A stretch of 64,000 nt of DNA. It comes from Candidatus Olsenella pullistercoris. Lineage in GTDB: Bacteria; Actinomycetota; Coriobacteriia; Coriobacteriales; Atopobiaceae. The stretch spans positions 1 through 64,000 of the forward strand of contig DXBM01000050.1 of NCBI GenBank assembly GCA_019116525.1, read 5' to 3'. The translations under genes and the position numbers were made by a program. The notes beneath the pieces were generated by a model. The model had not been told where the DNA came from, did no database searches, and worked only from the letters and a program-made list of their open reading frames with translations. Positions 1 to 64,000 of this stretch are shown piece by piece (the stretch's first letter is position 1; each line of letters begins with the position of its first letter).

Positions 1-617
1 GGCGTGCCGTACTTCTCGGCCGTGAGGGCAGAGAACTTCATCATCGGGACGGGGCCGACGCAGAAGACCTGGGAGACGGCCTTGGCCTGGAGCAGGCGCT
101 CGAGCGGGGCGGTGACGACACCCTTCTCGCCGTAGGAGCCGTCGTCGGTGGTGATGTGGATGTGGTCCTCGGGCAGGAGCTCGCGGAACTGCTCCTCGAG
201 CAGGAGGAGGTCCTTGGTGCGCGCGCCCATGATGGCGTGGACCTCGTGGCCGGTCTCCACCAGGTGACGGGCGACCGGGTAGGCGATGGCCAGGCCAACG
301 CCGCCGCCGATGACGGCGCAGGGGCCGTCAGCCATCTCGGTGGGGACGCCCAGCGGGCCGGTGACATCCTTGATGGAGTCTCCTGCCTCGTAGCTCGAGA
401 GCATCTCGGTGGTCTTTCCGATCACCATGAAGATGAACTCGACCCAGCCCTCCTCGGCGTTCCAGCCCGCAAGCGTGAACGGGACGCGCTCGCCCGTCTC
501 GTTGGCGCGCACCATCAGGAACTGGCCAGCGTGAGCGTGCTTGGCCATCCTCGGCGCCTCAATGCGGAACTTGAACACCTTCTCCGAGAACTGCGTCTTT
601 TCGAGGATCTTGTACAT
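1..617 (-). CDS. Sulfide/dihydroorotate dehydrogenase-like FAD/NAD-binding protein (NfnA/PyrK-type ferredoxin-NADP reductase subunit), truncated at left edge
   Basis: Reverse-strand translation MYKILEKTQFSEKVFKFRIEAPRMAKHAHAGQFLMVRANETGERVPFT...; GGGVGLAIAYPVARHL and VFCVGPVPMMKF motifs; no stop before window start. Confidence 0.8.
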   Translation of the reverse strand, partial: MYKILEKTQFSEKVFKFRIEAPRMAKHAHAGQFLMVRANETGERVPFTLAGWNAEEGWVEFIFMVIGKTTEMLSSYEAGDSIKDVTGPLGVPTEMADGPCAVIGGGVGLAIAYPVARHLVETGHEVHAIMGARTKDLLLLEEQFRELLPEDHIHITTDDGSYGEKGVVTAPLERLLQAKAVSQVFCVGPVPMMKFSALTAEKYGT

Positions 618-792
618 TAACCGCACTCCTCTCCTGCATTCCCTCAGTGTGGGGCCATGTTGGCCTTCCAACGCCCAATTGTACCCCACTGCCTGCGGAA
701 TCCAACATGTGCGGGCGAGAAGAGCGGCGGGCGGTGATACCGGGCGTCCAAGGGGGCAACGGGGCGCGAGGGTGGCTTTGCAGGCCCTGGCC

Positions 793-1368
793 CTAGGCGT
801 CGAGCGTGGCCTCCACGAGGTCTGCGGCGCGCTCCACGGTGAGCTCAAAGTCCTCCAGGAAGCTCCCCTTGAGCTCGCGCAGCACGTAGTCGGCAACCTG
901 CATGCGCCCGGGCGGCCTTCCGATGCCAAACTGCACGCGGGCGAAGTCACGGCTGCCGAGCTTGTCCGCGATGGAGCGCAGGCCGTTGTGGGCGTTGAGG
1001 CCGCCGCCCAGCTTGAGGCGCACCTCGCCGTCCGGGAGGTCGACCTCGTCGTGCACCACGAGGATCTCCTCCGGGCGAACGCGGTGGGCGCGGGCCAGCT
1101 TGGAGAGCGGGCCTCCCGAGGTGTTCATGTAGCTCATCGGCTTGGCGAGAAGGACCTCGTGCCGCTCGCCGCTCTTGTCGGTGACGGTGAGCGAGGCGAC
1201 CTGTGCGCCCGCCTCGGACTTCCAGTACCGCACGCCGCGACGGGCGGCAAGGGCGTCCACGGTGGCGAAGCCGGCGTTGTGGCGGGTGCGGGCGTACTCG
1301 GCGTCGGGGTTGCCGAGGCCGCAGATGATGCGGATGACTGATGGCTTGGCGGGCTTCTGAGCGGGCAT
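793..1368 (-). CDS. pth: Peptidyl-tRNA hydrolase
   Basis: 191 aa; IICGLGNPDAEYARTRHNAGF and LLAKPMSYMNTSGGPL signatures of Pth. Confidence 0.95.
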   Translation of the reverse strand: MPAQKPAKPSVIRIICGLGNPDAEYARTRHNAGFATVDALAARRGVRYWKSEAGAQVASLTVTDKSGERHEVLLAKPMSYMNTSGGPLSKLARAHRVRPEEILVVHDEVDLPDGEVRLKLGGGLNAHNGLRSIADKLGSRDFARVQFGIGRPPGRMQVADYVLRELKGSFLEDFELTVERAADLVEATLDA

Positions 1369-1486
1369 GGCACTCCTTGCTGCGGTGTGGGCCTTGCTTT
1401 GGAAATGACGCGTGTCGCTTCTCAGCGTTTGGGCTGACGGGGGATTGCTCTCATTGTAGGGTGAGCGGGCCCTCCGGCAAAAGAGC

Positions 1487-1510
1487 CGGGGCCGCCCGGA
1501 GGCGACCCCG
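1487..1510 (-). terminator. Intrinsic terminator downstream of glmU-prs
   Basis: GC-rich hairpin cggggccgcccggaggcgaccccg followed on the minus strand by gctcttttgcc. Confidence 0.55.
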
Positions 1511-1570
1511 TATCACTGTTTTGCCCTCTGCTTGGAGGCCGTCTGCCGGCGGGTCTGCTGGCGGGGAGAA

Positions 1571-1610
1571 CTGTCCCTTTTTCTCTGAGAGAAAAAGCAC
1601 GTCCCCAATT
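1571..1610. repeat. Family A palindromic repeat, half-element (A1)
   Basis: ctgtccctttttctctgagagaaaaagcacgtccccaatt; same sequence in A2, A3 and A4. Confidence 0.85.
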
Positions 1611-1616
1611 TGCAGA

Positions 1617-2615
1617 TCAGATCTCGGCGCCGCGCCCGCCGAAGATCTCAGAGACCGAGCGGCGCATGTAGACGCTGTTGATGGCCTCAGCGAGCTCGTT
1701 GGCAACCGAGATCTGCCTGATCTTAGAGCCAGGCTGGTTGGCGACCTCGCACGGGATGATGTCGGTGACAACGCACTCCTCAAGCGGGGCGTCCTCGAGG
1801 CGCTCGATGGCGGGGCCGGAGAAGATGCCATGCGTGGCGGAGACGTAGATGTCGCCAGCGCCCATCTCCTTGAGCTTGCGAACGGTGCCGCAGAGGGTTC
1901 CGGCCGTGTCGATCATGTCGTCGTTGACGATGCAGGTCTTGCCCTCGATGTTGCCGATGATGCCCATGACCTCGGACGCGTTGTGCTTGGGACGGCTCTT
2001 GTGAGCGATGGCGAACTCGCAGCCCAGGTAGTCGGCGAGACGCTTTGCAACCTTGGCGCGGCCCATGTCGGGGGAGACGACGACCGTGTTGGACCAGTCG
2101 AAGTCCTTGTTCCTGAAGTAGTCGCCCAGGAGGTAGAGCGCGGTGAGGTGCGTCACAGGGATGTCGAAGAAGCCCTGGATCTGGCCCTGGTGCAGGTCGA
2201 TGGTGATGACCTGGTCAACGCCGGCGGCCTCGAGGAGGTTGGCCACGAGGCGCGCGGTGATGGGCTCGCGCGCGGAGGCCTTGCGGTCCTGGCGCGCGTA
2301 GCAGTAGTGGGGGAGGACGGCGGTGAACTTGGACGCGGAGGCGCGCTTGGCGGCGTCGGCCACGACGAGCGTCTCCATGAGGAGGTCGTTCACGTTCACG
2401 CCGGAGAGCGACTGGATGAAGAACACATCGTCACCGCGCACGGACTCGTCGAAGCGCGCGTAGATCTCGCCGTTGGCGAACTTCTCGATCTGCAGGCCCT
2501 GAAGCTCGAGGTGCAGAATGTCGGCGATCTTCTCAGAGAGCGCGGGATTGCCCGTGCCGGTGTAGAGCTTGATCTCCTTCTGCAGGGGCATGGGCTCGCT
2601 CAGGTTCTCGTACAT
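1617..2615 (-). CDS. prs: Ribose-phosphate pyrophosphokinase
   Basis: 332 aa; ELQGLQIEKFANGEIYARFDESVRGDDVFFIQS, VVVSPDMGRAKVAKRLADYL, CIVNDDMIDTAGT. Confidence 0.95.
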   Translation of the reverse strand: MYENLSEPMPLQKEIKLYTGTGNPALSEKIADILHLELQGLQIEKFANGEIYARFDESVRGDDVFFIQSLSGVNVNDLLMETLVVADAAKRASASKFTAVLPHYCYARQDRKASAREPITARLVANLLEAAGVDQVITIDLHQGQIQGFFDIPVTHLTALYLLGDYFRNKDFDWSNTVVVSPDMGRAKVAKRLADYLGCEFAIAHKSRPKHNASEVMGIIGNIEGKTCIVNDDMIDTAGTLCGTVRKLKEMGAGDIYVSATHGIFSGPAIERLEDAPLEECVVTDIIPCEVANQPGSKIRQISVANELAEAINSVYMRRSVSEIFGGRGAEI

Positions 2616-4010
2616 CTAGGCCTCGTCTCTCTTGAGTCGCTCGAGTCGCCTTGCGGCGTACCCCTCAACAATGCGCTGCTCAGCGCGCTCGAGGTAGAGC
2701 GCGTCGGCAGGAACGTCCCTGGTGACGCAGGAGCTAGCGCCCACGAGCGCGCCGTCGCCGATGGTCACGGGAGCGACCATCATGGTGTCGGACCCGACGA
2801 ACACGTTGTCGCCGATGGTGGTGCGGTTCTTGTGGACGCCGTCGTAGTTGCAGGTGATGGAGCCGCCGCCGATGTTGACGCCCGCCCCCATCGTGCAGTC
2901 GCCGATGTAGGAGAGGTGCGGCACCTTGGAGCCCTCGCCGATGACGGAGTTCTTGATCTCGACGTGCGTGCCCACGTGCGCGCCTGCCAGGACGTGAGCG
3001 CCGCCGCGCAGGTAGGCGCGCGGCCCGCAGGTGACGTCGCGCTCGATGGTGACGTCAACGCCCACGGTCTCCTCCAGGGAGACGTTGTCGGCAACGGTGG
3101 CGTTGGTGAGGCGGGTGTTGGGCCCGATCACGCACTCCTCACCGACGCTCGTCTCGCCCCAGAGCATCGTCATGGGGAGAAGCTCTGTGTCGCGCCCGAC
3201 GGCGACGTCGGGGCCGACCCAAACCGTCGTGGGGTCAAGCATGGAGACGCCCTCTGCCATCAGGCGCTCGTTGATGCGTCGCTGCATGATGCGCGCAGCC
3301 TCGGCGAGCTGCGCGCGGCTGTTCACGCCGAGGAGCTCGGAGTAGTCGTCGCAGTGCACTGCCTCGACGGAGAGGCCGTGGCGGCGGAACACCTCGACCA
3401 TGTCGGTGAGGTAGTACTCGCCCTGCGCGTTGTCGCAGGTGAGCTCACCGATGTGGGCGCGCAGCCTGGCAGCGTCGAAGGCGTAGACGCCAGGGTTGCA
3501 CTCGGTGAGCGACGCGCGCTGCTCGGGCGTGCAGTCCTTGTCCTCGATGATGGCCTTCACGCGGCCCACCTCGTCGGTCACGATCCTGCCGTAGCCGGTG
3601 GGGTCGGGAGGGGTCATCGTAAGGAGCGCGGCATCGGTGTCGCCCTGCTCGACGCGTCCGACGAGCTCTCGGATCGTCTCGGCGCGCAGCAGCGGGGAGT
3701 CGCCGTAGAGCACCACGACGGTGCCCTCGCGGACGTCGGCCCCCTCGAGTGCGACGCGGCAGGCGTGGCCCGTCCCGCGTCGCTCGGTCTGCTCGACGCA
3801 CTCGACGCCCTTCTCGTCTGCGAGAATTGCACGCACCTCGTCAGCGCCGTGGCCCACGACCGTCACCACGCGCTCGGCACCCGCCTCGCGCGCGGCGCGC
3901 ACGGGCCAAGAGACGAGCGGACGGTCAAGTAGCTTGTGGGCAACTTTGGGGTGACGGGACCTCATGCGCGTTCCCTCGCCGGCAGCGAGGACAATCGCGG
4001 TTATGGACAT
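2616..4010 (-). CDS. glmU: Bifunctional UDP-N-acetylglucosamine pyrophosphorylase / glucosamine-1-phosphate N-acetyltransferase
   Basis: MSITAIVLAAGEGTRMRSRHPKVAHKLLDRPLV; left-handed beta-helix C-terminus IGGGSITCNYDGVHKNRTTIGDNVFVGSDTMMVAPV. Confidence 0.95.
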   Translation of the reverse strand: MSITAIVLAAGEGTRMRSRHPKVAHKLLDRPLVSWPVRAAREAGAERVVTVVGHGADEVRAILADEKGVECVEQTERRGTGHACRVALEGADVREGTVVVLYGDSPLLRAETIRELVGRVEQGDTDAALLTMTPPDPTGYGRIVTDEVGRVKAIIEDKDCTPEQRASLTECNPGVYAFDAARLRAHIGELTCDNAQGEYYLTDMVEVFRRHGLSVEAVHCDDYSELLGVNSRAQLAEAARIMQRRINERLMAEGVSMLDPTTVWVGPDVAVGRDTELLPMTMLWGETSVGEECVIGPNTRLTNATVADNVSLEETVGVDVTIERDVTCGPRAYLRGGAHVLAGAHVGTHVEIKNSVIGEGSKVPHLSYIGDCTMGAGVNIGGGSITCNYDGVHKNRTTIGDNVFVGSDTMMVAPVTIGDGALVGASSCVTRDVPADALYLERAEQRIVEGYAARRLERLKRDEA

Positions 4011-4411
4011 GGTTTTGGCCTCCAAGCGGCGTCGTGTCCCGGCTCAGCAAAAACATCATAGCGCACTCGCTCGTGCGGGCAGGGTTCGGCGATAAGAACG
4101 CGCGGTCGCGATCGCCGGGGCGCCGGCATGCCGTCTTGCCAGCCCGTCGTTCCTCACCCCGCTTGGAAAGTTGCGGGAGTTGCGCCTTTGCCCTCCTCTG
4201 CTGCTTAGGAACGCAAGGGAAGTGAGCCGAGAATAACGCGAAGGGAGCGCAGTTCTTCCCGCTACCTGCGCAAACGTGGGAACCATGATGGCTTTGGCTG
4301 CCGATTGGGTGCCCAGGGACGCAACTCAGTTGCCTTTTTAAGCGGGCGAAGCAAGCAACTTGACACTTGCCGAGAAATGCTAAGCACTTCGAGCTCGGGC
4401 GGCGGAACAGA

Positions 4412-4445
4412 GCGGGCCCCGCCCGGCGTGCCAGACGGGGCCCGC
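4412..4445 (-). terminator. Hairpin downstream of tRNA-Gln
   Basis: gcgggccccg ... cggggcccgc inverted repeat immediately 3' of the minus-strand tRNA. Confidence 0.5.
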
Positions 4446-4457
4446 GTGCATCGCGGC

Positions 4458-4532
4458 TGGCAGGGGTAGTAGGATTCGAACCCACATTGATGGCACCAAA
4501 AACCACTGTCCTAACCATTGGACGATACCCCT
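4458..4532 (-). tRNA. tRNA-Gln(UUG), CCA encoded
   Basis: Manual cloverleaf: acceptor AGGGGTA/TACCCCT, D stem GTCC/GGAC, anticodon stem GTGGT/GCCAT with loop TTTTGGT (anticodon TTG), T stem GTGGG TTCGAAT CCTAC, 3' GCCA. Confidence 0.9.
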
Positions 4533-4564
4533 GTTCCGCGGCAATTGTACCAAGAACGCGCGAT

Positions 4565-4688
4565 GACAGGGGGCGGGGGCTGACGGGGGCTGACAGAGGT
4601 GACGGGGGGGACGGGGGGATCTGTCAACCCGGCGCGCCGGGTTGACAGATCCCCCCGTCCCCCCTGTCAGCCCCCGTCAGCCCGTCAA
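4565..4688. repeat. Family B palindromic repeat (B1) with a 48-bp perfect palindrome at 4611-4658
   Basis: acggggggatctgtcaacccggcg|cgccgggttgacagatccccccgt; outer arms ctgacagaggtgacgggg / ccccccctgtcag. Confidence 0.9.
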
Positions 4689-5941
4689 GATACGTCGGAG
4701 GTGCTGAGCAGCGCGTCGACGAGGGCGTTGTCGCGCGGGTCCGAGGAGCCGAGCGGCAGGCCGCACGCCTCGAAGAAGTGGCTGCCGGCGAACTGGCGCG
4801 CCCGGAAGGAGTCGTGCGCGCCGTCGTCGAGGTAGCGCACGCGACTCCGGCAGTCCGTGGTGCCGCACGAGAGGACGCCCCTGTCGGCAATGTAGCCCTG
4901 GTAGACGGGCGAGTCGCTCCACAGGATGATCCCCGCCATGTTCTCGAGCTCGTAGGCAACGGCGTAGCTCTGCCACGAGATGCCGCGATTGCGCACGTAG
5001 CGGTCGAGCAGCGACGCCATGCGCGAGACGCGGCGCATCGTCGCCCGCGCGTCTATGAGGCGACCCTCGTCCGGCGAGAAGAGCCCGAGCTCCCGCATCC
5101 GCGAGACGGCGCGACGGCGCTGCTCGTCGTCGAGAAGGACGGCGGGGACGGTGAGCTTCATGGACTCGTCGCCAAAGAGCTCGATGGCGGAGTGGGCGTC
5201 GCCGGGCCCGGCCGGCAGGGTGGTGCGCAAAATGAGCGAGTCGTGCGCGTGCTGGACGTGGCAGCTGGTGCGCTGGGCAGCGAAGGCCGCTCGCATGGCG
5301 CTGACGTGGTCGGCGACCTCGGCGCGCGACGCCGGCCCCTCAGGGCCGCCCATGCGGTAGAGGTAGAGGTCAAAGAGGGGCAGCGCGCGACCGTCCGGCC
5401 CGACGCTCGGGTAGAACACCGTGCGATGGCAGAACTCGGCTATCTCGCGGCGCCGCCCGGTTGCCTTGCCATAGAGCTCGACAAGGGCCGCTCCCGTCGC
5501 GGGGCCCGAGGTGGAGCCCTCGCGGATCTCCACGACGCCGTCGGCGATGTAGGGAGGGAAGTCGCCCTCGTCAACGCGCACGATGACGACGCCGCGTCCC
5601 TCGTCGGACGGGTCGGGGAGGAAGCGCACGTCAAAGGGAGGGGGAGGGGAGACGTGCCGGCGGCAGAGCTCGCCGATGATCTGGCCGAAGTCGGCCTGCT
5701 GGCGGGGGACCGGACAGACGGCGTGCTCCTCGTCCGAGATGCCGATCACGAGCCAGCCGCCCCGGGAGTTGGCGAACGAGGCGATGATCTTGGGGATCTT
5801 GCGCTGGACCGAGGGGGTGTAGTCCCGCTTGAACTCGAGAACGTACCCCTCGTCCAGGCCAGCGAGCTGGGGGAGGTCTCCCCATGTGACCTCGGAGAGC
5901 GCCTTGGGAGAGCCCTTGTCGTCACGAAACGGGCTGAACAT
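4685..5941 (-). CDS. AlbA_2 (Schlafen-like) putative DNA/ATP-binding domain protein
   Basis: 418 aa; GYVLEFKRDYTPSVQRKIPKIIASFANSRGGWLVIGISDE is typical of the AlbA_2 fold; C-terminal part not recognised. Confidence 0.75.
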   Translation of the reverse strand: MFSPFRDDKGSPKALSEVTWGDLPQLAGLDEGYVLEFKRDYTPSVQRKIPKIIASFANSRGGWLVIGISDEEHAVCPVPRQQADFGQIIGELCRRHVSPPPPFDVRFLPDPSDEGRGVVIVRVDEGDFPPYIADGVVEIREGSTSGPATGAALVELYGKATGRRREIAEFCHRTVFYPSVGPDGRALPLFDLYLYRMGGPEGPASRAEVADHVSAMRAAFAAQRTSCHVQHAHDSLILRTTLPAGPGDAHSAIELFGDESMKLTVPAVLLDDEQRRRAVSRMRELGLFSPDEGRLIDARATMRRVSRMASLLDRYVRNRGISWQSYAVAYELENMAGIILWSDSPVYQGYIADRGVLSCGTTDCRSRVRYLDDGAHDSFRARQFAGSHFFEACGLPLGSSDPRDNALVDALLSTSDVS

Positions 5942-5970
5942 GGCTCGCTCCTCTCAGCTCATTTGCTCAT

Positions 5971-6087
5971 TTGGGGACGTGCTTTTTCTCTCAGAGAAAA
6001 GGGGACAGGCTTGGGCGCTTGCAGGCGCCGGGGCGCGGGTTCCCGAACCTGTCCCGTTCTCTCTGAGAGAAAAAGCTCGTCCCCAAT
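5971..6087. repeat. Family A palindromic repeat, full inverted element (A2)
   Basis: ttggggacgtgctttttctctcagagaaaaggggacagg ... cctgtcccgttctctctgagagaaaaagctcgtccccaa. Confidence 0.9.
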
Positions 6088-7005
6088 TTACAGCTCGAGG
6101 CGGTCGAAGGCGGAGCAGATCGCATCGAGCAGCAGCACCGCGAAGGTCTGGGCGTCGCTGATCGTGAAGGCGGAGGCGCCGACGGGGAGCTCGACGCGGA
6201 TGGCGCGCGGCCTGGTGGCAGAGCTCTGGAGCGCGGTGCGCAGGCGGAGCGCAAGGGTGTCGATGTCGTCGAGCGCGACGTTGCCCACGCCAGAGGCCAC
6301 CCCGTCGGGCAGCGGCTCGGTGGAGAGGACGATGAGGGCGCGCGTTCCGGCGCCCGCGTCGGAGGGCGAGTCAACGAGCTCGAGCGCGCAGTCCTCCACG
6401 GTCGCGTGCGCGAGGTTCCAAATGCGCCCGGCCACGTTGCGAGAGATCGGGTCGTCTGCCGTGATGGCAATGCCCGCGTCCTCGAGCACGCTCGCCGCGC
6501 GCGCGAACCCCATGGACCCCTGCGGGTGCGGCCCGTCGGCGGGCTTGCCGGCCCAGACGTGGCGCAGCCGCTCGATCGCGTCGAAGGTGTCCTGGAAGGC
6601 CATGCCGTCCGCGAGTGCCCCGATGCTCTCCTGGAAGAGCTTGACGGCGGCCTCGGTGTGCACGCCATAGACGCCGTCAGGGGCGCCACAGGAGAACCCG
6701 AGCACGTTGAGGCGCTCCTGGAGCTGCCTCACGTCGTTACCATGAAAGTTGGGGAGGCGCAGGTAGAGGGTCCTGTCGCCGAGCTGGTAGCACTCGTCGA
6801 CAAGAACCGACCACGTGGCGGTGTCAACGGCCTCGCCGAGCGAGAGCCCGTGGTCGAGCCTGAAGCGTGCGACCGCCGTGGCCGTGGAGCGACCAAAGGC
6901 GCCCTTGGCGCGCTCTGCCTCGTCCATCGCGTACCCGACCCTGCAGAGTCGCTCCTGAATGTCCTCGACGGCAGCTCCCGTCGCGCCCTCACGAATGGGT
7001 TCCAT
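6088..7005 (-). CDS. Peptidoglycan-binding domain protein (two PG_binding_1-like repeats), C-terminal domain uncertain
   Basis: EGATGAAVEDIQERLCRVGYAMDEAERAKGAFGRSTATAVARFR and DVRQLQERLNVLGFSCGAPDGVYGVHTEAAVKLFQ. Confidence 0.75.
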   Translation of the reverse strand: MEPIREGATGAAVEDIQERLCRVGYAMDEAERAKGAFGRSTATAVARFRLDHGLSLGEAVDTATWSVLVDECYQLGDRTLYLRLPNFHGNDVRQLQERLNVLGFSCGAPDGVYGVHTEAAVKLFQESIGALADGMAFQDTFDAIERLRHVWAGKPADGPHPQGSMGFARAASVLEDAGIAITADDPISRNVAGRIWNLAHATVEDCALELVDSPSDAGAGTRALIVLSTEPLPDGVASGVGNVALDDIDTLALRLRTALQSSATRPRAIRVELPVGASAFTISDAQTFAVLLLDAICSAFDRLEL

Positions 7006-7031
7006 AGTCTCTCCCGTGCCCGCGTGCGGTG

Positions 7032-8075
7032 CTAGCCCGCTCGTTCTACGAAGAAGTCTGCCATAGAGCTCAGCAGGTCTCGCGCCTCAACCGAAATGCA
7101 ACCGCCGTCCGCCAGGTCGCTCGCGCGGCGCTTGGCGTCGTCGGCGAGCTCGCGCGCGAGCGCCCGGCAGCGCTCGATGCCGCCCCCGAGCTCGATGAGC
7201 TCGACCGCCCGTGCGAGCGTCCCGGCGTCCGTGGCGCGACTGTCGAGAATCCCCACGAGCTCCGCGCGGTCCTTCTCGCCAAGGTGCTCGAGCGCCCACA
7301 CCACCGCCAGGGTCCGCTTTCCCTCGGTGATGTCCGAGCGGAGGTCCTTGCCCTGCGCCTCGGCGTCACCCACGAGGTTGAGCAGATCATCCTGGAGCTG
7401 GAAGGCCACGCCGGCAGAGAGGCCCACGGCCAGCAGGCCGCGCGCCGCCTCCTCGGAGCCGCCGCCGACGATCGCGCCCACGAGCAGCGGTATGGCCGCC
7501 GAGTACCAGGCGGTCTTGCTCGTGACCATGTAGAGATAGTCGTCCGAGGTGACGTCCCAGCGCGCGTCCCGAACCCAGCCGAGGTCAAGGGCCTGTCCCT
7601 CAAGGGTGTGGCGCTCCATGCGCATAAGCTCGGTGAGCGCGCGGACCTTGCGCCCCGGATTCAGCGCCTCGTCCGCGAGCACGACCTCGAACACCTGGGT
7701 GAGCGCGAGGTCGCCGGCGTTTATCGCCAGCCCCTCGCCCTCCACGCGGTGCAGGCACGGCTCGCCGCGCCGCAGCTCGCCCTCGTCGGCGATGTCGTCG
7801 TGGATGAGCGCCGCGCTCTGGAAGAGCTCCACGGCGACGGCGCACGAGAGCGCGTCCTCGGCGGTGCCGCCGACGGCCTCGGAGCCGAGAAGCGCGAGCA
7901 CGGGGCGGACTCGCTTGCCGCCCGAGGAGGTGAAGCGCGCGAGTGGCAGGTAGAGGTAGCGCTCGAGGTCCGTTGCAATGCGGCCCTCGGAGAGCGGCGT
8001 CGCGGCGGCGTCGGCGAGCGCCTGCTCGACAAGGGGCAGGCGGCTCGTCAGATAGTCAACGAAGGGCTGGTCCAT
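7032..8075 (-). CDS. Polyprenyl synthetase family protein
   Basis: GGKRVRPVLALLGSEAVGG, ELFQSAALIHDDIADEGELRRG, FQLQDDLLNLVGD aspartate-rich motifs. Confidence 0.92.
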   Translation of the reverse strand: MDQPFVDYLTSRLPLVEQALADAAATPLSEGRIATDLERYLYLPLARFTSSGGKRVRPVLALLGSEAVGGTAEDALSCAVAVELFQSAALIHDDIADEGELRRGEPCLHRVEGEGLAINAGDLALTQVFEVVLADEALNPGRKVRALTELMRMERHTLEGQALDLGWVRDARWDVTSDDYLYMVTSKTAWYSAAIPLLVGAIVGGGSEEAARGLLAVGLSAGVAFQLQDDLLNLVGDAEAQGKDLRSDITEGKRTLAVVWALEHLGEKDRAELVGILDSRATDAGTLARAVELIELGGGIERCRALARELADDAKRRASDLADGGCISVEARDLLSSMADFFVERAG

Positions 8076-8092
8076 GTTCCTCTCGCCCTCGC

Positions 8093-9148
8093 CTAGCCCT
8101 CGTAGCCGTTGGGGTTGTGCGACTGCCAGTTCCAGGAGTCGCGGCACATGTCCTCGATGTCGAACTTGGCCTGCCAGCCCATGAGCTCGCGTGCCTTGGA
8201 GCAGTCGGCGTAGTTTGCCGTGACGTCGCCGGCGCGGCGCGGCTCGATGACGTAGGGGATCTCGTGGCCGCAGGCCTTTGAGAAGGCGTCGATGATCTGG
8301 AGGACCGAGGTGCCGGTGCCGGTGCCGAGGTTGAAGACCTCGACGCCAGTGCGGCCGTTCATCCACGCGAGCGCGGCAGCGTGGCCGGAAGCGAGGTCGC
8401 AGACGTGGATGTAGTCGCGCACTCCGGTGCCGTCGGGCGTGTCATAGTCGTTGCCAAAGACGTGCACGGCATCGCGCTTGCCGATCGCGGTCTGCGCGAC
8501 GTAGGGGACGAGGTTGTTGGGGATGCCCTTGGGGTCCTCGCCCATGAGGCCCGAGGGGTGCGCGCCGATGGGGTTGAAGTAGCGGAGAAGGACGACGTTC
8601 CACTCGGGGTCCGCCGTGTGGAGGTCGGTCAGGATCTGCTCGATCATCCACTTGGTCCAGCCATACGGGTTGGTGGCGGGCTTCTTGGGGCTCGCCTCGG
8701 TGAGCGGCAGCTCGTCCGGGTCTCCGTAGACGGTTGCGGAGCTCGAGAAGATGATGGACTTGCAGCCGTGCTCGCGCATGACGTCAACGAGCGTGAGCGT
8801 GTTGCCGATGTTGTTGGCGTAGTACTCGATCGGCTTGGTGACAGACTCGCCGACCGCCTTGTATCCAGCGAAGTGAATCACGCGGCTCGGGCGGTGCTCG
8901 TCAAAGATCTTGGAGAGCGCGGCGCGGTCGTTGACGTCGGCCTCGTAGAAGGCGAGGCGCGCGGCGGCCTCTGCCCCAACGATCTGCGCGATGCGGTCGA
9001 GCACCTTGGCGGAGGCGTTGGAGAGGTCGTCGACGATGACCACGCGATAGCCGGCCTGAAGCAGCTCGACGACGGTGTGGCTGCCGATGAAGCCAGCGCC
9101 CCCGGTCACGAGCACGCAGGTGTCCTGTGCGTCGATCTTCTCGCTCAT
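8093..9148 (-). CDS. galE: UDP-glucose 4-epimerase
   Basis: VLVTGGAGFIGSHTVVELLQAGYRVVIVDDLSN ... NPYGWTKWMIEQIL ... GVRDYIHVCDLASGH. Confidence 0.95.
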   Translation of the reverse strand: MSEKIDAQDTCVLVTGGAGFIGSHTVVELLQAGYRVVIVDDLSNASAKVLDRIAQIVGAEAAARLAFYEADVNDRAALSKIFDEHRPSRVIHFAGYKAVGESVTKPIEYYANNIGNTLTLVDVMREHGCKSIIFSSSATVYGDPDELPLTEASPKKPATNPYGWTKWMIEQILTDLHTADPEWNVVLLRYFNPIGAHPSGLMGEDPKGIPNNLVPYVAQTAIGKRDAVHVFGNDYDTPDGTGVRDYIHVCDLASGHAAALAWMNGRTGVEVFNLGTGTGTSVLQIIDAFSKACGHEIPYVIEPRRAGDVTANYADCSKARELMGWQAKFDIEDMCRDSWNWQSHNPNGYEG

Positions 9149-9263
9149 GGAAGTCCTTTCGACGTGGCGGCAACCGGGCGGCCCCGGCGCTGCGCCATCC
9201 TCAAGTATACTTCCGCGCAAGGTGCTTGACGATTTCCCCTGAGCGATTCAATACGCTGGAACG

Positions 9264-9806
9264 GTGGTGGGCGTGCCTGATCGAGACGAGATGCGCGATC
9301 GGCTGCTGGCAGCGCTGGCCGAGGGAGGGCTTCTCGGCGCGGACGGCACGACGACCGTGTACGGGCAGCCCGCCTGGCGTCCGGTGGGCCCGGACCGCGA
9401 GCCCCAGGGCCTCATGGATGCGAACGAGCTGCAGCGAAGGCTCGTGGCGTGCGCCCACGGGACGGAGCCGATGGCGGACGGCCTTTGCGCCGCGTGGGTC
9501 GAGCGGGCGTTCTCGCGGCTGGGCCTGGGATACGTGAGCGGAGACGCGCGAGAGCTCTGCGCGGGGTTCTGCTCTCGCACCGACACGAGGGACCTCTTGG
9601 TGGGGATGGTCGTGGCAACGGAGCGCGACCCGTACGGAGCGGGCGGCTGGGACCACGGTCACGCGGGGCTCTACGTGGGGGACGGCGTGGTGATGGACTG
9701 CGCGGGCGGTCGGGTGCGCAGCGTGCCGCTCGAGCTGTGGCTCTCTTCGTACGGGGTGGCAAGCGCCCCGCGCTGGGGCTGGCTCGGCGCCATTGCGCTG
9801 GCGTAG
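9264..9806 (+). CDS. NlpC/P60-CHAP-like hypothetical protein
   Basis: LCAAWVERAFSRLGLGYVSGDARELC ... LLVGMVVATERDPYGAGGWDHGHAGLYVGDGVVMDC has the Cys...His...GHxGLY spacing of cysteine-peptidase folds. Confidence 0.55.
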   Translation: MVGVPDRDEMRDRLLAALAEGGLLGADGTTTVYGQPAWRPVGPDREPQGLMDANELQRRLVACAHGTEPMADGLCAAWVERAFSRLGLGYVSGDARELCAGFCSRTDTRDLLVGMVVATERDPYGAGGWDHGHAGLYVGDGVVMDCAGGRVRSVPLELWLSSYGVASAPRWGWLGAIALA

Positions 9807-9925
9807 CAGTCGGACGGCCGGGCTGCGGGCTTCTCGCCGCCGCGCGACCCTGCCCGGCGCTGCCATCCGGTCCTGCCCGGCGCTGCCCGGTGTCGCCATC
9901 CGACCCTGCCCGCCACCCTTCCCTG

Positions 9926-10072
9926 CGGTTGTGAGCAGAATGTTTGATGCGATTTCTCCCCTGACATAAAAGATGTTGCCCACAACCTCGTGATTGATGC
10001 CGAAACGTTCATAAGTGAGCTCCGATACGTTCGTTCTTCTCGAGGCATATAAAACTTGCTGCCCACAACCGA
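9926..10072. repeat. Inverted/direct repeat cluster with motif GTTGTGRGCARNAWSTTTT (three copies)
   Basis: ggttgtgagcagaatgttt (9928-), aaaagatgttgcccacaacc (9968-), aaaacttgctgcccacaacc (10051-). Confidence 0.7.
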
Positions 10073-10246
10073 GAAAAACGGTGGCGCTGAAGCCCCTTGG
10101 CAAACGAGAGGCGCCCCATCGTGCAAAACCTCCTTTTCGGGGAGGGTGCCGCGCAAGTTCTGGCGCGCGTTGCTCGACGTCGGGACTAAACTGGTACGCG
10201 GTGTGAAAAACGCCGGCAGGGCCGGCCCCGTGAGATGGGAGTGCAC

Positions 10247-11425
10247 ATGGCCGAGGACGCCAAGCAGTACGCGCTGGACAAGCACCGCGAGTGGCAGGGC
10301 AAGATCGAGGTGATTACCCGCGCGCCGATCACCACGCCGGAGGAGCTGGCCGTGGCCTACACGCCGGGCGTCGCCGAGCCGTGCCTCAAGATCTCCGAGA
10401 ACGTGGAGGACTCCTACACCTACACCCGCCGCGGCAACCTCGTGGCCGTGGTCACGGACGGCACCGCGGTGCTGGGCCTCGGTGACATCGGCCCCGAGGC
10501 GGGCATGCCGGTCATGGAGGGCAAGTGCGCCCTCTTCAAGACCTTTGCCGACGTCGACGCGTTCCCGCTGTGCGTGCGCTCCAAGGACGTGGACGAGATC
10601 GTTCGCACCGTCGAGCTCATCGCTGGCAGCTTCGGCGGCATCAACCTCGAGGACATCTCCGCGCCGCGCTGCTTTGAGATCGAGCGCCGCCTCAAGGAGT
10701 CCTGCGACATTCCCGTCTTCCACGACGACCAGCACGGCACGGCCGTCGTGACCTGCGCCGCGCTCATCAACGCGTGCCGCCTTACCGGGCGCGAGCTCTC
10801 TGACGTGCGCGTGGTCTTCTCCGGCGCCGGCGCCGCGGGCATCTCCATCGCCAAGCTCATGCAGCGCATGGGCGTGAAGGACGTCATCATCTGCGACCGC
10901 ACGGGCGCCATCTACGAGGGCCGCGAGGGCCTCAACCCCGAGAAGGCCGAGATCGCCACGTGGACCAACCGCGAGGGCGTGACCGGCTCGCTGGCCGACG
11001 CGGTGAAGGGCGCCGACGTCTTTGTGGGCGTGTCCGCGCCGGGCGTGCTGACCCAGGACATGGTTCGCACGATGGCTGCCGACCCGATCATCTTTGCCTG
11101 CGCCAACCCCGTGCCGGAGATCATGCCGGACGAGGCGCTCGCTGCCGGCGCCGCCGTGGCCGCCACGGGCCGCTCCGACTTCCCCAACCAGATCAACAAC
11201 GTGCTCGCGTTCCCGGGCATCTTCCGCGGCGCCCTCGACGTGCGCGCGTCCGACATCAACGACGACATGATGGAGGCCGCCGCCTACGCGATCGCCGGCC
11301 TCGTTGACGACGAGCACCGCGCCGCTGACTACATCATCCCCGGTGCCTTTGACGAACGTGTGGCGCCCGCCGTGGCCGCTGCCGTGGCCGAGGCTGCCCG
11401 CAAGAGCGGGGTCGCCCGCCTTTAG
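10247..11425 (+). CDS. NAD(P)-dependent malic enzyme
   Basis: VITRAPITTPEELAVAYTPGVAEPC, GNLVAVVTDGTAVLGLGDIGPEAGMPVMEGK, DDQHGTAVVTCAALINA. Confidence 0.93.
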   Translation: MAEDAKQYALDKHREWQGKIEVITRAPITTPEELAVAYTPGVAEPCLKISENVEDSYTYTRRGNLVAVVTDGTAVLGLGDIGPEAGMPVMEGKCALFKTFADVDAFPLCVRSKDVDEIVRTVELIAGSFGGINLEDISAPRCFEIERRLKESCDIPVFHDDQHGTAVVTCAALINACRLTGRELSDVRVVFSGAGAAGISIAKLMQRMGVKDVIICDRTGAIYEGREGLNPEKAEIATWTNREGVTGSLADAVKGADVFVGVSAPGVLTQDMVRTMAADPIIFACANPVPEIMPDEALAAGAAVAATGRSDFPNQINNVLAFPGIFRGALDVRASDINDDMMEAAAYAIAGLVDDEHRAADYIIPGAFDERVAPAVAAAVAEAARKSGVARL

Positions 11426-11451
11426 GCGAGAAGGACGATTCGCTCGTAGCT

Positions 11452-11521
11452 GGGGCCGCCCCTGTTTCCACGCAGAACTGCGCTTCGCGGAAGATTCTGC
11501 TTAGGAAACAGGGGCGGCCCT
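11452..11521. repeat. Family D inverted repeat (D1) between convergent genes
   Basis: ggggccgcccctgtttccacgcagaactgcgcttcgcggaagattctgcttaggaaacaggggcggccc; core shared with D2 in opposite orientation. Confidence 0.85.
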
Positions 11522-11544
11522 GAGTTATGCGGATCTTCTCGACG

Positions 11545-12579
11545 CTAGCCGTCCGTCTCCGTGATCAGGTAGAGGCTCGGCGGGTTCTGCGTGAGCTCAT
11601 GGCGGCGGGCGTCGTCGCCGGCGAGATAGGCCTCCCAGTCCTCTTCCAGATAGTCGGCGTAGATCTGCGTGTAGTCCTCGCGCGGGGAGAACGAATAACG
11701 CTTGGTCTGCTCGCTGCCGTCGTTGAACACGGCCGTCATCACGAGCGTGGTCTTGGCGAGCTCCTCGGCAAAGAGCTCGGCGATGCGCACGCTCGCCTGG
11801 TTGCGCAGCTCCGCGTCGCGCTGTTGCTCCTCGTCCGTCTCGATGATGGTCTCGCTGCCTTCCGAGCGCTCTATCTGAGCCTCGCCGATCTCCTGCAGTT
11901 CCAGAAAGACGGGCACGAGGTCGTCCGGAACGGGAATGTTGGCGTAGACGGCGTAGTAGGCGGCCCGCCCGGTGAGGAGGGCCTGGAGGTTCTGGGTGTC
12001 CTGGCTGTCGTAGTCAACGGTGAAGCTTGCCACGGGACCGCTGCCCTCGTAGTCTGACTGGAAGATCCAGATTCCGGGCTTGGAGTAGACGTCCACGTCG
12101 GTGCCGACGCTGTCGCCCTCGAGTCGGTACGTGAGGGTGCCCACGTTGTCACCCGTGCACGAGAGATTGAGCTCGGTGCTCGCCATGATCAGGTCGTTGC
12201 CGTTCGTTGCGGGGTCCACGCCGCCGGACCAGCCGATGTGCCCGCCAAATGTCTCGCCGAGCGCCAGGCGCGAGCCGTCCGGCTCCTCGGTGCCCTCGGC
12301 GTAGGCGGTGAGCGCGAACCAGTTGTCCCTCTCGCCGGCGGCATGGTTCATCAGGGCGTTCGCGCCGAGAAACGCGGCGACGCCGCCGGCCGCTACAGCT
12401 CCCGCGCGCACGAAGGTTCGCCGCGTGACGACCCGCCGCTCGCGGCGTGGCCTGCGCGGGCCGCGGGCACGCTCGCCCTTCTCGACCCGAATCTCGTCCA
12501 GTACGGACTCGCGCACGTCCTCGGGCAGCGTGACCTTGCGCGCCCGCGTGCGGAACTGCTCAAGCGTGTGCCTGTCCAT
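11545..12579 (-). CDS. Putative membrane anti-sigma factor / hypothetical protein
   Basis: 344 aa; overlaps the 3' end of the sigma factor gene; short N-terminal cytosolic segment then TRRTFVRAGAVAAGGVAAFLGANAL hydrophobic segment. Confidence 0.55.
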   Translation of the reverse strand: MDRHTLEQFRTRARKVTLPEDVRESVLDEIRVEKGERARGPRRPRRERRVVTRRTFVRAGAVAAGGVAAFLGANALMNHAAGERDNWFALTAYAEGTEEPDGSRLALGETFGGHIGWSGGVDPATNGNDLIMASTELNLSCTGDNVGTLTYRLEGDSVGTDVDVYSKPGIWIFQSDYEGSGPVASFTVDYDSQDTQNLQALLTGRAAYYAVYANIPVPDDLVPVFLELQEIGEAQIERSEGSETIIETDEEQQRDAELRNQASVRIAELFAEELAKTTLVMTAVFNDGSEQTKRYSFSPREDYTQIYADYLEEDWEAYLAGDDARRHELTQNPPSLYLITETDG

Positions 12580-13120
12580 AGTTCTCCTCCTCTGTGGGGC
12601 TCGCGGGGGACTCGAGCGTCTCTCTCATCTGCTTGCGCGCCCGGTGCAGGCGCGTGCGCACCGTCGCCGGCGGGCTGCCTACGATGCGGGCGATCTCCTC
12701 GGTGGTGTACTCCTCCACGTAGTGAAGCAGCGCTATCACGCGGAGCTTCTCCGGCAAGGCTTGGAGCGCCTGCCAGACCGGGTCGGCGCGCAGCTCCTCG
12801 AGGGCAGCGTCCTCCACGGGCGCGTCTGGTGCTGGCAGCTGGACAAGCTCGTCCGCGCTCTCCACCCGCCGGCGCCAGGGCGTCCGGAAGAGCTCGCGGC
12901 AGCGGTTGACCGTCACGCGCAGAAGCCAGGCGCGCAGGTGCTCGTCGCTGGTGAACGCGGTGCCGTCCGTGAGCAGGCGGCAGAAGACGTCCTGGGCCAC
13001 GTCCTGGGCGTCGGCCTCGGAGCGCGTTTGCGCGAGGGCCACGAGGTAGACCGAACTGCCGTGCGCGGCCATCGCGTGCCGCATGAACCTCTCGGTGCGT
13101 TGGATCCTTTTGTCGGTCAT
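12560..13120 (-). CDS. RNA polymerase sigma factor, sigma-70 family (ECF-type)
   Basis: DAQDVAQDVFCRLLTDGTAF, LRAWLLRVTVNRCRELFR, YVEEYTTEEIARIVGSPPATVRTRLHRARKQMRETL. Confidence 0.92.
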   Translation of the reverse strand: MTDKRIQRTERFMRHAMAAHGSSVYLVALAQTRSEADAQDVAQDVFCRLLTDGTAFTSDEHLRAWLLRVTVNRCRELFRTPWRRRVESADELVQLPAPDAPVEDAALEELRADPVWQALQALPEKLRVIALLHYVEEYTTEEIARIVGSPPATVRTRLHRARKQMRETLESPASPTEEENYGQAHA

Positions 13121-13207
13121 GCTCTCACCTCCTTGCCCCTTACATGCGCCGGCGTCGCATAATGTTCCCCGGAAGCATGGGTCATTTTGCATTGTGGCGG
13201 AGGGTCG

Positions 13208-13381
13208 ATGGACGAGCGGGAGTTCAGGGCGTGCGGACGCAAGAAGCGCTACGACACGCGCGTGGAGGCCAGGAAGGCGGCCGAGAAGAGCTCGCACCGC
13301 AAGGATGCGCCCAAGATCTTTGTCTATGAGTGCCCATACTGCGGCGGTTGGCACCTCACGCACCGACGGCCGGGCCGTTGA
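13208..13381 (+). CDS. Small CxxC-GWHLT zinc-binding-like protein
   Basis: MDEREFRACGRKKRYDTRVEARKAAEKSSHRKDAPKIFVYECPYCGGWHLTHRRPGR; ATG with upstream gg-rich region. Confidence 0.6.
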   Translation: MDEREFRACGRKKRYDTRVEARKAAEKSSHRKDAPKIFVYECPYCGGWHLTHRRPGR

Positions 13382-13412
13382 GTCAAAGGTTGGGTACTTT
13401 TTCGCGAGATGC

Positions 13413-14675
13413 CTATTCGACGCTCATGACGGTGCCGATAAACACCGGCGTCATCGTGGCGTAGTCAACGATGAGGTAGACGAAGGGCCGGTCGCAGACG
13501 ACCTCCCTGACCTCGGGCGGCGCGGCGGGGCCAGATGAGCCTTCCCCCACCTCCACGACCGTTGTCGCCGCGGCGCTCGTGCCCTCCTCGTTGACGTCAA
13601 TGAACGTCTTGTGTAGCACGGCGCTCGCGTAGAGCGGACCGTTGTCGGAGGTGCCCATGCGCGTGAGGTCGGCGTGCTCTTGGTCAAAGACGTCCGTCAC
13701 GCCAAGGGAAGCCAGCTCCTCCGAGAGCTCGTTGCCGTAGGTCACGGTGAACCGGGGAAGTCCCACGTCCGCGACGGTGTTGGGGCGCGGCTCGAGCAGC
13801 GCTTGGAGACTGGCGCCATCGAGGCTCGCAAGCAGGTCGCTCACGGTGACGCCCTCGTTGGGCAGAAGACCCACAAAGCCGTACTCGTAGCCCTCGTACG
13901 GACGTACAAAGCCAGTTGCCAGCTCGCCCTCAAGGTAGGAGCGTTCCATTGAGAGCATCATGTCGACGTCTTGCGTGGTCCCATCCTCGCAGGTAAAAGT
14001 GTCTGGCTCAGTGAAAGCGGGATTGTAGGGATCTTGCCATGGAGCCTCGAACGCAAGGGCGTTCACAAGGTAGAGCTGCGCCTGATCGGGAATGTCCTCA
14101 ACGATGCTCGGAATCATCTCGTGGGTGTGGTCGCTCACCCAGCCGTTGATGTCATCTGCCGTGGTGTCGTCAAAGGGTGCGGCATACGCTTGCGCCCCGA
14201 GGTTCGTGGCACAAGCGTCAAGGTAGTCGTCGCTCACGCGCAGCCCGTCGGAATCCCTCAGCCAGACCGAGTTGGCAAGGGAGAGCTGGGAGCCGCCGTC
14301 GGCCGCTCGTACCGCGCGGGGCTGGAGAGCCGAGGAGAGGGCGTCTGCGCTCATGCCTGTGGCGGCCTCTATCTGAGCAAGCGTTTCGCCCGAGGCGCCG
14401 TTCTCGACCATCGAGAGCGCATAGAGCACGGAGAGCGGCGAGACGAGCGTGTTCTCGTCCGGCTCCTCCGTGGCGCAGGCGCGCAGCAGGTCAAGCGAGA
14501 AGTCGTAGGTGTCGAGGCTGGCAGGCTCAAGCTCGACCGAGCCTTGTTCGGCAAGCGCTCTGCCGGAGGTAAGCTCCGTTGCGGTGGTGCCTGTCCACTG
14601 GCGGCAGGAAGCCAACACGAGCGCTAGGAGCGGAACAAGGGCGAGCGCAACGAGCGAGCGGCGAGTGCGGCACAT
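13413..14675 (-). CDS. Serpin family serine protease inhibitor, predicted lipoprotein
   Basis: Signal/lipobox RRSLVALALVPLLALVLASC; SLANSVWLRDSDGLRVSDDYL; hinge EEGTSAAATTVVEV; DRPFVYLIVDYATMTPVFIGTV. Confidence 0.9.
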   Translation of the reverse strand: MCRTRRSLVALALVPLLALVLASCRQWTGTTATELTSGRALAEQGSVELEPASLDTYDFSLDLLRACATEEPDENTLVSPLSVLYALSMVENGASGETLAQIEAATGMSADALSSALQPRAVRAADGGSQLSLANSVWLRDSDGLRVSDDYLDACATNLGAQAYAAPFDDTTADDINGWVSDHTHEMIPSIVEDIPDQAQLYLVNALAFEAPWQDPYNPAFTEPDTFTCEDGTTQDVDMMLSMERSYLEGELATGFVRPYEGYEYGFVGLLPNEGVTVSDLLASLDGASLQALLEPRPNTVADVGLPRFTVTYGNELSEELASLGVTDVFDQEHADLTRMGTSDNGPLYASAVLHKTFIDVNEEGTSAAATTVVEVGEGSSGPAAPPEVREVVCDRPFVYLIVDYATMTPVFIGTVMSVE

Positions 14676-14811
14676 GGGCGCCTCCTTCAGAGGGCTTTGC
14701 GCCCATTTTCCTACAGCGAGTGGTGCGACAGGAGACCTTTCGGTGGCCGTCTCCCGACTGGTCTGTTGACCGTACGTTGGTTTGCAGCGAAACGGCACAG
14801 ACAGGTCGAGC

Positions 14812-15762
14812 CTATGCTCGTTCTGGTCGGTTCACCACCACGATGCCCACGCTCACGAGCGCGAGGGCCGCCACGGCCACGAGCGGGCTCACCACGTTGG
14901 TCTCGCCGAGCAGAAGCGCAGAGAGCAGCACGCCAAAGACAGGGTTCATGAAGCCAAAGACCGCCACGCGCGAGACGGGGTTTACGGCGAGCGTCGCCGA
15001 CCAGAGGGAATAGGCGGCGGCGGAGATGAAGCCTAGGTAGGCGAGAAGCGCGAGCGCCGGCAGCGGGTTTGTCGCGTCCGCCGGGGCCACGCGGCCCCCG
15101 AGCGCGAGCCCCACGCCGAGCATGAAGAGACCACCGAGAAGGAACTGCCAGCCAGAGAGCAGCACTGGGTCGTGCTCTCGCGAGAAGAGCTTGGCCAGGT
15201 TGCTCGAGGTCGCCGCCGCAACAGTGGAGAGGAGCACCATGCCCTCGCCGGCGAGCGAGAAGGAAAGGCCGCCGGCCTCGCCCGTAACGTTGACGAGCAC
15301 GACGCCCGCAAAGCCCACGAGGCATCCCAGCACCTTGCGGCCGGTGAGCCGCTCGAAGCGGAACACGAGCGCCGCGATGAGCACGCACAGAAACGAGTTG
15401 CTCGCCTCGAGAATCGAGCTCGTGACGCCCGCGCAGTTGGCGAGCCCCACGTAGAAGAGGACGTACTGAAGAATGGTCTGAAAGAGCGAGAGCGCGCCGA
15501 TCGCGGGCAAGTCGCGCTTCTCGGGCACGAAGAGGCGACGCGCGGCGAGGCTCATCCCCACGGCGACCATCGCGCCGGCGAGCGCGAACCGCAGTCCCGC
15601 GAAGGCAAGAATCGACGCCACGTCCGCGGCGTCAATCCCAAAGAGCTCGTAGCCGATCTTCACGCACGGAAACGCTGAGCCCCACAGGAAGCAGCTCGCC
15701 AAGCAAGCGATCGCCATCCCCGGCGTCGTGGCGAGAAACGACTGAGATTGTGGTTTGCTCAC
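14812..15762 (-). CDS. EamA/DMT family transporter
   Basis: 316 aa, ~10 hydrophobic segments; CLASCFLWGSAFPCVKIGYELFG ... FGFMNPVFGVLLSALLLGETN. Confidence 0.88.
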   Translation of the reverse strand: MSKPQSQSFLATTPGMAIACLASCFLWGSAFPCVKIGYELFGIDAADVASILAFAGLRFALAGAMVAVGMSLAARRLFVPEKRDLPAIGALSLFQTILQYVLFYVGLANCAGVTSSILEASNSFLCVLIAALVFRFERLTGRKVLGCLVGFAGVVLVNVTGEAGGLSFSLAGEGMVLLSTVAAATSSNLAKLFSREHDPVLLSGWQFLLGGLFMLGVGLALGGRVAPADATNPLPALALLAYLGFISAAAYSLWSATLAVNPVSRVAVFGFMNPVFGVLLSALLLGETNVVSPLVAVAALALVSVGIVVVNRPERA

Positions 15763-15798
15763 GATGACGTCTTTCCTGACGTTTCTTGAGTTGCGGCA

Positions 15799-15863
15799 GC
15801 GGCCCAGGGTTTTCTAAGCAGAGGTTCCGCGAAGCGCACCTCTGCGTGAAAACCCTGGGCCGC
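15799..15863. repeat. Family D inverted repeat (D2)
   Basis: gcggcccagggttttctaagcagaggttccgcgaagcgcacctctgcgtgaaaaccctgggccgc. Confidence 0.85.
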
Positions 15864-15873
15864 CCACCTGACG

Positions 15874-18800
15874 TTACTCGGTGAAGTACCCCACGCCGCC
15901 CTCGATGAGCGGCTGGTACGCGTTGCCCGGCACGTTCTTGTAGAGCCCGGCGCCAGAGCGCTCCGTGTGGCCCATCTTGCCGAGGATGCGACCGTCCGGC
16001 GAGGTGATGCCCTCGATGGCCAGCACAGAGCCATTGGGGTTCACGTCGAGGCTCATGCCCGGCACGCCGCTCTCGTCGACGTACTGCGTGGCCACCTGGC
16101 CCGCGGCGACCATCTGGGCCAGAAGCTCGTCGGAGGCCACGAAGCGGCCCTCGCCGTGGGAGATCGCGATGTTGTGAACCTCGCCGACCTCGCACTTGGA
16201 GAGCCACGGCGAGAGGTTGCTCGCCACGCGGGTGCGCACGAGGCGGCTCTGGTGGCGACCGATGGTGTTGAAGGTGAGCGTGGGGCAGGCGTCGTCCATC
16301 GGGCGGATGTCGCCGTAGGGAACGAGTCCCAGCTTCACGAGCGCCTGGAAGCCGTTGCAGATGCCGAGCATGAGACCGTCGCGCTTCTGCAGCAGCTCGC
16401 GCACGGCCTCGGTGACCTCGGGCGCGCGGAAGAACGCGGTGATGAACTTCGCGGAGCCGTCGGGCTCGTCGCCGCCGGAGAAGCCGCCGGGGATCATGAC
16501 GATCTGGCTCTTGCGGATGCGGCGCGCGAGCTCGTGGGTGCTCTCGGCCACGGCCTCGGGCGTGAGGTTGTTGACCACGAAGACGTCGGCCACGGCGCCG
16601 GCGCGCTCAAAGGCGTGCGCGGTGTCGTACTCGCAGTTGGTGCCCGGGAAGACGGGGATGATAACGCGCGGGCGCGCCACGTGGACGGTGGGTGCCGGGC
16701 GAGAAACCCCTGCGCTCGCAACGTCAAACGAGACGGCCTCGACGGCCGGGCCCTCCGCGCGGTACGGGAAGACGGACTCGATGGCGCCCTCCCATGCCTC
16801 CTGGAGCTCGGAGAGATCGATCTTCTCGCCGCCCGCAACGAGCTCGTAGGCCTCGGTCGTGGTGCCAAAGACAGAGACGGTCACGGTCGAGGGGATCTCG
16901 GGCAGCTCCGCCCCGTCCGCGAGCTCCACGAGGAAGCTGCCGTAGGAGGGGGCGAAGAGCGCGTCCGCGCCGAAGGCGGGCGCGAGCTCGAGGCCCAGCC
17001 GGTTGCCGACGCACATCTTGAAGGCGGCCTCAGCGGCGCAGCCGTAGCCGAGGGCGGAGACGGCGAGGGCCTCCTCGCGTGCGGTCAGGCCCTCGACGAG
17101 GTCGAAGGCGGCGAGCAGCGAGGCGGGGTCGGGCGTGAGGCCGTCGTCGCAGTAGTCCGGCACGACCACGAGCACGCGGTGGCCGCTGGCCTTGAACTCG
17201 GGCGAGACGACGCGATCCACGGTGCCGAGGCCCGTGGCGAACGAGACGAGCGTGGGCGGCACGTCCAGCTCCTCGAAGCTGCCGGACATGGAGTCCTTGC
17301 CGCCAATGGAGCCGATTCCGAGGTCGACCTGGGCCATGAGGGCGCCGAGAAGGGCCGCGGTGGGCTTGCCCCAACGGCTCGGCACGTCGCGCAGGCGCTC
17401 GAAGTACTCCTGGAAGGTGAGATAGAGGTCCTCGTGCGCAAAGCCGGCGGCGACCATGCGCGAGACGGACTCAACGACGGAGAGGTAGGCGCCGGTGTAG
17501 GGGTTGGCGCTCATGAGGTAGGGGTTGAAGCCCCAGGCCATGCCGGAGCACGTGGTGGTCTCGCCGTCAACGGGGAGCTTGGCGACCATGGCCATTGGGG
17601 GCGTGAGCTGCGCGCGGCCGCCGAAGGGCATGAGGACCGTGGCGGCGCCGATGGTGGAGTCAAAGCGCTCGGAGAGGCCCTTGTTGGAGGCCACGTTGAG
17701 GTCGGTCACGAGCGAGCGCATCTGCTCGGCGAGGGTCTCGCCGGCCCAGCTGAGCTCGTAGTCCTCCGGTGCCGTGACGCGCACCGAGGTGGACTTGGGG
17801 GCGCCGTTGGAGGCGAGGAACTCGCGGCTCACGTCCACGATCGTCTCCCCGCGCCAGCTCATGCGCAGGCGGGGCTCGGCGGTGACGGTGGCGACGACGG
17901 TGGCCTCGAGGTTCTCCTCGTGGGCGTAGCGCAGGAACTCGTCGACGTCGGCGGGCGCGAGCGCCACGGCCATGCGCTCCTGGCTCTCGGAGATGGCGAG
18001 CTCGGTGCCGTCGAGGCCCTCGTACTTCTTGGGCACGAGGTCGAGGTTGATGTCCAGGCCGTCGGCAAGCTCACCGATGGCAACGGAGACGCCGCCCGCA
18101 CCAAAGTCGTTGCAGCGCTTGATGAGGCGGCACGCGTCCTCGCGGCGGAAGAGGCGCTGGAGCTTGCGCTCGATGGGCGGGTTGCCCTTCTGGACCTCCG
18201 CGCCGTCCTTCTCGAGGGACTCGACGTTGTGGGCCTTGGAGGAGCCGGTGGCGCCGCCGATGCCGTCGCGGCCGGTGCGGCCGCCGAGAAGGACGATCTT
18301 GTCGCCGGGTGCCGGGCACTCGCGGCGGACGTGCGAGGCAGGGGTGGCGCCGACGACCGCGCCGATCTCCATGCGCTTGGCAACGTAGCCGGGGTGGTAG
18401 ATCTCGTGCACCTCGCCCGTGGCCAGGCCGATCTGGTTGCCGTAGCTCGAGTAGCCGGCGGCGGCGGTGGTCACGAGCTTGCGCTGGGGGAGCTTGCCGG
18501 CCATCGTCTCGGAGACGGGGACGGTGGGGTCGGAGGCGCCGGTGACGCGCATGGCCTGGTAGACGTAGCTGCGGCCGGAGAGCGGGTCGCGGATGGCGCC
18601 GCCGATGCAGGTGGCGGCCCCGCCGAAGGGCTCGATCTCGGTCGGGTGGTTGTGCGTCTCGTTCTTGAAGAGGAAGAGCCAGTCCTCCTGCTCGCCGTTG
18701 ACGTCGACCTTGACCTTGACGGTGCAGGCGTTGATCTCCTCGGACTCGTCCAGGTTCTTGAGCTGGCCGGTCTTCTTGAGGTACTTGGCGCCGATCGTGC

Positions 18801-19608
18801 CCATGTCCATGAGGGTGACGGCGCGGTCGTCGCGCCCGAGCTCGTGGCGCATCTCCATGTAGCGGTCAAAGGCCGCGCGCACGACCTTGTCGTCAAACTG
18901 CAGGTGCTCGAGGGCGGTGCCGAAGGTGGTGTGACGGCAGTGGTCGGACCAGTAGGTGTCGATCATGCGGATCTCGGTGATCGTGGGCACGCGCCCCTCG
19001 CCCGCGAAGTAGCTCTGGCAGAAGGTGATGTCCGCGAGGTCCATGGCCAGGCCGCGCTCGTCGACGAAGGCCTGGAGCTCGTCGGAGGAGAGCTCAAGGA
19101 AGCCGTCGAGCACCTCGACGTCGGCGGGCTCGGGGTAGTCCTGGCGCAGCGTGGCACGCGGCTCGAGCGAGGCCTCGCGCGCCTCGACGGGGTTGATCAC
19201 GTAGTGCTTGACGGCAGCGACGTCCTCCTCGGTGAGGTCGCCCTCGAGGACGTAGACCGTCGCGGAGCGCACGGCGGGGCGCTCGCCCTGGGAGATGAGC
19301 TGGATGCACTCGCTCGCGGAGTCGGCGCGCTGGTCGAACTGGCCGGGCAGAAACTCAACGGCAAAGACCGCGGAGCCTGGCGCGACCTCGGGCATCTCGG
19401 TCGTTGCCACGTCAGTCTGCGGCTCCGAGAAGACCGTGGGGACGCAGCGCTCGAAGAGCTCGGGATCGATCCCCTCGACGTCGTAGCGGTTGACGAGGCG
19501 CACCCTGTCGATGGCGCCTATTCCGAGGAGCGTCTTGAGCTCGCGCTCGAGGGCGCGCGCCTCCCCGTCGAACCCGGCCTTCTTCTCCACGTAGATGCGA
19601 GAGACCAT
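15874..19608 (-). CDS. purL: Phosphoribosylformylglycinamidine synthase (fused PurL-PurQ type)
   Basis: 1244 aa; [33 protein letters not shown]; C-terminal glutaminase [40 protein letters not shown]. Confidence 0.95.
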   Translation of the reverse strand: [1244 protein letters not shown]

Positions 19609-19721
19609 GCGCTGCTACCTCCTGGCGCTCAAGGAGTTTGTAAGGTGGCTTACCATTCTACGGCAAAAACCTACCGCTCGCGGGGCTGGGCCGCGCTCCT
19701 CCCGCCGCGCTTGTCCCGCAT

Positions 19722-19802
19722 GCCCCACTTGTACCAGGTGCAAATGGGGCAACACGGTGTCGCCCCACTTGTACCTGGTACAAGTGGGGTCAAGTGGGGT
19801 CA
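19722..19802. repeat. Family C palindromic repeat (C1), overlapping the ecfT stop codon
   Basis: ccccacttgtaccaggtgcaaatggggcaacacggtgtcgccccacttgtacctggtacaagtgggg; 39-nt core identical to C2 and C3. Confidence 0.9.
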
Positions 19803-20591
19803 GCCGAGGAGGGCGAGGGCGACGAGCAGCGCGGCGGTGGCGAGGGCAGCAGCGAGCTCGGGGGCGCCGAGGCGCTGCTCGTGGAGGTGCGTGCGCCCCT
19901 TGCCCCCTTCGTAGCAGCGCGCGTCGAGGGCCCGCGCGAGACCGTCTGCGTGGCGCAGGCCGCTTGCCAGGAGCGCGACCACCACGGGGACAATCGAGCG
20001 AACGCGTCGCGCGACCCCGCCCGTGCCGAGCGCTCCGCCGCGCAGCGACTGCGCGTCGATGATCGCAGAGGCCTCGTCGGCGAGCATGGGCACGAAGCGC
20101 ATCATGAGCGAGAAGACCATCGCGATCTCGTGGCCGGGGAGCCCGATGCGGGAGAGCGGGGAGAGCATCCGGTCAAAGGCGTCCGCGAGCTGCGTTGGCG
20201 TTGTGGTGAGCAGGATGAGCGAGCCCGCGACGAGGGCGACGGCAAAGCGCGCGGTGTAGAGGGCCGCCGCGGCAATGCCCCCGCTCGTGATCGAGAGCGG
20301 TCCGAGCTCGGCCACCACGTCCCCCGTTCGCACGAAGAAGAGGTTGAAGAGCGAGAGCACCGCGAGGAACGCTACGAGCGGCCGGACGGAGGCGATGACG
20401 CTCGCGGCGGGGACGCGCGCGAGAAGCAAGAGGCCCGCCACCGACGCAGCCACAAGGGCGAGCTGCGCGGCGCCCGAGACGCAGAAGACACCGACGAGAA
20501 GCGCGAGCAGGCAGACGATCTTGACGCGGGCGTCGAGCCGGTGGAGCGGCGAGTCGGCGGCAACGTACTGCCCAATGGAGATCCTTAGCAT
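19800..20591 (-). CDS. ECF transporter T component (EcfT/CbiQ family)
   Basis: MLRISIGQYVAADSPLHRLDARVKIVCLLALLV ... PLSRIGLPGHEIAMVFSLMMRFVPMLADEASAIIDAQSLRG. Confidence 0.92.
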   Translation of the reverse strand: MLRISIGQYVAADSPLHRLDARVKIVCLLALLVGVFCVSGAAQLALVAASVAGLLLLARVPAASVIASVRPLVAFLAVLSLFNLFFVRTGDVVAELGPLSITSGGIAAAALYTARFAVALVAGSLILLTTTPTQLADAFDRMLSPLSRIGLPGHEIAMVFSLMMRFVPMLADEASAIIDAQSLRGGALGTGGVARRVRSIVPVVVALLASGLRHADGLARALDARCYEGGKGRTHLHEQRLGAPELAAALATAALLVALALLG

Positions 20592-22378
20592 TCCGCCTCG
20601 CCCCCCTCTGCCGGAAGGGAGCTGCCTGCGGCGCGCACGTTGAGGGCGGCGACAAGATCGTCGGTGGTGAGCGGGTCCCCGAGCGAGGGCCAGCCTCGGC
20701 GCTCGAGCTCGCGGGCCACGCGCAGCGAGCGGGGCAGGCCCAGACCGCCCTCGGCGAGCGCTCGCTCGTTGCGCGCGGCAAAGACTTCGCGAGGGGAGCC
20801 CGCGGCGACGAGGCGCGACCTGTCGAGCGCGATGACCTGGTCGGCACGGGCAGCGTCCTCCATCGAGTGCGTCACCTGCACGAGCGTGACGCCGCGCTCG
20901 GAGAGGCGCGAGAGAACCCGGCGCAGCATGGCGCGCCCGCGCGGGTCGAGCCCGGCGGTCGGCTCGTCGAGGACGAGCACCGACGGCCGCATCGCGAGGA
21001 CGCCGGCGAGCGCGCAGAGCCGCCGCTGCCCGCCGGAGAGCTTGAACGGCGAGACGCCGCGTCGCTCGGAGAGCCCCACGACCTCGAGCGCCTCGCTCAC
21101 GCGGCGTTCGACCTCGTCGGCCGAGAGGCCGAGGTTGCGCGGTCCGAACGCGACGTCCTTCTCGACCGTCTCGGCAAAGAGCTGGCGCTCGGGGTGCTGC
21201 ATCACGTAGCCAACGGCAGTCTGCGCGCGTCGGCGGCCGCGCCTTGTTGAGGTGTCGACGCCGGCAACGAGCACGCGCCCGGAGTCGGGCGCCTCGAGGC
21301 CGCAGAGCAGTCGCAGGAGCGTGGACTTCCCTGAGCCGGTCTGGCCGATGATGGCGGTCGAGCGGCCCTCGGCGATCCTGAGCGAGACGTCGTCGAGCGC
21401 CCGTGAGCGACGGTCGTACGAGAAGGACGCGTGCTCGACCTGCACAATGGGGACGTGGTTTTTCTCACAGAGAGAAGGGGACGGGTTTGTCGCCCCTGGC
21501 GCGGCGCGGCCGGCGGGGGCTTGGGACCTGTCCCCTTCTCTCTGTGAGAAAAACCACGTCCCCATTTGCTCGAGCAGGGTCTGCTCGTCGCAGGTCCAGG
21601 GGAGGCCGAGGCGCTGCGAGAGGCGCGCGGCGAACGGAACCTCGAGGCCGAGGTCCGAGAGCTCCCGCCCATGGGAGAACACCTCGTCGGGCGTGCCGGC
21701 GAGCACGACGCGGCCGTGGTCCAGGACGATCACGCGATCCGCCTCGAGAGCCTCCTCCATGTAGTGCGTGACGTGCACGAGCGTGGTCCCCGCGGCGGCG
21801 AGCCTTCCCATCACGCGGAGGATGGCCGAGCGCCCGCGCACGTCCAGCAGCGACCCCGGCTCGTCGAGCACGAGCACCTTCGGCCGCATCGCGAGCGCTC
21901 CCGCGATGGTGACGCGCTGCCGCTGCCCGCCCGAGAGGCGGGAGGGGTCGGCGCGCGCGAAGTCATCCATGGCAACGCGGTGCAGCTCGCTGGACACACG
22001 CGCAGCGATCTCGTCGCGCGGCAGCCCGAGATTCTCCGGGCCAAAGGCAACGTCGTCCTCGACGACGCTCGTGACTATCTGGTCGTCCGGGTTCTGGAAC
22101 ACGAGGCCGAGCGAGCGACGCGCGCGCCGGTACGCCTCGAGGTCGGGCGCGCCGTCGGCGCAGACCCTCTCGCCCACGAGCTCGACCTCTCCCGCGTCCG
22201 GGGCGAGAAGCCCGCAGATCACGGAGGCGAGCGTGGACTTCCCCGACCCGTTGGCGCCGAGCACGCACACTCGCTCGCCGCGCGCGATCTCGAGCGAGAC
22301 GTCATCGAGCGCGACGACGTCCCCCTCGTACACGAGGCTCACGTGGGCAAGCCTGACCTGGACGTCCCCCGAGCGCAC
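20585..22378 (-). CDS. ECF transporter fused ATPase (EcfA-EcfA'), containing an in-frame family-A repeat in the linker
   Basis: Two Walker A (GANGSGKST, GQTGSGKST) and two signature motifs (LSGGQRQR, LSGGQRR); linker MGTWFFSQREGDRSQ...SPSLCEKNHVPI encoded by the repeat. Confidence 0.93.
   Translation of the reverse strand: MRSGDVQVRLAHVSLVYEGDVVALDDVSLEIARGERVCVLGANGSGKSTLASVICGLLAPDAGEVELVGERVCADGAPDLEAYRRARRSLGLVFQNPDDQIVTSVVEDDVAFGPENLGLPRDEIAARVSSELHRVAMDDFARADPSRLSGGQRQRVTIAGALAMRPKVLVLDEPGSLLDVRGRSAILRVMGRLAAAGTTLVHVTHYMEEALEADRVIVLDHGRVVLAGTPDEVFSHGRELSDLGLEVPFAARLSQRLGLPWTCDEQTLLEQMGTWFFSQREGDRSQAPAGRAAPGATNPSPSLCEKNHVPIVQVEHASFSYDRRSRALDDVSLRIAEGRSTAIIGQTGSGKSTLLRLLCGLEAPDSGRVLVAGVDTSTRRGRRRAQTAVGYVMQHPERQLFAETVEKDVAFGPRNLGLSADEVERRVSEALEVVGLSERRGVSPFKLSGGQRRLCALAGVLAMRPSVLVLDEPTAGLDPRGRAMLRRVLSRLSERGVTLVQVTHSMEDAARADQVIALDRSRLVAAGSPREVFAARNERALAEGGLGLPRSLRVARELERRGWPSLGDPLTTDDLVAALNVRAAGSSLPAEGGEAEC
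21447..21566. repeat. Family A palindromic repeat (A3), 120 bp, intragenic and in frame
   Basis: atggggacgtggtttttctcacagagagaaggggac ... gtccccttctctctgtgagaaaaaccacgtccccat. Confidence 0.92.
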
Positions 22379-22390
22379 GCGTCCCCCAGC

Positions 22391-22969
22391 CTAGCGGGAG
22401 ACGATCTGCGCGACCGGCTTTGACACGAGGACGGTCACCACGCAGTTGAGCGCGATCTTGATGGCGTTGAACGGAAGCAGGACCGGCACGATCATCGCGA
22501 TGACGTCGGTCACGGAGACGGCGGTGTAGAGCGGCGTCACGATGATGTTGCCGATGACGCACGCCACGAGCGAGCAGACGGCGCCGAGCGCCATGCCGAG
22601 AGCGAGGCCACGCGGCCCCTGGACGCGCCGGGCGACAAGGGCGGCGGGCACGCAGAGGGCAACGCCGGCGACGATCGCCATGAGGTGGCCCCACGGGTTG
22701 AAGCTGAAGAGGGTCTTGAGAACCCAGGGGAGCACCACGGCCACGGCTCCGGTGCTCGGGCCGAACGCGAGCGCCGCCACAAAGGCAACGATGCCGGACG
22801 GGTCGTACATGAGCCACGGCGCGGGCGGGAAGATCGGGAACTCCACGAAGGTGAGGACGAAGGAGAGCGCGCAGAGCAGCGCCGTCGTTGCGATGCGCCT
22901 CGTGGACCAGCTGCCGCTCTGGGAGCTGGTGGAGTGCGAGCTGTGTGCGGAATGCGTGGACATGGCCAT
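22391..22969 (-). CDS. Riboflavin ECF transporter S component (RibU-like)
   Basis: Hydrophobic, VLTFVEFPIFPPAPWLMYDPSGIVAFVAALAFGPSTG; downstream of an FMN riboswitch; same operon as ecfAA' and ecfT. Confidence 0.88.
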   Translation of the reverse strand: MAMSTHSAHSSHSTSSQSGSWSTRRIATTALLCALSFVLTFVEFPIFPPAPWLMYDPSGIVAFVAALAFGPSTGAVAVVLPWVLKTLFSFNPWGHLMAIVAGVALCVPAALVARRVQGPRGLALGMALGAVCSLVACVIGNIIVTPLYTAVSVTDVIAMIVPVLLPFNAIKIALNCVVTVLVSKPVAQIVSR

Positions 22970-22985
22970 GGGGCCCTCCGTTTCT

Positions 22986-23113
22986 TCCATCCGGACTGTG
23001 ACCGTTGGTCCTGGAATCTCACCAGGTCAGCCGCCTTTTTAGCGGGTCGCGGACTTCGGGCCGGCACGCGGGCCGCCCGTTACCGCCAGTGGGGACTTTC
23101 ACCCCGCCCTGAA
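22986..23113 (-). ncRNA. FMN riboswitch (RFN element)
   Basis: Minus strand tcagggcggggtgaaagtccccactggcggtaacgggcggcc...cccgc...ggtgagattccaggaccaacggtcacagtccggatggaagaaa matches the conserved RFN core. Confidence 0.93.
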
Positions 23114-23223
23114 ACTGACAGGTGCAGTGTAGCACTCTCGGGCGCCCGGGCGCGCCGCTCGGGCACCTGTCGGCGACGAGCGCCTATACTTGACGGTGAC
23201 CTCGAACCCGTCGAAAGGCTGTC

Positions 23224-24147
23224 ATGTCAGAGAGTGACACTGCCCGAGAGCCCCTTGTGTGGCGCCTGCGCGCCATTGTCGGCGAGGACAACGTGCGAGC
23301 CGACGAGCCCATGAGCGACCACACGACGTTCAAGGTGGGGGGACCTGCCGACCTGTACGTGGTGCCCGAGAGCGCGAGTGAGGTGCGCGACGTCCTTCTC
23401 GCCTGCGAGGAGGCGGGCGTCGATTGCTTTGTGCTCGGTCGCGGCTCTGACCTGCTCGTTTCCGATGAGGGGTATCGCGGCGTGATCGTTGCGGTGGGTG
23501 ACGGCCTCATGGGGGTCTCGGTTGACGGCACGGAGATGACCTGCCAGGCGGGCGTGGACCTGCGGGAGGCGTCCGAGATGGCGTGCGAGCTGGGGCTCTC
23601 CGGCCTTGAGTTCGCGTGCGGCATCCCGGGGTCGGTCGGCGGCGCGTGCTTCATGAACGCCGGTGCCTACGGCGGCTGCGTCGCGGACGTGCTCAAGTGC
23701 GTGCGCGTGCTCGCCCCGGACGGCTCGATGGACGTGGTCGAAGCCAGCGAGCTGGACATGGGCTATCGAAAGAGCCGCGTTGCCTCGGATGGTCTCATTG
23801 TGCTCTCGGCCACATTTGGCCTTGAGCGGGGCGAGCCGGAGAGGATTCGCGCGACGATGGACGACCTCATGTCGCGACGCGAGGAGAAGCAGCCGCTCGA
23901 CCTTCCGAGCGCCGGGTCAACGTTCAAGCGTCCCGAGGGCCACTTCGCGGGCAAGCTCATCATGGACGCCGGCCTGCAGGGCTACCGCGTGGGAGGTGCC
24001 GAGGTCTCGCGCAAGCACGCGGGCTTCGTCGTGAACGTCGGCGGGGCGACCGCGTCCGACGTTCATGCCGTGATTGAGCACGTCCAGGACGAGGTCGAGC
24101 GACAGTTCGGCGTGCGCCTCGAGCCCGAGGTGCGCTTCCTGGGGTAG
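23224..24147 (+). CDS. murB: UDP-N-acetylmuramate dehydrogenase
   Basis: DHTTFKVGGPADLYVVP, GLEFACGIPGSVGGACFMNAGAYGG, LPSAGSTFKRPEGHFAGKLI. Confidence 0.95.
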   Translation: MSESDTAREPLVWRLRAIVGEDNVRADEPMSDHTTFKVGGPADLYVVPESASEVRDVLLACEEAGVDCFVLGRGSDLLVSDEGYRGVIVAVGDGLMGVSVDGTEMTCQAGVDLREASEMACELGLSGLEFACGIPGSVGGACFMNAGAYGGCVADVLKCVRVLAPDGSMDVVEASELDMGYRKSRVASDGLIVLSATFGLERGEPERIRATMDDLMSRREEKQPLDLPSAGSTFKRPEGHFAGKLIMDAGLQGYRVGGAEVSRKHAGFVVNVGGATASDVHAVIEHVQDEVERQFGVRLEPEVRFLG

Positions 24148-24232
24148 GGGCGGCGCGCCACTCGTTCGGGTGCGGAGCTAGCGTGCCCTTCTCGCCGCGA
24201 CGTCGCCGGGCGAGCAGCCGCCGGGTGCGGTG

Positions 24233-24312
24233 GATTAACACGCAGAATCCAGGTGGTATCTATACCAAATCCTGGGCATATATGTTCCTAAACCGGATTC
24301 TGCGTGTTAATC
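24233..24312. repeat. Inverted repeat with 18-bp perfect arms between convergent murB and DUF711 gene
   Basis: gattaacacgcagaatcc ... ggattctgcgtgttaatc. Confidence 0.85.
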
Positions 24313-24367
24313 GCAGGCGAGAAGGGCGAGGGGCCGAGAAGGGCGCGGGGCGAAAGTGCCCGGCCCC

Positions 24368-25768
24368 CTAGTTCTTCAGGCTGTTGAGCGGCGCGGGGAA
24401 GCGGCCGCCGCGGTGCGCGAGCACGGTCCCGGCATAGCGGTTGACCGGCATGACCGGCGCAGAGCCGAAGAGGCCGCCAAACTCCAGCATGTCGCCCTCC
24501 TTGCGGCCGATGGCGGGAATGAGGCGCACCGCCGTGGTCTTGGTGTTGATGACGCCGATGGCCATCTCGTCGGCGATGATGCCGGCGATGGTCTCCACGG
24601 AGGTGTCTCCGGGCACGGCGATCATGTCAAGGCCCACGGAGCACACGCAGGTCATGGCCTCGAGCTTCTCCAGGCTGAGGGCGCCGTCCACGGCCGCACG
24701 AATCATGCCCGCGTCCTCAGAGACGGGGATGAAGGCGCCGGACAGGCCGCCCACGGAGGAGGACGCCATGACGCCGCCCTTCTTGACGGCGTCGTTGAGC
24801 AGCGCGAGCGCGCAGGTGGTGCCGGGGCCGCCGCACTCGCCCACGCCGATTGTCTCCAGAATCTGGGCAACGGAGTCGCCGGCGGCCGGCGTCGGCGCCA
24901 GGGACAGGTCCACGATGCCCTTCTCCACGCCCAGACGGCGGCTTGCCTCGCGGCTCATGAGCTCACCTGCGCGCGTGATCTTGAAGGCGGTCTGCTTGAT
25001 CTTCTCTGCCACGTCCATGAGGCTCGCGGTCTCGGGAAGCTCCGCCAGTGCCGCGGCCATGACACCGGGGCCGGAAACGCCCACGTTGATGACGGCGTCC
25101 GCCTCGCCGGTGCCGTGCACCGCACCTGCCATGAACGGAGAGTCCTCTACCATGTTGGCGAACACGACGAACTTGGCGGCGCCGTAGCAGTCGATGTCGA
25201 CGGTGCGGCGCGCGCACTCGAGGATGGTCTCTGCCGAGAGCAGCACCGCGTCCATGTTGATGCCTGCGCGTGTGGAGGCAACGTTGAGCGAGGAGCAGAC
25301 GCGCTCGGTGGAGGCGAGCGCCTCCGGGATGCTCGCGATGAGGCGGCGGTCGGCGTTGCCCATGCCCTTCTGCACGAGCGCGGAGAAGCCGCCCATGAAG
25401 TCGATGCCGAGGGTCTCGGCCGCGCGGTCCATGGCGTGGGCGATGGGGGAGAGGTCCTCGTTGCGGCACGCCGCGGCGATCTGGGCGACGGGCGTGACGG
25501 AGACGCGCTTGTTCGCAATGGGGATGCCGTACTCGGCCTCGAGGTCGTCGGCGGTCTCGACGAGGTGCTCTGCGGTGCGCGTGATGCGGTCGTAGACCTT
25601 GTCGCACATGCGGTTCATGTCCTCGTCGGCGCAGCCCGAGAGCGAGATGCCCATCGTGATGGTGCGAAGGTCGAGGTTCTGCTCGGAGACCATCGAGAGG
25701 GTCTCGGCGACTTCCTGGGGGGTGATGTCCACGGCGGGCCTTTCTCGCTTGGGTGCCTGTCGCCCCAT
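24368..25768 (-). CDS. PFL family / DUF711 protein
   Basis: [46 protein letters not shown] ... [28 protein letters not shown]. Confidence 0.88.
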
Positions 25769-25865
25769 TATAGGGAATGGCCCGGGGCGGCTCGGGCTTC
25801 GCCCTCAGGACGGCCTCGCGCGTGGGGTATGCTGGTGGCGATAAACCCAACGAGAGGGAGGGCCC

Positions 25866-26660
25866 ATGCCCGACACCGCGCCCGCCGTCGTCTTCTTTGA
25901 CGTGGACGGCACGCTCACCTGCCCCGAGAGAAACGTTGGCTTTGCCGTGCGCCCAACGGAGCGCGTGCGCGAGGCCGTGCGCGCGCTCGCCGCGCGCGGG
26001 CACGTGGCGGCAATCAGCACCGGCCGCAGCGTGATGGGTCTCGACGGCCTGCGCGACCTGCCGTTCTCCGGCTTTGTGACGCTTGCTGGGGCGTACGTCG
26101 AGCTGAACGGCGAGGTCGTGCACGAGCGCCTTATCGAGGGGGACGTGATCGAGCGCACCATCGATGAGATGCGGAGCGTTGGCATGGAGGCCCTGCTCGA
26201 GGGGACGCGCGGGTGCGCGATCGTGGGCTCTCGAGAGGACCGGGCGCTCAGGGCCTTCTCCGAGCTGCCCGGCATAGACGAGTACGTGGCTGCGGGGCTT
26301 CCGCTCGAGTTCGGCAAGATCGACTTCACCGAGGAGAGCCTGGGGGCGCTGCGCAAGAGCGAGTTTCTCCTCAGCACCTATGACGTCGTGAAGGTGGAGG
26401 GCAAGAACTACGAGCTCTCCCTTCCCGGCTCGAGCAAGGCGCTCGGCGCCCGAGCGCTGCTCGACGCGCTGCCCTTCGCGCCGTCGCGCACCTATGCCCT
26501 GGGCGACTCGGGAAACGATCTTCCGATCATGCGCGAGGCGGACGTGGCAATCGCGATGGGCAATGCCCACGACGAGGTCAAGGCGATTGCCGACTACGTG
26601 ACCGACACCGTGCAGGAGGACGGGGTCGCCACCGCGCTCGAGCACTTCGGCCTCATCTAG
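25866..26660 (+). CDS. Cof-type HAD-IIB family hydrolase
   Basis: VVFFDVDGTLTCPERN ... YALGDSGNDLPIMREADVAIAMGNAHDEVKAIADYVTDTVQEDGVATALEHFGLI. Confidence 0.92.
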   Translation: MPDTAPAVVFFDVDGTLTCPERNVGFAVRPTERVREAVRALAARGHVAAISTGRSVMGLDGLRDLPFSGFVTLAGAYVELNGEVVHERLIEGDVIERTIDEMRSVGMEALLEGTRGCAIVGSREDRALRAFSELPGIDEYVAAGLPLEFGKIDFTEESLGALRKSEFLLSTYDVVKVEGKNYELSLPGSSKALGARALLDALPFAPSRTYALGDSGNDLPIMREADVAIAMGNAHDEVKAIADYVTDTVQEDGVATALEHFGLI

Positions 26661-26699
26661 CTGCGGCGCGTTTGTTTTTCGCGAGAAGGGCGCTGTCGC

Positions 26700-28847
26700 C
26701 TATCGCCCCGCGAGCAGCGGAGTGAGCGGCCCCTGGGCGAGCACTGTCACCTTGTGCATCGCGCGCGAGATGGCGGTGTAGAGGCGGCGGCGCGCGAGCG
26801 GCGTGTCGGGGTACACCTCTGCCTGCGCGTCGGGAATGATGACGTGGTCGAACTCGAGGCCCTTGGCGACGCGCAGCGGTATCAGCACCACTCCCGTGGC
26901 GGGGAGGTCGTCGTCCTTGCCGAGCAGGGTGACGTCGTCGCCGAGCTGCCGTGAGAGCCAGCTCACGCGTGCGTCGCTCTCGGCGACGACGGCCGTGAGG
27001 CCCGCCTCCGACCCGGTCTCGCCCACCGCCTCGCGCAGCGCAGCGAGGTAGTCGTCCTTCTCGGGAAGCGAGCGCACCACGGGCTCGACGCCCCCCTCCT
27101 GCACCGAGCTCATGCGCCTGCGCTCGTCGGCCTCGAGCAGGCCGCAGAAGAGCGCGGTGATCTCGGGGGACGAGCGGTAGCTCGTGAGCAGGCGACACTC
27201 GTCCACGCTGCCATGGGTCTCGCGGAAGACCTCGGAGATCTGCTCGAAGCTTGCCGTGCCCTCGAAGATCGCCTGGTGCTCGTCGCCGAGCAGCAGGAAG
27301 TGAGCGCGCGAGAAGTGCCGGGCGAGCACCATGAGCTGTGCGACGGTATAGTCCTGGACCTCGTCGACCATGACGAAGCGGGCGTCGCGCTCGCCGATTC
27401 CGGTGAACAGGAGCCGCAGGTACAGCCACTCGGTCGCGGTGAGCGCGCTCGTGCCCAGGAGGCGCATGCCTATGCGGTCGAGCCTCAGCCAGTCGAGGTG
27501 CTCGATCTTGTCGTGGGCACCCTCGTGGCGGGCCTCCACGTAGCGACGCGCGTAGGCGAGCACCTGCTCGTCGTCCTCGACGTCCATCGTCTCGCCAAAG
27601 ATCTCGACCTGTTGCTCGAGGTCAAGCCCGAGAACCTCCTCCTGGAGCTCCTCGTTGCGCGCCATCTGGCCGAACTTGCGCTCAAGCCGGCTGTGGAGCT
27701 CCTCCTTCACGAGCGCGGTGAAGCGCGGGCCCACCCCGAACTCCATGAACTTCTCGACCACGCTCGCGACCTGGCTCGCCTTGAGGAGCGTCACGTCTCC
27801 CAGGCGAATGTCGCGCACGTCGTCGGGCTCCAGCACGAGGTCGCGCACAGCCTCCTCGAGGGAGCGCAGCGTCTCCGGCGACGTGTGCTCTCCCAGGTCG
27901 CGCTCGCCGGCGCCCTGCTCCTGGACGAACGCGCGCCACGTGAGCGTGCGCGGGTTGGTCTCTCCCATGCTCGGCAGCACGGCGTCGATGTAGCGCGCGA
28001 AGATCGAGTTGGGCGTGAAGAGCCACACCTGGTCGGGGGAGAGGGTCTGGCGCTCTCGGTAGAGGAGGAACGCGATGCGCTGGAGCAGCACCGAGGTCTT
28101 GCCCGAGCCCGCGATGCCGTTCACGAGCAGCACGGGCACGTCCTCGTGGCGGACGACCTCGTTCTGCTCGCGCTGGATCGTGGCGGTGATGGCCTGCAGC
28201 TTCTCGGTGTGGTGGTGCTTGAGGACGGAGAGGAGGAGCGAGTCCTCAATGGCCACGGTGGTGTCGAAGTAGGTGTTGAGCCGATCGCGCACGATGTCAA
28301 ACTGGCGGCGCAGCGTGAGGTTCACGGTGCGCGTGCGCCCGTCGACCTGGTAGGAGGTGGGGCCCATCTCCTGGTTGTAGTAGGTTTCGGCGACGGGGCT
28401 GCGCCAGTCCACTACGAGCGGCCGGCTGCGCTCGTCGGTCATGCCGACCTGGCCAATGTAGACGTCGCGGGGCGGCCTGCCGGGGCGCATCTCGAGCGTG
28501 ACCTTTGCAAAGTAGGGCTGGAGGAGAAGGACGAGCGCGCGGCGGAGCTTGTCGGTGTTGAGGTCATGGTGCTGGTTGTAGGCGTCGATGATGGAGTTGA
28601 GCGCCTCGATGGAGGCGGCGGCCTCGGCGAGGTCGTCGTAGTTGGGGTCATCGAGGTCAAGCACGTCGACGTTGACCTCCTCGCTCATCTCGAGCAGGTC
28701 CTTGACCGACTCAGCGTGCGTTGCCTCGAGCTCCGCGGTGAGCTCGTCGCGGATCTCGACGAGCTTGGCGTAGAGCTCGGAGAGGTGGGCCTGCTCCTGC
28801 TGGAAGGTCGGGTCGTCGGTGCGGACGTTCTCGACGTGCTCGGGCAT
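26700..28847 (-). CDS. helD: HelD-like UvrD-family DNA helicase / RNA polymerase recycling factor
   Basis: ARFDI-type N-terminus with coiled-coil, VDWRSPVAETYYNQEMGPTSYQVDGRTRTVNLTLRRQFDI, GIAGSGKTSVLLQRIAFLLYR, VDEVQDYTVAQL. Confidence 0.85.
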   Translation of the reverse strand: MPEHVENVRTDDPTFQQEQAHLSELYAKLVEIRDELTAELEATHAESVKDLLEMSEEVNVDVLDLDDPNYDDLAEAAASIEALNSIIDAYNQHHDLNTDKLRRALVLLLQPYFAKVTLEMRPGRPPRDVYIGQVGMTDERSRPLVVDWRSPVAETYYNQEMGPTSYQVDGRTRTVNLTLRRQFDIVRDRLNTYFDTTVAIEDSLLLSVLKHHHTEKLQAITATIQREQNEVVRHEDVPVLLVNGIAGSGKTSVLLQRIAFLLYRERQTLSPDQVWLFTPNSIFARYIDAVLPSMGETNPRTLTWRAFVQEQGAGERDLGEHTSPETLRSLEEAVRDLVLEPDDVRDIRLGDVTLLKASQVASVVEKFMEFGVGPRFTALVKEELHSRLERKFGQMARNEELQEEVLGLDLEQQVEIFGETMDVEDDEQVLAYARRYVEARHEGAHDKIEHLDWLRLDRIGMRLLGTSALTATEWLYLRLLFTGIGERDARFVMVDEVQDYTVAQLMVLARHFSRAHFLLLGDEHQAIFEGTASFEQISEVFRETHGSVDECRLLTSYRSSPEITALFCGLLEADERRRMSSVQEGGVEPVVRSLPEKDDYLAALREAVGETGSEAGLTAVVAESDARVSWLSRQLGDDVTLLGKDDDLPATGVVLIPLRVAKGLEFDHVIIPDAQAEVYPDTPLARRRLYTAISRAMHKVTVLAQGPLTPLLAGR

Positions 28848-28981
28848 CGTGCCTCCTGTCGCGCGGAAATTCGAGTTATCAATGGTACGCCATAGCATGC
28901 GCCGGGGACAACGGGGCGGGCGCGCGTTTGGCGGCATGATTCGGCTGCAGGAGTCCTTCGCGTGCGCCGTCCTGCCCCCTT

Positions 28982-29240
28982 CGCACAAACGTCAGATTGA
29001 CGTTTGTGCGGGAGGATCCGGCGGCGTTCTTGCCTAGCCACCTTCGCACTTCCGTTGGATAGACGTTTGTGAGGGGCGTTGGGCCGCGCGTCCTTCTCGC
29101 TCGCCCCTCACAAGCGTCAAGTTGACGTTTGTGAGGGGATGTCCGGCTGTGGCAACTTCTCATCTCCGTCAATCTGACAGAAGTGAGAAGGCAGGTGGAG
29201 CTAAAAGTCGCGCAGAAACGTTAAGTTGGCGGAAGTGAGA
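28982..29240. repeat. Array of five palindromic units (CACAAACGTCAnnTTGACGTTTGTG-like)
   Basis: Units at 28982-29010, 29044-29073, 29104-29138, 29156-29190, 29211-29240; first has 13-bp perfect arms, later units degenerate. Confidence 0.75.
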
Positions 29241-29329
29241 GGCTGGCGGAAGCGCGGAAGCGAGGGCCCGCGGCGATAAACGGCGCGAACGGTGGCGAGC
29301 GGGAAGCTTCGACCCGGCCTGCAACGTCG

Positions 29330-31921
29330 CTAGTCGTCCACGAAGCCCGCGCGGTAGGACGAGAAGACCACGGCGCCCTCGTCCTGCGTGGCGTCGAGGT
29401 CCACGTCGCCCCAGATGCCAAAGTCCCGGTCGTCGTCGGAGTCGCGGAAGACCTGATGGACGTGCCAGACGTGCGCGGACTTCTCGTCGGTCTCGTCAAT
29501 CGAGAAGTACGCGGCGCTCCGGGCGTCCGCGTCGAGGAGAATCTCCTCGTGCTCCTCGTGGAAGCGCTCGAGCGCCCGCCTCCACGCCGCCTCGCGCCAG
29601 CCCCACTCGGCGTCGAGCCTCCCCAGCTCGTCCGCCGCCCCGTGCGCGGCGAGCCGCACGCGCGCGAAGAGGGCGTTGCGTACGAGCAGCGTGAGCGCCC
29701 TGCGGTCGCGAACGACCTCGTCGGCGGCGGGCGGCGCGGCGTCGAGGCCCGCCCCCTCGCCCTCTCCGGCGGCCGCCCACTCGTCCACGAGCGAGGAGTC
29801 CACCGTGCGCACAACGAGCCCGAGCCACGCGACGATGTCGGAGAGCCGCTCGTCTCGCTTGTCGGGCGGGACGGTGCGGTCGAGGGCGCGGTACGCCTCG
29901 GAGAGGTAGCGCAAAAGCAGCCCCTCCGAGCGTGCGATGTTGTAGCGGCCCACGTACTCCTTGAAGTCGCTCGCCGTCTCCACCATGTCGCGCAGGATGG
30001 ACTTTGGCGAGAGGGCAAAGTCGCGCGCCCACGGGACCCGCTCGCAGTACGTGGCGAAGGCGGCGTCGAGCAGCTCCTCGAGCGGCTTGGGGTAGGTGAC
30101 CTCAGCAAGGCGCTCCATGCGCTCGTCGTACTCCACGCCCTCGGCCTTCATCTCGGCCATCGCCCGGTCGCGAGCGGCGCGCTGCTGCGCGCGCAGGATC
30201 TGCCACGGGTCCTCGAGCGTTGCCTCTGCCATGGAGATGACGTCGAGCGCGTAGGTCTCGGACTCGGGGTCCAAGAGCTCGAGCGCGGCGAGAAGGAACG
30301 GCGAGAGCGGCTGGTCGAGCGCAAAGTCGTCGGGCAGGTCAACGGTGGTGCGCCAGGACACCTCCCCGTCCGGGCCCTCCTCGCGCACGACCACGCCGGC
30401 GTCCATGAGGGTGGCGAAGATCTCGTCCGCGCGCGCCGAGAGGGCCGCCTTCTCCTCGGGCGGCTGGGCCGAGTCCTCCACGAGCCCGTGCACGCGCGCC
30501 CAGGCGTCGCCGCCCTGCTCGACCTCGGCGAGCACCATCGAGTGCGTGACCTTCATGCGCGGGCGCAGCGGCTCGGGCGTGGCGCCGATCAGGCGCTCGA
30601 AGGTCTGCTTGTTCCAGCCCACGAACCCCTCGGGCGGCTTCTTCGTCTTCGCCTTGCGCGCCTTCTTGGGGTCGCCGCCCGCCTTGCGCAGGGCCCGGGC
30701 GTTCTCGATGTCGTACTCGGTCGCCTCGGCGATGACGTGCCCCTCGGTGTCAAAGCCCGCGCGGCCGGCTCGGCCGGCAATCTGGTGGAACTCGCGGGCG
30801 TTCAGGTGGCGCATCCGCCGTCCGTCGAACTTGGAGAGCGCTGTGAGCACCACCGTGTGGATCGGCACGTTGATGCCCACGCCGAGCGTGTCCGTGCCGC
30901 AGATGACCGGGAGGAGCCCCTGCTGGGCGAGCTTCTCCACGAGCAGCCGGTAGCGCGGGAGCATGCCGGCGTGGTGCACGCCCACGCCACAGCCGAGCAG
31001 GCGCTGGAGCGTCTTGCCAAAGGTGGTGGTGAAGCGCGTGCCCTTGATCGCCTCCTTGATCGCCTCGCGCTGCTCCTTGGTGGAGACGCCATAGCTGGCC
31101 AGGCTCTGCGCGCTTGCGAGCGCCGCGTCCTGCGCGAAGTGCACGATGTAGAGGGGCGCCTCGCCTGCGCGCAGCGCGAGCTCGACGGTGCCCTCGAGCG
31201 CCGTGTCAACGAACTCATAGGAGAGCGGCACGGGGCGCGGGGCGTCGGCGACCGTGTCAACGGTGCGCCCCCCGGTGTGCTCGGAGAGGGAGGCGGCGAT
31301 GGCGCTCGTGTCCCCGAGCGTGGCGCTCATGAGCAAGAACTGGACGTTCGGCAGGGTGAGCAGGGGCACCTGCCAGGCCCAGCCCCGGTCGGGGTCGGCG
31401 TAGAAATGGAACTCGTCCATCGCGACGCAGCCCACGTCGCACGCCGCCCCCTCGCGCAGGGCCTGGTTGGCCAGGATCTCCGCGGTGCAGCAGATGATGG
31501 GGGCGCTCGCGTTGATGGAGGCGTCGCCGGTGATCATCCCCACGTTCTCGCGGCCGAAGAGCTCCACGAGGTCAAAGAACTTCTCGCTCACCAGGGCCTT
31601 GATGGGTGCGGTGTAGTAGGCGCGGCGGTCCGTGCAGACGCTCATGAAGCACATGCCCAGGGCCACCATGGACTTGCCCGAGCCCGTTGGCGTGCCCAGG
31701 ATCAGGTGGTTTCCCGCCGCGAGGCTGAGCAGGGCCTCCTCTTGGTGGGGCCAGAGCTCGATGCCGCGCGAGTCGGCCCAGCCGAGGAAGAGGTCGAGCG
31801 CCTCGTCCGCGCCGATGTTGGGGTAGGTCTCGTCGTCGGGCCAGGGGATGAGCCTCCCCAGCGAGCCGGGGCCGTTCTCTCCCTCGTCAACGGGGGTTGC
31901 CATCTGCGACGTCTCTGCCAC
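29330..31921 (-). CDS. DEAD/DEAH box RNA helicase with DUF3516-like C-terminal region
   Basis: GTPTGSGKSMVALGMCF, MDEFHFYADPDRG, CGTDTLGVGINVPIHTVVLTALSKFDG, HQIAGRAGRAGFDTEG; GTG start with aaaggagg RBS. Confidence 0.9.
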   Translation of the reverse strand: MAETSQMATPVDEGENGPGSLGRLIPWPDDETYPNIGADEALDLFLGWADSRGIELWPHQEEALLSLAAGNHLILGTPTGSGKSMVALGMCFMSVCTDRRAYYTAPIKALVSEKFFDLVELFGRENVGMITGDASINASAPIICCTAEILANQALREGAACDVGCVAMDEFHFYADPDRGWAWQVPLLTLPNVQFLLMSATLGDTSAIAASLSEHTGGRTVDTVADAPRPVPLSYEFVDTALEGTVELALRAGEAPLYIVHFAQDAALASAQSLASYGVSTKEQREAIKEAIKGTRFTTTFGKTLQRLLGCGVGVHHAGMLPRYRLLVEKLAQQGLLPVICGTDTLGVGINVPIHTVVLTALSKFDGRRMRHLNAREFHQIAGRAGRAGFDTEGHVIAEATEYDIENARALRKAGGDPKKARKAKTKKPPEGFVGWNKQTFERLIGATPEPLRPRMKVTHSMVLAEVEQGGDAWARVHGLVEDSAQPPEEKAALSARADEIFATLMDAGVVVREEGPDGEVSWRTTVDLPDDFALDQPLSPFLLAALELLDPESETYALDVISMAEATLEDPWQILRAQQRAARDRAMAEMKAEGVEYDERMERLAEVTYPKPLEELLDAAFATYCERVPWARDFALSPKSILRDMVETASDFKEYVGRYNIARSEGLLLRYLSEAYRALDRTVPPDKRDERLSDIVAWLGLVVRTVDSSLVDEWAAAGEGEGAGLDAAPPAADEVVRDRRALTLLVRNALFARVRLAAHGAADELGRLDAEWGWREAAWRRALERFHEEHEEILLDADARSAAYFSIDETDEKSAHVWHVHQVFRDSDDDRDFGIWGDVDLDATQDEGAVVFSSYRAGFVDD

Positions 31922-32000
31922 GCGTCCTCCTTTCGAGCACCCCATTCTATCGCGGCGTGACTATACTCAGCACAGAGACGCTCCGACGGAAAGGGGACGC

Positions 32001-32544
32001 ATGACCGACTTCCTTGAGCTCGCGCGCAGCCGCTACTCCTGCCGCTCCTTCTCGCAGCCGCTACTCCTGCCGCTCCTTCTCAGAGAGGCCCGTGGAGGCC
32101 GAGAAGCTCGACGCGCTCGTTGAGGCGGCCGTCGCCGCCCCGACCGCGGTCGACCGACAGCCGTGGCACCTGTGGGTCGTTGAGAGCTCCGATGCCGTGG
32201 CGCGCCTCTCCGCCCTCACGCGCTTCGGCTTTGGCGCGCGCGTGATCCTCGTGCTGGGCGCCCGCGCGGACGAGGCGTGGGTTCGCAAGTACGACGGCCG
32301 CAACTTCGCCGACGTGGACGCATCCATCGTGGGGACGCACATCATGCTCGCGGCGCACGACCTGGGCCTCGGCACCACGTGGGTGGGCCACTTCGACGCC
32401 CCGGCGGTGCAGGAGGCGTTTCCCGAGACCGCTGGCTACGACCTCGTGGCCCTCTTCCCCCTGGGGTACCCCGCCGAGGGCGACGAGCCCTCGCCGCGCC
32501 ACTTCGAGCGCAAGGGCGTCGAAGAGCTGGTCACGCGCGTCTAG
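32001..32544 (+). pseudogene. Nitroreductase family protein, reading frame interrupted by a 28-bp tandem duplication
   Basis: MTDFLELARSRYSCRSFS is in frame 1; SERPVEAEKLDALVEAAVAAPTAVDRQPWHLWVV... continues in another frame; duplication 32026-32053 = 32054-32081. Confidence 0.85.
32026..32081. repeat. 28-bp perfect tandem direct duplication
   Basis: gcagccgctactcctgccgctccttctc twice, back to back. Confidence 0.97.
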
Positions 32545-32675
32545 CCCTTGCACCGATGGTTGAGCCATGACGAGAACGTCACGTAAGGACGGTCACATAC
32601 CTGCTACGCTGAGGAGTACGTCTCCCCTCGGCCGGGGCGAGGACGTACCACAAACGAACCCATGAACGGACCAAG

Positions 32676-34025
32676 ATGACTCACAGAGACAGCGAACCCC
32701 GTCGCACCACCGCACAGCCCCACATGAGGACGCGGCACGGAGGCCACTCCGTGCGCCGCGCTGCCGCCCCGGCAGCCAGGCCGCGTCCCGTTCGCCCGAG
32801 AAGGCCGAGGAGGCCGCTGTCGCGCGGCGCCGTGCGCTTCACGCTGATCGCGGTCGTGGCGATCGCGGCGTTCATCGGCGGCGGGGTGCTCCTGTGGATG
32901 AACCGGAGCGTGAGCGTGAGCCTCAACGGCGAGCAGACCCAGGTGCGCGTGAGCGAGAGCCTGTCCCAGATCGTCTCGGGGCACGGCATCACGGTCGCTC
33001 CCGGGGACCTTGTCTCTGTGAGCGGCAACGTCCTCACCGAGGGCGAGGGCAAGCCCTTCTCGGCGTCCGTTGACGGGCGCGAGCTCTCGGACGAGGAGCT
33101 GGAGAGCTTCCGCGCGGCGGGCAACGAGCAGATCGTTATCTCGGACGGCGCCGACGTCATGGAGCCGCACACGACCGAGTACCGCGAGATTCAGCCAAAG
33201 CTCGAGTCCTACGAGCGCTTCGGCGCGATTAGCTACGTCGCGCAGTGGGGGCGCGTTGGCAGGCAGGAGGTCCTGACCGGGGAGGTGTCGGGCGAGACTG
33301 CTGACGGCGAGATGGTCGAGCCGGTCCAAAACGCCGTGATCGGGAGCGTGAACCCGCAGCCGGAGGACGGCAGCAAGGTCATCGCGCTCACCTTCGATGA
33401 CGGCCCGAGCGGGTACACTCAGTCCTACCTGGACATCCTTGACAAGTACGGAATCCATGCCACCTTCTTCTGCCTGGGCAAGGCAGCCGAGGCCAACCCC
33501 GACCTCGTGAAGGCGATCGAGGACCAGGGGTCGCAGGTCGCCTCGCATACCTACTCGCACGCGAACCCGCTCACGACGCTCGACGCGAGCGCGCTCTCCT
33601 CCGAGGTGGGCGACGCGTTCTCGGCCATCTCGGCCTCGGGCGCCTCCCCGACGACGGTGCTGCGCCCGCCCTACGGCGAGCTCACGATGGACACGTGGCT
33701 CAAGGGCGGAGGGTCCTTCTCGGCGTCCATCCACTGGAACCTCGACAGCGAGGACTGGCGCCTGCCCGGTGTGGACGCGATCGTGAGCAACTGCACCGAG
33801 AACGCCTACTCCGGCGCGATCATCCTCATGCACGACGGCGGCGGGAACCGCGACCAGGACCTCGAGGCGCTCCCCAAGATCATCGAGACGCTCCAGGCCG
33901 AGGGGTACACGTTCGTGACGATCGACGAGCTCATGGAGCTCTCCGGCGTCATCCCGGAGGACGTGTGCTCCGGCAACGCCACGATTCCCGAGGGCTGCGT
34001 CTGGCCGACGGAGCTTGCCGAGTAG
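32676..34025 (+). CDS. Polysaccharide deacetylase (NodB homology) family protein, membrane-anchored
   Basis: N-terminal TM segment; VIALTFDDGPSGYTQSYLDILDKYGIHATFFCLG, SHTYSHANPL, LRPPYGE, ILMHDGGGNRDQ. Confidence 0.92.
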   Translation: MTHRDSEPRRTTAQPHMRTRHGGHSVRRAAAPAARPRPVRPRRPRRPLSRGAVRFTLIAVVAIAAFIGGGVLLWMNRSVSVSLNGEQTQVRVSESLSQIVSGHGITVAPGDLVSVSGNVLTEGEGKPFSASVDGRELSDEELESFRAAGNEQIVISDGADVMEPHTTEYREIQPKLESYERFGAISYVAQWGRVGRQEVLTGEVSGETADGEMVEPVQNAVIGSVNPQPEDGSKVIALTFDDGPSGYTQSYLDILDKYGIHATFFCLGKAAEANPDLVKAIEDQGSQVASHTYSHANPLTTLDASALSSEVGDAFSAISASGASPTTVLRPPYGELTMDTWLKGGGSFSASIHWNLDSEDWRLPGVDAIVSNCTENAYSGAIILMHDGGGNRDQDLEALPKIIETLQAEGYTFVTIDELMELSGVIPEDVCSGNATIPEGCVWPTELAE

Positions 34026-34057
34026 GGGCGCGCCGGGCTTCTCGCCGTGCGCACTAC

Positions 34058-34157
34058 CCAGTCGCGGCACTTCCTAACATAGAAAACGGGCCATCTACCA
34101 GCGGAAACGAGAAGAACCGCAGGTAGATGGCCGTTTAGGAAAACGCGATCGTGGGGG
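34058..34157. repeat. Nested inverted repeat between convergent deacetylase and pyrE
   Basis: ttcctaa...aaacgggccatctaccagcgg / ccgcaggtagatggccgtttaggaa. Confidence 0.8.
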
Positions 34158-34193
34158 ATTATGCCCCCGCGCAACCGATCGGGGGGTGGGGCG

Positions 34194-34856
34194 CTACTTG
34201 ACGCCGTACTGCTCGTAGTAGGCGTCGATTGCCGCCTTGAGCTCGGGGGTGATGACGGTGCCCTCGAGCGCCTCGACGACCTTGGCCATGGAGACGATGC
34301 TCGCCACCGGGAAGCCGTACCTCTCCTGGATCTCCTCCTGTGCGCTCACCTTGCCGCCCTTGCCGACCTCCATGCGGTTGAGCGAGACGATGAGGCCCTT
34401 GACCTCGACGTTCGCGGCAGCAGTGAGCTTGGGGTACGTCTCGTCGATCGACTTGCCCGAGGTGGTCACGTCCTCGATCATGACGACGCGGTCGCCGTCT
34501 GCGAGGGAGGTGCCCAGGAAGCTGCCCTTGTCGGCGCCGTGGTCCTTCTCCTCCTTGCGGTCCGAGCAGTAGCGGACCTCCTTGCCATAGAGCTCGTGGA
34601 GGGCGATCGAGGTGGAGACGGCGAGGGGGATGCCCTTGTACGCGGGCCCAAAGAGCACGTCAAAGTCCAGGCCGAAGTTGTCGTGGATGGCGCGTGCGTA
34701 GAACTCGCCGAGGCGCCCCAGCTGCGAGCCGGTCACGTAGGCGCCCGCGTTCATGAAGAACGGGGACCTGCGGCCGCTCTTGAGCGTAAAGTCGCCGAAC
34801 TTGAGGACGTTCGACTCGACCATGAAGTTGATGAACTCGCGCTTGTAGGCTTCCAT
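34194..34856 (-). CDS. pyrE: Orotate phosphoribosyltransferase
   Basis: FGDFTLKSGRRSPFFMNAG, GPAYKGIPLAVSTSIAL, VVMIEDVTTSGKSIDE. Confidence 0.94.
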   Translation of the reverse strand: MEAYKREFINFMVESNVLKFGDFTLKSGRRSPFFMNAGAYVTGSQLGRLGEFYARAIHDNFGLDFDVLFGPAYKGIPLAVSTSIALHELYGKEVRYCSDRKEEKDHGADKGSFLGTSLADGDRVVMIEDVTTSGKSIDETYPKLTAAANVEVKGLIVSLNRMEVGKGGKVSAQEEIQERYGFPVASIVSMAKVVEALEGTVITPELKAAIDAYYEQYGVK

Positions 34857-34965
34857 GGGGCTCCCTTCCGGACGTTATCGCGCGGCGCTGAGTCGATTCT
34901 ACCTGCCGATGCGGTAGAGTTAGGCTCTGAATTGTGGGCGAGAAGAACGTCAAAGGAGTTGCCCC

Positions 34966-36369
<1,404 letters not shown>

Positions 36370-36377
36370 TTCGTCAG

Positions 36378-36426
36378 CTGACAGAGGGGACGGGGGGATC
36401 TGTCAAGCCTGTGTCCCCTCTGTCAA
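36378..36426. repeat. Family B palindromic repeat, short form (B2)
   Basis: ctgacagaggggacggggggatctgtcaagcctgtgtcccctctgtcaag, 8 nt after asnS stop. Confidence 0.88.
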
Positions 36427-36444
36427 GTTCTGAGGGAGGTAGCC

Positions 36445-37737
36445 ATGGGCGCCCGCCACGAGCCCACGCCGAGAAGACCGACCCCGCGCACGAAGGCGCC
36501 GGGCGCGCGCCACGTAGCTCCCTCTGGGCGCCGCGCGGTCCGTCCGCCGCTCACCCGCCGCGGGTTTCTCGCCGTCTGCGGACTTGGGGGCGTGGCCGCC
36601 GTTGCCGCCTGCGTGGCGCAGCGGCCGGCGGAGAGCGAGCCGGGAGAGGGCCGCGAGGTCCTTCTCGACGAGGACGCCTCCGCGCAGCGCGCCGACGTCA
36701 CGCTCGTCATGGTGGGGGACATCCTCATGCACACGAGCGTGGTCGAGAGCGGCGAGCGCTCGGACGGGACCCGCTCCTACGACCACCTCTTCGCCAACGT
36801 GGCGGACGATGTTGCCGCCGCGGGCGTGGCCGTGGTGAGCCAGGAGACGGTCCTTGCGGGCAGCGCCCTCGGCATCTCGAGCTACCCTGCCTTCTGCAGT
36901 CCCGAGGAGGTCGGGGACGCCGAGGTGGCCGCCGGGTTTGACGTGGCGCTGTGCGCAAGCAACCACGCCTGCGACGTGGGCCAGGCGGGCATCGACGCCA
37001 TGCTCTCCTACTGGCGCTCCGAGCACCCCGACATGGTGGTCGCGGGCGTCGCCGACGGCGAGGACGCCGCCGAGGCGGTGCCGCTCGTGGAGCGCGACGG
37101 GCACCTGATCGCCATCCTGAACTACGCCTCCATGATGAACGGCATCCCTCTGCCCAACGAGTGGTCGGTCCGGATGCTCTCGGACGAGCAGATCGCCGCC
37201 GACGTGGAGGCGGCGCGAGAGGCCGGCGCCGAGGCGATCGTGGCGTGCCCGCACTGGGGGACGGAGTACATGGAGAGCCCCGACGACGACCAGCGCCACT
37301 GGGCTCAGGTGCTCGCGGACGCCGGTGCGGACCTCATCGTGGGCGGCCATCCTCACGTCCTGCAGCCGTTCGAGACGATCCAGTCCGCGGACGGCCGCAC
37401 GGTGCCCGTGTTCTGGTCCGTGGGCAACTTCGTCTCTGGGCAGCAGCGCATGGACACGATGGTGGGCGGCATGGCGCGCGCCACCCTCACCTTCGAGGGG
37501 GGGTCGTGCCGCGTGAGCTCCTGCGGCCTCACGCCCCTGATCACCAACCGCGGGTCCGGCGAGGCGCTCTCCACCTACCGGCTCGCGGACTACACCGAGG
37601 ACCAGGCGGCGGGCAACGGCATCAGGGACTTTGAGGGCTGCTCGGGCTTCTCGCGCCAGTGGTGCGTCGACTTTTGCTCCGAGCGCCTGGGGGATGCCTT
37701 TGACGCCCAGGCCTGCGAGCTCACCTGGGAGGCGTGA
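36445..37737 (+). CDS. CapA family protein with Tat-like lipoprotein signal
   Basis: LTRRGFLAVCGLGGVAAVAAC; VTLVMVGDILMHTSVV, CASNHACDVGQAGIDAML, VACPHWGTEYM, VGGHPHVLQPFE. Confidence 0.9.
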   Translation: MGARHEPTPRRPTPRTKAPGARHVAPSGRRAVRPPLTRRGFLAVCGLGGVAAVAACVAQRPAESEPGEGREVLLDEDASAQRADVTLVMVGDILMHTSVVESGERSDGTRSYDHLFANVADDVAAAGVAVVSQETVLAGSALGISSYPAFCSPEEVGDAEVAAGFDVALCASNHACDVGQAGIDAMLSYWRSEHPDMVVAGVADGEDAAEAVPLVERDGHLIAILNYASMMNGIPLPNEWSVRMLSDEQIAADVEAAREAGAEAIVACPHWGTEYMESPDDDQRHWAQVLADAGADLIVGGHPHVLQPFETIQSADGRTVPVFWSVGNFVSGQQRMDTMVGGMARATLTFEGGSCRVSSCGLTPLITNRGSGEALSTYRLADYTEDQAAGNGIRDFEGCSGFSRQWCVDFCSERLGDAFDAQACELTWEA

Positions 37738-37801
37738 GGCCCCTGGCACGGCGCCCGTCCGTTGGGGTACCATCGTGCGAAATCCGAGCGGGAGGTCTGC
37801 G

Positions 37802-38071
37802 ATGGGTCTTCACTGTGCCGACTGCGTCTACTCGAGCTTCTCCCTCAACGAGGAGGCGGGGCTCTACCAGGGCTCCTGCAGCCGTGGGTACACGCTTGCC
37901 AACCCGCATGCCGACGGTCTCGAGGGCCACTTCGCGGAGCGCCCGGAGGAGCTCGTGCCCACGGTCGACCCCTTCGGCAACGAGTACCTGAGGACCTCCA
38001 ACGTCTGCGAGCGCTTCTCGCTTCCCCACGCGCGCGGAGGCGCTCCCACTCATGAGCGAGAGGCCCACTGA
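37802..38071 (+). CDS. Conserved hypothetical Cys-containing protein
   Basis: MGLHCADCVYSSFSLNEEAGLYQGSCSRGYTLANPHADGLEGHFAERPEELV...; RBS gggaggt upstream. Confidence 0.65.
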   Translation: MGLHCADCVYSSFSLNEEAGLYQGSCSRGYTLANPHADGLEGHFAERPEELVPTVDPFGNEYLRTSNVCERFSLPHARGGAPTHEREAH

Positions 38072-38171
38072 CCCGCCGGCACGCCGCGCTTGCCGAAATT
38101 GACGCCCCTCTGACGTTTTTTGGGTTCCCTTCAGCTATGGTTGCCTTGCAGTTGAACCCAAGGGAGGGAAT

Positions 38172-39113
38172 ATGAAACTTCGCAACGTCATCGCCTCTGC
38201 CGTGGGCGCCTTCGCCCTGACGGTCTCGCTTGTGGCCTGTGGCGGCACGCCCGCGGGCCCCAACCTCGACGAGCTTGCCGGGGAGTTCGTGGGCACGTGG
38301 GAGCTGAGCCACGCGGAGTTCGACGAGGGCCCGGTCTCCGAGGAGGACTATGACGCCGTCTCCGAGCTCGGCATGCACGTGACGCTCGACCTCGACGACT
38401 CCGGTGACATCCTGCTTGACGCCTTTGGCAGCCAGTACGAGGGCACCTGGGAGATCAAGGACGAGTCCACCGTCACCGTCACCCTCGACGGCGAGTCCGT
38501 TGACATGCCCTACGCCGACGACGAGCTCACGCTCGAGTACCAGGGCGAGACCATGTACTTCGAGAAGGTCTCCGACGAGCCGAACATGGACCGCGACCCC
38601 TCGGAGAACTCCGGCAGCTCAGCCGACAGCTCCGTGGACGACAACCTCGATGACCTCGAGGGGGTCGAGGGCGGCGACACCAGCTCCGTCGAGACCATCT
38701 CCGACCTCCTCAACGAGGAGCAGATCCTGAACCAGCAGCTCTACGCCTCCTCTGTTGACGTCGTCGAGCCGCTCGACATCACGATCTGGGACGACGACAT
38801 GGTGCTCGTCAAGATCACCGGCATCGGCGAGGACTTCGAGGGCGACACCGGCTACCTGCTCTCCATCGAGAACCGCTCCGACACCGACTTCGTGGTCACC
38901 AACCTCACGACCACGCTTGACGGCGAGGACGTTTGGTACGACGCCACCTTCTACGGTCCGTGCCTCGCGGGCCAGTCCACCGAGGCGTTCTTCTACTTTG
39001 ACGCTGACAACGTGGGCACCATCACCTCGAGCTCCAACGTCGAGTTCGACCTCGGCCTCGTGGACGCCAACGAGGACGTCGTTGGCTTCACTTCAGTGAG
39101 CATGCCGCAGTAG
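38172..39113 (+). CDS. Lipoprotein of unknown function (lipocalin-like N-terminal part)
   Basis: MKLRNVIASAVGAFALTVSLVACGG lipobox; FVGTWELSHAEFDEG. Confidence 0.8.
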   Translation: MKLRNVIASAVGAFALTVSLVACGGTPAGPNLDELAGEFVGTWELSHAEFDEGPVSEEDYDAVSELGMHVTLDLDDSGDILLDAFGSQYEGTWEIKDESTVTVTLDGESVDMPYADDELTLEYQGETMYFEKVSDEPNMDRDPSENSGSSADSSVDDNLDDLEGVEGGDTSSVETISDLLNEEQILNQQLYASSVDVVEPLDITIWDDDMVLVKITGIGEDFEGDTGYLLSIENRSDTDFVVTNLTTTLDGEDVWYDATFYGPCLAGQSTEAFFYFDADNVGTITSSSNVEFDLGLVDANEDVVGFTSVSMPQ

Positions 39114-39222
39114 GCGCGCGAGGGATTGCTATCATGAGGGGCGGGGCGCTGTTGCGTTCCGCCCCTTGCCGTGTACGGGGCGCCTGCCCTTCCGTCCGTT
39201 CGTCCGCCCGATTGGGGGAGCC

Positions 39223-40191
39223 ATGTCTGAAACCGCCCATGACCTCATCTTCCCTGTGCCCGTCTTCCACGAGAAGATCTGGGGTGGCCGTAAGCTCGCG
39301 ACCGAGTTTGGCTACGAGATTCCCGATGGCCCGATCGGGGAGTGCTGGGCCATCAGCGCGCACCCCAACGGCGACTGCACCATTGGGGGCGGCGAGTGGG
39401 AGGGCATGAGGCTCTCCGAGCTGTGGGACTCCCACCGCGAGCTCTTTGGAGGCGTCGAGGGCGACCGCTTCCCGCTGCTCATTAAGATCATTGACGCCAA
39501 GGACAACCTCTCCGTGCAGGTGCACCCTGACGACGCGTACGCCGCCGAGCACGAGAACGGGTCGCTCGGCAAGCGCGAGTGCTGGTACATCCTCTCCACC
39601 GACCCCGACACGACGATTGTGGTGGGGCAGCGCGCGCACGACCGAGCCGAGTTCGCGCAGATGGTCGAGGAGGGCCGCTGGGACGACCTTCTGAACGTCG
39701 TTCCCTGCCGCCCCGGTGACTTCTTCCGCATCGAGCCGGGCTGCGTCCACGCGATTCAGGAGGGCACGGTTCTTCTCGAGACGCAGCAGTCCTCCGACGT
39801 CACCTATCGCGTGTACGACTACGACCGCGTCGGTGACGACGGAAAGCCTCGTGACCTGCACATCTCGCAGAGCCTTGACGTGGTTGACTACGCCATGGAG
39901 GCGCCGGCCTCGGGCGAGGTGACGGCGCCGGAGGCAGACGGCGTGACCGAGCTCATGGACTGCCCCAACTTCGTGGTCGAGCGCGTGCGCGTCTGCGGCG
40001 AGAAGGTCCTCGCGGAGGACTGGCCCTTCCTGTGCGCGAGCGTGATCGAGGGCTCCGGCACGGCCACGGCGGTTGCCGACGGCACGGCGCACGAGATCGG
40101 GCGCGGAGCGCACTTCATTGCCCCCGCTGGCTGCGGCGGCCTTGCGCTCTCGGGCGAGATGACGCTCGTGGTCTCGCACCTGCCGGCGTAG
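39223..40191 (+). CDS. manA: Mannose-6-phosphate isomerase, class I (type I PMI)
   Basis: FPVPVFHEKIWGGRKLATEFGY, ISAHPNGDC, PLLIKIIDAKDNLSVQVHPDD, GCVHAIQEGTVLLETQQSSDVTYRVYDYDR. Confidence 0.92.
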   Translation: MSETAHDLIFPVPVFHEKIWGGRKLATEFGYEIPDGPIGECWAISAHPNGDCTIGGGEWEGMRLSELWDSHRELFGGVEGDRFPLLIKIIDAKDNLSVQVHPDDAYAAEHENGSLGKRECWYILSTDPDTTIVVGQRAHDRAEFAQMVEEGRWDDLLNVVPCRPGDFFRIEPGCVHAIQEGTVLLETQQSSDVTYRVYDYDRVGDDGKPRDLHISQSLDVVDYAMEAPASGEVTAPEADGVTELMDCPNFVVERVRVCGEKVLAEDWPFLCASVIEGSGTATAVADGTAHEIGRGAHFIAPAGCGGLALSGEMTLVVSHLPA

Positions 40192-40230
40192 ACGGGGGGA
40201 GGGCGTTCTTCTCGCCGGGGCTTCCCGGAT

Positions 40231-40336
40231 GGTAAGAAGCGGCGCCCTTGGGTAGTTTTTTGCAGGCAAGCGTATAAGAATCGCCGCCTCTGGGGGATTT
40301 GGGCTGTCCAAATTACCCAGGGGCGGCAACTTGTAA
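40231..40336. repeat. Inverted repeat between convergent manA and mscL
   Basis: gccgcctctgggggatttggg ctgt ccaaattacccaggggcggc (40283-40327), plus related upstream copy gcggcgcccttgggtagttt. Confidence 0.75.
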
Positions 40337-40344
40337 GCGGGGCG

Positions 40345-40770
40345 CTACGCCTCGATCTTCTCGCCGCAGTGCGGGCAGCGGGTAGCGCCCGCCTTGACCT
40401 CCTCGAGGCAGTACGGGCAGTGCGGGGCGGCAGCGGCCTGCGCCTCGAGGTCGCCGCGCTCCTTCCGGGCGAGCGCCTCGGCCTTGCCGCGCATGACGTT
40501 CACGGCCTTGACCAGGCAGAACACCACGAGGGCAACAATCAGGAAGTTTATGACCTGGCCGATGAAGCTCCCAAAGTCCATGCCGGCCACCACAAGGCTC
40601 GGCGCCAGGGAGCTCCCGCCGGTCACCAGCTGGATGAGCGGCGTGATGATGTCGTTCACGAGCGAGTTGACGATGCTCGTGAACGCGCCTCCCACGATGA
40701 TGCCCACGGCCATGTCCATCACGTTGCCGCGTGCGATGAACTCCTTAAACTCGCTCATGAAACCCTTCAT
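40345..40770 (-). CDS. mscL: Large-conductance mechanosensitive channel with C-terminal zinc ribbon
   Basis: EFIARGNVMDMAVGIIVGGAFTSIVNSLVNDIITPLI; C-terminal CPYCLEEVKAGATRCPHC. Confidence 0.93.
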   Translation of the reverse strand: MKGFMSEFKEFIARGNVMDMAVGIIVGGAFTSIVNSLVNDIITPLIQLVTGGSSLAPSLVVAGMDFGSFIGQVINFLIVALVVFCLVKAVNVMRGKAEALARKERGDLEAQAAAAPHCPYCLEEVKAGATRCPHCGEKIEA

Positions 40771-41249
40771 GCGCAGCTCCCTCCCTGTTGCGTCCAGCCA
40801 AGCTCGTCGGTGTCGAGAAGAACGGTGAAGGGTCCGTCGTTCACGAGGCTCACGCGCATCTCCGCGCCAAAGACGCCGCGCCCCACCCGGTCCTCGCCCA
40901 GGCTCGCCTCGGCGAGCTCGCAGAAGCGCTCGTAGAGGTGCTTGGCGAGCGCGGGCTCAGCGGCTCCGGTGAACGAGGGGCGGTTGCCGCGCCGGGCGTC
41001 CGCGTAGAGCGTGAACTGGCTCACCACGAGGAGCGATCCGCCGGTGTCGACGAGCGAGCGATTGGTCTTGCCCTGCTCGTCCGCGCAGATGCGCAGGGCC
41101 GCCACCTTGCGCCAGAGCCGCTCGACGAGCGCCTCGTCGTCACCTGGGGCCACGCCAAGGAGCACGAGGTACCCCGCCCCGCAGCTGCCCACGACCTCGC
41201 CGGCGACCTCGACCTGCGCCCGCTCGACTCGCTGGATGAGCGCCCTCAT
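40767..41249 (-). CDS. dtd: D-aminoacyl-tRNA deacylase
   Basis: MRALIQRVERAQVEVAGEVVGSCGAGYLVLLGV; SLLVVSQFTLYADARRGNRPSF. Confidence 0.94.
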   Translation of the reverse strand: MRALIQRVERAQVEVAGEVVGSCGAGYLVLLGVAPGDDEALVERLWRKVAALRICADEQGKTNRSLVDTGGSLLVVSQFTLYADARRGNRPSFTGAAEPALAKHLYERFCELAEASLGEDRVGRGVFGAEMRVSLVNDGPFTVLLDTDELGWTQQGGSCA

Positions 41250-41266
41250 CGCCCCTCCTCTCAGTT

Positions 41267-41407
41267 AATTGGGGACGTGCTTCTTCTCTCAGATAATTGG
41301 GGACGGGTTCAATTCAACAGAGAGAACGGGACAGGTTGCATGGCTGCTGGGCCCTCGCCCGTCGAACCTGTCCCTTTTTCTCTGAGAGAAAAAGCACGTC
41401 CCCAATT
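41267..41407. repeat. Family A palindromic repeat with internal partial duplication (A4)
   Basis: aattggggacgtgcttcttctctcagataattggggacggg...aacctgtccctttttctctgagagaaaaagcacgtccccaatt. Confidence 0.88.
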
Positions 41408-41412
41408 AGCAG

Positions 41413-42957
41413 TTACAGGCGGTAGATCGCGGAGAACTTCTCCGTGAGGTAGTCGGTGTAGTAGCGCGCCGAGAAGACCTCGCCGCACGCCTCGCGCAGG
41501 AGCTCGAAGGAGTCCTTTGAGCGGCCCCAGCGCCAGATGCGGTCACGCAGCCACGCGCGGATCGGGGCAAGGTCTCCCGAGGCACAGGCGCCCTCGAAGT
41601 CGACGCCCTGCGCGACCATCGCCGCCTTGAGCTGCGCTCCAAAGGCGCTTCCGAGCGCGTAGGTGGGGAAGTACCCAAAGTCGCCGCCCGCCCAGTGAAC
41701 GTCCTGGAGCGCGCCGCGCGCGTTGTCAGGAACGCGAACGCCCAGGTAGCTGTCGTACTTCTCGGCCCAGAGGCGCGGCACGTCGGCGGCGGTGGCCTCG
41801 CCGGAGAAGAGCAGCTGCTCGATCTCGTAGCGGACGATGATGTGGAGCGGGTAGGTGAGCTCGTCGGCCTCGGTGCGGATGAGCCCCGGCTCGGCGCAGT
41901 TCTCGGCAAGGTAGAGCTGGCGCGGCGTCACGCGCGAGAGCCTGCCCGGGAAGTGCTTGGCTAGCGTCTCGAGCAGCGGGGCAGCGAAGGCCTCCGAGCG
42001 GCCGATCAGGTTCTCGAAGAAGCGCGACTGGGCCTCGTGCATGCCCATTGAGGTGCCGCCCTTGAGCGAGGTGAAGCGGTAGGCGGCATCGACGCCCTGC
42101 TCGTAGAGGGCGTGGCCTCCCTCGTGGAGCATGGAGAAGACGTTGGAGAGGAGGTTGTCCGGGTACACATGGCTGGCGATGAGGACAAAGCCCGTGGACG
42201 GGCCGCCGGTGAAGGGATGCTCCGTGCGGCCGACCCAGAGCGCCTGCTCGTCGAGACCCTCGAGGCGCACGAGATCGCGCGCGAGCGCCCATTGCCGCTC
42301 CTCGTCGAACGTGCCCTCGACACAGGCGCGCGACGGCTGGTTCCGGCTGGCGACGCAGTCCGCGAGAAGCGGCACCACGCAGTCCTTCACCTGCGAGAAG
42401 AACGTGTCATAGAAGGCACGGTCGCTGCCGTGCTCGAAGTCGTCGAGCCAGACGTCGTATGGGTCACGGTCGGGGTCCTTGCACTCCGCCATCCGCCGCC
42501 TGGCATCGACGAGCCTATCAAGGTAGGGGGCGAACGAGGACCAGTCGCTCGCGGACTTGGCGCGCGCCCAGACGTCCTCGGCCTCGACGGTGAGGCGCTT
42601 GAACGCCGCCAGCTCGTCCGCCGGAACGCCCACGAGCGCGTCGCGATCGCGCGAGAGGACGCGGACCTGCGCGCGCTGCGTCTCGCTCAGGAGCTCAGGG
42701 CACTGCTCGAGGCGCCCGAGCACGCCAGCGACCTCGGGCGCGCAGAGCGCGAGCGTCCGAGCGCGCTCGAGCTCGGCGAGGGCCTCGCCGCGCTCCTCCG
42801 TTGCCTTGGGCGGGTCGATCACGGACCCAAGGGAGCCAATCTCGTCGATGGCGTAGCCGAGCGAGAAGAGCGTCCGCTCGAGAGCCTCGAGCGCCTCGAT
42901 GTCTGCCCGGGGGTTCGAGAGGGCCGCGTTCACCTGCGTGACGTCCGTCTCTGCCAT
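41413..42957 (-). CDS. Carboxypeptidase M32 (carboxypeptidase Taq family)
   Basis: 515 aa; SMLHEGGHALYEQG (HEXXH-like HEGGH), GTSMGMHEAQSRFFENLIGRS. Confidence 0.92.
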   Translation of the reverse strand: MAETDVTQVNAALSNPRADIEALEALERTLFSLGYAIDEIGSLGSVIDPPKATEERGEALAELERARTLALCAPEVAGVLGRLEQCPELLSETQRAQVRVLSRDRDALVGVPADELAAFKRLTVEAEDVWARAKSASDWSSFAPYLDRLVDARRRMAECKDPDRDPYDVWLDDFEHGSDRAFYDTFFSQVKDCVVPLLADCVASRNQPSRACVEGTFDEERQWALARDLVRLEGLDEQALWVGRTEHPFTGGPSTGFVLIASHVYPDNLLSNVFSMLHEGGHALYEQGVDAAYRFTSLKGGTSMGMHEAQSRFFENLIGRSEAFAAPLLETLAKHFPGRLSRVTPRQLYLAENCAEPGLIRTEADELTYPLHIIVRYEIEQLLFSGEATAADVPRLWAEKYDSYLGVRVPDNARGALQDVHWAGGDFGYFPTYALGSAFGAQLKAAMVAQGVDFEGACASGDLAPIRAWLRDRIWRWGRSKDSFELLREACGEVFSARYYTDYLTEKFSAIYRL

Positions 42958-43002
42958 GGTGCCTCCTCCTTTGGTCGCCTTCCCACAGTGTACCCTCCTC
43001 AA

Positions 43003-43110
43003 TGTCCCACTTGCCCCACGTGCCCCACTTGTACCAGGTACAAATGGTGCAACACGGTGTCGCCCCACTTGTACCTGGTACAAGTGGGGCATGTGGGGCA
43101 TGTGGGGCAA
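43003..43110. repeat. Family C palindromic repeat (C2)
   Basis: tgccccacttgtaccaggtacaaatggtgcaacacggtgtcgccccacttgtacctggtacaagtggggcatgtggggcatgtggggca. Confidence 0.9.
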
Positions 43111-43276
43111 GGGGGTGAGTCAGGTTCAAAAGGCTCACACAGGACGCGGCGCCACGTGACCGGCTGCGACACGGATGCGACGTTTCGCGCCGACGAGTCC
43201 GTGCCCCGTCCTGTCCGCACGTATCATCGGGGAGAGCTGAACGCGGCGCTTGCGCCCTGGCACAGGGAGGGTTCCC

Positions 43277-44239
43277 ATGGACATGGTTCTTGGCATTGAC
43301 GTTGGCGGGACGAGCATCAAGGTCGGCCTCTTCACCCCTGAGGGCGAGCTGCTCGAGGAGCGCAAGGTCCCGACCCCGGCGCTCGTGAGCGACGAGGCGT
43401 ACGAGGCCGTGACCTCGGGCATCTCGCGCGTTCTCGCTGCCCACGATTCCGCGCCGGCTGACGTTATTGCCTGCGGGCTCGACATCCCGGGCCCCGTGGC
43501 TGACGACGGGACCGTTGGCTTCCTCCCGAACATCGAGCTCGACCCCGAGGGCCTCGTGGGCGCCATCTCCGCGGTCTTCCCGCGCGCCACGATCGCGTTC
43601 GTGAACGACGCGAACGCGGCCGCGCTCGGCGAGATGTGGGCGGGCGCCGCGCGCGGGGCCTCGAGCTTCGTGCTTCTCGCCATCGGAACTGGCGTGGGCG
43701 GCGGCGTGGTCGCCAACGGGAGGCTCGTGGCGGGCGCCTTTGGCGCCGGCGGCGAGATCGGCCACATCACGGTCAAGCCCGACGAGCCGCTCGCCTGCGG
43801 GTGCGGCCGGCACGGCTGCCTGGAGCAGTACGCCTCTGCCAAGGGGGTCGTCCGCCTGTACCTCGAGGAGTGCGAGCGCCGCGGGGTCGAGCCGGTCAAG
43901 GTCGAGCACCCCACCGACACGCTCTCGGTCTTCCGCGCCCTCGCCTCCGGCGACGAGTGCGCCCGCATCGCCGTTGACCAGATGTGCGAGTACCTGGCGC
44001 AGGCCATGTCGCAGATCTCCTGCGTGATGGACCCGGCCATGTACCTCGTCGGGGGAGGCGTGGCGGGGTCGTTTGCGACCTTCGCCCCGGAGCTTCGCCG
44101 TCGCTTCGCCGCTCACGCGCTCTCCACGTGTGCGAACGTGCGCATCGAGGCCGCTGGCCTCGGCAACCAGGCGGCGATGTACGGCTGCGCCTACGAGGCG
44201 CTGCGTCTCAGGGGTGAGGCGGCGCCGCAAAACGCCTAG
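43277..44239 (+). CDS. ROK family protein / glucokinase
   Basis: MVLGIDVGGTSIKVGLF, FVNDANAAALGEMWAGAARGASSFVLLAIGTGVGGG, CGCGRHGCLEQYAS. Confidence 0.92.
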   Translation: MDMVLGIDVGGTSIKVGLFTPEGELLEERKVPTPALVSDEAYEAVTSGISRVLAAHDSAPADVIACGLDIPGPVADDGTVGFLPNIELDPEGLVGAISAVFPRATIAFVNDANAAALGEMWAGAARGASSFVLLAIGTGVGGGVVANGRLVAGAFGAGGEIGHITVKPDEPLACGCGRHGCLEQYASAKGVVRLYLEECERRGVEPVKVEHPTDTLSVFRALASGDECARIAVDQMCEYLAQAMSQISCVMDPAMYLVGGGVAGSFATFAPELRRRFAAHALSTCANVRIEAAGLGNQAAMYGCAYEALRLRGEAAPQNA

Positions 44240-44359
44240 AGGACAACGTTAATTCCGCACGTTCCGACGCGCAGGTGCTATCCTGTTCAGAAAGCGCCCG
44301 ACGAAGGGTACACACCAGGATCGGCGACCTTGCTTTGTCGCCGGGTTAGGAGCCACGCG

Positions 44360-44818
44360 ATGAGCGAGTTCGTTCCCGTTTCCCACGTCCTTCTCGACTG
44401 CTCGGCCGCTACGGTCGACGACGCCCTCAAGCTCATCTCCGAGCAGGCCGTCGCCTTTGGCCTGGCCGAGGATGCCGCTGCCGTCTGCGATGCCTTCAAG
44501 GCGCGCGAGGCCGAGGGCACCACGGGCATGATGGGCGGCTTTGCCATCCCGCACGCCAAGAGCGAGGCGATCAAGGAGTCCGGCGTGATCATCGTCAAGT
44601 TCTCCGGCGGCGTGGAGTGGGCCTCCATGGACGGCGAGCCCATCACCTGCGCCATCGCCCTGCTGACGCCCGCCTCCGAGGCCGGCACCACGCACCTGCA
44701 GCTGCTCTCCAAGGTCGCCGTCCTGCTCATGGACGAGCACTTCCGCTCCGGCGTCCAGGACGCTGCCGACGCCGAGAAGGTCGCTGCGCTCGTGAACGAG
44801 GGCCTCTCCGCCGAGTAG
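44360..44818 (+). CDS. PTS sugar transporter subunit IIA (fructose/mannitol type)
   Basis: GGFAIPHAKSEAIKESGVIIVKFSGGVEWASMDGEPITCAIALLTPA (active-site His in IPHAKS). Confidence 0.9.
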   Translation: MSEFVPVSHVLLDCSAATVDDALKLISEQAVAFGLAEDAAAVCDAFKAREAEGTTGMMGGFAIPHAKSEAIKESGVIIVKFSGGVEWASMDGEPITCAIALLTPASEAGTTHLQLLSKVAVLLMDEHFRSGVQDAADAEKVAALVNEGLSAE

Positions 44819-44890
44819 CCCGGCGGGGCGCCTCTCGCCCTTCCCGTCCGCCGACGAACCCTTTCGTTTTGCGGAAACCGCAAGCAGCCG

Positions 44891-44929
44891 AAAGCGCCCG
44901 ACGCCCATGCTTGGGTCGTCGGGCGCTTT
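44891..44929 (+). terminator. Intrinsic terminator-like hairpin after PTS IIA
   Basis: aaagcgcccgac gcccatgcttgggtc gtcgggcgcttt then gtcgtt. Confidence 0.75.
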
Positions 44930-44952
44930 GTCGTTCGCACAAGGGAGGTGCC

Positions 44953-45762
44953 ATGGCTGTCGAGAGCTCGTCTGGCGGGCGGATGCTCGCGGCGGAGCGG
45001 CGGCGCCGCATCCTGGAGATGCTGGCGGCGCGTCCCTCCGTCCTGGTCACGGAGATCTGCGAGGCGTGTGGCGTCTCTGCGGTCACGGCCCGCGGCGACC
45101 TCGACTACCTCGAGGGAGAGGGCCTTCTGCGCCGGACGCACGGCGGTGCCGTGGCGATCTCGGACTATCTGCCGGCGCGCCGTCCCGAGCGGGACCGGCA
45201 CGTGCAGCGGGCGAAGCGGGTCCTCGCCCGTCGCGCGGCGGAGCTCGTCTCCGACGGGGAGACGATCCTGGTGGGGTCGGGGACGACCACGCTCGAGTTC
45301 GTTCGCGCGCTCAGGGACAGGGAGGGGCTGACGCTCATAAGCAACGACGTCGACATCCTCATCCATGCCGCCCGGCATCTGCCCGACGTGACCCCGATCT
45401 CGACGGGAGGGGAGCTCGACCGCTCTCACTGCCACCTCTTCGGTCCGATTCTCGCGTCGTCGCTCTCCGACGTCCTGCTCGACAAGGTCTTTCTCGGCGC
45501 CGACGGCTTTGAGCCCTCGATGGGGTTTCTCGCCACGCTCGAGATGACCGCGTACGCCAAGGTTGAGTTCCTCCGGCACGCGCGGCGCCACGTTATCCTG
45601 ATGGACTCCTCCAAGGTGGGGCGCGAGGAGCCCGGCCTGCGCTTTGCCCGGCCCGACGAGGTCGACGTGGTGGTCATGGACGTCGACCCGGGAGGTGTCG
45701 TCTCCGCGGCGTGCAACGCGGGGGAGAGGGGCGTCGAGGTCATCGAGGCGATGGCGCCGTGA
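44953..45762 (+). CDS. DeoR/GlpR family transcriptional regulator
   Basis: RRRRILEMLAARPSVLVTEICEACGVSAVTARGDLDYLEGEGLLRRTHGGAV; ILVGSGTTTLEFVRAL. Confidence 0.92.
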   Translation: MAVESSSGGRMLAAERRRRILEMLAARPSVLVTEICEACGVSAVTARGDLDYLEGEGLLRRTHGGAVAISDYLPARRPERDRHVQRAKRVLARRAAELVSDGETILVGSGTTTLEFVRALRDREGLTLISNDVDILIHAARHLPDVTPISTGGELDRSHCHLFGPILASSLSDVLLDKVFLGADGFEPSMGFLATLEMTAYAKVEFLRHARRHVILMDSSKVGREEPGLRFARPDEVDVVVMDVDPGGVVSAACNAGERGVEVIEAMAP

Positions 45763-46727
45763 GCGTGGTACCCGGCTGCGACTGGGCGGCGCTCGCCAGC
45801 TTCGACCACATCGAGATGCGCCCGGGCGGGCGCGAGGAGGTCCTCGACGGAGTCGTCGAGGAGTTTCCGTACCTCGCGGTGCTCTCTCAGCACGACCGCT
45901 ACCATGAGCGCACGGTGCCGTGGCACTGGCACCAGGAGGTCGAGCTCTTCTACGTGCTCAGCGGGACCGTCCTCTACGCGACGCCGCACGAGCGGCTCGA
46001 GCTGGGCCCGGGCGCAGCGGGGTTCGTGAACGCCAACGTGCTGCACATGACGCGTGCCGTGGACGGGCGCCCCGGCGTCGACCTTCTGATTCACGAGTTC
46101 CGTCCTCGCCTCATTGCCGAGCCGAGGAGCCTGCTGTGGTCGCGCTACGTTGAGCCGCTCACGAGCACGACCTCGATCGAGCTGTTTGCGACGGGGCCGG
46201 ACGACAGTGCGACGAGGGGCCTGCGCGAGACGCTGCGCTCCTCGTTCGACGTGGTGGAGGAGGGCGCGCCGGGCTGGGAGCTCAGGGTGCGCGACGCTAT
46301 TTCTGAGGTGTGGCTCGGCTTCGTTGAGCTTCTCGGGCCACGGCTTGCCGAGGGTCCGGCCCAGATGCCCTCCGCGCGCGACGAGCGCCTGCGCGCGATG
46401 CTCGACTTCGTGGGCGCCCACTACCCCGAGCGCATCGGCGTGCTGGACGTGGCGGCCGCTGCCTTTGCGAGCGAGCGCGAGTGCCACCGCACCTTTCGCG
46501 AGGCCCTTGGGGTGACGCCCGCTCAGTACCTGCGTGACTACCGCATCGAGCAGGCGTGCCGGATGCTCGCGCACACGACGCGCCCCGTGGCGGCGGTCGC
46601 GGAGCTCACGGGCCTCGGGAGCGCGAGCCACTTTGGGCAGACGTTCCGCGCCGCGATGGGCTGCACGCCGAGCGAGTATCGGCATAGGTGGCAGAATTCA
46701 GATACAAGAAGGCAGCAAACGAGCTAG
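45759..46727 (+). CDS. AraC family transcriptional regulator (cupin + HTH)
   Basis: HWHQEVELFYVLSGTVLY; IGVLDVAAAAFASERECHRTFREALGVTPAQYLRDYRIEQACRMLAHTTRPVAAVAELTGLGSASHFGQTFRAAMGCTPSEYR; GTG start overlapping deoR stop. Confidence 0.9.
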   Translation: MSVVPGCDWAALASFDHIEMRPGGREEVLDGVVEEFPYLAVLSQHDRYHERTVPWHWHQEVELFYVLSGTVLYATPHERLELGPGAAGFVNANVLHMTRAVDGRPGVDLLIHEFRPRLIAEPRSLLWSRYVEPLTSTTSIELFATGPDDSATRGLRETLRSSFDVVEEGAPGWELRVRDAISEVWLGFVELLGPRLAEGPAQMPSARDERLRAMLDFVGAHYPERIGVLDVAAAAFASERECHRTFREALGVTPAQYLRDYRIEQACRMLAHTTRPVAAVAELTGLGSASHFGQTFRAAMGCTPSEYRHRWQNSDTRRQQTS

Positions 46728-46785
46728 TTTGACAGCTTTTCTCGCTGGAAAATGCCAGTGTCGGCAATCAGCGAGAGGAGTTGCG

Positions 46786-47064
46786 ATGGCAGAAATCAAG
46801 CACAACGAGACCCTGTCCGAGCTCAAGGACCTGAGGGCGTGGCGCGCGTTTCTGGTTGAGGCACGCGGACGGGTCATGCCCCTCGACGCGCTGCGCTTCA
46901 CGCTCTCGATGACGCTCGACGACGCGCTCGCGGCGCTGGGCCTGGGCGGGTCCGTCTGGGCGCGCGAGCGCTGGACCGAGCTGCGCGACGGCCTTGACGC
47001 ACCGATCGACGAGCCGGCCTGCGCGCAGGGCGAGCCCGAGCCCGAGCCCGAGCTCGCGGCCTGA
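46786..47064 (+). CDS. Small hypothetical protein
   Basis: MAEIKHNETLSELKDLRAWRAFLVEARGRVMPLDALRFTLSMTLDDALAAL...; RBS gagaggag. Confidence 0.6.
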   Translation: MAEIKHNETLSELKDLRAWRAFLVEARGRVMPLDALRFTLSMTLDDALAALGLGGSVWARERWTELRDGLDAPIDEPACAQGEPEPEPELAA

Positions 47065-47106
47065 TCGGGTCTCCACGCCCCGCTGGCCGGACGCGGGGAG
47101 AAAAAA

Positions 47107-47141
47107 GCGCCGCCGCACCCTCCTCCTGGGTGCGGCGGCGC
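47107..47141 (-). terminator. Intrinsic terminator of the class II aldolase gene
   Basis: gcgccgccgcaccc tcctcct gggtgcggcggcgc flanked by aaaaaa (T-tract on minus strand). Confidence 0.85.
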
Positions 47142-47177
47142 CGCTGCGCTTCGTTAGCGCTGTCTCGCGAGGGTCGC

Positions 47178-48029
47178 CTACGCGCGGCCGACGGAGCCGA
47201 GGTTGGTCATGCGGACCTTGACGAGCTCGGTGATCTCGGCCATGCCGGGCTTGGCAGGCTTCTTGGGGTCGAACGCGCCGGGGTTCTCGGCCATGTAGCC
47301 CATGAAGCCGCGCATGTAGGCCTGGCGCAGCTCGGTGGCGTAGTTGACCTTGCAGATGCCGTTCTTGACGGCCTCGGCGACCTGCTCGTCAGGCACGCCG
47401 GAGGTGCCGTGAAGCACGAGCGGCACGTCGACGGCGGCGCGGATGGCCTTCACGACGTCCTGCTCGATGTGCGGGGTCTCAGTGTAGACGCCGTGCGCGG
47501 TGCCAACGCCGATGGCGAGCGACGTGCAGCCGGTGCGCTCAACGAACTCGCGGGCCTCGTCCGGGTCGGTATAGGGGTTCTCGCCCTCCACGGCCGGGCC
47601 GTCGTCCTCCTTGCCGCCGACCTTGCCGAGCTCGGCCTCGACGGGCACGCCCATGGCGGCGCCCACCTCGGCCACGGACTTGGTGAGGGCGATGTTGTCC
47701 TCGAAGGACTCGTGCGAGCCGTCGATCATGACGGAGGTGTAGCCGGTGCGCAGGGCCTGCATGCAGCGGACGAACCCGTCGCCGTGGTCGAGGTGCAGGG
47801 CCACCGGCACGCTCGCGCGCTCGGCCGCGGCCTTGACCATGCCGTAGAAGTAGTCGAGGCCCGCGAACTTCACGGTGCCGGGGGTGGTCTGCATGATGAC
47901 CGGGGACTTGGTCTCCTCGGCGGCGGCGAGCACGGCCATGACGAACTCGAGGCTCTCGATGTTGAAGGCGCCGACCGCGTAGTGGTTTGCCTGGGCGTCG
48001 AGGAGCATCTCCTTGGTGGTGACGAGCAT
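47178..48029 (-). CDS. Class II fructose/tagatose-bisphosphate aldolase (GatY/KbaY/Fba family)
   Basis: MLVTTKEMLLDAQANHYAVGAFNIESLEFVMAVLAAAEETKSPVIMQTTPGTVKFAG ... HLDHGDGFVRCMQAL ... LVLHGTSGVPDEQVAEAVKNGICKVNYAT. Confidence 0.92.
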   Translation of the reverse strand: MLVTTKEMLLDAQANHYAVGAFNIESLEFVMAVLAAAEETKSPVIMQTTPGTVKFAGLDYFYGMVKAAAERASVPVALHLDHGDGFVRCMQALRTGYTSVMIDGSHESFEDNIALTKSVAEVGAAMGVPVEAELGKVGGKEDDGPAVEGENPYTDPDEAREFVERTGCTSLAIGVGTAHGVYTETPHIEQDVVKAIRAAVDVPLVLHGTSGVPDEQVAEAVKNGICKVNYATELRQAYMRGFMGYMAENPGAFDPKKPAKPGMAEITELVKVRMTNLGSVGRA

Positions 48030-48176
48030 GCGAACTCCCTTCCGTAGAAACACCTGATGACGTCATTGTACGTAGGCGGGGCTGGGGCAGGGGCGAGCGC
48101 ATCTGGCGGGCGGCCCCGAGCGCGCGGCGGAAGGGCAAGCAAACGCAGGTTCCTCGGCGCCGCCCGCGGGCCTCTC

Positions 48177-48310
48177 CTCATTTGTTGGGTGGTTTCTGAG
48201 GGGGCTGTCAGGTATCAGCTGACCCGAGCTTCTGAATAGTACGAGGTCATGGGCTTGCACTCTTTTCTAGCTACTTCCACGGGGACGGGAAAACTGCCCA
48301 ACAAATGAAG
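48177..48310. repeat. Widely spaced inverted repeat (~20-bp arms) between divergent aldolase and deoR genes
   Basis: ctcatttgttgggtggttt (48177-) / gaaaactgcccaacaaatgaag (48289-48310). Confidence 0.7.
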
Positions 48311-48447
48311 GACGCGCCCACCGCGCCCGCCGAGTGCCCTTGCTCGCCCGCCACCTTTTCAGAACGCAAGAAAAAGCAATGTGATATTTTGCTAAAAAAG
48401 AAAGAAAAGGAAACACAGTTCGTACACAAATCGGACAAGGGGAGACC

Positions 48448-49218
48448 ATGGCCCTGACGTCGCCCGAGGAGCGCCGAACCGCGATCCTCTCCATGCTCGA
48501 CCGAGCGGCCTCCGTGCAGGTGACCCAGCTTGCCGAGGCGTTCGGCGTCAGCCGCGTCACCGTGCGCGCGGACCTCGACGCCCTCGCGCGCGACGGCAAG
48601 CTCCGTCGCACGCACGGGGGAGCCGTCTCGCTGTCCAAGACGCTCACCGTCTCCGTCCAGGACCGCCGGGTCAACGTGAACGTTGAGGCCAAGCGCGCCA
48701 TCGCGCGGCTCGCCGCCCCCTTCGTGGAGGACGGGGACTCCGTGCTCGTGGACTCGGGCACCACGGCCCTCGAGCTCGTGCGCGCCATCTCGGGTCGCAG
48801 GGGTGTGACCGTCGTCACAGACGACTTCACGATCGCAGATTACGTGGACCGCTCCGCCCCCTCGCTCGACGTCATCATGCTCGGTGGCAGCCTGCGCAAG
48901 GGGCACCGCTACACCGCGGGGCCGCTCGCCCTGCGGACGCTCGAGCTGCTGCGCCCCGACAAGGCCTTCGTCACGCCCACCTCCTATGCCCCCGGTCGCG
49001 GCCTCATGACCAACAACCAGGACATGGCCGAGCTCAAGCGCTCCTTTCTCGCCTGCGCGGAGCGCGCCTACGTGCTCATGGACCAGAGCAAGGTGGGCGC
49101 GCCGGGCCTCCTGTGGTTCGGCACGCTCGAGAGCGTGGAGGCGGTCGTGATGGACGCCGACCCTGAGGGCGTGGTCGCCTCCGACGCCGCGGAGCTCGGG
49201 TGCCGCGTCATATACTGA
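48448..49218 (+). CDS. DeoR/GlpR family transcriptional regulator
   Basis: RRTAILSMLDRAASVQVTQLAEAFGVSRVTVRADLDALARDGKLRRTHGGAV; VLVDSGTTALELVRAISGRRGVTVVTDDFTIADYV. Confidence 0.93.
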   Translation: MALTSPEERRTAILSMLDRAASVQVTQLAEAFGVSRVTVRADLDALARDGKLRRTHGGAVSLSKTLTVSVQDRRVNVNVEAKRAIARLAAPFVEDGDSVLVDSGTTALELVRAISGRRGVTVVTDDFTIADYVDRSAPSLDVIMLGGSLRKGHRYTAGPLALRTLELLRPDKAFVTPTSYAPGRGLMTNNQDMAELKRSFLACAERAYVLMDQSKVGAPGLLWFGTLESVEAVVMDADPEGVVASDAAELGCRVIY

Positions 49219-49251
49219 GCTCGTGAAGCCTGCCTCGCCAAGGAGAAGAAC

Positions 49252-50067
49252 ATGGCAGTGAAGCTCATCCTCACCGACATCGACGGCACGATCCTACCGC
49301 GCGGCGAGAAGGTCGTCTCGCCCAGGACGCGCGCGGCCTTCCACGCGGCTCTCGACGCGGGGATCGTCGTGGGGCCGGCAAGCGGTCGCGGGCACGCCTG
49401 GCTGCCGGGGTTCTTTGCCGGGGACGGAGCGTGCTGCGCTACGGCGCTCGCCACCAACGGCATGCAGGTCTACCTGAACGGCGAGAAGGTCCTGGAGCGG
49501 TCGCTCGGCCGGGATGCGCTCGAGCGCGTGCGCGAGGTCGTGGCGGGAACTCCGCGCGCGGGGCTTCTCGTCTTTGACGAGCTCACGCCGCTGCTCGTTG
49601 AGGGGTCCGTCGCGGACCTCGCCGTCGCGTTCCCCTCCTACGCCGAGACGTGCGTGGCCGTGGACGCCCTCCCCGAGTTCCCCGTGGTCAAGGCCAACGT
49701 CTTCGTGGGAACGTCCCCCGACGACGCGGCGCGGCTCGTGGGCCGCCTGAACGCCGAGGTGCCCGAGTTCGACGTGGACCGCGCGCTGCCCACCTACTCC
49801 AACGTCCAGCCCCGCGGCTGGAACAAGGGCGAGGCCGTGCGATGGCTCGCAGAGCGCATGGGGGTGGGCGTCGACGAGGTCGTGGTCTTCGGCGATGCCG
49901 ACAACGACCTGCCAATGCTGCGTGCCGTGCCCAACTCCGTGGCGGTCGCGGGCGCCACGCCCGAGGCGGCGGCCGCCGCGCGCTGGCACATCGGCGCGTG
50001 CGAGGACGATGCCGTGGCGGCGGCGATCGAGGCCCTGGCGCGAGGGGAGTGGCCCTTTGAGCGCTAG
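49252..50067 (+). CDS. HAD-IIB family (Cof-type) hydrolase
   Basis: KLILTDIDGTILPRGEKVVSPRTRAAFHAALDAGIVVGPASGRG; VVVFGDADNDLPMLRAVPNSVAVAGATPEAAAAA. Confidence 0.92.
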   Translation: MAVKLILTDIDGTILPRGEKVVSPRTRAAFHAALDAGIVVGPASGRGHAWLPGFFAGDGACCATALATNGMQVYLNGEKVLERSLGRDALERVREVVAGTPRAGLLVFDELTPLLVEGSVADLAVAFPSYAETCVAVDALPEFPVVKANVFVGTSPDDAARLVGRLNAEVPEFDVDRALPTYSNVQPRGWNKGEAVRWLAERMGVGVDEVVVFGDADNDLPMLRAVPNSVAVAGATPEAAAAARWHIGACEDDAVAAAIEALARGEWPFER

Positions 50068-50809
50068 CCCACACAGCCCCGGCTCCAATGGCTCCGGCCC
50101 CGCCCATGCCCCCGGTGCCCCGCGCGTTCTCGTGGTGGAGGACGACGCCGCGCTCTCCGAGGTGGTGTGCGCCTTCCTCGGGGGCGAGGGCTACGCGTGC
50201 GCGCCAGCCTTCTCGGGCACCGAGGCGCTGCTGCTCGCGGAGCGCGCGGCCGAGAAGAACGACCCATTTGACCTTGTGATTCTTGACCTCATGTTGCCAG
50301 GCGTGCCGGGTGAGGAGCTCATCGGGCGCCTGCGCGCGACGGGCGTTGCCGCGCCGGTGATCGTGACGTCGGCCAAGTCGGCCGTCGCGGAGCGAGTGAG
50401 CCTCCTTCGCCTGGGCGCGAGCGACTACCTCGTGAAGCCCTTCGACCTCGATGAGCTGCTCGCCCGCGTGGAGGTGCAGCTGCGCGGCCCCGCGCGCTCC
50501 GCCCGCCCTGCCGGCACGCTGCGCCTTGGTCGCTGGGAGCTCGATCCCGCTGCCCGCTCGTTTGCCGTGGACGGCGCGCCCGTGCGCCTCACGCGCACCG
50601 AGTTCGACATCCTCGCGGCCATGATGCGCGAGCCGAGCCGCGTCTTCACCAAGCGGGCCCTCTTCGAACTGGCGCGCAACGAGGACGCGCTCTCGGAGGA
50701 GCGCACCATCGCCACGCACGTGAGCAACCTGCGCGCCAAGCTGCGCCCGAGCGGCACGGACTCGTACCTGCGCACCGTCTGGGGAATCGGCTTCAAGCTC
50801 GAGGCGTGA
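50057..50809 (+). CDS. OmpR-family response regulator (start codon uncertain, TTG proposed)
   Basis: RVLVVEDDAALSEVVCAFLGGEGY, LVILDLMLPGVPGEELI, DYLVKPFDLDELLARV; winged-helix LTRTEFDILAAMMREPSRVFTK. Confidence 0.92.
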   Translation: MSASPHSPGSNGSGPAHAPGAPRVLVVEDDAALSEVVCAFLGGEGYACAPAFSGTEALLLAERAAEKNDPFDLVILDLMLPGVPGEELIGRLRATGVAAPVIVTSAKSAVAERVSLLRLGASDYLVKPFDLDELLARVEVQLRGPARSARPAGTLRLGRWELDPAARSFAVDGAPVRLTRTEFDILAAMMREPSRVFTKRALFELARNEDALSEERTIATHVSNLRAKLRPSGTDSYLRTVWGIGFKLEA

Positions 50810-50910
50810 GCGCGACGCCCGCCGTCCCGCGTTCTTGTCGAAGTCTTGTAGCTCTCTGAAACCTTTGCGCACGTCCTCCGGGTAGGCTTGAGACAACGGA
50901 GGGAGGCGCC

Positions 50911-51885
50911 ATGAACGCCATCGAGACGAGCGGTCTTTGCAGGTCCTTCTCGCGCGGGAGGGTGCGCGCCGTGCGCGACGTGAGCCTCGCCGTGCCCGCC
51001 GGCGCGGTCTTTGGCCTGGTGGGAAAAAACGGCGCGGGCAAGTCGACGCTGCTCAAGCTCATCGCGGGGCTCATGCGGCCCAGCTCTGGCACCGTGAGCG
51101 TGCTCGGGCAGCGGCTCGCGCCCGGGGAGTCCCATCCCCGGCTTGGCGCGCTCGTGGAGGCGCCGGCGGTCTACGGCCGGCTCGACGCCTTCGAGAACCT
51201 CATGAACCGCGCCCTCGTGCTCGGCCTGCCCGACCCGGCCAGGGCGTGCCGAGAAGCCCTTGCCGCCGTGGGCCTGCCCGAGCGCATGGCGGGGGACGGT
51301 CGCCGCCGGGCCCTCTGGCCCCGCGGCACCTACGTGGACGACCTCTCCTCCGGCCAGCGCCAGCGGCTCGGCGTGGCCCTCGCGCTCATCGGCGACCCGG
51401 AGGTGCTGCTGCTCGACGAGCCGCTCTCCGGCATCGACCCCACGGACGCGACCGAGATCCGCGCCCTGATCGCGCGCCTCAGCCGGGAGCGCGGCGTCAC
51501 CGTCGTCATGAGCTCGCACGTCCTGGCCGACCTCGAGCGCATCTGCACGCACTTCGGCGTCATGCGCGCCGGCGAGCTCGCGCGCACCCTCACGACCGCG
51601 GAGCTCACGGACGCCTGCGCCACCTACCTCACGCTGCGCACGGACGCCCCGGAGCGCGCGGTGGCCGTGCTCGCCGAGGAGCTGCCGGGCCTCGCGGTGC
51701 GGGTGCTGCCCGACGGCGTCCTGCGCGTGAGCGCGCCGGGTGGCGGCGAGCCGGACCGCACGGTGCTGGCGCAGGCGCTGCTCGCCGCCGGCATCGCCGT
51801 GACGGAGCTCTCCGTGAGCGAGCCCGACGTGGACGCCGAGCTTGTGCGCCTGATCGACGAGCCCCCAGCCGAGAAGGACCGGTGA
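50911..51885 (+). CDS. ABC transporter ATP-binding protein
   Basis: VGKNGAGKSTLLKLIAGLM, DLSSGQRQRLGVALALIGDPEVLLLDEPLSGIDP. Confidence 0.95.
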   Translation: MNAIETSGLCRSFSRGRVRAVRDVSLAVPAGAVFGLVGKNGAGKSTLLKLIAGLMRPSSGTVSVLGQRLAPGESHPRLGALVEAPAVYGRLDAFENLMNRALVLGLPDPARACREALAAVGLPERMAGDGRRRALWPRGTYVDDLSSGQRQRLGVALALIGDPEVLLLDEPLSGIDPTDATEIRALIARLSRERGVTVVMSSHVLADLERICTHFGVMRAGELARTLTTAELTDACATYLTLRTDAPERAVAVLAEELPGLAVRVLPDGVLRVSAPGGGEPDRTVLAQALLAAGIAVTELSVSEPDVDAELVRLIDEPPAEKDR

Positions 51886-51890
51886 TCGCC

Positions 51891-52682
51891 ATGACCAACC
51901 TCCCAAACCAGCTCCGCGCGGCCGCCTTTCTCGCCTCGCGCGACGCCTACGTGAAGGGCGCCTTCGCGCTGCCTGCGCTCTGGGTGGCGTGGGTCTTGCT
52001 CACCGCGCTGCTCGCCCCGGCGGGCACAGTCATGAGCATGAGCTTTGAGTCCGGCTTTCTGGGCCTTGTGAGCTTGGGGTCCTGCTTTGGCACGTGCCTT
52101 GCCGTGACGGGCCTCGTCGTGCACGACCTCTCCTCCGGCGGCCTGCGCGCGGCGATGGTCTCGGCGGGCGGTCGGCAGGCCTACGTGGCCTCGCGGGCAA
52201 TCCTGGCCCTCGCGCTCGCGGTTCTTCTCAGCGTGTGGTCGGCCCTGCTGGGGCTGCTCTTCCTTCTGGTGCCCCACGTCTGCGAGGGGGCGAGCGCGGC
52301 GGAGCTGGCGCTGCGGGTGCTCGCTCGCACGCTCGTGAGCTGGACGTACGCCGTCTTCGGCCTCTTGCTCCTGTGGCTCGCGCGGCGCTCGCGGGGCTTT
52401 GGCGGAACGGTCCTCGTTGCCGCCCTGCTGGGCGCGGGCCTGCTCAACTACGTGCTCATGCTGCCCCTGATCGCCCTGATCCCGCTCTCGTCGGTGGTGC
52501 CTGCGCTGCAGGGTGTCGCCTACGGCATGTTCCAGCTGCTTGCCCCACTGATTCCGAGCGCTCTGCTCGGCAGCGTGACCGGCGCGGCAGGCCTTGATCT
52601 GCTGCCTGTCGTGACGTGCGTCGTCTGCGTGATCGCGTGTCTTGCCGCCTCGCGCGCCCTCATGGCGCGGGCGTCCCTCTAG
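51891..52682 (+). CDS. ABC transporter permease (lantibiotic-immunity/ABC-2 like)
   Basis: 264 aa, about six hydrophobic segments; directly downstream of the ATPase. Confidence 0.8.
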   Translation: MTNLPNQLRAAAFLASRDAYVKGAFALPALWVAWVLLTALLAPAGTVMSMSFESGFLGLVSLGSCFGTCLAVTGLVVHDLSSGGLRAAMVSAGGRQAYVASRAILALALAVLLSVWSALLGLLFLLVPHVCEGASAAELALRVLARTLVSWTYAVFGLLLLWLARRSRGFGGTVLVAALLGAGLLNYVLMLPLIALIPLSSVVPALQGVAYGMFQLLAPLIPSALLGSVTGAAGLDLLPVVTCVVCVIACLAASRALMARASL

Positions 52683-52684
52683 CC

Positions 52685-53545
52685 ATGGTGCGCTGGGGGA
52701 GCCGGGCTGCGCGCGAGCGCGACCTCGCGCGGCTCGCGGAGCTGATCGACCGCAGCTCGGTGGCGCCGGTCGCGCGCGCACGACTTGAGTCCGCCGACCC
52801 GGCGCTCGTCGCGCTCGCTCGGGCGATCGACCGGCGCTTGGACTCCGAGGCCGAGCGAGAGGCGGCTCGCCGCGCGGCTGACGAGCGCTTTCGTGAGCAG
52901 CTTGCCGCGCTCAGCCATGACATCCGCACCCCGCTCGCCGGTGCCCAGGGCTACCTGCAGCTCGCCGAGCGAGCGACGGACGAGGCCGAGCGGTCGCGCT
53001 ACCTCGCGCGCGCGGCCGAGCGCCTTGGCGCCATGCGTGCGCTCACGGACGACCTCTTCGCCTACGCGCGCGCCGCGGACCCGTCCTGGGAGCCCGAGCT
53101 CGTGCCGTGCGACCTCGCCGACATCGTGGCGGGCGCGCTCGCGGCTCGCTACGAGGCCTTCGCCGCGCGCGGCTGGGAGCCGGACGTGCGGCTCGAGGAG
53201 GCGGCCTGCGTGCTCGCTGCGCCCGACGAGCTCGAGCGCGTGGTCGCAAACCTGCTGGACAACGCGCTTGCGCACGGCTCGGGCGCCCCGCACGTGCGCA
53301 TGGCCGGCCCCGCGCTCACGGTCGAGAACCCCATGGGGCCAGACGCGGCCGCGCGGCTCGACCCTGCGCGCCTGACCGAGCGCTTCTACCAGGGAGACCC
53401 CTCGCGCGCGGGCCAGGGGACGGGCCTCGGCCTCGCCGTTGCCCGTGCGCTCGCGGAGTCGATGGGTGGCACCCTTTCCGTGGGCGTTGTCGCTGGCGAG
53501 CACCCGACCTTCTCGGCGCGCCTCGAGCTCCGCCCGGCACCGTAG
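52685..53545 (+). CDS. Sensor histidine kinase without obvious transmembrane segment
   Basis: ALSHDIRTPLAGAQGYLQLAERA (H box), VVANLLDNALAHG (N box), GQGTGLGLAVARALAESMGGTLSV (G box). Confidence 0.9.
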   Translation: MVRWGSRAARERDLARLAELIDRSSVAPVARARLESADPALVALARAIDRRLDSEAEREAARRAADERFREQLAALSHDIRTPLAGAQGYLQLAERATDEAERSRYLARAAERLGAMRALTDDLFAYARAADPSWEPELVPCDLADIVAGALAARYEAFAARGWEPDVRLEEAACVLAAPDELERVVANLLDNALAHGSGAPHVRMAGPALTVENPMGPDAAARLDPARLTERFYQGDPSRAGQGTGLGLAVARALAESMGGTLSVGVVAGEHPTFSARLELRPAP

Positions 53546-53571
53546 CCGCCCGAGCATCCTGCAACAGAAGA

Positions 53572-53657
53572 CGCCCCGCCCCTGTCCCGCGCGCAGTTCT
53601 GCAGCCGCTCGCGCTGTGAGCGGCGAAGCTGTCTGAGCACGGGGCAGGGGCGGGGCG
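53572..53657. repeat. Nested inverted repeat between convergent histidine kinase and pfkB-like gene (possible divergent D3)
   Basis: cgccccgcccctgtccc ... ggggcaggggcggggcg with inner ccgctc/gagcgg stem. Confidence 0.75.
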
Positions 53658-53676
53658 CCGGCAGGTAGGGGGGTGC

Positions 53677-54612
53677 CTACGCTACCCTCTCGACGCTGGT
53701 CTGGGCGCGGAGCTCGTCGGCCACGGCCATGTCGAAGTGGCCGGTGCTCGCGGAGAGGCAGTTGGCGCTCGCGCAGGCCATGGCGTAGGCGAGCTGGTCG
53801 GTTACGGCCATGCCGCGCGCCATTGCGACGGCAAAGGCGCCGACCATCGTGTCACCGGAGCCCACCGGGTTCACGACCTCGATCTTGGGGGCGCGCCCGC
53901 GGAAGACGCCCTCGGAGCAGGCCATGACCGACCCGTCCCCGCCGAGCGAGACCACGACCTTCTCGATGCCATAGGTCTCGTGGACCTCGCGCGCGGCGGA
54001 CACGATCTCGTCGATGGACTCCGGCTTGCGCCCGAGGATGGCGCAGATCTCGTCGGTGTTGGGCTTGATCATCGCGGGCCGCGCCGAGAGGCTCTCCACG
54101 AGCAGGCGCCCCGAGGTGTCGAGGATGGCGGGCTTGCCGGCGGAGCGCACGGCCTCCACGAGCTCACGGTAGATGTCCTCGCCGCAGCCGGCAGGGACGG
54201 AGCCGTTGAACGTCACCACGTCCGCGCGGGCCGCCACCTCGGCAACCTTGGAGCGCACGGCAGCGACCTCCTCCTCGCTCACGGGGCGTCCGGGCTCGAG
54301 GAACTCGGTCGAACAACCGTCGGGCTCGAGGACGTTCACGCAGCAGCGCGTCTCGCTCTTCACGTGCACGAAGTCGTGCTCGATGCCGTCGGCGTCGAGC
54401 AGCTCGCAGAGGAGTCGGCCGTTGTTGCCCCCCACAAAGCCCGTCGCGACGATCTTCTCGCCGCACGTTGCCACGGCGCGCGAGGCGTTGAGCCCCTTGC
54501 CGCCCGCGTTGTCAATGCAGGTCTCCACGCGCATGACCGTGCCGCGCTCGAGCGGGCAGGCAAGCTGGTACGCCTTGTCGATGGAGGTGTTGAGCGTGAC
54601 GGTGGCAATCAT
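53677..54612 (-). CDS. PfkB-family hexose-phosphate kinase (1-phosphofructokinase / tagatose-6-phosphate kinase-like)
   Basis: MIATVTLNTSIDKAYQL, DNAGGKGLNASRAVATCG, VVNPVGSGDTMVGAFAVAMARG. Confidence 0.9.
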   Translation of the reverse strand: MIATVTLNTSIDKAYQLACPLERGTVMRVETCIDNAGGKGLNASRAVATCGEKIVATGFVGGNNGRLLCELLDADGIEHDFVHVKSETRCCVNVLEPDGCSTEFLEPGRPVSEEEVAAVRSKVAEVAARADVVTFNGSVPAGCGEDIYRELVEAVRSAGKPAILDTSGRLLVESLSARPAMIKPNTDEICAILGRKPESIDEIVSAAREVHETYGIEKVVVSLGGDGSVMACSEGVFRGRAPKIEVVNPVGSGDTMVGAFAVAMARGMAVTDQLAYAMACASANCLSASTGHFDMAVADELRAQTSVERVA

Positions 54613-55117
54613 GGGCCTCTCCTTCTCGTGGGCTGTGCTCAGAGGAAATCTTATCGCCCTGCGCCCTTCGTTGACGGCGGGCGCCTTGGTGGCAAGGACT
54701 TTCGATTTCTTGCGTTTGTAATTCGGAAAGGGTCGACAGGGCTCGGCTCGGGCGAGTGGTTCGCACAAGACGCATGCATTTTTATGAACGAATCCCAGCT
54801 CATAAAAGAATAATCGCTCATAAGGTACCCATAAACTAATACCACTGACTGAAAAGAATGTGGTTCAGAAAGGCAAGAAGAACTAAGTAACCTGGCTGTT
54901 CAGAACGTCGAACACTATAGAAACAAGCAGAAACAAGACCGTAAATGACCAGATAAACGCCGTTTTTACCGTGAGCGGTAGGATAAGGGCTGCAAGCGGT
55001 GCTTGGAGAGCCTTTTGCAGGATTCATGGAGGAAAAGTGATTCTCCTAGGGTAAAGTGGATTGGAAAGTCTTATGGTTGTAACCAGTTGCAAGGCCACGG
55101 AGACGAAGGAGCACACG

Positions 55118-55552
55118 ATGGTCGGATGCATTCTCACGGGTCACGGCACGTTCGCGGAAGGCGTGGGCGCCGCCCTGGAGATGGTCGGAGGCCCCCAGGA
55201 GGACTTCGCCGTCGTCACCTTCCTCGAGGACGAGGCGGCAGAGTTCCCCGAGAAGATCGCCGGCGCCATCGCCTCGATGGCCGAGAAGTGCGGCGAGGTC
55301 GTCGTCTTCTGCGACCTCATGGGCGGCACCCCGTTCAACCAGGCCATGATGGCCGGCGCCGCCACCCCGGGCGTGCGCGTCGTTACGGGCGTCAACCTCC
55401 CGATGCTGCTCGAGTGCATGTCCATGCGCTCCGACGGCGTCACCGCCGACGAGCTCGTCGAGACCGCGGTTGAGATCGGTCGCATGGGCGTCGCTGCGCC
55501 GGTTCTTGAGACCGAAGCGGTGGACGAGCCCGAGGACGGTGAGGGCATCTGA
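55118..55552 (+). CDS. PTS mannose-family EIIA component
   Basis: MVGCILTGHGTFAEGVGAALEMVGG ... VVVFCDLMGGTPFNQAM. Confidence 0.92.
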   Translation: MVGCILTGHGTFAEGVGAALEMVGGPQEDFAVVTFLEDEAAEFPEKIAGAIASMAEKCGEVVVFCDLMGGTPFNQAMMAGAATPGVRVVTGVNLPMLLECMSMRSDGVTADELVETAVEIGRMGVAAPVLETEAVDEPEDGEGI

Positions 55553-55836
55553 TGCCGGAGAACTTCCTCGACAACGTTCTCGCGTCCTCGGTGGTCCTCC
55601 TTGCCTTCCTGGTGCTGATGGGCCTTGTCTTCACGGTCTGGTCCTACCTCAAGATGCGCAAGAAGCGCCAGTACTTCGAGAAGGTCCACAAGGAGCTCAA
55701 GGTGGGCCAGGAGGTTATGTTCGGCGGTGGCATCTTCGGCACCGTCAAGGAGGTCGACGGCGACCGCGTCGCCGTGAAGGTTCGCTCGGGCGCCGTGCTC
55801 GACGTCTCGCGCTACGCGATCCAGGAGATCGACTAG
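55552..55836 (+). CDS. YajC-like preprotein translocase subunit paralogue
   Basis: N-terminal TM then MRKKRQYFEKVHKELKVGQEVMFGGGIFGTVKEVDGDRVAVKVRSGAVLDVSRYAIQEI; 1-nt overlap with EIIA gene. Confidence 0.85.
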   Translation: MPENFLDNVLASSVVLLAFLVLMGLVFTVWSYLKMRKKRQYFEKVHKELKVGQEVMFGGGIFGTVKEVDGDRVAVKVRSGAVLDVSRYAIQEID

Positions 55837-55917
55837 CTGATCGGCCAGCAGGCTTCGCCGCGGGGAGGGCACGGCCCCTCCCGCGTTGACAGGACTCGGC
55901 AAGAGAAAGGAAGAGAG

Positions 55918-56400
55918 ATGGCAGAGCCCAACATTCTCCTCACCCGCATTGACAACCGCCTCATCCACGGCCAGGTTGCCACCCAGTGGAACTCCACCAT
56001 CGGTGCCAACCTCATCCTCGTTGCCAACGACGAGGTCTCCACCAACACCATGCGCCAGAACCTCATGAAGATGGCTGCCCCCACGGGCGTCGCCACCAGG
56101 TTCTTCTCGCTTCAGCACACCATTGAGATCATCGGGAAGGCGTCGCCGAAGCAGAAGATATTCATCATTGCCGAGAACCCCGAGGATGTGCTCGCGCTCG
56201 TCAAGGGCGGCGTGCCCATCAAGAAGGTCAACATCGGCAACATGCACATGGCAGAGGGCAAGCGTCAGGTCGCCACTTCGGTCGCGGTGAACGACGAGGA
56301 TGTCGCTGCCTTCAAGGAGCTGCAGGAGAGGGGGGTCGAGCTGGAGATCAGGCGTGTCCCGAGCACGCCGGTCGAGGACATCAACAAGCTTTTCTCGTAA
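55918..56400 (+). CDS. PTS mannose-family EIIB component
   Basis: LLTRIDNRLIHGQVATQWNSTIGANLILVANDEVSTNTMRQNLMKMAAP. Confidence 0.94.
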   Translation: MAEPNILLTRIDNRLIHGQVATQWNSTIGANLILVANDEVSTNTMRQNLMKMAAPTGVATRFFSLQHTIEIIGKASPKQKIFIIAENPEDVLALVKGGVPIKKVNIGNMHMAEGKRQVATSVAVNDEDVAAFKELQERGVELEIRRVPSTPVEDINKLFS

Positions 56401-56490
56401 GCGACCACAGCACTTCCCGCGCCGGCGTCCCGGAGTCGCGCGCGGACTAGCACTAAGTCTTAGACAGACACGTGAAAGGAGGGGCATAAG

Positions 56491-57291
56491 ATGGAAGTTA
56501 ATGCCGTTCAGATTGCTCTTATCTTCATCGTCACGTTCATCGCGGCTATCGACCAGTTCGACTTCTTGGAGTCGCTCTACCAGCCGATCGTGACCGGTCC
56601 CATCGTGGGCGCCATTCTCGGCAACGTCGAGCTTGGCCTCATCGTCGGTGGCACCTACCAGCTCATGACCATTGGTAACATGCCGATCGGTGGTGCTCAG
56701 CCGCCCAACGCTGTTATTGGTGGCATCATGGCGGCCATCTTTGCCTGCACGCTCGAGAACATGGATCCCAACCTGGCGGTTGCGACGGCCATCCCGTTCG
56801 CGATGCTCGGTCAGTACGGCGTGACGCTGTTCTTCACGCTCCGTGCTCCGCTCCTCGAGTTCTTCCGCGGGTGCGCCGAGAAGGCTGACACCAAGGGCAT
56901 CACCAAGTGGACGATCATCTCCGAGATCATCCTCGGCCTGATCTTCGCCGTCATCGTGACCCTGTTCTTCATCGCTGGTCTTGCTGTTGGTCAGCAGGTC
57001 GTCGACGCCATCCCCGCGTGGCTCAACGAGGGCCTCTCCCAGGCTGGCAACATGATGAAGTTCGTCGGCTTCGCCATCCTGCTCAAGATTATGATGAGCC
57101 GCGACATGTGGGGCTTCTTCTTCATGGGCTTCGGCCTCGCCCTCATCGCGACCAACATCCCGGCCATCTCTGGCCCTGCCCTGCTCATCCTCACCCTCAT
57201 CGGCTTCGGCATCGCCTTCTGGGACTTCCAGCAGCAGACCGAGCTGAAGGGCGCTGTCTCTGATGGAGGTGACTTCACCGATGGCATCTAA
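56491..57291 (+). CDS. PTS mannose-family EIIC component
   Basis: DQFDFLESLYQPIVTGPIVGAILGNVELGLIVGGTYQLMTIGNMPIGGAQPPN. Confidence 0.94.
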   Translation: MEVNAVQIALIFIVTFIAAIDQFDFLESLYQPIVTGPIVGAILGNVELGLIVGGTYQLMTIGNMPIGGAQPPNAVIGGIMAAIFACTLENMDPNLAVATAIPFAMLGQYGVTLFFTLRAPLLEFFRGCAEKADTKGITKWTIISEIILGLIFAVIVTLFFIAGLAVGQQVVDAIPAWLNEGLSQAGNMMKFVGFAILLKIMMSRDMWGFFFMGFGLALIATNIPAISGPALLILTLIGFGIAFWDFQQQTELKGAVSDGGDFTDGI

Positions 57292-58363
57292 CGAGTTCGT
57301 TGTCCCTGAGCGCTATGAGGACCTTACCCCTGCGGCTCAGGTTGACCAGAAGACGCTGAACCGTATGGCTCTGCGCTCCTGCTGGCTCCAGTCCTCGTTC
57401 AACTACGAGACCATGCAGTCCGGCGGCTGGCTCTTCGCCATGATCCCGGGCCTCGAGAAGGTTCACACCAACAAGAACGACCTCGCTGCGTCGATGTACC
57501 ACAACCTGGACTTCATCAACACGCACCCGTTCCTGGTGACCTTCGTCATGGGCATTGTTCTCTCCCTCGAGCAGAACAAGGTTGACACCCAGACGATCCG
57601 CGCCGTCCGCATCTCCGCTGCCTCCCCGCTCGGCGGCATCGGCGACGCTCTGTTCTGGCTGACGCTCGTGCCGATCACGGCCGGCATCACCTCGAACATG
57701 GCGCTCGAGGGCAACATCATTGCCCCGATCATCTTCCTGGTGATCTTCAACGCCGCTCAGTTCGCGTGCCGCTTCGGCCTCATGAACTGGTCCTACAAGG
57801 TTGGTACGAGCGCCATTGACGCCCTTACCGCCAACATGCAGGCGTTCACCCGCGCCGCTTCCATCCTCGGCGTCTTCGTCGTTGGCGCGCTGACCGTCAC
57901 CATGGGTGCCACCCAGATCAACCTCACGATCCCGAACGGCACCACCCGTGGCCTCTCCGCCACCACCGTGGTCGTCTCCAACGAGGAGGCCGAGAACTTC
58001 GCCGACCTCGCCGTTGACACCGAGACCGCTGAGGCTGGCACCCTTGCCATGACCGACATGGAGGGCAACCCCCTCACCGCTGCCGACGCTGACGGCAACG
58101 CTGTCACCACCGGCATCGTCGACCTTGGCAACGGCATGAGCCAGGTCACCTACGGCACCGTCACCGAGTCCCCCGTCAGCTACTCCGTGGCCTCGACGCT
58201 CGACTCCGTGATGCCCAAGCTCGTCCCGCTGGCGCTCGTGATGCTGCTGTACTTCCTCTTCGCGAAGCACAACTTCACCCCGATCAAGGGCATCATCCTG
58301 CTCCTGGTCATCGGCATCCTGGGCTCCGGCCTTGGCCTCTGGCCGAGCATCTGGACTGCGTAA
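57281..58363 (+). CDS. PTS mannose-family EIID component with large insertion
   Basis: RMALRSCWLQSSFNYETMQSGGWLFAMIPGLEKVHTNKNDLAASMYHNLDFINTHPFLVTFVMGIVLSLE; SVMPKLVPLALVMLLYFLF. Confidence 0.93.
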   Translation: MASNEFVVPERYEDLTPAAQVDQKTLNRMALRSCWLQSSFNYETMQSGGWLFAMIPGLEKVHTNKNDLAASMYHNLDFINTHPFLVTFVMGIVLSLEQNKVDTQTIRAVRISAASPLGGIGDALFWLTLVPITAGITSNMALEGNIIAPIIFLVIFNAAQFACRFGLMNWSYKVGTSAIDALTANMQAFTRAASILGVFVVGALTVTMGATQINLTIPNGTTRGLSATTVVVSNEEAENFADLAVDTETAEAGTLAMTDMEGNPLTAADADGNAVTTGIVDLGNGMSQVTYGTVTESPVSYSVASTLDSVMPKLVPLALVMLLYFLFAKHNFTPIKGIILLLVIGILGSGLGLWPSIWTA

Positions 58364-58380
58364 GCTGTCTGTTGCTTCTA

Positions 58381-58413
58381 GGGAGGCGCGCGGGCAGCAC
58401 TCGCGCGCCTCCC
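58381..58413 (+). terminator. Intrinsic terminator-like hairpin after EIID
   Basis: gggaggcgcgcg ggcagcact cgcgcgcctccc tt. Confidence 0.8.
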
Positions 58414-58417
58414 TTCT

Positions 58418-58497
58418 GCGCCACTTGTACCAGGTACAAATGGCGCAACACGGTGTCGCCCCACTTGTACCTGGTACAAGTGGCGCAAGTGGGGCGA
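58418..58497. repeat. Family C palindromic repeat (C3)
   Basis: gcgccacttgtaccaggtacaaatggcgcaacacggtgtcgccccacttgtacctggtacaagtggcgcaagtgggg. Confidence 0.9.
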
Positions 58498-58601
58498 GAG
58501 CGTGCTGGACAGGGGTATGCCCGGACGGCGTGGGGCAGATCGCCCGCAGGGGCGCGTCCGTCTCACGCTCTGCGCATATCAAGGGGTGCGGAGGGAGGCC
58601 C

Positions 58602-59330
58602 ATGGGCACCGTCTCAAGAAAGCAGCCGCTCTACGACCAGCTCGTGGACCTGCTTCGAGAGAAGATTGACAACGAGCTTGAGCCGGGGGACCTGCTTCCC
58701 TCCGAGCGCGAGCTCTCTGAGCGCTATGGCCTCTCGCGCACCACGGTTCGTCTCGCCCTGAAGGAGCTCGAGACGCTCGGGCTCATCAGTCGCCGCCACG
58801 GCAAGGGAACCTTCGTCTCCGACGCATCGCGCGAGGCGACCAACCTCATGGGCTCCTACAGCTTCACCGAGCAGATGCGCGAGATGGGGCGCTCGCCCAA
58901 GACCGTCATCCTTGAGTTCGAGGTGCGCGAGGCCGCCAAGTCCGTGGCCGACCACCTGCGCATCCGCCTCGGCGACAAGGTCTACCGCATGCGGCGCCTG
59001 CGCCTCGCCGACGACGTTCCCATGATGGTGGAGCGCACGTATCTCCCGGTGAGCGAGTTCGTCTCGCTGACCTTTGAGGACGTCGCCTCCAAGCCCCTCT
59101 ACGACATCATGGAGAAGGACTACCACGAGAAGATTCGCCTCGCCGAGGAGGAGTTCTACGCGAGCATCGCGCGCAGCGCGGACGCCCAGGCCCTCGGCAT
59201 CGCGGAGGGGGCACCGGTCCTGGAGCTCGTCCGCACTACCTACTCCGACAAGAACATGGTCATCGAGTACACGCACAGCGTCGCTCGCGCCGACCAGTTC
59301 AAGTACAAGGTCACGCACGTCAGAAGCTAG
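58602..59330 (+). CDS. GntR family (HutC/UTRA) transcriptional regulator
   Basis: QPLYDQLVDLLREKIDNELEPGDLLPSERELSERYGLSRTTVRLALKELETLGLISRRHGKGTFV. Confidence 0.94.
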   Translation: MGTVSRKQPLYDQLVDLLREKIDNELEPGDLLPSERELSERYGLSRTTVRLALKELETLGLISRRHGKGTFVSDASREATNLMGSYSFTEQMREMGRSPKTVILEFEVREAAKSVADHLRIRLGDKVYRMRRLRLADDVPMMVERTYLPVSEFVSLTFEDVASKPLYDIMEKDYHEKIRLAEEEFYASIARSADAQALGIAEGAPVLELVRTTYSDKNMVIEYTHSVARADQFKYKVTHVRS

Positions 59331-59363
59331 GCTCCACGAGCCTGGGGAAGGGAGACAGAAACG

Positions 59364-60530
59364 ATGTTTGAGATGGACGAGGCAACGCTCACCTCGATGG
59401 GCGCGCAGATCACCACGGCGGAGATTGCGCAGCAGCCGGAGCTGTGGCGTGACACCCTCAAGATCTATACCGAGAACCTCGACGCCATCGAGGCGTTTCT
59501 CGCCGACGCCCGCGCCATGGGCGACGGCCGTCTCTCCGTCGTGTTCACCGGCGCCGGCACTTCCGACTACGTTGGCGACACCGTTGCCCCGTACCTGCGC
59601 CACGCTGGCGACGTCTCGCTTTACGACTTCAAGCCCGTTGCCACCACCGACATTGTGTCCGCCCCGCGCGACTTCCTGAACCCCGACGAGCCCACGCTGC
59701 TCGTCTCGTTCGCCCGCTCCGGCAACAGCCCCGAGTCCCTTGCCGCCGTCGACGTGGCGCGCACGTTCGTGAAGAACGTCAAGTTCCTCAACATCACCTG
59801 CGCCCCCGACGGGCGTCTCGCCGTTGAGTCCGCTGACGACCCCAACGCTCTCACGCTGCTCATCCCGCGCGCCAACGACAAGGGCTTCGCCATGACCGGC
59901 TCCTACAGCTGCATGACGCTGCTCTCCACGCTCGTCTTTGACACCGCGCCGCTCGCCCAGAAGTCCGCGTGGGTCGAGACGATCGCCCTCATGGGCGAGG
60001 AGGTCGTGCGTCGCGAGGACGAGGTCAAGGCCTTCCTCGCCGGCGACTTCAACCGCGTGACCTACCTCGGCTCCGGCTCGTTCGTCGGCCTCGCCCAGGA
60101 GAGCCAGCTCAAGATCCTCGAGCTCGCCCACGGCCTCGTGGCGACCTCTTGGGACAGCTCCATGGGCTACCGCCACGGGCCCAAGTCCTTCGTTGACGAC
60201 AAGACCCTCGTCTTCGTCTTCATGAACAACGACGCCTACACCCGTCAGTACGACCTTGACATCCTGAACGAGATCGCCGGCGACAAGATCGCGCAGAAGA
60301 CGATCGCCGTCCAGCAGGACGTGGCCCCGGTCTTCGAGGGCGAGTCGTTCACCTTCTCCGGCTACGACGCGCTGCCCGAGGGCTATCTCGCCCTCCCGTT
60401 CGTGATGGTCGCCCAGACGGTCTCCCTGCTCAACTCCGTGCGCGTGGGCAACACGCCCGACACGCCGAGCCCCACCGGCACCGTCAACCGCGTGGTCAAG
60501 GGCGTCACCATCCACCCGTTCGAGGCCTAG
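59364..60530 (+). CDS. agaS: SIS-domain sugar isomerase/deaminase, AgaS family
   Basis: VVFTGAGTSDYVGDTVAPYL, LLVSFARSGNSPESLAAVDVA, LGSGSFVGLAQESQLKILELAHGLVATSWDSSMGYRHGPKSFVDDKTLVFVF. Confidence 0.9.
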   Translation: MFEMDEATLTSMGAQITTAEIAQQPELWRDTLKIYTENLDAIEAFLADARAMGDGRLSVVFTGAGTSDYVGDTVAPYLRHAGDVSLYDFKPVATTDIVSAPRDFLNPDEPTLLVSFARSGNSPESLAAVDVARTFVKNVKFLNITCAPDGRLAVESADDPNALTLLIPRANDKGFAMTGSYSCMTLLSTLVFDTAPLAQKSAWVETIALMGEEVVRREDEVKAFLAGDFNRVTYLGSGSFVGLAQESQLKILELAHGLVATSWDSSMGYRHGPKSFVDDKTLVFVFMNNDAYTRQYDLDILNEIAGDKIAQKTIAVQQDVAPVFEGESFTFSGYDALPEGYLALPFVMVAQTVSLLNSVRVGNTPDTPSPTGTVNRVVKGVTIHPFEA

Positions 60531-60538
60531 TTCCCCCG

Positions 60539-60560
60539 CGATGGGCCAAAAGGCCCATCG
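60539..60560 (+). other. Hairpin in agaS-nagA intergenic region
   Basis: cgatgggcc aaaa ggcccatcg. Confidence 0.7.
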
Positions 60561-60570
60561 CCCCAGTTTT

Positions 60571-60597
60571 GATACGAAGGGACAGTCCCTTCGTATC
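60571..60597 (+). promoter_or_regulatory. Perfect 12-bp-stem hairpin directly before nagA RBS
   Basis: gatacgaaggga cag tcccttcgtatc, 3 nt before tggagg. Confidence 0.65.
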
Positions 60598-60611
60598 ATT
60601 TGGAGGTTGAT

Positions 60612-61766
60612 ATGAGCACGTTTGCCATCAAGGCCGACCGGTTCGTCCTGCCCGGCGCCACCATGCAGGGGGGCTACCTCACCATCGCCGACGGCAAGTT
60701 CGTCGGCTGGTCCGAGCAGGCGCCCGACTGCGACATCCACGACCTCTCCGGCTGTATCGTGGGCCCGGGTCTCGTTGACACGCACATCCACGGCTTCTTC
60801 AACCATGCAACCACCGACCGCGACCCTGCCGGCATCGACGCCTCGAGCGTCGAGCTCGCGCGCCGCGGCACCACCTGCTGGCTGCCGACGACCTTCACGG
60901 AGTCCGTGGAGCAGATCGCCGACTCCTGCGCCGCCATCGCCGCGGCGGACGAGGGCCGCGACGCCGACTTCGTGGGCGCGCGCATCGGCGGCATCTACCT
61001 CGAGGGCCCGTTCTTCACCGAGGCGCACGTGGGCGCCCAGAACCCGGTCTACCTCATCGACCCGAGCGTCGAGGTCTTTGACATGTGGCAGGAGCGGGCC
61101 GGCGGGCGCATCGTGAAGAGCGCCCTTGCTGCCGAGAAGGACGGCGCGTGCGCGTACTGCGCGGCGCTGGACGCGCGTGGCGTGGTGACGGCCATCGGCC
61201 ACTCCGACGCGCACTACGACGAGGCCCTCGCCGCGGTGAACGCCGGTGCGAGCTGCTTTGTCCACACCTACAACGGTCAGCGCGGCCTGCACCACCGCGA
61301 CCCCGGCGTCACCGGCACCGCCATGACGACCAACGGCACCTACGCCGAGATCATCTGCGACGGCAAGCACGTCGTGCCCGCGGCGATCAAGGCGCTCGTG
61401 ACCGCCAAGGGCTGGGAGCACTCGGTCCTCATCACCGACTGCCTCGGCTGCGGCGGCATGCCCGAGGGCGAGTACATGTCCGGCGGCCTGCCCGTGGTCA
61501 TGAGGGGCGGCCTGTGCTACCTGCGCGACGGTGACTCCATCGCCGGCTCCGTCCTCACGCTCGCCGAGGGCGTCAAGAACATGGTGGACTGGCAGATCGT
61601 GACCGCTGAGCAGGCCATTCGCATGGCAACCGAGGTCGCCGCCCGCTCCGCTCGCATCGACGACCGCTTTGGCTCGATCAAGCCGGGCCGCGCTGCCGAC
61701 CTCACGGTCTTCAACGCCGACATGACGCTCGCCGCCACCTACGTGGGCGGCACCCTCGTCAAGTAG
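60612..61766 (+). CDS. nagA: N-acetylglucosamine/N-acetylgalactosamine-6-phosphate deacetylase
   Basis: GLVDTHIHGFFNHATTD, GIYLEGPFFTEAHVGAQNP, AIGHSDAHYDEALAAVNAGASCFVHTYN, ITDCLGCGGMPEGEY. Confidence 0.93.
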   Translation: MSTFAIKADRFVLPGATMQGGYLTIADGKFVGWSEQAPDCDIHDLSGCIVGPGLVDTHIHGFFNHATTDRDPAGIDASSVELARRGTTCWLPTTFTESVEQIADSCAAIAAADEGRDADFVGARIGGIYLEGPFFTEAHVGAQNPVYLIDPSVEVFDMWQERAGGRIVKSALAAEKDGACAYCAALDARGVVTAIGHSDAHYDEALAAVNAGASCFVHTYNGQRGLHHRDPGVTGTAMTTNGTYAEIICDGKHVVPAAIKALVTAKGWEHSVLITDCLGCGGMPEGEYMSGGLPVVMRGGLCYLRDGDSIAGSVLTLAEGVKNMVDWQIVTAEQAIRMATEVAARSARIDDRFGSIKPGRAADLTVFNADMTLAATYVGGTLVK

Positions 61767-61771
61767 CGGCT

Positions 61772-61870
61772 CTGACAGAGGGGACGGGGGGATCTGTCAA
61801 GCCTCCGTCCCCTCTGTCATGTTGACGCAAGGGACAGAGGCTTGACAGATCCCCCCGTCCCCTCTGTCAG
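61772..61870. repeat. Family B palindromic repeat, long form (B3)
   Basis: ctgacagaggggacggggggatctgtcaagcctccgtcccctctgtcatgttgacgcaagggacagaggcttgacagatccccccgtcccctctgtcag. Confidence 0.92.
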
Positions 61871-61967
61871 CTTAGGGTTTCGTCACCTTTCGCGAAGACG
61901 CCCCGGCGCGTCCTCCGGCCCGCTATCATGGCTCAAACGACCCTCGACGGCGGGAAGGGAGGCGGCC

Positions 61968-63269
61968 ATGCGGCTCAGGAGGCGCACAGGGCGCTCGAGG
62001 CGCCGCCGCAGCGTGCTTCTCGCCCTGCTCGTCGCCATCGCGCTTGCCGACACCGCCACGCTCGCCGGGGCAGCCGTGCTGCACGTGCGCCGGCTGGAGC
62101 GCGCGAGCGGCACGAACGCCGTGACGGCTCCCGAGGTGGTCGCGGAGCGCAGGGAGGGCCCCTTCACCGCAACGATCGACTACGCCGCGCTCTTCTCGGC
62201 TGACGGCCATCAGGTCTCTTCCGAGGTGCGCTGGGCCGACGACTGGTTCTTCCAGGACGCCACGGAGTACAACCACGACCTCGCGCACACCTGCGCGGTG
62301 CTCTCTGCCGTCGCCAACGCCGAGAGCGCCTACTACCAGCAGGGCTCGTCCGCGCCCGCCTACGCAGAGCAGGCCTTTGCGGAGCTCGGCTTTGAGGAGG
62401 TCTCCACGGCTTCCTACCGCTACCGCAGCGAGGTCCTCGACGAGGTCCTTGGCGTGGTTGACGGCACGGACGTGGTTGCCTACACGCTCGCCACCCGGCA
62501 CGTGACGAACTCGGAGACGGGCGAGGAGCGCCTGCTCACCGTTGTGGTGGTGCGCGGGTCGTACGGATCCGAGTGGCTCTCGAACGCTCGGATCGAGAGC
62601 GCCGAGGACGCCACCGGCGACGGGGACCACCTCGGCTTCACGCTCGCCGCGGAGGAGATCGTTGCAGACCTCGAGGAGCGCGCTGCCGAGCTCGACCCCA
62701 GCGTGGAGCGCAGCTACCTCTTCTGCGGCCACAGCAGGGGGGCGGCCGTTGCCAGCCTGCTCGCGAGCTACGTCGACGACGTGCCGGCCCTCGCGAGCGC
62801 CGAGGACGTGCGCGCGTACGGCTTTGCGACCCCCAACTGCACGTCCTCGACCGAGGCGCGCTCGGCTCGCTACGACAACATCTTCAACGTCCTCAACCCC
62901 TCTGACGTGGTGACGTCGCTCCCGCCCGCGGCGTGGGGCTACGACCGCTACGGCCAGGACGTGTGGCTCCCTGGCGAGGGCGATGCCTCGCTCGCCGCGC
63001 TCCTCCCGCGCATGCGCGCCGCCTACCTCGAGACGATGGGGGTCGCGTGCCCCGCCGACCCGTCCGACCGCTCCGTCGTGGGGGAGCTCGCCGAGCGCCT
63101 GGCTGACGCGGCCCCCTCCCTCGAGGCGCTTGCCTCGCCCCTCACGTGGCCCGACGTGGCGGCGGCGCTCATGGACGCCGATCTGCCCGGCCTGCTCTCG
63201 AGCCACTACCCCAACACCTACATCGCTTGGCTCGAGGCCACGGACGCGGGGGACCTCACCTTCTCCTAG
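61968..63269 (+). CDS. Lipase-class-3-like alpha/beta hydrolase, signal-anchored
   Basis: N-terminal TM; LFCGHSRGAAVASLLASYV (GHSRG nucleophile elbow), YGFATPNC, NIFNVLNPSDVVTSLP. Confidence 0.78.
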   Translation: MRLRRRTGRSRRRRSVLLALLVAIALADTATLAGAAVLHVRRLERASGTNAVTAPEVVAERREGPFTATIDYAALFSADGHQVSSEVRWADDWFFQDATEYNHDLAHTCAVLSAVANAESAYYQQGSSAPAYAEQAFAELGFEEVSTASYRYRSEVLDEVLGVVDGTDVVAYTLATRHVTNSETGEERLLTVVVVRGSYGSEWLSNARIESAEDATGDGDHLGFTLAAEEIVADLEERAAELDPSVERSYLFCGHSRGAAVASLLASYVDDVPALASAEDVRAYGFATPNCTSSTEARSARYDNIFNVLNPSDVVTSLPPAAWGYDRYGQDVWLPGEGDASLAALLPRMRAAYLETMGVACPADPSDRSVVGELAERLADAAPSLEALASPLTWPDVAAALMDADLPGLLSSHYPNTYIAWLEATDAGDLTFS

Positions 63270-63314
63270 CGCCGCGCAGGATGGCGCGGGGCGTGCCAGC
63301 GTCAGGTCGTAGCC

Positions 63315-63422
63315 CCTCCCAAACCGACGTTCTTCTCGCCAGAATGTAGGTTTGAGCGGCATTAAGCTCGCTGAACCCTCCTGAACCTACGCTTTGGCGA
63401 GAAAAATGTGGGTTTGGGAGGG
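63315..63422. repeat. Long imperfect inverted repeat (~39-nt arms)
   Basis: ccctcccaaaccgacgttcttctcgccagaatgtaggtt / aacctacgctttggcgagaaaaatgtgggtttgggaggg. Confidence 0.85.
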
Positions 63423-63540
63423 AATATCAGTCGCAGGAGCGTGAGCCGCGCGCAAGCAATCTGGTTTTTTGAACATACCGTCTAAAAATGCCGGCACTGA
63501 GGTAGATTCTCTCCCGTGAGCAATCGTAGGCGGGAGAGCC

Positions 63541-64000
63541 ATGGCACAGGCGAGAAGAACGGTGCGCGTCGGCATCGATGTGGGGTCCACAACGGTGAAG
63601 GCCGTCGCGGTCGAACGCCGCGGCGGGGGATGGGAGCGCGTCTTCTCGCGCTATGTGCGCCACGGCGCCCGTCAGGCCGCGACCGTTGCCGAGGTGCTGG
63701 GCGAGCTCTCCTCCGTGCTCCCGAACGTCCGCCTGTGCGCGGCGCTCACGGGCTCCGGCGCCCCGACGCTCGCCGAGGAGCTGGGGCTTCCCTACGTGCA
63801 GGAGGTCGTGGCCAACTCCATCGCCGTGCGCGAGCTCTTCCCCGAGGCGCGCTGCGCCATCGAGCTCGGCGGGCAGGACGCCAAGATCGTCTTCTTCGAG
63901 AAGGATCCGCGCACCGGTGACCTCACGGTCTCTAACATGCGCATGAACGGCTCGTGCGCGGGCGGCACCGGCGCGTTTCTCGACGAGATCGCGTCTCTGC
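63541..64000 (+). CDS. 2-hydroxyacyl-CoA dehydratase activase-like (BcrAD/BadFG family) protein, truncated at right edge
   Basis: VRVGIDVGSTTVKAVAVE ... CAIELGGQDAKIVFFEKDPRTGDLTVSNMRMNGSCAGGTGAFLDEIA. Confidence 0.9.
   Translation, partial: MAQARRTVRVGIDVGSTTVKAVAVERRGGGWERVFSRYVRHGARQAATVAEVLGELSSVLPNVRLCAALTGSGAPTLAEELGLPYVQEVVANSIAVRELFPEARCAIELGGQDAKIVFFEKDPRTGDLTVSNMRMNGSCAGGTGAFLDEIASL

What the first reader, a model, noticed from the sequence alone, without database searches (positions are those of the whole stretch)
32026..32081. 28-bp perfect tandem duplication frameshifts a nitroreductase gene
gcagccgctactcctgccgctccttctc occurs twice in tandem. With one copy the gene reads MTDFLELARSRYSCRSFSERPVEAEKLDALVEAAV, a normal nitroreductase start. 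With two copies (28 bp = +1 frame) translation from the ATG at 32001 stops by 32123, and the rest is open only from a TTG without a clear RBS. A long perfect tandem repeat can contract by slippage, so this may be a reversible on/off switch. Nitroreductase loss is an established route to nitroimidazole/nitrofuran resistance in several bacteria, which makes selection plausible.
Basis: partly seen in the sequence, partly recalled or inferred. Interest (0 to 1): 0.75.

Follow-up and report, generated by a model that had tools for sequence, protein, structure and literature searches.

The report
Duplicated stretch breaks a nitroreductase gene
In one gut-type bacterium's draft genome a nitroreductase gene carries an exact 28-base repeat that throws its reading frame off; this looks like an ordinary, recent (and potentially reversible) loss of a dispensable gene that two sister species have also broken in other ways, not an evolved switch.

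Summary
In detail: GCAGCCGCTACTCCTGCCGCTCCTTCTC stands twice, head to tail and identical, at 32026-32053 and 32054-32081, near the start of a PF00881 nitroreductase gene. The frame from ATG 32001 ends at 32123. All 27 orthologues found in other species of the genus (Thermophilibacter/Olsenella group) carry one copy. It is the only perfect tandem duplication of 20 bp or more in 410 kb of this genome sampled, and no other gene break was found among about 52 genes comparable with an isolate, so a generally error-prone assembly is unlikely; reads were not available. The downstream frame has not decayed (ordinary dN/dS, no private change at invariant positions), so the duplication is young, or the gene is still used. 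Two sister species carry different breaks in the same gene (nonsense at codon 6; frameshift near codon 102), two or three more lack it, and three neighbouring control genes are never broken. I conclude: a recent loss-of-function allele of a recurrently lost, dispensable gene. Contraction could restore it, as with any perfect tandem repeat, but nothing shows a switch: the repeat is not conserved and no copy-number variation was seen. The link to nitroimidazole resistance is untested. Interest low.

The parts
32001..32123 (+). Frame from the original ATG start: 40 codons, then TGA (32121-32123), caused by the duplication
   Evidence: ATG with Shine-Dalgarno-like GGAAAGGGGA upstream, -8.1 kcal/mol; all intact orthologues start at the corresponding ATG
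32026..32053 (+). First copy of the 28-bp unit GCAGCCGCTACTCCTGCCGCTCCTTCTC
32054..32081 (+). Second, identical copy, directly adjacent
   Evidence: 1 bp of microhomology at the junction
32014..32544 (+). Open nitroreductase frame from TTG 32014 (176 aa, PF00881); contains the complete conserved RSRYSCRSFSERP segment but a foreign N-terminus
32092..32544 (+). Same frame from the in-frame GTG 32092; would lack the N-terminal conserved segment

Best explanation
A recent, spontaneous 28-bp tandem duplication inactivated a dispensable nitroreductase-family gene in the population from which this draft genome was assembled. Ribosomes starting at the normal ATG run into the second copy out of phase and stop after 40 codons (shown in sequence; loss of protein is inferred). 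The gene is one that this genus loses repeatedly: sister species carry a nonsense codon or a frameshift in it, and others lack it. Because the two copies are perfect and adjacent, replication slippage could delete one copy and restore the gene at some rate (inferred from general knowledge of tandem repeats), but this is a by-product of the kind of mutation and not an evolved switch.
For: Exact duplication and frame break. Single copy in all 27 other-species genus orthologues, so the two-copy state is derived. Only perfect tandem duplication of 20 bp or more in 410,565 bp of this genome; none in 477,022 bp of related loci. About 52 genes (about 20,000 aa) on the same 182-kb contig compared with an isolate of a sister species: three candidate breaks, all lying upstream of the true start codons and so false; no other real break. 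Independent breaks in the same gene: G017/L011 (CAG to TAG at codon 6) and G016/L003 (frameshift near codon 102), with intact nearest relatives; no specific orthologue in G014 and G026, both at least 94% complete, nor in G011, 76% complete. Control genes in the same genomes (DEAD-box helicase 871 aa, asnS 467 aa, polysaccharide deacetylase 449 aa) show only contig-end splits, no internal breaks. No decay downstream: dN/dS to the nearest relatives 0.12-0.19, zero private changes at invariant columns, so the break is young.
Against: No reads, no second strain of the species, no expression data. TTG 32014 could give a protein that keeps the conserved N-terminal segment, so loss of function is inferred. 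The absence of decay is also what a still-used gene or an assembly error would show. The two other broken alleles are in metagenome-assembled genomes and this genome too is fragmentary (81.5% complete, 72 contigs), where consensus errors are commoner. Junction microhomology is only 1 bp, so simple slippage between pre-existing short repeats does not explain how the duplication arose.
Confidence: 0.62

Rival explanations
1. Assembly artefact: two contig ends overlapping by 28 bp were joined without merging, so the organism really has one copy and an intact gene.
For: The genome is fragmentary (72 contigs, 81.5% complete). The junction has almost no microhomology (1 bp), as a blunt mis-join would. 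Every orthologue in other species is single-copy, and the frame shows no decay.
Against: No other perfect tandem duplication of 20 bp or more in 410 kb of the same assembly and no other gene break among about 52 comparable genes on this contig, so the assembly has no general tendency to this. A 56-bp array fits within one short read, which assemblers usually resolve (general knowledge).
Confidence: 0.17
2. The gene is still functional: translation starts at TTG 32014 (13 nt downstream of the ATG), giving a 176-aa protein with an altered N-terminus MSSRAAATPAAPS followed by the intact RSRYSCRSFSERP segment and the whole domain.
For: Frame completely open; PF00881 94.4 bits, match starting at residue 14; no decay in the frame.
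Against: TTG 32014 has no Shine-Dalgarno pairing beyond the random median, and the strong site upstream serves the ATG in the other frame. No relative uses this start; a young null allele would show no decay either.
Confidence: 0.12
3. Evolved reversible on/off switch (phase-variable or contingency locus) that toggles the nitroreductase by gain and loss of one 28-bp unit, kept by fluctuating exposure to nitro-compounds.
For: Perfect, adjacent, frame-shifting (28 = 3n+1) repeat near the 5' end; no downstream decay; repeated inactivation of the gene in the genus. Reversible frame-breaking tandem duplications that give unstable drug resistance are described in fission yeast (Dan et al. 2021, as described in PMC13207564).
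Against: Repeat not conserved in any of 27 other-species orthologues; two copies only; the other breaks in the genus are a nonsense change and a frameshift, not repeat changes of this unit; no within-species variation seen; junction microhomology is 1 bp, so the one-copy state has no special tendency to re-duplicate at the same place.
Confidence: 0.06

Closest known systems
Spontaneous loss-of-function mutations in nitroreductase genes (e.g. nfsB of Neisseria gonorrhoeae, PMC2788575)
   Same: A nitroreductase gene inactivated by a small frame-shifting insertion or a nonsense change; CAG to TAG is among the changes found there, and G017 here shows the same kind of codon change.
   Different: There, mutants were selected in the laboratory and no multi-base insertion came from duplication of native sequence (largest insertion 7 bp). 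Here no selection is known and the gene does not reach the NfsB-type equivalog cut-off.
Reversible microhomology-mediated tandem duplications (fission yeast ssp1; Dan et al. 2021, as described in PMC13207564)
   Same: Short tandem duplication inside a coding region that shifts the frame and can in principle be lost again.
   Different: Those form between microhomology pairs; here only 1 bp is shared at the junction, reversion has not been seen, and the organism is a bacterium.
Phase-variable contingency loci with intragenic repeats
   Same: Repeat near the 5' end whose unit length is not a multiple of three.
   Different: Two copies only, not conserved, no length variants observed.

Membership tests
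PF00881 nitroreductase family | Profile match above the curated cut-off | tested here: met
   94.4 bits against cut-off 23.5; closest solved chain 3h4o_A, E 5.3e-28
Oxygen-insensitive (NfsA/NfsB-type) nitroreductase | Match above the NCBIfam equivalog cut-off | tested here: not met
   NF008275 35.2 bits against 227; NF008033 27.8 against 223
Tandem-duplication loss-of-function allele | Two identical adjacent copies; one copy in the relatives; reading frame broken | tested here: met
Tandem-duplication loss-of-function allele | No functional protein made | not testable with these tools
   needs expression test; TTG 32014 remains a weak alternative start
Microhomology-mediated tandem duplication | Several bases of microhomology at the duplication boundaries | tested here: not met
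   1 bp only
Phase-variable contingency locus | Repeat-number variation within the species or a repeat conserved among relatives | tested here: inconclusive
   Not conserved in 27 other species; no second strain of this species available
Phase-variable contingency locus | Reversible switching in a clonal population | not testable with these tools
   needs reads or culture
Degenerating pseudogene | Relaxed constraint and further lesions downstream | tested here: not met
   no further stops or frameshifts; ordinary dN/dS; 0 private changes at invariant columns

The most novel reading that the evidence does not exclude
The two-copy state is a common, quickly reversible OFF allele within this gut species, kept at intermediate frequency by fluctuating exposure to nitro-compounds, as one expression of repeated selection against this nitroreductase across the genus.
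Probability: 0.05. Interest if true: 0.55.

Novelty: new member of a known kind. Interest (0 to 1): 0.2.

Why it matters
As a single allele it matters little: a dispensable gene broken by a small duplication. The broader pattern has some value. Three different breaks in 28 genus orthologues, two or three absences, and no breaks in three control genes suggest that this nitroreductase is repeatedly lost in these gut actinobacteria; whether the losses track nitro-compound exposure in host animals is a testable question.

Tried and rejected
Other gene breaks on the contig: an automated comparison with a sister isolate flagged three genes; on inspection each 'break' lay upstream of the true start, rejected. 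An earlier version of that comparison was spoiled by antisense shadow frames in this GC-rich DNA and was redone with a codon-position GC filter. A hairpin explanation of how the duplication formed: DNA folding of 32000-32110 is no better than shuffled sequence (z 0.63). Papers on nitroreductase tandem duplications with reversion, nitrofurantoin or rdxA: none held. Four flagged distant orthologues (L054, L057, L059, L097) were not examined further. No structure prediction was run: the family is clear from sequence and a fold would not decide between the explanations.

Full report
OBSERVATION. The 28-bp unit GCAGCCGCTACTCCTGCCGCTCCTTCTC stands at 32026-32053 and again at 32054-32081 with no difference. 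The tandem-repeat program reports 32025-32081, which is the two copies plus one shared C, so the duplication boundaries share one base of microhomology. No third copy exists in the window within three mismatches. From ATG 32001, which has a Shine-Dalgarno-like GGAAAGGGGA (-8.1 kcal/mol), translation runs 40 codons to TGA at 32121-32123. The nitroreductase frame is open from TTG 32014 to 32544; that TTG has no upstream pairing beyond the random median.

IS IT UNUSUAL? In 410,565 bp of this genome that I sampled, it is the only perfect tandem duplication with a unit of 20 bp or more; the next longest are 18- and 17-bp units, and an order-3 Markov null gives none above 10 bp. In 477,022 bp of related loci there is none of 20 bp or more.

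WHERE IT IS. The window is part of a 182-kb contig of a draft genome of 1.88 Mb in 72 contigs, 81.5% complete and 0.42% contaminated. Its genus is that of Thermophilibacter gallinarum, T. provencensis and many 'Olsenella' gut isolates. The gene sits between a divergent DEAD-box/DUF3516 helicase gene and a polysaccharide deacetylase gene, followed by pyrE and asnS.

WHAT THE GENE IS. PF00881, 94.4 bits. It does not reach the cut-off of any NCBIfam equivalog, including the oxygen-insensitive nitroreductases NF008275 and NF008033, BluB and others. The nearest solved structure by sequence is a nitroreductase-family protein without a stated function, 3h4o/3koq. Three other PF00881 genes remain in this genome. 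So a role in activating nitro-drugs is possible but not shown.

ANCESTRAL STATE. All 27 orthologues found in other species of the genus have one copy of the segment; 25 of them are intact proteins of 171-173 residues. The two-copy state is therefore derived. The orthologue of G017 (L011/L031) has TAG at codon 6 while its close relative L010 reads CAG, and the orthologue of G016 (L003/L098) has a frameshift near codon 102 while its close relative L005 is intact. G011, G014 and G026 have only distant nitroreductases; G011 is 76% complete, the other two at least 94%.

CONTROLS. The helicase, asnS and the deacetylase in the same genomes show no internal break, only splits at contig ends. Roughly, 3 breaks in about 4,800 nitroreductase codons against none in about 50,000 control codons; leaving out the break that led me here, 2 against 0, about 0.7% under equal break rates (my arithmetic). 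This argues against breaks being uniform assembly errors, but cannot tell dispensability from selection, because the control genes may be more strongly needed. On the contig itself, about 52 genes comparable to a sister isolate showed no true break.

AGE. Downstream of the duplication the frame shows no decay: dN/dS against the eight nearest relatives 0.12-0.19, overall mid-range for the genus, and no private change at positions invariant in the others. A young null allele, a still-used gene, and an assembly error all predict this.

MECHANISM. Best reading: a recent spontaneous tandem duplication that nulls a dispensable gene. Shown: duplication, derived state, frame break, repeated breaks in the genus. 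Inferred: loss of protein, recency, revertibility. Deletion between tandem repeats by RecA-independent template switching is well described in E. coli for 101-bp repeats (PMC8378479); for 28 bp a lower rate is expected (general knowledge). Reversible frame-shifting tandem duplications causing unstable drug resistance are described in fission yeast and form at microhomology pairs (PMC13207564); the near absence of microhomology here means that re-duplication at the same place would not be favoured, which speaks against a two-way switch. In a gonococcal nfsB mutant spectrum, no multi-base insertion was a duplication (PMC2788575), so this lesion type is not typical of nitroreductase inactivation in that system.

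VERDICT. Observation confirmed; loss-of-function reading likely; switch and drug-selection readings unsupported though not excluded. Raw reads and a second strain would settle most of what is open.

Noticed in passing
L011 (G017:C6, about 91187) and L031: The orthologous nitroreductase of a sister species has a TAG stop at codon 6, the rest of the frame intact.
   Followed up: partly
L003 (G016:C118, about 4780) and L098: The orthologous nitroreductase of another sister species has a frameshift near codon 102.
   Followed up: partly
window 31042-31066; also L031, L033, L035, L047: A perfect 12-bp tandem repeat (CCTTGATCGCCT, in frame) inside the helicase gene is kept, with small changes, in several sister species.
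   Followed up: no
window 43084-43109: A 9-bp unit GTGGGGCAT repeated 2.9 times, about 170 bp upstream of the apparent start of a ROK-type sugar kinase gene.
   Followed up: no
L153 13460-13499 (G000:C12:33460-33499): A 17-bp unit repeated 2.35 times perfectly, unit length not a multiple of three; whether it lies in a gene was not checked.
   Followed up: no
window 34966: The asnS frame starts with TTG behind a good ribosome-binding site (-8.7 kcal/mol).
   Followed up: no
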